Positions 1 through 28,731 of a stretch of DNA of 28,731 bases are shown here, piece by piece. The translations under genes were made by a program, and so were the position numbers. The notes beneath the pieces are model-generated. The model searched no databases. It was given only the letters and a program-made list of their open reading frames with translations, and was not told where the DNA came from. The stretch spans positions 1 to 28,731 of the forward strand of contig JAUXGM010000008.1 of the NCBI GenBank assembly GCA_030622125.1, in the 5' to 3' direction. Source of the DNA: a bacterium (GTDB lineage Bacteria > AUK180). Positions within the stretch are counted from its first letter, which is position 1. The number at the start of each line of letters is the position of its first letter.

Positions 1-531
1 ATTGCAAAAGCACTTATTCTTGATAGATTATTTCCTAAGTATTTTCCTGGTCATTTTATGACTGAATGGGCACATAATAATACCAGAACCGTGGATCAAG
101 TCATGGGATCATTTTTCTTTATCCGAGCAAAAGTATTTAAAAGATTAAAGGGATTTGATGAAAGATTTTTTGTTTACTTTGAAGATGTTGATCTTTCATA
201 CAGAGTCCATAAAATAGGATTAAGATCGGTATATATTTCAGAAACTAATGTTTATCATAAAGGTGGAGGCACATCAGAACAGGTAAAGGCAAAAAGGTTA
301 TTCTATTCTTTGCAAAGTAGAATTTTGTATTATTATAAACATTTTTCTTTTTTTGATGCAACGGTTACATTATTTTCTACTCTTTTTATTGAATTTTTTT
401 CAAGAATTGTCTTTTCTGCGATCAATGGTTCATTCTTTGAAGTATTACAAACAATAAAAGGTTACTTTTATTTTGTTTTGGCTTTTCCAAAAATATTGAA
501 AATTATAGTTAAATACGGAAAAATAAAATGA
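1..531 (+). CDS. Glycosyltransferase family 2, C-terminal part (5' end outside window)
   Basis: The frame is open from base 1, so this is the last 176 residues of a longer protein; the ATG at 58 is internal. It contains FFVYFEDVDLSYRV, the acidic ED region typical of family 2 (rhamnosyltransferase-like, GT-A fold) enzymes that move sugars from nucleotide donors onto polysaccharide precursors. This is preceded by a VMGSFFFIRAKVF segment, also usual for the family. The C-terminal 60 residues are rich in aromatic and aliphatic residues and may contact the membrane. The stop codon overlaps the start of the next glycosyltransferase (ATGA), so the two are co-translated in a surface-polysaccharide operon. 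The sugar and acceptor cannot be told from sequence. Confidence 0.85.
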   Translation: MAKALILDRLFPKYFPGHFMTEWAHNNTRTVDQVMGSFFFIRAKVFKRLKGFDERFFVYFEDVDLSYRVHKIGLRSVYISETNVYHKGGGTSEQVKAKRLFYSLQSRILYYYKHFSFFDATVTLFSTLFIEFFSRIVFSAINGSFFEVLQTIKGYFYFVLAFPKILKIIVKYGKIK

Positions 532-1598
532 AAAAAATACTCTTTCTGACAAAATACACTAAGGCAGGTGTAAATAGTAGATATAGAACCTTTCAATATT
601 TACCATACCTTATAAAAAATGGAATTGATGTTACTACCTCTCCGCTTTTCAATGATAAATATATAAAGTATATCTATAGAACCGGGCATCATTTTCTTAA
701 AGATGTGATCTATGCTTACCTTAAAAGGATATTTTCATTATTAAATATCGGACATTATGATCTAATTGTCATAGAACGGGAAATATTGCCCTATATTCCC
801 GGCTTTTTTGAATGGATAGTTTCAAAATTTAATGTTCCGTATATACTCGATTATGATGATGCTACCTTTCATCATTATGATACGAATAAGATAGTTAAGT
901 TCTTTTTAGGTTCAAAAATTAAAAATATAATAAAAAATGCTTCCCTAATAATAACCGGCAGTTCCTATCTGACAAATTATGCAAAGAAAACAAATCAAAA
1001 TATTGTGGAAATTCCGACTGTTATAGATCTAAATAGATATTCATCCGAACAAACTCTAAAAAATGATATATTTACAATTGGTTGGATAGGTTCACCATAT
1101 ACCGATTCATATTTGTTAGAAATTTACCCTGCATTGAATAGATTTTGCACGGAACATAAGTGTAGGATAAACCTAATCGGTGCTCATGAGAAAATAAAAG
1201 AAAAATTTAAAAATCTTCCTGTAAATATTATAAAATGGTCTGAAGATAGTGAAATAGAAGAAATGCAAAAATTCAATGTGGGGATAATGCCTCTACCCAA
1301 TACACAATGGACACAAGGGAAATGTGGATTTAAATTAATTCAATATATGGGTTGTTTCTTGCCTGTAATAGCATCACCGATTGGTGTAAATAAAAATATA
1401 GTAAAAGAAAATACGAATGGTTACTTAGCCGATACAAAAGAAAGGTGGCTATATGCTTTAAACGAACTTTTTAATGATAAAAAATTGCAAAAGGAAATGG
1501 GGCTTGCAGGAAGAAAAATAGTTGAAAAAAACTATTCTTTTCAAGTTATGGCTCCCTATTATTTAAAAACATTATTAAAAGTAATTGAGGAACAATAA
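528..1598 (+). CDS. Glycosyltransferase, GT-B fold (family 4-like)
   Basis: A 356-residue protein with the two-domain layout of GT-B enzymes. The N-terminal half opens with MKKILFLTKYT and a 'GVNSRYR' loop. The C-terminal half carries a Rossmann-type start (IGWIGSPYT), then KCGFKLIQYMGCFLPVIAS near residues 265-283, which matches the donor-binding end of the group 1 glycosyltransferase domain; the usual EX7E motif is not intact (K in place of the first E). No membrane segment is obvious, so it is probably cytoplasmic or peripheral. It starts inside the stop codon of the preceding GT2 gene and ends 2 bp before the asparagine synthetase-like gene. It probably adds one sugar to a cell-surface glycan; the specificity is unknown. 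Confidence 0.85.
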   Translation: MKKILFLTKYTKAGVNSRYRTFQYLPYLIKNGIDVTTSPLFNDKYIKYIYRTGHHFLKDVIYAYLKRIFSLLNIGHYDLIVIEREILPYIPGFFEWIVSKFNVPYILDYDDATFHHYDTNKIVKFFLGSKIKNIIKNASLIITGSSYLTNYAKKTNQNIVEIPTVIDLNRYSSEQTLKNDIFTIGWIGSPYTDSYLLEIYPALNRFCTEHKCRINLIGAHEKIKEKFKNLPVNIIKWSEDSEIEEMQKFNVGIMPLPNTQWTQGKCGFKLIQYMGCFLPVIASPIGVNKNIVKENTNGYLADTKERWLYALNELFNDKKLQKEMGLAGRKIVEKNYSFQVMAPYYLKTLLKVIEEQ

Positions 1599-1600
1599 CT

Positions 1601-3535
1601 ATGTGTGGAATTGCAGGTTTTTGGCAACCTAAAGAGAATAATAAAGGTGCATTAAAAGAAATAATAATAGATATGATCAACCCGATCAGCCATAGAGGTC
1701 CTGATGATAGTGGATTTTATGTAGATACAAATAGTGGCATAGCATTAGGAAATAAAAGATTATCTATTATAGATCTCTCAGCAAATGGTCATCTTCCAAT
1801 GGAGTCATTCTCTAAAAGATATATTATTGTTTACAATGGTGAAGTTTACAATTATAAAGAGCTAAAAAAGGAACTTATAAATAAATTTGATATTAAATTC
1901 AAAAGTACTTCCGATACTGAGGTAATATTAGCTGGATTTGAGGTATGGGGAATAGAGGAAACATTAAAAAAATGTAATGGTATGTTTGCTTTTGCCCTTT
2001 GGGATAAAAGGAAGAAAAAATTGTACTTGGGTAGAGATAGAATAGGTATTAAACCCATATATTTTGGAATTCAAGACAACATATTATTTTTTGCATCGGA
2101 ATTAAAAGCAATAAAAAATAACAAATTTTTTAAATCCGATATAGATAGAGATGCACTTTCACTATTTTTCAGGTACAGTTACATTCCGGCACCGTATTCA
2201 ATCTATAAAGATATAAAAAAACTTAAACCCGCACATTATATTGTAATTAATAGGAACCTAAATCTTAAAGAAAATTGCTATTGGGATATAAGAAAAATTA
2301 CAAAAGAGTGCTATCAAAATCCAATCAATTTATCTACAAAAGAAACTGTAAATGAATTGGAAAGATTATTATTGGATTCTGTAAAGAAAAGAATGATATC
2401 CGATGTTCCTCTGGGAGCATTTTTATCGGGAGGTATTGATTCCTCTTTGATGGTTGCCTTAGCTCAATCGCAAACATCAAAAGCTATTCAAACCTTTACT
2501 GTTGGGTTTTATGATAAGAACTTCAATGAGGCTCATTATGCAAGAAAGATCGCAAAATATTTAAAAACAGATCATAACGAGATTTATATTTCTTCGGATA
2601 AGGCAATGGAAATAATACCAAAACTACCACTAATCTATGATGAGCCATTTTCAGATCCCTCTGAAATACCCATGTTTTATATCTCGCAATTTGCAAAAAA
2701 GAAGGTTACGGTAAGTTTGTCAGGAGACGGTGGAGATGAACTCTTTGGTGGCTATAACAGGTACATTTGGGCAGACAAAATCTGGAATAGGCTTAAATAC
2801 CTACCATTTTCCGTTAGAGATTGCATAAAAAAGATGTTAAAAATTATTCCAACAGATTACTGGGATTTTCTCTTTTTAAAATTCGGAGGAATGCTTCCGG
2901 ATACTATAAATCAGGCAGTTCCAGGTGATAAGCTCTATAAATTGGCAGATACTCTCAATTGTAATTCTGCTAATAACTTTTTTAAATCCCTTATTTCAAA
3001 TTGGAAGAATCCTGTTGATATAATAATAAATTCAAAGGAGCCTAATACGATACTGGATGATAATTTTATTTCTAAGGTCATTCCCAATTTTAAGGAAAGA
3101 ATGATGTTTTTTGATCTTATTACCTATTTACCCGATGATATTTTAACAAAGGTTGACCGTTCATCAATGGCAGTTAGTTTAGAGGCAAGGGTACCATTTT
3201 TAGATCACAAGGTAATAGAATTTTCTAAGCGATTACCTACATCTTTTAAAATCAAAAATAATACCAATAAATGGATATTACGCAAAATATTATATAAATA
3301 TATTCCCGAAAAAATTATGACAAGGACTAAAATGGGTTTTGGTATTCCGTTGAATCAATGGTTAAAAGGTGATTTAAGGGAGTGGGCAGAAGAACTTTTG
3401 GATGACACTAAAATAAAAAGTGACGGCATTTTGAATCCGAAGCCAATAAAAAATATATGGAAAGAATATTTGAAAGGTAAAGGGAATTGGCAATATCTAT
3501 TATGGGATGTCTTAATGTTTCAAGCATGGAAATGA
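1601..3535 (+). CDS. asnB: Glutamine-hydrolysing asparagine synthase family protein (AsnB)
   Basis: A 644-residue protein of full family length. It begins MCGIAGF, so Cys2 becomes the N-terminal nucleophile of the class II glutaminase domain (about residues 1-200), followed by NGEVYN and GMFAFALWD motifs. The synthetase domain has the ATP-binding PP-loop SGGIDSS at 276-282, SGDGGDELFGGY at 374-385 and a late LTKVDRSSMAVSLEARVPFLDH block. Biochemically it would transfer glutamine-derived ammonia to an adenylated carboxylate, classically aspartate to asparagine. Placed at the end of a glycosyltransferase operon, it may instead amidate a uronic acid or other glycan component, as is often proposed for such copies. 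The RBS-like GAGGAA lies inside the end of the preceding gene. Confidence 0.93.
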   Translation: MCGIAGFWQPKENNKGALKEIIIDMINPISHRGPDDSGFYVDTNSGIALGNKRLSIIDLSANGHLPMESFSKRYIIVYNGEVYNYKELKKELINKFDIKFKSTSDTEVILAGFEVWGIEETLKKCNGMFAFALWDKRKKKLYLGRDRIGIKPIYFGIQDNILFFASELKAIKNNKFFKSDIDRDALSLFFRYSYIPAPYSIYKDIKKLKPAHYIVINRNLNLKENCYWDIRKITKECYQNPINLSTKETVNELERLLLDSVKKRMISDVPLGAFLSGGIDSSLMVALAQSQTSKAIQTFTVGFYDKNFNEAHYARKIAKYLKTDHNEIYISSDKAMEIIPKLPLIYDEPFSDPSEIPMFYISQFAKKKVTVSLSGDGGDELFGGYNRYIWADKIWNRLKYLPFSVRDCIKKMLKIIPTDYWDFLFLKFGGMLPDTINQAVPGDKLYKLADTLNCNSANNFFKSLISNWKNPVDIIINSKEPNTILDDNFISKVIPNFKERMMFFDLITYLPDDILTKVDRSSMAVSLEARVPFLDHKVIEFSKRLPTSFKIKNNTNKWILRKILYKYIPEKIMTRTKMGFGIPLNQWLKGDLREWAEELLDDTKIKSDGILNPKPIKNIWKEYLKGKGNWQYLLWDVLMFQAWK

Positions 3536-3547
3536 TTTTGGATTTCG

Positions 3548-3575
3548 GGGACGGTGTTTCGTTTACTTTGCTTAT
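3548..3575 (+). repeat. 28-bp GGGACGGTGTT repeat, copy R1
   Basis: Begins GGGACGGTGTTTC and ends CTTAT; it starts 12 bases after the asnB stop. It matches copy R3 at 23 of 28 positions by my count and has the same orientation as copy R2, so R1 and R2 are direct repeats flanking the small winged-helix gene. Similar GTCCC-type repeats are known near REP-associated tyrosine (Y1) transposases in other bacteria; no transposase lies in this window. Confidence 0.7.
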
Positions 3576-3720
3576 AATAAAAGAGACCAATATTACAAGA
3601 TTTAGCAACTTTTAAAGATTTATGTGCCAAAATTTCAAAATATTGCTATAATTCATTATGTATTCGCAGTAAACAATATGTAATCGATACAATCGAAACG
3701 TCGTCACCTTTTTAATAAAT

Positions 3721-3749
3721 TTGACAATATTTGTTTTTTATGGTATAAA
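3721..3749 (+). promoter_or_regulatory. Sigma-70-type promoter for the winged-helix gene
   Basis: TTGACA at 3721-3726 and TATAAA at 3744-3749 are separated by 17 bp, close to the consensus for a housekeeping promoter. Transcription would start near 3756, leaving a leader of about 48 nt before the ATG at 3804. This suggests that the small gene is transcribed independently of the asnB operon. Confidence 0.7.
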
Positions 3750-3803
3750 CATTACGTTCGTGGTTTGCAAATAGCGAACATATTATTTTGCAGGAGGTAT
3801 AGA

Positions 3804-4310
3804 ATGAGTTTAAAGCCACAAGATGTTTTAGTTTTGCTTAAAATATTTCTTTTAAACCGTGATCATTATTCAATTAGAGAAATATCTAACGCTACAAAGA
3901 TCAGTATTTCTGAAGTTCATTCCGCAATAAAAAGATGTCAAAAAAGCAATCTTATTAATCCTTTAAATAGAAGGGTTTTAAAAGCTCAAATGAGTGAATT
4001 TATTATACACGGTCTAAAATATGTCTTTCCCGCTGAATTGGGAACCCTTTCAAGGGGTTTACCTACTGCCCATTCCGCAAAGCCTCTCTCAAACCTTATT
4101 AGTTCAGAGAATTGTTATGTTTGGCCATATAGCAAAGGTGAAATTAGAGGGACAAGCATATTACCCCTTTACAAATCGGTTACCGAAGCAGTTCAGGAAG
4201 ATCAAAAGTTATATGAATTTCTTGCACTTATAGATGCCTTAAGAATTGGGCGAGCCAGGGAGCTCAAAATTGCGGAAAAAGAAATCCTTAAAAGGATAAA
4301 AGAATATTAA
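3804..4310 (+). CDS. Small winged-helix (MarR-like) DNA-binding protein, orphan
   Basis: A 168-residue protein. The start is ATG 3804 because CAGGAGGT lies 5 bp upstream (3791-3798); the frame extends back to a TTG at 3765, but that segment contains the RBS itself. Residues 1-65 look like a winged helix-turn-helix: SIREISNATKISISEVHSAIKR fits a recognition-helix unit. The second half has a conserved-looking WPYSKGEIRGTSILPLY segment, then LALIDALRIGRARELKIAEKE. I recall a widespread family of wHTH proteins with this layout but cannot name a function; a regulator or an antitoxin-like role is possible. No partner gene follows: the next feature, 6 bp on, is a repeat. It has its own promoter and is flanked by direct repeats R1 and R2, which suggests acquisition as a unit. 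Confidence 0.8.
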   Translation: MSLKPQDVLVLLKIFLLNRDHYSIREISNATKISISEVHSAIKRCQKSNLINPLNRRVLKAQMSEFIIHGLKYVFPAELGTLSRGLPTAHSAKPLSNLISSENCYVWPYSKGEIRGTSILPLYKSVTEAVQEDQKLYEFLALIDALRIGRARELKIAEKEILKRIKEY

Positions 4311-4316
4311 ATTTTA

Positions 4317-4344
4317 GGGACGGTGTTGCACTTATTTCACTTAT
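4317..4344 (+). repeat. 28-bp GGGACGGTGTT repeat, copy R2 (left arm of inverted pair)
   Basis: It starts 7 bases after the stop of the winged-helix gene. It differs from the reverse complement of R3 at 1 of 28 positions. It contains a tandem CACTTATTT/CACTTAT unit. Confidence 0.8.
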
Positions 4345-4597
4345 ACTTTGTTTTTACAAATATATATATTGAATTATAATGATATTTTTTGTTACTAAAT
4401 GAGGTTTATCTCCATTTTAGTTGATCGATTTTCCAAGAAAACCCTGTTCACAATTGACAATGCGATTGTTTGTATTATCGTTCTATATGTACATAAATTT
4501 GATAATATTTTATTCCCCTGCTTCAATGTATCATTATGAGCCTGCACAATCATTGACTTTTCGACCTTCAACTCTTGAATATTATTGAAATGGATTA

Positions 4598-4620
4598 TCG
4601 GGTCAAGCCCGATAATGACA
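4598..4620. repeat. Short palindrome, ATTATCGGG stem
   Basis: The stem ATTATCGGG and its complement CCCGATAAT flank a TCAAG loop, a perfect 9-bp arm hairpin. The same CCCG...CGGG design recurs at 28526-28544 with the loop CTTGA, the complement of this one. It is not followed by a T-run on either strand, so it reads as a dispersed palindromic repeat rather than a terminator. Confidence 0.75.
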
Positions 4621-4740
4621 GAAAAAAAATAACCCGCCTTGACACTTTATTAAATTATTTTACAAATTTTTTGGGAGATGAACCCTAAATGAAAAATATT
4701 AAAAAGTTCCTAAATTTAATTATGTTCAGGATTTTTACTG

Positions 4741-4768
4741 ATAAGTGAAATAAGTGAAACACCGTCCC
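4741..4768 (-). repeat. 28-bp GGGACGGTGTT repeat, copy R3 (right arm of inverted pair)
   Basis: It lies in inverted orientation to R2, 12 bases beyond the stop codon of the methyltransferase gene. R2 and R3 could pair as a long stem around 396 bases, or serve as terminal inverted repeats of a 452-bp element. Confidence 0.8.
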
Positions 4769-4779
4769 CCTTTTACCTT

Positions 4780-5520
4780 TTAAATTTTTCTCAATATAAC
4801 GATCATTTCATTGTCGGTTTTAGAAAATAATTCCAATTCAAAATGAAACATTTTTTTCAATTCTGAAAGAAGTTCAAGAATTTCATTTTGACTCCACACA
4901 TGAAAGTGAATACTATAGTTGATCTGCATAAGATATTCTATTTGTTTTTGAATATCATCTTCTGTTTTTAAATTACTTGTGTATCGCACCCATTCTTCAT
5001 AATGTTGTTTTCTTGACCATTCTGACCCTTTATTATAATCTTTCATGAGATGTTGAAAAGTAGTAGTAGGGCGTTTTTTATCAAATGTAAATCTTTTATC
5101 GGGAATAGCCAAATATAAGATCCCTTTATTTTTCAAAACCCTAAAAAAACTTTCAATAGCTCCAATTGGATTCTGGCAATGTTCTATAAAGGAATTTGCT
5201 ATAACAAAATCCTGACTTTCATTTTCGATAAGATCAAGAGTTTCACCATCACAGATACAATCAAGTTTAACTAATTTTCTACCTTTTAACTCCGGATATT
5301 GTTTAATCAGGTTCAAATTATTCATTCTGTCCACATACCTCACATTAACTTTTTTAGCAACCCGTAATGGATTATGTAATGCTCCTATTTCTATGCCCTT
5401 GCCTTTAATATAAATCCTTGCCATTGTTTCTCTGTCAAGATGGTTAGAATGTGTAATCTTTTTCAACCATATTCTAAAATTTACTAAAATTGTCTTTGCA
5501 ATGTATCGTATGTCAATCAT
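4780..5520 (-). CDS. SAM-dependent methyltransferase (class I)
   Basis: A 246-residue protein. GIEIGALHNPL near residues 36-47 is the SAM-binding motif I in the form seen in small methyltransferases of polysaccharide and lipid-linked glycan clusters. DFVIANSFIEHCQNPIGAIESFFRVLKNKGILYLAIPDKR is a typical motif III/IV block of methyltransferase type 11 proteins. The likely substrate is a sugar or glycan, given its place after a glycosyltransferase; this is inference. The start overlaps the glycosyltransferase stop (ATGA at 5517-5520), so the two are translationally coupled. It is the last gene of the leftward train that begins at mraZ. Confidence 0.8.
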   Translation of the reverse strand: MIDIRYIAKTILVNFRIWLKKITHSNHLDRETMARIYIKGKGIEIGALHNPLRVAKKVNVRYVDRMNNLNLIKQYPELKGRKLVKLDCICDGETLDLIENESQDFVIANSFIEHCQNPIGAIESFFRVLKNKGILYLAIPDKRFTFDKKRPTTTFQHLMKDYNKGSEWSRKQHYEEWVRYTSNLKTEDDIQKQIEYLMQINYSIHFHVWSQNEILELLSELKKMFHFELELFSKTDNEMIVILRKI

Positions 5521-6575
5521 TTTTTAATTTCCTTTTTTGATCGTTCTCTATAAAGATTTAAATAGAGAGAATTGATATATTCAAGTGAAAATCTTTGATC
5601 TATGATCCCTGGTGAATTTTCTGATAATTTTTCATACAATGTTTTATTTTCGTATAATTTGATCAATTTTTTAAAAAGCTCATCAAAATCATTTACTAAA
5701 AAGCCATTTATGCTATTTTCTATAATATCAATCGTTCCACCAACTTTAAATGATATGACCGGAATTCCATAAGAAGATGCTTCAAGAAGCGTATTTGGAA
5801 AGCCCTCGTATTGGGAAACGCAAATTACTACTGAAAGATTATTGTATATTTTTTTTTCATCATCTATAAAATCATATATTTCAAATCTATCGGAAAGATT
5901 ATTCATATCAATAAAAGATTGAATTTTACCCTTTAATTTCCCTCTTCCGATAAACTTAAAATTTATTGGATATTTTTGAATACAACTATTTTTCAAAAAT
6001 GATTTTATTAACAGAATGTGTCTTTTAACGGAATGAAACCGTCCTATTAAACCAATAGTAAATGGATTATGTTGTGCTAAATTTACATCCTTTTCTTTAA
6101 TTCCATTGGGAATATAATAAATCTTTTTTATTCCATGTCTTTTGCAAAAAGTATTATTATTGGAGAAATTGATCGTAAAAGTATCAACCTTATTTTTTGT
6201 AATTCTTTCCAGGCATAAATGAAATGGTTTTTTCCATTTATCCTCACTTCTAAAACTGTTTATCAATGGAACTCCTTTTGGCTTGAATAATCGTGAAAGA
6301 ATGTTGGCATGAAAAAGAAAGGAATGGATCATATCATAATTTCCATCTCTTAAAATCCGTTTTAATTCCCCATATTTTTTCAAAGAAAACTTTTTCATAT
6401 TGAGATTTGTTGCTTTTAATCCGTAGGATTTCGCTTTTTTGATCAATTCATTATTTCCCATCAAGGTCAGTAATTCTACATCATTATTTAAACCTTTTAT
6501 GTATATCATCAAATTTAATAGGTTTTTTTCTGTTCCAGCTATATGAGAATCAGTAGTGATATATAATATCTTCAT
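5517..6575 (-). CDS. Glycosyltransferase family 4 (GT-B)
   Basis: A 352-residue protein opening MKILYITTDSHIAGTEKNL, the acceptor-side loop of family 4 enzymes (AGTE in place of the usual GGaE). The C-terminal domain has IGLIGRFHSVKRH, then SQYEGFPNTLLEASSYGIPV, which contains the EX7E motif (E-GFPNTLL-E) that binds the nucleotide sugar, and GG...ENSINGFLV. IPNGI is the usual linker motif. It is predicted to be cytosolic and to act on a lipid-linked or surface glycan. It starts inside the stop of the 65-residue protein and ends inside the start of the methyltransferase gene, so all three are coupled downstream of ftsZ. Confidence 0.88.
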   Translation of the reverse strand: MKILYITTDSHIAGTEKNLLNLMIYIKGLNNDVELLTLMGNNELIKKAKSYGLKATNLNMKKFSLKKYGELKRILRDGNYDMIHSFLFHANILSRLFKPKGVPLINSFRSEDKWKKPFHLCLERITKNKVDTFTINFSNNNTFCKRHGIKKIYYIPNGIKEKDVNLAQHNPFTIGLIGRFHSVKRHILLIKSFLKNSCIQKYPINFKFIGRGKLKGKIQSFIDMNNLSDRFEIYDFIDDEKKIYNNLSVVICVSQYEGFPNTLLEASSYGIPVISFKVGGTIDIIENSINGFLVNDFDELFKKLIKLYENKTLYEKLSENSPGIIDQRFSLEYINSLYLNLYRERSKKEIKK

Positions 6576-6769
6576 TTTTTAATCTTCTGAAAGAATTTAT
6601 TGAGCCAATTTTCATCTTCTAAAAAATAGACAAGATTTCCCTCATACTTCTCTTTGAAAAATTTATCATCGGGTAAATTTTTATCAGGTCTCTGTATAGT
6701 GTCTAATTGCCCATCAGTATATTTAGTTTGATAACCTTTAAATGAATTCATCATATTGTATTTTACCAT
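6572..6769 (-). CDS. Small protein of unknown function (65 residues)
   Basis: I do not recognise it. The 65 residues are hydrophilic, with no membrane segment or Cys motif, and end in WLNKFFQKIKK, a likely amphipathic basic helix. Support for coding is positional: it starts 5 bp after the outer-membrane protein gene ends and overlaps the glycosyltransferase start by 4 bp (ATGA), as other genes of this operon do. The upstream AGGA is only about 4 bp from the ATG, a weak RBS. It might be a remnant of a larger gene kept to pass ribosomes into the glycosyltransferase gene, or a real small protein. Confidence 0.5.
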   Translation of the reverse strand: MVKYNMMNSFKGYQTKYTDGQLDTIQRPDKNLPDDKFFKEKYEGNLVYFLEDENWLNKFFQKIKK

Positions 6770-6774
6770 CGTTC

Positions 6775-7614
6775 CTATAGAATAACTTTAACACTGCAAA
6801 AGTGGTAATTGAATCTTTTTGGCTGCCAGAGAAATGAATATGAGAATGTTAATTGCTTTATTGTATATCCGATGCCCACCGAATTGAATCTTGCATTTTC
6901 ACCAAATCCAAAAAAACTACCGTCAGGCAATCTATATAATATACCATAAAGTATATTCTCCCACCCGAAATTTTTGATATCATCAATTGATGAAACAAAA
7001 CTATTTATCTGTATTCCCATGTAAAAACGGTTATTTTTGCTTATTATAAAGTTTGTAATGATACCTTCTTTTAATTTCTGTTCCTCATCATCGGCAAAGT
7101 ATAATCCTGGTTCCAATATAGAGGGAAATATTTTATTTTGAAATTGCCCTAAAAAACTATTGTCAATATTCAGACCACCGATATTTACAACCGAAAGTCC
7201 ATAAAAATAATCTTTTCTATCGACAAATATACCTGCATCAAAACTATATCTATTCTCATCGGAAAAATAATTTTTAAATACAATTCCATAGAGGAAAGAT
7301 TTGGATAATTTCCCTGAGAAACTAAATTTAATATTACTACTACTTTCCAATGTCTTCACATATTTTATTGAAAATAAGTATTCACTTAACTTAAAATTTA
7401 ATTTTATTCCTCCTGAATATCTTTTAGCTGTGGAAAAATCATCAGTTATAGAAAATGAAAAAAAATAATTGTGCAATTGATTATAAGCAGGATTGATATT
7501 GTCTGAATTTGTAAAATTAAAAGGAATCAATACACCTCCGCACATATAATCCGTAGCATCGCCAAAGGCGATTAAACAAATAAAAAGAAAAAATATAAAA
7601 CTAAACCTCTTCAA
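6775..7614 (-). CDS. Probable outer-membrane beta-barrel protein (PorV/PorQ-like)
   Basis: 279 residues with my chosen TTG start at 7614. AGGAGG (7621-7626) sits 6 bp upstream, and from here the protein begins MKRFSFIFFLFICLIAFGDA, a clean signal peptide. The longer frame from ATG 7725 would place a basic, non-hydrophobic 37-residue extension before the signal and bury the RBS in coding sequence. The mature part has alternating aromatic/polar strands, many Gly and Asn turns and a Ser/Tyr/Phe-rich C-terminus (VGIGYTIKQLTFSYSFLW). It lacks a C-terminal Phe; the last residue is Leu. The layout suggests the PorV/PorQ type of barrel seen in FCB-like bacteria, but the family call is inference. It lies about 110 bp after ftsZ. 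Confidence 0.7.
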   Translation of the reverse strand: MKRFSFIFFLFICLIAFGDATDYMCGGVLIPFNFTNSDNINPAYNQLHNYFFSFSITDDFSTAKRYSGGIKLNFKLSEYLFSIKYVKTLESSSNIKFSFSGKLSKSFLYGIVFKNYFSDENRYSFDAGIFVDRKDYFYGLSVVNIGGLNIDNSFLGQFQNKIFPSILEPGLYFADDEEQKLKEGIITNFIISKNNRFYMGIQINSFVSSIDDIKNFGWENILYGILYRLPDGSFFGFGENARFNSVGIGYTIKQLTFSYSFLWQPKRFNYHFCSVKVIL

Positions 7615-7620
7615 ATAGAT

Positions 7621-7626
7621 CCTCCT
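7621..7626 (-). promoter_or_regulatory. RBS deciding the TTG start of the beta-barrel gene
   Basis: AGGAGG on the minus strand, 6 bp before TTG 7614-7612. It is a perfect Shine-Dalgarno core, stronger than any signal near the ATG at 7725. Confidence 0.8.
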
Positions 7627-7724
7627 TTGTTTCGGTACCGTAAAAATATTAGAATTATTTTTATACCTAAAAGTATATTTTTTTGCTTCATTAATTTTTT
7701 TGAACTTTGAGCATCTTTGTTGCA

Positions 7725-8861
7725 TCAGTCAATATCTGTATTTAATTTTGGAGGCAAAAAATCTTTATTTCCGAATAAACTATTGCTTGGATTTGTGCTA
7801 TTTGCAAACCTCTTATTAGATAAATTGAAATGAACATTTTTAGTAAGATCATCGTTATTTATTCCTGAAAAATAATATTCACTATCTTCCCTCTGAAAAT
7901 CGCCGGCTATTAGTGTTAAACGTATTCCATCGGATTCATTTTTAAGATCAAGTCCAGGAATGATCAAGGCATTCGGTTTAATATATCTTATAATGTTTCT
8001 CTGTATATCATCCATAATCGAAATGTCGTCATTCTTTCCCATTTCTACAAAAAGAACTCCTTTGCTAATATTCTTTATTGCATCCGCATCTATAAGCGGA
8101 AAATTCATTAATTCTTCAACAAGAAGTTCACCGATGGTCTTGCCTTGACTTTCCATATTTTTGGTGAGTTCTGCCATTGAAATATATGCTTCTTTACTAT
8201 CTTTTAATACTGTTTTAATATCTTCAAAATCAACATTCATCGTTTGTGGTTTGTTTATAATATTTGAGATCACTTTTATACTTGTAGCAAATATCTCATT
8301 GCCCCATTTGAAAGCTTTACCAATCGGAAGTCCTTTTTCTTTAACGATCCGCCAGTTTGGAATTACTATTGCAGCATCTGATACTTCTTTTAATTTTAAA
8401 AGATAATCTTTAGCTATCTTGATCTTTGCTCCACCTTCAAATTCAAATGGAACCGTTACAATAGCAAGCGTTAGTATTTCCTTTTTGTGAGCAGCACGCG
8501 CAATAACCGGACCCATTCCGCTTCCTGTTCCGCCGCCCAGCCCGGCACAGATTACGACCATATCAGCGCCATTCACAGCATTTTCGATCTTGCTGATCTC
8601 ATTCTCTGCGATTGCTTCCGCTTTACCTGGATTTGCCCCGGTTCCGCGACCATGAGTAATATCGTTACCCAATAGTAATTTTTCATCCGCTAAACTTTTT
8701 TCAAGATCCTGATTATCTGTGTTAATTGCAATGGTTTTTATATCGTAGTCAGGATTTTCTTTTTTAAAAGAATTAATAGCATTTCCACCTTCACCACCAA
8801 CACCGATCACATAGATCTTTGTAAGTCCCGAATCAATAGAGATTTTTATTTGATCACTCAT
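7725..8861 (-). CDS. ftsZ: Cell division protein FtsZ
   Basis: A 378-residue tubulin-like GTPase that forms the cytokinetic ring. The GTP-binding signature GGGTGSG is at 109-115, the N-terminal loop GVGGEGGNAIN at 20-30, and the T7 synergy loop NVDFEDIK at 209-216 keeps Asn209, Asp211 and Asp214 needed for GTP hydrolysis. Several positions are unusual: Glu in the GVGGGGGN loop, THGRGTGANP for TRGLGAGANP, PNWR where PND(K/R) is normal, and KDSKEAYISMAEL where most have a Gly-rich GxAMMGxG stretch. The short tail ends GNKDFLPPKLNTDID, with no clear copy of the conserved IPxFLR peptide that binds FtsA, so that contact may differ. GAGGAGG lies 4 bp before the ATG; ftsA ends 11 bp upstream. Confidence 0.97.
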   Translation of the reverse strand: MSDQIKISIDSGLTKIYVIGVGGEGGNAINSFKKENPDYDIKTIAINTDNQDLEKSLADEKLLLGNDITHGRGTGANPGKAEAIAENEISKIENAVNGADMVVICAGLGGGTGSGMGPVIARAAHKKEILTLAIVTVPFEFEGGAKIKIAKDYLLKLKEVSDAAIVIPNWRIVKEKGLPIGKAFKWGNEIFATSIKVISNIINKPQTMNVDFEDIKTVLKDSKEAYISMAELTKNMESQGKTIGELLVEELMNFPLIDADAIKNISKGVLFVEMGKNDDISIMDDIQRNIIRYIKPNALIIPGLDLKNESDGIRLTLIAGDFQREDSEYYFSGINNDDLTKNVHFNLSNKRFANSTNPSNSLFGNKDFLPPKLNTDID

Positions 8862-8872
8862 ATGACCTCCTC

Positions 8873-10111
8873 TTATTCTTTAAATTCTCTTAACCATTTT
8901 TTTACACTGGTTATTAGATTGATACCCTTTGAGCTTTTTATATATACATTACGCTTTTTTTCTATAATATAGGATCTTCCCCACAAGATCAATCCGATCA
9001 CCGTGGAAAATTCGGGAGTAATATCAATGTTCTCAATTCCCGGGATCGTATGCTCTACCTGTCCGATCTGTATAATTAACGGAAAATGAGAGCTTGCAAT
9101 ATCAAGCATTTCATAAGCCATAGCTCCGCCACCTGTTATTACAATACCTGCCGAGAATTTTTCTTGTTCCATATAGTACTGAAGTTTATTATATATATTT
9201 CCGAAGATAGAATTAAATTTTTCCACGATATCTTTTTTTATGTTGGGCACGCGAATTTGTCTTTCCGCTCCACCGATTGTTTCAACAACGATCGTGTTTT
9301 TTCCGGAGAGAATGATCCTTTCAAATTCCACCTTTAATTTTTCTGCCGTATCAAGATTTAATGAGAAATCCTTTGCAATATCAAGTGTGATTTCTTTTCC
9401 GCCTCCAATGAAGGAGCTTGCAAAAAGTAAACTTTCATCACTATAAGCAGCAATATCAACATTTTCACCACCGATATCTATCATTATTACTCCGAGTTTT
9501 TTTTGATCATCACTAATTACAGTTTCTGCGGAAGCAAGTGAGTTGAGAACGAAGATTGGTTCTCTGACTCCCAGCGAATCATAGATCACATTTTTTAAAT
9601 TGCTGATCTGGTATTTGCTTGTTGCAAGAATATAACTATTAACACTTAATTTTTGACCTTCTAATCCCTCCGGATTTTTTATAAACGGGGTATTATCAAT
9701 GGAATAATATCTTGGTATCTTATGCAGAATATAACTTTTTTCATAAAGTCCGTCCGCATCCGAATTTTGTATAACGCTCTCAATATCTCCTTTTGTGATC
9801 CGTTTGTCCCGATGGTCAATTGTAATAACATTGTTCAATGTTCCATCGTATCCTTTAATATCTTCGCCTGTGATATTAACAAAATAATGTGATATATCCT
9901 TTTCTTTTAACCCGCTAAGATTTACTACTTCTTCAAAGCAATCTTTTAATGTATCCGTTGCTTCTCTCAGGTTTATAACCTTACCGCCTTTTATGGCATT
10001 ACAGACCTTTTTGGTCCCCCCAAGTATTTCAAGTTCACCGGTTTCATCAATACTTGCAATTAATAACTTAAATTGGTAGCCACCAAGATCAAGAGCACAT
10101 ATATAATTCAT
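8873..10111 (-). CDS. ftsA: Cell division protein FtsA (actin-like)
   Basis: A 412-residue actin-family ATPase that tethers FtsZ filaments to the membrane. The N-terminus has the phosphate-1 loop as ALDLGGYQFK (most FtsA have GLDIGTSK). The second phosphate loop is IMIDIGGENVDIAAY near residue 215, and the adenosine motif is VITGGGAMAYEM near residue 325. The C-terminus, NLITSVKKWLREFKE, is an amphipathic basic helix that fits the membrane-targeting sequence. Position just before ftsZ confirms the call. GGGAGGAA is an RBS about 5 bp before the ATG; the start overlaps the end of ftsQ by 4 bp. Confidence 0.95.
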   Translation of the reverse strand: MNYICALDLGGYQFKLLIASIDETGELEILGGTKKVCNAIKGGKVINLREATDTLKDCFEEVVNLSGLKEKDISHYFVNITGEDIKGYDGTLNNVITIDHRDKRITKGDIESVIQNSDADGLYEKSYILHKIPRYYSIDNTPFIKNPEGLEGQKLSVNSYILATSKYQISNLKNVIYDSLGVREPIFVLNSLASAETVISDDQKKLGVIMIDIGGENVDIAAYSDESLLFASSFIGGGKEITLDIAKDFSLNLDTAEKLKVEFERIILSGKNTIVVETIGGAERQIRVPNIKKDIVEKFNSIFGNIYNKLQYYMEQEKFSAGIVITGGGAMAYEMLDIASSHFPLIIQIGQVEHTIPGIENIDITPEFSTVIGLILWGRSYIIEKKRNVYIKSSKGINLITSVKKWLREFKE

Positions 10112-10821
10112 TTTATTCCTCCCAACATCAATATTCCCATTTTATTAAATCGTAGATCTATTCCAATGATCTTTTCTTTTATATCTAAGTGTTGACCCTT
10201 TATCATATTTATATAGTTCATTTTATCTATTCCCTCCAAATTCCTATCTAATTTAACAATAAATCCATTCCTGAGAACAAATTCGATCTCCCGTTTTTTT
10301 ATAATTACTTTTTCTAATGATACATTTATGTTTTGTATCTTGCCAATAGCCCTTTTTAATGAAGTAGATTCTTCGCTATCGCTCGGAATGACGAAACTTT
10401 TGATCCTGCCAATAACCATTTTTAAATATTTATTTTCATTCATATTATTTAATATAAAGTGAATTCCCCTCTTTGAGTTTGAACTTACTATCATTCCGTC
10501 TTCAAGAAGATCATAAGATTTGTTCTCATTTATGACATATCCGACAACTTGTTTTTCCTCAATAGTAATATTCAATATATTGGGTAAGATTTTTTCGTAG
10601 TTGATCTTTTTAATGTATCGGTTTGTATAAAGTTTGTCGATTATTTTGTTCAGATTAACGGTAAGTAAATTCTTTCCGATCAATTCATTTGTTGTCTTCA
10701 TAATCCACTCATTTTGTATGTATTTCAATTCATTTACTTTTATCGTATCAATAATAAATACATATTTACAACCTAAAAGTAAAATAAGAGTGATAAATAA
10801 AAAACTAATCTTTTTGTTCAT
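10108..10821 (-). CDS. ftsQ: Cell division protein FtsQ/DivIB, with an in-frame repeat insertion
   Basis: 237 residues, assigned by position between ddl and ftsA and by layout: one N-terminal hydrophobic segment (about 5-23), then a POTRA-like domain (IDTIKVNELKYI...NLLTVNLNKIIDKLYTNRYIKKINYEKILPN) and a beta-rich C-terminal domain. It would anchor the FtsQ-FtsL-FtsB group at the septum. Residues 133-162 hold an oddity: LKMVIGRI (133-140), then KSFVIPSDSEESTS (141-154), then LKRAIGKI (155-162), a repeated octapeptide around a translated palindromic element. The hydrophobic N-terminus reads LLLGC at 14-18, which resembles a lipoprotein cleavage box and is unexpected for FtsQ. It overlaps ddl by 17 bp. 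Confidence 0.85.
   Translation of the reverse strand: MNKKISFLFITLILLLGCKYVFIIDTIKVNELKYIQNEWIMKTTNELIGKNLLTVNLNKIIDKLYTNRYIKKINYEKILPNILNITIEEKQVVGYVINENKSYDLLEDGMIVSSNSKRGIHFILNNMNENKYLKMVIGRIKSFVIPSDSEESTSLKRAIGKIQNINVSLEKVIIKKREIEFVLRNGFIVKLDRNLEGIDKMNYINMIKGQHLDIKEKIIGIDLRFNKMGILMLGGIK
10336..10425 (-). repeat. Palindromic coding repeat in ftsQ with flanking 24-bp duplication
   Basis: Two 24-bp segments, minus-strand 10425-10402 and 10359-10336, match at 20 of 24 positions and encode LKMVIGRI and LKRAIGKI. Between them lie 42 bp (10360-10401) that include GTCATTCCGAGCGATAGCG, a motif I know as a common dispersed palindromic element in AT-rich bacterial genomes, read here as VIPSDSEES. 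Unit spacing is 66 bp, exactly 22 codons, so the frame is kept. Confidence 0.85.
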
Positions 10822-11746
10822 ATCGTCTCACTGCGTTTTTTAAGATCATTTCAACAAGTTCATCATAAGAAACACCATCATATACCGCTACCTGAGGAAG
10901 ATCGGAAAGATCGGTCATTCCCGGGATCGTATTTACATCATGCCAATAGACGGTACCATTTTTCAAGATACAATCGATTCTTGCAAAGTCCTTCAGATCT
11001 AATAATGAAAAAATCGCCTCTGCTTCACTTTTTATTTTTTTTGTCGTTTTATTATTTACTTTTGCCGGAACGATAAACTCCGTCGCTCCTTTTACATATT
11101 TTGCTTCATAGTTATAAAATTTTTTCTTTGCCCTTATTTCCATTAGAGAAAAAGATATTGTTCTTTTATTCTCTTCAATGATCCCGCAGGTGATCTCCTG
11201 TCCTTTTATATATTCCTCAACAATGACTATTCCATAATTTTTAAATATTTTGTTGCTGTTTTTATTTGCTTTTTCAATATTATCACACATTACAACACCA
11301 ATACTTGAACCCTGTTCGGATGCCTTGACAACAACCTTTTTGTGATCTTTAAATAGCCGATTTAATTTGTTATTGATCTCTTTTCTTTTCGTTATTACGA
11401 CGAATTCGGGAACCGTAAAATTGTAATGTTTTAAAAGAGGTTGGCAAATATGTTTTGCCATTGTAATGACCTGTGCCTCTGTTTTACTGCCTATATAAGG
11501 TATTTTGTATAGATCAAGAAAAGCTGCCATTCTCCCATTTTCACCTTCTCCGCCGTGAATTATATTAAAGACCATTGCAGGATTTGAAGAAATTAGTTCA
11601 TTGATATTATTGCCGTCAAATATAAACTTTTGAACATTGTATCCACTTCTTTTCAAACTGTTATAGATATTTTCACCGCTTTTTAAAGAAATCTTTCTTT
11701 CCGGAGATGTTCCACCCATTAAGACAACTATCTTTTTATTTTTCAT
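10805..11746 (-). CDS. ddl: D-alanine--D-alanine ligase
   Basis: A 313-residue ATP-grasp enzyme that joins two D-alanines for the peptidoglycan stem. Visible motifs: MGGTSPERKISL (10-21, including the D-Ala-binding Glu16), HGGEGENG (64-71), the ATP-loop KASEQGSSIG (141-150), FYNYEAKY (210-217) in the omega loop, and FARIDCI plus HDVNTIPGMT (269-278). The metal-binding Glu of the usual E-x-N-T-x-P-G-x-T motif is Asp270 here, while Asn272 is kept; Asp can still bind magnesium. The start overlaps the murB stop by 4 bp; AAGGTG is a plausible RBS. Confidence 0.95.
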   Translation of the reverse strand: MKNKKIVVLMGGTSPERKISLKSGENIYNSLKRSGYNVQKFIFDGNNINELISSNPAMVFNIIHGGEGENGRMAAFLDLYKIPYIGSKTEAQVITMAKHICQPLLKHYNFTVPEFVVITKRKEINNKLNRLFKDHKKVVVKASEQGSSIGVVMCDNIEKANKNSNKIFKNYGIVIVEEYIKGQEITCGIIEENKRTISFSLMEIRAKKKFYNYEAKYVKGATEFIVPAKVNNKTTKKIKSEAEAIFSLLDLKDFARIDCILKNGTVYWHDVNTIPGMTDLSDLPQVAVYDGVSYDELVEMILKNAVRRYEQKD

Positions 11747-12573
11747 CTTTTAAACACCTTTATTTCTAATAAAAGTTCAATTCCAAAAAGCTTTAAAACA
11801 CGGTTTCTTACAATATTGATCATCTCAATAAAATCATTATAATTTGCTTTCCCATTATTGATAAAGAAATTTCCATGGACCTTACTTATTTCCAGATCAC
11901 ATATCCGATAACCCTTTAATCCTGCTTTTTCAATTAATATTCCCGCATAATTATTCTCCGGGTTCTTAAATACCGATCCGCAGGTTCTTCCGCTCGGTTG
12001 ATTTTTTCTTTTCTCCACAATCAGATATTTCTCTTTTAAAAGTTGTTCTTTTCTACCTTTTATCTTCTTAAAGGTTATCCCGTAAATAAAGTTTCTGATA
12101 TTACCATTTCTGTAGGTCGGGGTAAATTCATTTTCGATATTCATTGATCCATCCGGGTTTATTGTTTCAACTGATTTGATAATATCAAAAATAGAATTAG
12201 CGGTAGCACTTGCATTTCCAGAGATTGCTCCGCCAATGGTACCAGGTATTCCGTAAAGGGGAATAAATCCCGATATCTCTTTATCAATTGATAACTCAAC
12301 TAATTTGGAACTATTGTAACCGCATTCTAAAAATAGTTCATTTTCTCTCTCATCAAGTCCATCAAGTTCAACCGTAGAAAGATAAGGTCTTGTATGAAGA
12401 CCGTCTTCAAAAACAATATTGGTTCCACTGCCTATGATCCCAATATTCCTGCCGAATTTTTTAAATAATGATTTGGCATTATCTAAGGTTTCAGGATAAT
12501 AGATCACTTTCGCAGTTCCGCCTATCCCAATGGATGATATCTTACTAAGTTCTATATTATTTTTAATCTTCAT
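11743..12573 (-). CDS. murB: UDP-N-acetylenolpyruvoylglucosamine reductase MurB
   Basis: A 276-residue FAD-dependent reductase that makes UDP-N-acetylmuramic acid with NADPH. FAD-binding motifs: IGIIGSGTNIVFEDG (43-58) and YGIPGTIGGAISGNA (107-121). YRNGNI (154-159) stands where YRxS is common. GSVFKNP (199-205) carries the proton-donating Ser200. SKVHGNFFIN (230-239) and the C-terminal ELLLEIKVF with Glu270 as the likely catalytic acid complete the set. The compact length and CGSVFKNP context fit the short type II MurB. Its placement between murC and ddl is a common dcw variant. It overlaps murC by 11 bp and ddl by 4 bp. Confidence 0.95.
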   Translation of the reverse strand: MKIKNNIELSKISSIGIGGTAKVIYYPETLDNAKSLFKKFGRNIGIIGSGTNIVFEDGLHTRPYLSTVELDGLDERENELFLECGYNSSKLVELSIDKEISGFIPLYGIPGTIGGAISGNASATANSIFDIIKSVETINPDGSMNIENEFTPTYRNGNIRNFIYGITFKKIKGRKEQLLKEKYLIVEKRKNQPSGRTCGSVFKNPENNYAGILIEKAGLKGYRICDLEISKVHGNFFINNGKANYNDFIEMINIVRNRVLKLFGIELLLEIKVFKR

Positions 12574-13930
12574 CTAATATTTCTCTTCCCTTTAAATAAT
12601 AATCACCGGCGCCAAGAAATAGGACAACATCTCCCTTTTCCAAATTAAGTCCGTCAAGAAGTTTTTTAAGATTCTTTCTACCTATATAAAAAACATTCTT
12701 TTTACCTGTTTCAATTATTTTATCAGTCAATAATTGAGAATTCATTCCCTTGATCGGCTTTTCGGATGCAGGGTAGATATTTGCAATGAACAATATATCC
12801 GTATCCTTAAAAGAGGTTGCAAAATCATCAAGTAATTCCTTTGTTCTTGAGTATCTATGTGGCTGGAATACCGTTATCAATCTCTTTTCTTTTATCTTTG
12901 AAAATGCGGAGAGGGTTGCTTTTATTTCTGTCGGATGATGTCCATAATCATTATAGATCAATGCCCCATTGTAATTACCCATAAATTCATCTCTTCTTGC
13001 AAGCCCGCTATACGATGCTATTGAACCCTTAACGGTTTTTATATTCAATCCAAGAACAGATGCAAGTGCGATTACCGAAAGGGTGTTGGATATGTAATGC
13101 CATCCTGTGTAGGGTATCTTAAAATGTCCAAGATACTTATCCCACTTTTTTACATCAAAGCTGCTTCCGCTTCTATTCATTACAATATTTTCCGCAAAAA
13201 AATCAGACTTATTTTTATACCCATAAGTATAATTTTTAGTTTTTATATTCGGAATGATCTTTCGTATATTTTTATCATCATTATTAAGAATATTAAATCC
13301 GAAAAAAGGTGGTTTATTCGCAAATTCCGTAAAGCATAAAAGCAAATTTTCAAAATTTCCATAATTGTTCAGATGATCATTATCAATGGATGTTATAATA
13401 TTGATAATGGGAGAAAGAAGTAAAAATGTCTTATCGGATTCATCAGCTTCGGCTATGAGAAAATCACCTGTCCCAAGTTTTGCATTTCCTTGAATATAAT
13501 CAAATCTTCCCCCGATGATCACCGTAGGCTTTGTTTTACAATCAATAAATACCTTTCCGCATATAGCGGTTGTAGATGATTTTCCATGCGTTCCTGCTAT
13601 TGCAATGCCTTTTTTTATTCTCATAAGTTCAGCGAGCATTTCCGCTCTTTTAATAATATGGATATTCCTTTTTTTCGCTTCCTGTATCTCAGGATTGGAA
13701 TTTTTAATTGCGGATGAATAAACAACTACATCTACATTTTCATTGATATTTTCTTTTTTGTGTTTGCAATAAACCTTTATTCCAATGGATATAAGATGAT
13801 GTGTTGCCTCACTTCGGACAAGATCGGAACCTGTTATTTCAAATCCGAGATTATGAAGTATCTCTGCAATCCCGCTCATTCCAACACCACCGATACCGAT
13901 AAAGTGTAATTTTTTTATTCCAAGCAACAT
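12563..13930 (-). CDS. murC: UDP-N-acetylmuramate--L-alanine ligase MurC
   Basis: A 455-residue Mur ligase that adds L-alanine to UDP-MurNAc. The N-terminal UDP-binding domain shows IGIGGVGMSGIAEIL (11-25). The ATP loop is AGTHGKSSTT (112-121), then EADESDKTFLLL, ITSIDNDHLNNYG, NDYGHHPTEIKATL and FQPHRYSRTKEL, all diagnostic of MurC rather than MurD, E or F. Start ATG 13930 has GAGGAG 6 bp upstream and shares one base with the murG stop (TAATG). Confidence 0.97.
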   Translation of the reverse strand: MLLGIKKLHFIGIGGVGMSGIAEILHNLGFEITGSDLVRSEATHHLISIGIKVYCKHKKENINENVDVVVYSSAIKNSNPEIQEAKKRNIHIIKRAEMLAELMRIKKGIAIAGTHGKSSTTAICGKVFIDCKTKPTVIIGGRFDYIQGNAKLGTGDFLIAEADESDKTFLLLSPIINIITSIDNDHLNNYGNFENLLLCFTEFANKPPFFGFNILNNDDKNIRKIIPNIKTKNYTYGYKNKSDFFAENIVMNRSGSSFDVKKWDKYLGHFKIPYTGWHYISNTLSVIALASVLGLNIKTVKGSIASYSGLARRDEFMGNYNGALIYNDYGHHPTEIKATLSAFSKIKEKRLITVFQPHRYSRTKELLDDFATSFKDTDILFIANIYPASEKPIKGMNSQLLTDKIIETGKKNVFYIGRKNLKKLLDGLNLEKGDVVLFLGAGDYYLKGREILDED

Positions 13931-14982
13931 TATATTCTCCTCATTATCTCTTTTTCTATTGAAACGGTATGTCTTTTTTCATATTCCATTCTTGCTTTTT
14001 GTGAAAGAGCTTTAAGCCTATTTATATCGTTATAAGCATCGTTAATAGATCTAAAAAGCACATCTTTATTCAGGTCATTCTCGGTTATCGGTTCACCGAC
14101 AGCCATTTTTTTTATCCATTTTGCATTATGTAATTGATGGTTTCCTGCGGACCTTTTGAACGGAATATATATTCCGAACCTTCCCATTGCAAGATTTTCT
14201 TCAATGGTCATTGCACCCGCTCGGCATATTAACAGATTGCTTTTTTTAAGAAATTTTTTCATATCAAATATAAAATCTATTGCATTCACATAAGAATAAT
14301 TGTTGAATTTGTTTATAAGATCAATATTTTTGTAGCCCGTTGCTATTGTAAAATGAAAATTGGCTTTTCTAATAAATTCATCATATTTTTTGAACATCTT
14401 TAAAAGTGTATCAAGTATTATCTTTGAGCCTTGTGAACCGCCGGTAACAAGTATTTCCTTTTTATTGTCGATAAATGAAAAGGATTCATTCTTCATTTCT
14501 TCTCTTACCGGATTTCCAGCTACCATGAATCTTCCAAAGCCGCTTTTTTTAGGTCCGAAGTTCATTCTGGAAAGAAAAGAAAGAATTCTATTGCTCTTGC
14601 CAATATAAATATTTCCTTCATAAGTAAAAAGCGGCACAAAAAGCAATATTGAAGCGATCCCAAGAGGGAAAGAGGTATAACCGCCTGTTATAACAGCACA
14701 TCGAGGCTTTCTTTTAAAAAGTTCTACACAGCATTGAATAATGCCGACGCTATTTAGAAAAATAAAGTTGAAGATAGATATTATTGATTTCTCGGGGAAT
14801 GGTGCGGAAAAGATCTTCTTATGTGAGAAATTGTATTTTTTTAAACTTGTAATTTCATATTTTTTCCCATCGATAAAAAATTTTGCTTCATAATTATATT
14901 TTCTGAAACTATTTCCAATAACTATTGCAGGAAAAAGATGTCCCCCCGTTTTTCCGGTTCCGAAGACTATATATTTATCCAT
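13930..14982 (-). CDS. murG: UDP-GlcNAc--undecaprenyl-PP-MurNAc-pentapeptide GlcNAc transferase MurG
   Basis: A 350-residue GT-B enzyme (family 28) that turns lipid I into lipid II at the inner face of the membrane. The first G-loop is GTGKTGGHLFPA (8-19; consensus GGGTGGHxxPA, so Lys replaces Gly). TGGYTSFPLGIA is the second G-loop. The usual HEQN motif reads YEGN here, with His replaced by Tyr and Gln by Gly, before GKSNRIL. GNPVR, GGSQGS, and CRAGAMTIEENLAMG in the donor-binding domain are kept. Context between ftsW and murC supports the call. GAGG lies 7 bp before the ATG, which overlaps the end of ftsW by 8 bp. Confidence 0.94.
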   Translation of the reverse strand: MDKYIVFGTGKTGGHLFPAIVIGNSFRKYNYEAKFFIDGKKYEITSLKKYNFSHKKIFSAPFPEKSIISIFNFIFLNSVGIIQCCVELFKRKPRCAVITGGYTSFPLGIASILLFVPLFTYEGNIYIGKSNRILSFLSRMNFGPKKSGFGRFMVAGNPVREEMKNESFSFIDNKKEILVTGGSQGSKIILDTLLKMFKKYDEFIRKANFHFTIATGYKNIDLINKFNNYSYVNAIDFIFDMKKFLKKSNLLICRAGAMTIEENLAMGRFGIYIPFKRSAGNHQLHNAKWIKKMAVGEPITENDLNKDVLFRSINDAYNDINRLKALSQKARMEYEKRHTVSIEKEIMRRI

Positions 14983-16066
14983 CTTTTAACCTCACTGATT
15001 CACATATACCGAATCCGATCATAAAGGCAGTAAAAGAAGACCCGCCCTGTGATATAAGAGGTAAAACTGTTCCTGTTGGTGGTAAAGCACCGATCGCAAC
15101 ACCGATATTCAGACATGTTTGAATAGAACACAGAATAAAGAACAGGATAACAAAATATCTGAGCCTCATATCCTTACAAGTAATTCCGATCTTATATATA
15201 TTCCAATACAACAGAAAATATAATAATAAAAGGAGTAGTGTCCCAATTCCTCCTATCTCTTCCGAGATAACCGCAAAGATAAAATCAGACCATGCTTCGG
15301 GAAGATAAAAGATTTTTTGATTACTTTTTCCCAATCCCTTGCCGAGTATGCCGCCGGTTCTAATTGCCTTTTGCGATTGTATGATCTGGTATCTTATGGT
15401 CTGTTCACCTTTTGTTGGTGATAAGATCGCTCTGAATCGATTTAATCGATAGTTTGAGGTTATAGTTGCCAGAAACAGCAGCGATACGATGATAGCGAAC
15501 ATTAGAATGATGTATTTGAACCGTGTTCTTGATATAAATAATCCGATAAAAAGTATTGTAAGTATCAAAATGGTAGTTCCAAAATCAGGTTCTATAAAGA
15601 TAAGAAAAGTGCCTAATGCGATTATGAAAAAATTAAAAATAACCTTCCAATTTAATCCATTCCGATTTTTTACAATGATCTTACCCTGTTTATCCAGAGA
15701 GAATGCAAAGAGCATCGGTATAATGATCTTAAAAAATTCCGATGGTTGAATGGTTAACGGTCCTATCTTCAACCATCTCGTTGCATTGTTTATCTCACTT
15801 CCCTTAAATTCTACCATTAAAAGTAAAAAGATGATGGTGAATAGAAAGAGATAAATTAAAAACGGATCACTTACGAGTTTTTTAAATTTTACTATGGTAA
15901 AAAAAAGTATCCATCCGATTATGAAAAACAGAAGTTGCTTTGTAAACATAAAATACTTTGAATAATATTTATAATAAGAAAATACCGCCGAAGATGAAAA
16001 GACAAAGATAAGTCCGATAAGTGTTATGACAAATAAGTAAAATCTCATATTGTCAGTTTTTTTCAT
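14975..16066 (-). CDS. ftsW: SEDS peptidoglycan glycosyltransferase FtsW
   Basis: A 363-residue polytopic membrane protein with about ten hydrophobic segments. SEDS-family motifs are clear: NATRWLKIGPLTIQPSEFFK, IEPDFGTT, LPEAWSDFIFAVISEEIG (usually LPEAHTDFIFA) and GALPPTGTVLPLISQGGSS near the C-terminus. FtsW polymerises lipid II at the septum together with the transpeptidase FtsI, which is encoded in the same operon. FtsW is favoured over RodA by its place between murD and murG. Start ATG 16066 has GGGAG 7 bp upstream although it overlaps murD by 14 bp. Confidence 0.96.
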   Translation of the reverse strand: MKKTDNMRFYLFVITLIGLIFVFSSSAVFSYYKYYSKYFMFTKQLLFFIIGWILFFTIVKFKKLVSDPFLIYLFLFTIIFLLLMVEFKGSEINNATRWLKIGPLTIQPSEFFKIIIPMLFAFSLDKQGKIIVKNRNGLNWKVIFNFFIIALGTFLIFIEPDFGTTILILTILFIGLFISRTRFKYIILMFAIIVSLLFLATITSNYRLNRFRAILSPTKGEQTIRYQIIQSQKAIRTGGILGKGLGKSNQKIFYLPEAWSDFIFAVISEEIGGIGTLLLLLLYFLLYWNIYKIGITCKDMRLRYFVILFFILCSIQTCLNIGVAIGALPPTGTVLPLISQGGSSFTAFMIGFGICESVRLKDG

Positions 16067-17384
16067 TTACGATCTCCCAAAAAAATCTTCCTCTTTCCTT
16101 ATAATTTTCAAATCTATCAAAGCTCGGACAGCCGGGCGAAAAAAGTATTGTATCACCATCCGTCCCTTTTTCCAATGCAATATCCAATGCTTCTTCAATG
16201 GTAAATTGTCCGGCTACCTTGTCGGAATTCAATTCATTGGTAATATGCCTCGCTGCTTCTCCGACCGTTAATATGAATTTACAATATTTTTCAATAGAAT
16301 CATTTAGAATTGTGAAATCGGATTTTTTTTCATCGGATCCACCAATAATCAAAATGACGGTTTTCTGTGTAAAACTCTCTACCGCTGCCCGTGTAGACTC
16401 AGGTGTTGTTGATTTACTGTCATTGTATATCTTAATATTCCGAATCTTTTTTATAAATTCGGTACGGTAGGAAAGTGGAGTGAAATTCTTTATTGCTTCT
16501 TGAATTTTTGCGAATGCAACATTACATAATAAGCCCATTACACCGGCAGCCATAACATTGTAAACATTGTGATACCCTAAAAGAGATATTAGACTTTTTT
16601 TAAGTTCATATTGCTTATCATTTATACTAAAAAGTATAATATTACTTTCTTTGTTGAAATAGGCCCCCCTATTGTTGTGTTTCTTCATACTGATGAGATG
16701 GTAATTTGATCTATCGCCAATTGAATTATTGATGTTCGCATCATCAATGTTGATTATTTTATATCCGTTTGTAAGCTCGAATATACGGAGTTTTGAGCGG
16801 ATATACTTCTTCATTGTTCCGTATCTATTGAGATGATCCTCTGTAATATTTAAAAGGGCAGCACAATCAAATTCAACCTCCGATGATATATCTATCTGAA
16901 AGCTGCTCATCTCAAGACAGAAAACCTCATAATCTTTTGAGATACCGTTTGTCGGAGATGCTCCAATATTTCCACCGACATAAGTCTTATATTTCTTTTC
17001 AAGAATATCACCCAAAAGCCGAGTTGTAGTGGTTTTACCATTTGTTCCCGTAATGGCAATCCATTTACTGTCTTTAATATTTCTGTATGCAAAATCTATA
17101 TCGGAAATAATTTTTTTTCCGTTTTTCCGTAATTTCTTTACAATATCAATATTTAAGGGTATGCCGGGGGAAAGGATGATCTCTGAACAATCTTTAAAAA
17201 ATTTTAGGGTATTTTTACCTCCCTCTATTTTTATATTATTTTTTTGAAATTGTTCTCTCTGTTTTTTGTCTATTACCTTTTCTTCTTTTTTTTCAGAAAG
17301 AAAAACATTATATCCAAGTTTTCTTGCATTTATAGCACTTTCAACTCCGGTAATGCCTGCTCCTATTATGCCTATATTTTTCAT
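16053..17384 (-). CDS. murD: UDP-N-acetylmuramoylalanine--D-glutamate ligase MurD
   Basis: A 443-residue Mur ligase. The Rossmann-like N-terminus is IGIIGAGITGVESA, LSPGIP lies at 71-76 and the ATP loop is ITGTNGKTTTT at 111-121. Next come EMSSFQI, NITEDHLNRYGT, GYHNVYN, NDSKSTTPEST (usually NDSKATN) and LFSPGCPSFDRFENYKERG, the MurD-specific C-terminal block that binds the D-glutamate site. It adds D-Glu to UDP-MurNAc-L-Ala in the cytoplasm. Its start shares a base with the mraY stop (TAATG), with GAGG directly upstream. Confidence 0.96.
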   Translation of the reverse strand: MKNIGIIGAGITGVESAINARKLGYNVFLSEKKEEKVIDKKQREQFQKNNIKIEGGKNTLKFFKDCSEIILSPGIPLNIDIVKKLRKNGKKIISDIDFAYRNIKDSKWIAITGTNGKTTTTRLLGDILEKKYKTYVGGNIGASPTNGISKDYEVFCLEMSSFQIDISSEVEFDCAALLNITEDHLNRYGTMKKYIRSKLRIFELTNGYKIINIDDANINNSIGDRSNYHLISMKKHNNRGAYFNKESNIILFSINDKQYELKKSLISLLGYHNVYNVMAAGVMGLLCNVAFAKIQEAIKNFTPLSYRTEFIKKIRNIKIYNDSKSTTPESTRAAVESFTQKTVILIIGGSDEKKSDFTILNDSIEKYCKFILTVGEAARHITNELNSDKVAGQFTIEEALDIALEKGTDGDTILFSPGCPSFDRFENYKERGRFFWEIVNEKN

Positions 17385-18463
17385 TACCTCACCTTAATTG
17401 TTACGAAAGCAATAAGCGAAAGAAGGATGGCAATTATCACAAATCGAATCACAATTTTTGATTCCGGAATATTTTTTTTCTCGAAATGATGATGAATAGG
17501 TGCCATTTTAAACATTCGTTTTCCAAATATTTTTAGACTGCTTACTTGAAGAATGACCGACATCGTTTCAAGCATGAATAATCCGCCGATCAGGATTAAA
17601 AGCAGTTCTTGTTTTACCATAATAGCCATCATTCCAATAACAAAACCAAGATGAAGGGAACCTGAATCTCCCATAAATACCTGAGCAGGATAAAAATTAT
17701 ACCACAAAAAACCAAATCCAACCCCCACAAGTGCCCCGCCATATATGGTAATTTCACCGACATTAGTAATAAATGGAATATTTAGATATTCTGCATAGAT
17801 CACATTTCCTGTAAAATAAGCAATCAGCACAAGTGCGGATATACTGACAATTGATAGTGATATTGCAAGTCCGTCAAGTCCGTCGGTCAGATTTACCGAA
17901 TTTGATGTTGAAAGCAGAACAATTACAATAAGAAGGATATAAAATATCCCAAGGTCAGGTGTAAGATGTTTAAAGATCGGAATGAGAAGTTCGGAATTGA
18001 AATCAGGGATTCTGTAAAGCAGTATTCCAATTATTAAAGCTGCTACAAAGAGAAGAGAAAATTTTATTTTACTTGATATCCCATCACCGCTTCTTTTATT
18101 TATTAGTTTCTTGTAATCATCAAAAAAGCCGATGAGAAAGCTCATAGTGCTTCCAAGAAGAAGCAGGAGAATGTATTGATTTGAAAAGTTGCCCCAGAGG
18201 AGAACGGTTATTATTGTAGCAAGAAAGATAAATATTCCTCCCATAGTGGGTGTTCCTTCTTTGCTATTATGTTTTCCATCAAAGTAAACCTTTACTTTAT
18301 CCCCGATATTTTTTTTCTTTAAAAATTTTAACATTCCATTACCGAAGATCAAAAAGATCAAAAATCCCGTTATAAAAGCTCCGCCGGTTCTAATCGTTAT
18401 ATACTTAAATACCCTTAATATTCCGAATTCATTATATAATACCTGATACAAGAAATAAAACAT
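17384..18463 (-). CDS. mraY: Phospho-N-acetylmuramoyl-pentapeptide transferase MraY
   Basis: A 359-residue integral membrane enzyme with about ten transmembrane helices. It transfers phospho-MurNAc-pentapeptide to undecaprenyl phosphate, forming lipid I. Family motifs: GTPTMGGI, GFFDDYKK (paired aspartates), NLTDGLDGLA, GDSGSLHLG (catalytic Asp) and MAPIHHHFEKK, the His-rich loop specific to MraY rather than WecA. GGAGGAG precedes the ATG, which follows the murF stop with no gap. Confidence 0.97.
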   Translation of the reverse strand: MFYFLYQVLYNEFGILRVFKYITIRTGGAFITGFLIFLIFGNGMLKFLKKKNIGDKVKVYFDGKHNSKEGTPTMGGIFIFLATIITVLLWGNFSNQYILLLLLGSTMSFLIGFFDDYKKLINKRSGDGISSKIKFSLLFVAALIIGILLYRIPDFNSELLIPIFKHLTPDLGIFYILLIVIVLLSTSNSVNLTDGLDGLAISLSIVSISALVLIAYFTGNVIYAEYLNIPFITNVGEITIYGGALVGVGFGFLWYNFYPAQVFMGDSGSLHLGFVIGMMAIMVKQELLLILIGGLFMLETMSVILQVSSLKIFGKRMFKMAPIHHHFEKKNIPESKIVIRFVIIAILLSLIAFVTIKVR

Positions 18464-19687
18464 TTAGACTCCTCCCCGCAATAAATTTGCGATCTTATAA
18501 ACCTCTGTTTTGTGAGAACCCTTCAATAAAAGTATATCAAAACTATCAATGTGTCTTTCAAGGTAGCCGTATATTTCGTTCTCATCATTCATTTTTATCC
18601 AATTTTGAGGAATGCTTTCAGCAAACCCGCCTTTTGCTATGACAAGAGAAGGCTTCCCCTTAAAAATAATTTCAAATAACTTTTTTTCATACTCTTTTTC
18701 ATAGATTCCGAGTTCGAGCATTCTTCCTATCACCAATGCTTTTCGCCCTCTTTTTGAAAAAAGATATTCTAAGCTTTTATTAAATGAAGTTGGGTTGGCG
18801 TTGTAAGCGTCATCAATGATTGTTTTTCCCCGCCACTCAAATACCTTCATTCTCTCAGGTTCAAATTGATTCAATGCTTTTAGGGCTACTTCTTTCTCTA
18901 TCTTGAGCATTTCTGAAACGGCAAGGGCAAATCTCACATTGGAGGTGAAATAATTCAACTTTTTCGGTATTTCAATCTCGGAAAGAGACTTATCTGAGAT
19001 AAACGCCGCCTTTTTATAGTTGCGGTATTTTCTGAAAACCTTATCATCCGGTAAAAAAATATTTCCGTTTTTCTCTTTAACAAAATCAATCAGAAAGGAT
19101 TTCTCTTTAAATACCCCTTCTATTGAGCCGAAAAATTCAAGATGAGAAGGACCGATATTTAAACAAACACAAACATCGGGTTCCGATGTAACGGTTTCTT
19201 TTTCTATTTCTCCAAAATGATTACTGCCAAGTTCAATTATGAGGATGTCGGTATTTTCATCCATTGATAGGATCGTTTTTGGTACACCTATGATATTGTT
19301 CTCATTTTTCTCTGTGCAATGAACATTAAATTTTGCATCAACCAATATTTGCCAAAGAATGCTTTTTGTAGTTGTTTTTCCGGTTGAGCCGGTAATTGCA
19401 ATTACCAACGGAGCTACAAGCCTTCTGTATATCAAAGCAACATCACAATAAAATTGAAATGTATCATTCACAAAGTATCCCGCATTCCCTTCAAATTGCT
19501 TGTCACAATAAACATAACTGCAGCCCTTTTTGATTACATCATCAATAAAATTATGTCCGTCATAATTATCACCCTTTAAAGGGATAAAAAGGTCGTTTTT
19601 TTTGGCGATCCTGGAATCGGTAATGATTCTTTTCATTTTTATATTATAGTTGGGAAGTAATTTTTTCACTGCTTTTTCAATTTTCAT
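18464..19687 (-). CDS. murF: UDP-N-acetylmuramoyl-tripeptide--D-alanyl-D-alanine ligase MurF
   Basis: 407 residues, slightly shorter than the usual 450. ITDSR at 22-26 and LKGDNYDGHNFI mark the UDP-binding domain. The ATP loop is AITGSTGKTTTK (98-109), followed by NENNIIGVPKTIL, IELGSNHFGEI and DDAYNANPTS, all characteristic of MurF. LLLKGSHKTEVYKI stands near the C-terminus. It attaches the Ddl product to the tripeptide. The start overlaps murE by 11 bp; the strong GGAGGAGG lies about 15 bp upstream, farther than normal, but no better in-frame start exists. Confidence 0.95.
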   Translation of the reverse strand: MKIEKAVKKLLPNYNIKMKRIITDSRIAKKNDLFIPLKGDNYDGHNFIDDVIKKGCSYVYCDKQFEGNAGYFVNDTFQFYCDVALIYRRLVAPLVIAITGSTGKTTTKSILWQILVDAKFNVHCTEKNENNIIGVPKTILSMDENTDILIIELGSNHFGEIEKETVTSEPDVCVCLNIGPSHLEFFGSIEGVFKEKSFLIDFVKEKNGNIFLPDDKVFRKYRNYKKAAFISDKSLSEIEIPKKLNYFTSNVRFALAVSEMLKIEKEVALKALNQFEPERMKVFEWRGKTIIDDAYNANPTSFNKSLEYLFSKRGRKALVIGRMLELGIYEKEYEKKLFEIIFKGKPSLVIAKGGFAESIPQNWIKMNDENEIYGYLERHIDSFDILLLKGSHKTEVYKIANLLRGGV

Positions 19688-21107
19688 TTAATATTTTTAA
19701 AACCTCCTCCTTATCCGAAAAATGATGCTTTGTATTGCCAATGATCTGATAATCCTCATGCCCTTTCCCTGCAATTACCACAATATCGGAATGCTTATTA
19801 GCCATTTTCATTCCTTTCCTTATTGCATATTCCCTATCCTCAATAACGATAGCGTTTTTTCTATTTTTCAATCCATCTAAAATGTCTTCTATAATTGCGG
19901 TCGGAGCTTCACTACGAGGATTATCGGATGTTACAATAATAGTATCACTGAGCTGTTCGGCAACTGCTCCCATTTTAGGTCGCTTTGTTTTGTCTCTGTC
20001 GCCTCCGGCACCAAATATCGTAATGATCCTATTATGAGGGATCTCTCTTACAGATGACAAAAGATTGTGAAGAGCATCATCGGTATGTGCATAATCAATA
20101 ATTACAATAAAATTCCTGCCTCTCAATACCTCATATCGTCCGGGAACCCCGGCAAGATCTCCAACACCGGCAATTGCATTCTTTATATCAATGCCCAACT
20201 CCACGGCAAGAGCTATTGCACCTAAACTATTATATACTGAAAACTCACCGTTCATTTTAAGGCGAGTCTCGTATATTTTTCTTTTATACTTAAAGGTATA
20301 AAATGAACCGTCTTGACTTAACTTTATTCTTTTAAGTTTAAAATCGCCGTTCTTTCCATAAGTAATCGCTCTATTTATATTATTTTTTTTAACTGCATTT
20401 GTAAGTCTGTTGCAATCACTGTTCATCACGATCTTTGTTTTTTCCTTTATATGATCAAAGATCATCATCTTACTATCAATATAATTTTTAAATGTTTTAT
20501 GAAAATCAAGATGATCCTGCGAGATATTTGTCAGAATAATGCCGTCAAACTTTATTTTAGAGATCCTATTTTCTTTCAAGGCATGTGATGAAACCTCCAT
20601 TATTATATTATCTATCTTGTTTTGATGGCTCACGGCAAAGAGTTTAAAAAGTTCACTTGAAAAAGGGGTTGTATTCAATGATTGAATATTTTTATTTCCT
20701 ATGCGGTTTCCTATTGTTCCGATAATGGAAGTAGATATTTTTTGCCTTTTGAATATTTCTCTTAAAAAATAGGTTGTTGATGTTTTTCCATTTGTTCCCG
20801 TAATTCCGTATATCTTCAATTTATTGATAATTTCTTCATAATAATCGTAGGCAAGATCATTTAAATAATTTATAGGGTCTTTTATCTTTATATATTGAAT
20901 ATTATCTTTTATGCCATTTTCGGTATCCGTTCCAATAACGATCTTTGCCCCTCTTTTCACTGCATCCGCAATAAAATTATGTCCATCCCGAAACTTTCCT
21001 TTCAAAGCAAAGAAAATGGAATCGTTTTTTATATTTTGTGAGTTGATCTCTATACTTGAAGGATATGTATTTAATCCATATTTTTTTAGAAGATCGAACT
21101 TATTCAT
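19677..21107 (-). CDS. murE: UDP-MurNAc-L-alanyl-D-glutamate--2,6-diaminopimelate ligase MurE
   Basis: 476 residues from ATG 21107. The frame stays open back to 21227, but the extra 40 residues lie wholly within ftsI and have no MurE character, while MNKFDLLKKYG is a normal MurE start. Motifs: DGHNFI (41-46), ATP loop GITGTNGKTSTT (101-112), EVSSHAL, DYAHTDDAL, GAGGDRDKTKRP, DNPR at 395-398 and GKGHE at 448-452. DNPR is the signature of enzymes adding meso-diaminopimelate (lysine-adding forms differ here), so Gram-negative-type peptidoglycan is likely. It overlaps ftsI by 8 bp and murF by 11 bp. Confidence 0.95.
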   Translation of the reverse strand: MNKFDLLKKYGLNTYPSSIEINSQNIKNDSIFFALKGKFRDGHNFIADAVKRGAKIVIGTDTENGIKDNIQYIKIKDPINYLNDLAYDYYEEIINKLKIYGITGTNGKTSTTYFLREIFKRQKISTSIIGTIGNRIGNKNIQSLNTTPFSSELFKLFAVSHQNKIDNIIMEVSSHALKENRISKIKFDGIILTNISQDHLDFHKTFKNYIDSKMMIFDHIKEKTKIVMNSDCNRLTNAVKKNNINRAITYGKNGDFKLKRIKLSQDGSFYTFKYKRKIYETRLKMNGEFSVYNSLGAIALAVELGIDIKNAIAGVGDLAGVPGRYEVLRGRNFIVIIDYAHTDDALHNLLSSVREIPHNRIITIFGAGGDRDKTKRPKMGAVAEQLSDTIIVTSDNPRSEAPTAIIEDILDGLKNRKNAIVIEDREYAIRKGMKMANKHSDIVVIAGKGHEDYQIIGNTKHHFSDKEEVLKILNEN

Positions 21108-22863
21108 CTTTTTCTCTTTTATAAGTAAAGGTAACACGGTTAAGTTTATAGTAGAACAATCTCTCGGCAATATCTTTAAAAACAGGTGCAGCAACATCAC
21201 CACCATATATTTTGTATTTTGGCTCATCTATAAATACGCCTATGGTATATTGGGGATCATCAGCAGGGAAATAGCCGACAAAGGAGGCAAGATAGCGTTC
21301 TTCTGAATATTTTTTGGTCTTTCTATCGTATTTATTTGCTGTCCCCGTTTTTCCTGCAAATTGGATATCATTGCTATTTATTTTTTTCGCCGTTCCCTCC
21401 TTTACGACATTTCTCAGTGCGGTTTGAAGAAAATCAATGGTTTTTTTGTTAAATATATTATTGTCGAATATTTCTGTTCTATCTTTCTTTAAAAAAATCG
21501 GTTTTATCAGTTTACCATAAGTGGGTATTGTGTTAAATGCTACAAGGAAATTGATCAATGATGCCGATATTTCATATCCCATACCAAATGAGATCATACT
21601 GTAATTCTTTACCCACCTTCTGTAATCAAGTATCTTTCCTTTTTGATATCCGGATATCGGAATTCCTAATCCTCTCTGTAGATTCAAGATAGCAATAAGA
21701 TATGTGTAGAGTTCTAATTTATCACCTTTTTCCTCGTACACCTGCATTATTTTTGACATACCTATATTTGATGAATGAACAAGTATTTTCTCTAAATTAA
21801 GGGTTTTAAATTTTTCTACATCCTCTATTATCCGAAACTTTTGTCCTGTTTTTATCTTATATTTCCCGTTCTCACAGTAAAATTTACTTCTTTGTGTAAT
21901 GATCGATTTCCCATCTTTATCTCTATAATTAAGAAGATATCCAATGATCATCGGTTTAATAATGGATCCGACCTCATAAAGGGAAGCAATTCCTTTATTC
22001 ATAAATCTTTCATAAGGGTAATCGGAGTAATTGTTGGGATCAAAACCCGGATAATTTACAAATCCGACGATCCGTCCCGTTTGTGATTCCATAATTATTG
22101 CACAACCGGCTTTTGCTCTATATTTATTAACACTTTTTTTTAGATATTTGTATGAAAAATTTTGAATGACAGAATCAATTGTAAGGCTAATATCTTCTCC
22201 ATTCTTCGGTTCAAGTATCCAATTTGATCTTCCCCATTTGCCTTCTCTAATTATGGGCATTGATCCTTTAATATATTCCCCGTCGATACCTTTTAAAGAA
22301 AGATTAAGAAAACTTTCTATGCCATATTTCGGATTTCCTTCTCTATCTATATAGCCGGTAACCGTACCATAAATTTTTGGAAAAGGGTAAAATCGTTTAT
22401 AATGACGAATAACATAGATCTTTCCACGAATATCCGGTATATTTAATTTCGTATCAACTTTATTTATTATATCATGGTAAAGTGTTGTACCAAGTTCATC
22501 CCTTGAAAAGCATATCGCCCCTCTGTTCTCTAATAATCGTTCCATTCTTTTTTTTAAGTTAGCGATCGTTTTTTTACTTTTTTTATACCTTGAAAGTTCA
22601 GTAATAATAATTTTTTCTATGTCAATTATTTCTTTATTACTTAGTTTTCCGGTATAAAAATAAAGATCATTAAGTTCAATGGAAGTAGCAATCAGTCTGC
22701 CCTCACTATCAAGGATATCACCTCTTTTCGCTTTTACTTTTTCAACTTGGATCTTTTTTGAAATATTCTTCGTCCCCACCTGAAGTTTTATAAGTCGGAA
22801 AAAGATAAATAATGAGAATAAAACCATAAAAAATAAGATGGATTTCAGTCTAATATTATTCAT
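21100..22863 (-). CDS. ftsI: Septal peptidoglycan transpeptidase FtsI (class B PBP)
   Basis: 587 residues. One N-terminal membrane anchor (about 8-24) is followed by the PBP dimerisation region with RGDILDSEGRLIATS (47-61). The transpeptidase domain has the Ser-x-x-Lys active site as S300-IIK, SSN at 364-366 and KTGT at 505-508. No PASTA domains are seen. It crosslinks septal peptidoglycan and partners FtsW. Many class B PBPs read GSxxK before the nucleophile, and the same holds here (VGSIIKP). It lies between ftsL and murE, overlapping both by 8 bp. Confidence 0.95.
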   Translation of the reverse strand: MNNIRLKSILFFMVLFSLFIFFRLIKLQVGTKNISKKIQVEKVKAKRGDILDSEGRLIATSIELNDLYFYTGKLSNKEIIDIEKIIITELSRYKKSKKTIANLKKRMERLLENRGAICFSRDELGTTLYHDIINKVDTKLNIPDIRGKIYVIRHYKRFYPFPKIYGTVTGYIDREGNPKYGIESFLNLSLKGIDGEYIKGSMPIIREGKWGRSNWILEPKNGEDISLTIDSVIQNFSYKYLKKSVNKYRAKAGCAIIMESQTGRIVGFVNYPGFDPNNYSDYPYERFMNKGIASLYEVGSIIKPMIIGYLLNYRDKDGKSIITQRSKFYCENGKYKIKTGQKFRIIEDVEKFKTLNLEKILVHSSNIGMSKIMQVYEEKGDKLELYTYLIAILNLQRGLGIPISGYQKGKILDYRRWVKNYSMISFGMGYEISASLINFLVAFNTIPTYGKLIKPIFLKKDRTEIFDNNIFNKKTIDFLQTALRNVVKEGTAKKINSNDIQFAGKTGTANKYDRKTKKYSEERYLASFVGYFPADDPQYTIGVFIDEPKYKIYGGDVAAPVFKDIAERLFYYKLNRVTFTYKREKDE

Positions 22864-23125
22864 TGAAGTCGATATCCTTTTTTTTGCCTACATATCCCAT
22901 ATTAAACGGCGGGTTTGTTATAAGATGTTCTATTTGATCGTAATTACCCATTGTGTAATATTCAAGTCTGAGTTTTTTGCTGTAATTTCTAAGCATTTCA
23001 ATTGTTCGTTCCTTTTTTGATATCTCATAATATTTGATCTTCACATTAACTTGATTGTTTACATAGAAAAAAAGCAGAATTGAAAGCAAAACAAGGATAA
23101 ATGTGAGCAAATTTTTATCTTTCAT
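22856..23125 (-). CDS. ftsL: FtsL-like bitopic division protein
   Basis: 89 residues, assigned by position between rsmH and ftsI and by layout, since FtsL sequences diverge too fast for motif calls. A short cytoplasmic N-terminus (MKDKN) precedes one hydrophobic span (about 6-22), then a helical stretch (VKIKYYEISKKERTIEMLRNYSKKLRLEYYTMG) that could form the coiled coil pairing with FtsB. FtsL would activate FtsW/FtsI through the FtsQLB complex. It starts in the rsmH stop (ATGA) and overlaps ftsI by 8 bp. Confidence 0.8.
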   Translation of the reverse strand: MKDKNLLTFILVLLSILLFFYVNNQVNVKIKYYEISKKERTIEMLRNYSKKLRLEYYTMGNYDQIEHLITNPPFNMGYVGKKKDIDFNE

Positions 23126-23979
23126 AATAGTTTAAATATCCTCATTCGTGCACTTCTTGCCGCTTTATTTTTCTTTACTTCATCCCATTGAGGTTTAAGG
23201 ACATGTTTTGTAAATAGTTCAATTTTGTTTTCCCGTAAGAGTTCTTTGATCCTTGTTTTTATAAGTCTATCTTCACCTGAATGATAGGCAATAAAGATAA
23301 AAAGCGAATTCCTGTTCCCGATCGTTTCTATATGTTGAAGGAATTCCGCTACATCGGAAAGTTCATTATTCACCTCTATCCTCAATGCCTGAAACACCAA
23401 TGTCAGAGGATGTTTTTTTTCATAATTTCTTTTGAAATTCAAACAACTCAATAGGTCCCTTACGGATACAAATATATTCTTTTTTCTCCAATTTATAATT
23501 CTTTCGGCAAGTGTATCACTCTTTTTTATATCTCCATAATCTGTAAATATTCGTATTAGATCATTGTATGAATAATTATTAAGTATAAAAGCGGCATCAA
23601 TTTTTGTATTTTGTGAAAATCGCATATCAAGTTTATCCTCAGAGCGGTTGAATGAAAACCCCCTGTTTTCACTCCTTATATGATACATTGAAAGCCCGAG
23701 ATCAAGTAGGAACACGCCGATATTTTCCCTATAATGGTTTCTAATATTTATGTATGAATCATTATATATCACAACATCACTTCCCACTCTTTTTTGTGCA
23801 ATTTTGATAATATAGTCATCTTTGTCAATGCCGATAAATTTCCAATCTTCAAGATGTGTCCTTAAAAATTCAGTATGACCACCCTCACCAATAGTACAAT
23901 CACAAAAGGTTTTAATAACAGCATATTTTGCGGTATATTCTAAGATCTTTTTTTGCATTACCGGTTTGTGATGTATCAT
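23122..23979 (-). CDS. rsmH: 16S rRNA (cytosine-1402-N4)-methyltransferase RsmH (MraW)
   Basis: 285 residues, a little shorter than the usual 310. It begins MIHHKPVM, then the SAM motif FCDCTIGEGGHTEFL (25-39), LLDLGLSMYHI, NRGFSFNRSEDKLDMRF and HPLTLVFQALRIEVNNEL, each a recognisable RsmH block (consensus LDLGVSSxQ, RGFSFxxDxPLDMRM, FQALRIxVN). AYHSGEDRLIK corresponds to the SFHSLEDRxVK motif, and NKAARSARMR to the conserved SKARSAKLR end. It methylates helix 44 in the ribosomal decoding centre. Its start overlaps the mraZ stop (ATGA). Confidence 0.96.
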   Translation of the reverse strand: MIHHKPVMQKKILEYTAKYAVIKTFCDCTIGEGGHTEFLRTHLEDWKFIGIDKDDYIIKIAQKRVGSDVVIYNDSYINIRNHYRENIGVFLLDLGLSMYHIRSENRGFSFNRSEDKLDMRFSQNTKIDAAFILNNYSYNDLIRIFTDYGDIKKSDTLAERIINWRKKNIFVSVRDLLSCLNFKRNYEKKHPLTLVFQALRIEVNNELSDVAEFLQHIETIGNRNSLFIFIAYHSGEDRLIKTRIKELLRENKIELFTKHVLKPQWDEVKKNKAARSARMRIFKLL

Positions 23980-24446
23980 ATATCATACTTTTCATTTATA
24001 CTTTTTAAAATATTACTTAGATCTTCGGAATCAGGAGAAAGTTCTTCCTCAATCATATTGTTATAATCATTTGGCAGCCATATTTTCATAAAATCACCTT
24101 CACCGGTGATCATTACTTCCCCTTCCAGTCCAAGTCTATTGATCAGCGGTTTCGGTATACGTATCCTACCCTGTTGGTCAAGTTCTATCTCAAAAGAATT
24201 TCCAAAGAAAAAAGTAAATATCTTTTGAGCGTTCACATCAAAAAATTTTAGATTTTCAAGATGATTCTCTATCTTGTCCGAATAGTTCTTGGGAAGCAAA
24301 AAGAGATATTTATATTTTTGTGAAAAACCGGGGAGAATTATCAATTTATCCATACCATTTTCTTTAAGGGTTGTCTTCATTGCGTTTGGCAGCATTATCC
24401 GCCCTTTACTATCAATTGAATAAGAATAGTTGCCTCTAAATTTCAT
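23976..24446 (-). CDS. mraZ: Transcriptional regulator MraZ
   Basis: 156 residues forming two SpoVT-AbrB-like halves, each with a DxxxRxxxP-type motif: DSKGRIMLP at 12-20 and DQQGRIRIP at 90-98. In studied bacteria MraZ forms a ring that binds short repeated boxes in its own promoter and controls the dcw operon. Here three box-like repeats lie upstream of the promoter. It is the first gene of the cluster. AAGGA is 7 bp before the ATG. The tail after residue 130 (EEELSPDSEDLSNILKSINEKYDI) is acidic. Confidence 0.96.
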   Translation of the reverse strand: MKFRGNYSYSIDSKGRIMLPNAMKTTLKENGMDKLIILPGFSQKYKYLFLLPKNYSDKIENHLENLKFFDVNAQKIFTFFFGNSFEIELDQQGRIRIPKPLINRLGLEGEVMITGEGDFMKIWLPNDYNNMIEEELSPDSEDLSNILKSINEKYDI

Positions 24447-24467
24447 AGGAAATTCCTTAAATACTTG

Positions 24468-24485
24468 ACTTTATTAGAATAAAGT
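24468..24485. other. 18-bp perfect palindrome in the mraZ leader
   Basis: ACTTTATTAGAATAAAGT is a perfect inverted repeat (ACTTTATT against AATAAAGT) about 20 bp before the mraZ start codon, inside the predicted 5' leader. It could be a weak RNA hairpin or an operator for a dimeric regulator. It overlaps a second possible rightward promoter (TTGACT 24465-24470, TAAAAT 24488-24493, 17-bp spacing). Confidence 0.5.
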
Positions 24486-24539
24486 TCTAAAATAAAGAGA
24501 AATGAACGAATACACATATTATACCTTACCATTAAAAAG

Positions 24540-24569
24540 ATTATACAACGATATTCGTTTCAAAGTCAA
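24540..24569 (-). promoter_or_regulatory. Sigma-70-type promoter of the dcw operon (PmraZ)
   Basis: On the minus strand TTGACT (24569-24564) and a perfect TATAAT (24545-24540) are separated by 18 bp. Predicted start near 24533, giving a leader of about 87 nt to the mraZ ATG. A second TATAAT at 24523-24518 lacks a matching -35. Confidence 0.8.
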
Positions 24570-24575
24570 GCAATT

Positions 24576-24600
24576 TCCCATTTTTTACCATTTTTTACCA
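24576..24600 (-). promoter_or_regulatory. Three MraZ-box-like repeats upstream of PmraZ
   Basis: Reading the minus strand: TGGTA at 24600-24596, TGGTA at 24590-24586 and TGGGA at 24580-24576, each separated by 5 bp (10-bp period). In E. coli, MraZ binds TGGGN boxes separated by 5 bp, so both motif and spacing match. They lie 6 bp upstream of the -35 of PmraZ and 15 bp from the -35 of the candidate opposite promoter. Confidence 0.7.
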
Positions 24601-24615
24601 CAACCAAACTATATA

Positions 24616-24645
24616 TTGACGAGAAAGTTTTTTATTCACTATATA
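24616..24645 (+). promoter_or_regulatory. Candidate promoter of the rightward operon
   Basis: TTGACG (24616-24621) and TATATA (24640-24645) are separated by 18 bp. The predicted transcript would start near 24652, about 30 nt before the ATG at 24684. The MraZ-like boxes lie between this and PmraZ. Confidence 0.5.
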
Positions 24646-24683
24646 GATACTAAAAATATACCAAAAATTTTAAGGAGGTATTT

Positions 24684-26975
24684 ATGCTTATAATTGGATT
24701 ATTAGTTGGAGTAGTATTGCTTGTTCTACTTTTTGTTTTAGTTTTTTCATTATCCTTTTTCAATCTCTTTCATATCCTTACATCTGCTTTTCTCTTTGGA
24801 GGATTTCCGCTTTTTGCGGTTCTGGTAATTATTGAATATTTCTTTTTAAAAGGAGTAGTGAAAGAGGTAAAAAGAAAAGGTGTTCCTGCGGATCTTCCGC
24901 CCTCATTGATCAACAGAAGATTTATTAGTGATCTCTTTTTTCTTTTGCTTATTACTATCGTTTTAATATTTGGGGATAGATTGGTTCAGTATCTAATATT
25001 GAAAAAGTCATTGAACTCATTATTTACCGTAACTTCTTTAAGATCTATCTACTTTTCAGGAAGTTTTATTTTCCCGATCTATTTTGTCTATGCTACCTTT
25101 ATTTCTCTCTTTGTCTTTTTCAAAAAGAAAGGGTTATTAAATTTTATTAAGAACAAGGTATTTCCGTTGATACTTTTAATTGTCCTTATTATCGCATCTG
25201 TTTTTTTTAGATGGGACATATCTTCAAATATGATAGAAACAGTTATAAATCCGGTAATCAGAGGAAAATATTTTGAAAAGAATATTGACAGGATTAAAGA
25301 TCCGAGATTAAATTCATTATATAATCTACGTGCCGGAGAAAGTTATGTAATCTCTGCCATTAGACATAACGAAAAATTAGAAGCCGCAAAGGGCTGGAAT
25401 TATCTTCAAAAAGTTGAACATAAAAAATATAAAAATTCATTGGAATATTACAAAATAACGCTTCTTGCAGCAAGAATACTTGATAAAGAGAAAGAAATAA
25501 TAAATAGTTATGATCTGATTTTTAAGGCATACAAAAGTTTGCCGTATTCAATCTTAAATAATTTTCTCAATGATACATTGAACTTTAAAAAGCCACCATT
25601 TGAGAAAATACTGGATGTAGTAGAGAATAACAGCGAGCAGTTAAAAAATGATAAAGAAATAAACGAGGCATACAATTTTATCAGGAGTAATTTGGAAACA
25701 GATCAAACAGGATTGATTAAATATTACAATGCAAAGAAGGAAAAAAGACCCGAACGAAAAATAGCACTGCTCCATGAAATTATAGAAAGTGATACCGAAT
25801 ACCTGATCAAGGATGATGCTTATTTTTATTATATAGATGTGCTTGCAGACAGTAAACAAAAACGAACCGCATACAGTGAACTTATTAATTTTTTAACACT
25901 TTACCCTGATTCTACCTATATGAAACAGGTTGATAAGATAAAAGAGAAAATAAAATATACTACGATCTCAAACTCTGTTCTTAAAGGGAAAGATGAGCTA
26001 TTCAATATTTCTACAAGGATCGATAACGATTTTTATATTGCATCAAATAATTCCATATATCAATTTTTTCCGAATAATTTTTCTTTAAATAATCTGTTTT
26101 CTTTTAATAAGCAAGAAAATGATAATGTGGCAAAAATAATACCATTAGATAAATATTTTTGGATATTTTATTATGGCGGTAGAGTAGATATGCTTAATCT
26201 AATCACAAGGGATAGAAAACTCCTTATACAGCCCTCCGCAAGCAGCTATGTAAATCCAAGTATTAGTGTTGATCGGAATCTATATATCGGTACTATGCAA
26301 GGAATATACAAATACACAAATGATGGTAAAAAGACAAAAATGATCACAAAAAGCAACGGGCTGATCTCTTCTAAGATATATTACCTTGACAAAAAAGGTT
26401 CAACTTTATATATTGGAACAGATAATTCATTTATCCTTTATAATGAAACAAAGATGCAGCCCATATTACAAAAAGGGTATCAGGATATTATTACCCATTC
26501 CAAGTTTTCAAATTATCAATATATAAACAAGATATCCAATAATATTTATGCCTTAGCCGATCTTGGTTTTGTGAGTTATTCATTGGCAAGGAAAATGTGG
26601 AATAAGCCACTTGCATTAGGACAGTTAAAGTTTTTTGACTATGATAAGAACTACCTTGTTTTTCTTTTAAAACAGCAAGATAAAAAAAATGGATATTCCC
26701 TCTATATCTTTGGTAGAAATACGGGAAAAAAGATAAAAGAGATCTATGATATTCCATTAGGTCCCCCTTATACCTTATTGCGGCTAACCGGTGGAAGTAT
26801 CTTTCTTGCAAATGGAGAAAGAAAGGTTTTAAGGATCTCTCTCAATACCTGGAATATGGAAAAATTCAAAGGTGAGGTTGAAATGGGTGATATTATAAAT
26901 CTGGAGATCGCAGACAATTATCTTATTATGCTTCAGCCGAAATGTATAAAACTTGTTGATTTAGGAGTAAAATAG
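24684..26975 (+). CDS. Membrane protein with helical middle region and C-terminal beta-propeller-like domain
   Basis: 763 residues; I do not recognise the family. AAGGAGG lies 5 bp before the ATG. Residues 1-180 hold about five hydrophobic spans (roughly 1-25, 30-55, 80-105, 120-147, 156-176), so the protein is inner-membrane anchored. Residues 195-425 are helical, rich in Lys/Glu/Tyr, and include LINFLTLYPDSTYMKQ, which resembles a TPR unit. From about 430 the sequence turns beta-rich with recurring blade-like pieces (DRNLYIGTMQGIYKYTND, GSTLYIGTDNSFILYNET, NIYALADLGFVSYS), as in two-component-regulator or sensor propellers. The C-terminal part is most likely periplasmic. It may sense or scaffold; no catalytic motif is visible. 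It stands back-to-back with mraZ and one base before lipA. Confidence 0.85.
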   Translation: MLIIGLLVGVVLLVLLFVLVFSLSFFNLFHILTSAFLFGGFPLFAVLVIIEYFFLKGVVKEVKRKGVPADLPPSLINRRFISDLFFLLLITIVLIFGDRLVQYLILKKSLNSLFTVTSLRSIYFSGSFIFPIYFVYATFISLFVFFKKKGLLNFIKNKVFPLILLIVLIIASVFFRWDISSNMIETVINPVIRGKYFEKNIDRIKDPRLNSLYNLRAGESYVISAIRHNEKLEAAKGWNYLQKVEHKKYKNSLEYYKITLLAARILDKEKEIINSYDLIFKAYKSLPYSILNNFLNDTLNFKKPPFEKILDVVENNSEQLKNDKEINEAYNFIRSNLETDQTGLIKYYNAKKEKRPERKIALLHEIIESDTEYLIKDDAYFYYIDVLADSKQKRTAYSELINFLTLYPDSTYMKQVDKIKEKIKYTTISNSVLKGKDELFNISTRIDNDFYIASNNSIYQFFPNNFSLNNLFSFNKQENDNVAKIIPLDKYFWIFYYGGRVDMLNLITRDRKLLIQPSASSYVNPSISVDRNLYIGTMQGIYKYTNDGKKTKMITKSNGLISSKIYYLDKKGSTLYIGTDNSFILYNETKMQPILQKGYQDIITHSKFSNYQYINKISNNIYALADLGFVSYSLARKMWNKPLALGQLKFFDYDKNYLVFLLKQQDKKNGYSLYIFGRNTGKKIKEIYDIPLGPPYTLLRLTGGSIFLANGERKVLRISLNTWNMEKFKGEVEMGDIINLEIADNYLIMLQPKCIKLVDLGVK

Positions 26976-26976
26976 A

Positions 26977-27846
26977 TTGGAATTTTTAAGATGGCCTCAG
27001 TGGTTGAAGGAACATTATAAGAATAAAAAAGGTGATCCGTTTAATGTGAGTCATCTGATAAAATTAGAGGAGCTCCATACCGTTTGTCAGGAGGCACATT
27101 GCCCGAATATTAGGGAATGTTTCGGTTCCGGTAAAGCAACATTTTTGATAATGGGTAATACCTGTACAAGAAATTGTAGATTTTGTAATATTGATTCAGG
27201 TATCCCAGGTCCATTGGATTTCACGGAACTTGACCATCTCATTGAAACAATAAAGATAATGAAACTTAGATATATTGTAGTAACATCGGTTACAAGAGAT
27301 GACATTGAAGATGGCGGTGCATCATTTTTTAGTAGGCTTGCTTTCAAAATAAAACAAGAATTTGATAATGTTAATGTTGAGTTTCTCATTCCCGATTTTC
27401 AAGGGAAAGAGAAAGCAATGGAAATCCTTGCAGATGCACCATTTGAGATATTAAACCACAATATTGAAACCGTCCCAAGATTATACGCCGATGTAAGACC
27501 GCAGGCAGATTTTGAAAGATCATTAAAGGTATTACGTTTTTTTGGCAAAAAGAATTTTATAACAAAATCCGGCGTGATGGTTGGTCTTGGAGAAATGGAG
27601 AATGAGATAAAAAAAACATTTGAAAAACTAAGGGATACAGGCACCGAGATACTAACGATAGGGCAGTATCTCCAACCGTCGTTAAGGCATTATTCCGTAA
27701 AAAAATATTACACACTAAAAGAATTTGATAAATTAAGGGATATTGCTTTGGAACTTGGTTTTAAAGAAGTATTTTCAGGTCCGTTCGTAAGATCTTCTTA
27801 TATGGCGGAAACAACTAATTTAGCAAATAATAGGAGCAGCTTATGA
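26977..27846 (+). CDS. lipA: Lipoyl synthase LipA
   Basis: 289 residues with a TTG start at 26977 and GGAG about 10 bp upstream. This radical SAM enzyme inserts two sulfurs into protein-bound octanoyl groups to make lipoate for dehydrogenase complexes and the glycine cleavage system. All six cluster cysteines are present: auxiliary CX4CX5C as C37, C42, C48 and radical SAM CX3CX2C as C63, C67, C70 (CTRNCRFC). NHNIETVPRLYADVRPQADFERSL is the family block, and the RSSY motif whose Ser ligates the auxiliary cluster is at 272-275 (GPFVRSSYMAE). No lipB, lplA or dehydrogenase gene lies in the window. It ends in an ATGA overlap with the PilZ gene. Confidence 0.96.
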   Translation: MEFLRWPQWLKEHYKNKKGDPFNVSHLIKLEELHTVCQEAHCPNIRECFGSGKATFLIMGNTCTRNCRFCNIDSGIPGPLDFTELDHLIETIKIMKLRYIVVTSVTRDDIEDGGASFFSRLAFKIKQEFDNVNVEFLIPDFQGKEKAMEILADAPFEILNHNIETVPRLYADVRPQADFERSLKVLRFFGKKNFITKSGVMVGLGEMENEIKKTFEKLRDTGTEILTIGQYLQPSLRHYSVKKYYTLKEFDKLRDIALELGFKEVFSGPFVRSSYMAETTNLANNRSSL

Positions 27847-28196
27847 TTTTTGATGATTTCAAAATGATCAGAAAGGATAAAAGGTTCGGTTCAATGAACC
27901 TTACAACCGTAGAAATATACGATATTAAAAGGAATGGTATATACCAGGGAATGGGGAAAACATTAAACCTTTCTGTCGGAGGAATGCTGCTTGAGATATA
28001 TGATCAGATCCCTGTTCAATTAAATTATGGTATCACATTACAGGTTGGTTTATTCGGAAGTAATATAGTTCTGGTCAAAGGCATTGTTAAATGGCTTCAT
28101 TATTATGAGGGAAATATACGTATCGGTATACAATTTCTTCCGTTGACAAAAAAAATAAGCGATAAAATAACAAATTTTCTTGAGAAAATGGAATAG
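27843..28196 (+). CDS. PilZ domain protein (probable c-di-GMP receptor)
   Basis: 117 residues consisting of little more than one PilZ domain. Both ligand motifs are intact: RxxxR as R10-KDK-R14 and (D/N)xSxxG as N42-LSVG-G47. The following beta-strands (GIVKWLHYYEGNIRIGIQFLPL) fit the PilZ barrel, where VxW....RIGIxF is usual. It should bind cyclic di-GMP and act on motility, adhesion or exopolysaccharide; no target is adjacent except the propeller membrane protein two genes upstream. Its ATG lies inside the lipA stop, so expression is coupled to lipA. Confidence 0.9.
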   Translation: MIFDDFKMIRKDKRFGSMNLTTVEIYDIKRNGIYQGMGKTLNLSVGGMLLEIYDQIPVQLNYGITLQVGLFGSNIVLVKGIVKWLHYYEGNIRIGIQFLPLTKKISDKITNFLEKME

Positions 28197-28290
28197 GATT
28201 TTAAATAAAAGAAAAATATTTCTTATTAAAGAACTTGTTAAACTATATAATTTTAATCTTGACATTTAACTAATACACCAAAAATAAATT

Positions 28291-28448
28291 GTCATTGCCT
28301 GTCTGCGTGCGGCACGCATAGGCAGGCGAAGGGTGAGTCGAAGCCATTATTTAGCCAAGTCGAAGATGAAGCCCTGAGCAAAGTCCCGTGCAAATACGGG
28401 ATAAACTCCGGGAAAGCGTGGGGGAAACGACTGTAGCAATCTCATTTT
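28291..28448. repeat. Composite palindromic repeat: GTCATTGC ... GCAATCTCATT with inner hairpins
   Basis: The outer ends GTCATTGC (28291-28298) and GACTGTAGCAATCTCATT (about 28430-28447) look like the two halves of a dispersed repeat of the GTCATTGCGA...GCAATCTC type. Between them are a 31-bp imperfect palindrome (28297-28327, GCCTGTCTGCGTGC against GCACGCATAGGCAGGC) and a hairpin CCCGTGCAAATACGGG (28385-28400). This suggests insertion of palindromes into an older one. Confidence 0.6.
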
Positions 28449-28455
28449 TCCTCTC

Positions 28456-28512
28456 GTCATTCAGAGGGAGCCCCGTTTTAATACGGGGTAAACTCAGCGA
28501 CTGTGGAATCTA
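28456..28512. repeat. Second composite repeat: GTCATTC ... GGAATCT around a CCCCGT hairpin
   Basis: GTCATTCAGAGGGAG (28456-28470) and CGACTGTGGAATCT look like the two ends of the same broad repeat class as the element in ftsQ (GTCATTCCGAG...GAAGAATCT). A perfect hairpin CCCCGTTTTAATACGGGG (28471-28488) lies between them, followed by TAAACTC exactly as the hairpin at 28385-28400 is. Confidence 0.6.
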
Positions 28513-28525
28513 TCTTTGGAGTTTA

Positions 28526-28544
28526 CCCCGAACTTGATTCGGGG
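28526..28544. repeat. CCCCGAA hairpin
   Basis: CCCCGAACTTGATTCGGGG has 7-bp perfect arms and a CTTGA loop. GAGTTTA before it is the reverse complement of the TAAACTC that follows the hairpins at 28385 and 28471, so the three share a module in both orientations. It is followed by TTATTA, so weak terminator activity for rightward transcripts is possible. Confidence 0.65.
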
Positions 28545-28731
28545 TTATTATGAGCTTTTACAAAGTAAAAGCGTGATAATCTCATTTTTAGTTTTGGGAC
28601 ACAGTCTTGGGATGCACGATGCAAGCAACGTATGTCCCGCTTTTTCTCGGCGTACTTTCTTTTAACCTTAAATTCTATTTCCTTTGACTATATTGTTTTC
28701 GGGTAGTCTATCGTTATTTAAGGAAGAATCC

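Follow-up and report, generated by a model that had tools for sequence, protein, structure and literature searches.

A putative CGTC-tagged REP element inserted in frame in ftsQ beside a duplicated 24-bp flank

The ftsQ locus and the layout of the insert

The window, i.e. the whole stretch of 28,731 nucleotides that was analysed, contains a division and cell-wall gene cluster in which ftsQ lies between ftsA and ddl. The relevant features, listed in order of their coordinates, are:

8873-10111, ftsA (ORF list), neighbour of ftsQ on the side opposite to ddl
10108-10821, minus strand, ftsQ (ORF list), 237 aa, with a POTRA_1 (FtsQ-type) domain, E 7e-10
10336-10359, minus strand, downstream 24-bp flank copy, encoding LKRAIGKI, residues 155-162
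10360-10401, minus strand, 42-bp insert between the flanks, encoding KSFVIPSDSEESTS, residues 141-154
10364-10393, minus strand, CGTC-tagged REP-like element CGTCATTCCGAGCGATAGCGAAGAATCTAC, matching a dispersed family, with tag and unpaired tail as in PMC3733652
10402-10425, minus strand, upstream 24-bp flank copy, encoding LKMVIGRI, residues 133-140, sharing 20 of 24 positions with the other flank
10805-11746, ddl (ORF list), neighbour of ftsQ in the division and cell-wall cluster

Read on the minus strand, the two flanks are TTAAAAATGGTTATTGGCAGGATC (10425-10402) and TTAAAAAGGGCTATTGGCAAGATA (10359-10336), with an offset of 66 bp; residues 133-162 of FtsQ are LKMVIGRI KSFVIPSDSEESTS LKRAIGKI, and the translation predicted for the insert region includes VIPSDSEESTSLK. 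The extra unit amounts to 22 codons, corresponding to one 24-bp flank and the 42-bp insert. The first-pass annotation had described two octapeptides encoded by 24-bp segments, identical at 20 of 24 positions and separated by 42 bp, and had proposed an in-frame addition of 22 codons to ftsQ; sequence and coordinates are as described there, and the reading frame is open. The CGTCATTCCGAGCGATAGCGAAGAATCTAC motif occurs once in the window and is absent from the shuffled sequence.

FtsQ orthologues and protein models

The orthologue set consisted of FtsQ from four genomes of the same family (G001-G004), none of the same genus. The insert had been predicted to be absent from orthologues, and the same 22 residues in unrelated genomes would have spoken against an insertion; none of the four same-family proteins carries them. 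Deletions of all lengths between 0 and 30 residues were tried against the orthologues. For the two best-informed ones, removal of 22 residues gave the best fit: at about position 139 for G003 (score 325 vs 293 without deletion), and likewise for the G002 fragment (178 vs 150). The best fit for the G001 orthologue is instead a deletion of 17 residues. Once the insert is removed, the alignment with G003 is gapless across this region; the one copy present in G002 agrees with the upstream flank at its start (YLK) and with what follows the downstream flank (KIxNIN), as would be expected had one of the two flanks been added. The placement of the LPTDNE stretch of G001 and G004 against the insert in some alignments is an artefact of gapping: after insert removal, both proteins align without it.

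In the AlphaFold model of an orthologue without the insert (L017), this region comprises a strand (121-125), a helix (131-144) and a second strand (148-153), with pLDDT of 90-94. In the model of the window FtsQ, a helix (129-144) is followed by the short loop SDSEE, a second helix (150-164) and then a strand, the insert joining the two helices; here pLDDT is only 54-62, so that the local fold is to be taken as a suggestion. The models suggest that the insert lies in a surface helix of the FtsQ beta-domain, that an intact helix end beside the following strand comes from the second flank copy, and that the duplication re-creates a surface helix otherwise interrupted by the insert. Thus, the ftsQ copy may owe its survival to the duplication. 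The first-pass annotation had asked whether the insert is a surface loop; the model, of low confidence here, places it at the surface, within a helix.

The inserted core as a dispersed REP

Two superfamilies of REPs have been described, tagged GTAG or CGTC (Di Nocera et al. 2013, PMC3733652). The CGTC units have stems of 8-9 bp whose first positions are AT, loops of 4-5 nt and a 3-nt tail, mostly CCA, with variation allowed; the tag is unpaired at one end and has the variants TGTC and CCTC. These units are mostly found as head-to-head dimers, have no transposase and include intragenic members; Rickettsia RPE-4 and RPE-6 and the neisserial dRS3 belong to the same superfamily (PMC3733652).

The genome to which the window belongs contains 8 further copies of the core at up to 3 mismatches to the consensus GTCATTCTGAGCGAAGCGAAGAATCT, plus a few weaker ones, and the reversed control pattern has 0 matches in it. 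The earlier recognition of a dispersed palindromic repeat motif in the 42 bp, which absence of the core from the rest of the genome would have contradicted, is upheld by these matches. The own-genome copies tested besides this one are located in short open frames and are apparently intergenic, several of them near contig ends. Two CGTC copies are located at the edge of a 121-bp repeat (L120:918-1038 and L122:1001-1121, 92% identical between the sites), indicating that some copies belong to larger repeats. No core copy was found in the four same-family genomes, and 17 of 97 other genomes searched, unrelated ones included, contain from 1 to 72 copies each; the scan of genome contigs found the core in Bacteroidota, Zixibacteria, Hydrogenedentota, Nitrospinota, Chloroflexi and others. 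Nine viral contigs (L111-L119) carry the palindrome core as well, possibly via integration sites or host-derived ends.

The tag of the window copy reads CGTC, and in 97% of 137 copies the base before GTC is T or C; the tail of the window subfamily is TAC, and by inspection the window copy has an AT stem base and a short loop. The family arms, ATTCYGAGC and GCGAAGAAT, carry a tandem G.A mismatch, to which the window copy adds a C.A mismatch of its own, and it is therefore a poor palindrome when taken alone. Indeed, DNA folding gave a z of +0.65, and a strong hairpin in DNA or RNA at this copy was rejected, since both folding energies are no better than those of shuffles. Among 63 close pairs of copies in other genomes, 50 are in opposite orientation, head-to-head being the commonest arrangement (33/63). 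Rfam gave no match on the window, and no paper came up when the literature was searched for the exact motifs. On the basis of tag and intragenic occurrence, with a short tail of variant sequence and a stem that agrees in part, the core is placed with the CGTC-tagged REPs, and we classify it as a CGTC-type REP whose subfamily has no name in the literature examined. The repeat of RPE kind that had been proposed fits this assignment to a superfamily with Rickettsia members (PMC3733652), the insert being in frame and absent from orthologues.

Flanks of other copies and transposase genes

No flank duplication comparable to that of ftsQ was found at 13 other own-genome copies (best flank score 10), nor at 217 copies, mainly from other genomes with some own ones included. 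One of the 217 reaches a score of 18 and is a tandem array of the element itself, while the next two, with scores of 16 and 15, resemble neighbouring repeats; scores average 6.8, close to the 6.4 of shuffled pairs. Among the copies compared, the ftsQ one thus stands alone in its duplicated flanks, and the earlier hint that so long a duplication reflects a specific insertion mechanism finds no support for the family; a transposon with a target-site duplication of constant length at each copy was likewise rejected on these counts. Short duplications beside the element were also discarded as a signal, because a 5-bp excess was traced to one Hydrogenedentota genome with a common CCAACGT context. 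In that genome (JACRLJ01; L076, L080, L085, L093, L102, L105, L109) the palindrome is regularly bordered on both sides by CCAACGT or a close variant, a genome-specific extended form. A DNA methyltransferase of rumen Bacteroidales (L067:1-1521), judged against L081 and L091 as partial reference orthologues, contains three to four in-frame CGTC palindrome inserts, apparently in place of surface loops; no flanks of the ftsQ kind accompany them.

Four Y1_Tnp (RAYT-type) genes are present in the own genome. Linkage of the CGTC element to them was rejected, since the 3.3-kb stretches around the four genes contain no core copy; beside the CGTC copies examined no transposase gene was found. Three of the Y1_Tnp genes (L031, L032, L033) are bordered by inverted repeats of 25-34 bp sharing a GGGGACGGTGG end, and this motif or a close variant is also present in the vicinity of CGTC copies on two contigs, C119 and C12. 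When Y1 transposases of the RAYT type move a REP, no duplication of the target is expected.

Origin of the insertion

The best ungapped score between the two 50-bp flanks of the ftsQ insert is 18, and the similarity extends to 29 columns with one 1-base gap (local score 20). Of 59,402 random placements in the window, many of which overlap, 21 attain a score of 18, as do 3 of 58,661 random pairs drawn from the same gene cluster; the duplication of the flank is real, with a chance p of about 5e-5 to 4e-4. That the likeness is due to chance or to convergent helix sequence, only an insert of 42 bp or longer being real, is improbable: AT-rich codons of an amphipathic helix lift the background similarity, scores of 17-18 do turn up among random placements in the window and all three internal flank differences alter the amino acid, but the p-values refer to a location specified beforehand and the exact 22-residue deletion is the best fit for two orthologues. 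Still harder to accept is a family that inserts with a long target-site duplication through a dedicated enzyme, other copies having lost the duplication by decay. The layout of the window copy does match such a duplication; however, nothing comparable is seen at the 13 own copies, some of which are exact to the family consensus, or at the 217 screened, where high scorers are element arrays or neighbouring repeats and flank scores are close to those of shuffled pairs, and the few short matches in one Hydrogenedentota genome are one common CCAACGT, not site-specific duplications.

Sequence comparison indicates that a dispersed CGTC-tagged REP entered ftsQ in the lineage of this genome, with a net gain of 66 bp that would consist of about 42 bp with the element and about 24 bp of ftsQ that were copied again. 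Most likely, with belief somewhat outweighing doubt, this was one event, in which a REP was captured during local repair or template switch that also duplicated the target. A REP fragment would have been captured at a break or stalled fork, and the surrounding 24-29 nt would have been copied twice during capture, by fill-in of a long staggered break or by a template switch. A plain insertion would separate the surface helix from the following strand; the second flank would restore the C-terminal half of this helix beyond the insert, so that the FtsQ beta-domain could still fold, and selection in an essential gene may have kept an otherwise rare duplicated outcome, the REP probably staying in ftsQ because it is in frame. 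Against a single capture stand the 17-residue deletion favoured by the G001 orthologue, the expectation that RAYT-type transposition does not duplicate its target, the lack of a known transposase for CGTC REPs, and the fact that there is only one case, in a comparison limited to other genera where neither the empty site nor the order of events is visible. A sequence of two steps, in which slippage would have duplicated 24 bp (8 codons) of the helix in tandem before a REP entered between the copies, is a real though lesser possibility: slippage often produces duplications, each step would keep the frame because both 24 and 42 bp are divisible by three, and no other REP copy has duplicated flanks; however, the REP would have had to land almost exactly between the copies, the similarity beginning 5-6 bp from the core on both sides. 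As for the age of the event, the old date proposed in the first-pass annotation is compatible with flanks differing at 4 of 24 positions and with a core that has drifted. Extending the preferred single capture to the family, CGTC REPs might spread via repair or template switch duplicating 24-30 bp, the ftsQ copy recording one such event that was tolerable through the duplication; this generalisation is rather unlikely.

Comparison with known systems

In-frame decoration of conserved genes by REP or RPE units and the occurrence of CGTC units within genes are already known; the host lineage, the gene and the duplicated-flank footprint are new, and only the flanking duplication is unusual. The word "duplication" does not occur in the CGTC-REP paper (PMC3733652), so the footprint, a single case, may be unreported. 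For the question of how CGTC REPs move, given that they have no known transposase, an essential gene that took up such a unit and retains the trace of the event on both sides of it provides a rare handle. With this case, RPE-like decoration of proteins reaches a low-GC lineage outside those described, and it becomes apparent how a duplicated flank could rescue a structured domain.

The GTAG REPs, considered together with RAYT transposases, are similarly short dispersed palindromes, and this genome has four Y1_Tnp genes; here, however, the tag is CGTC, and the inspected RAYT genes are bordered by the GGGGACGGTGG inverted repeats, not by the core element. With the CGTC-tagged REPs the family shares the end tag, an AT stem base by inspection, a short tail, dispersal across unrelated phyla, head-to-head dimers as the commonest pairs, in-frame intragenic units and no transposase gene by the copies examined; it differs in the sequence of the tail, TAC instead of CCA, in the tandem G.A mismatch of the arms, in having only about a dozen copies in this genome, in a host lineage outside those described and in the duplicated flanks of the ftsQ copy. 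The Rickettsia RPE-4, RPE-6 and RPE-7 found in ORFs (PMC3767692) have the same GTCAT/ATGAC motif and a surface location, in frame in conserved housekeeping genes, but they measure 68-192 bp and occur in many genes, whereas here one 66-bp unit lies in one gene. As in RPEs, which are recognised by lying in frame in a conserved gene and being absent from its orthologues, both properties are found in the ftsQ insert.
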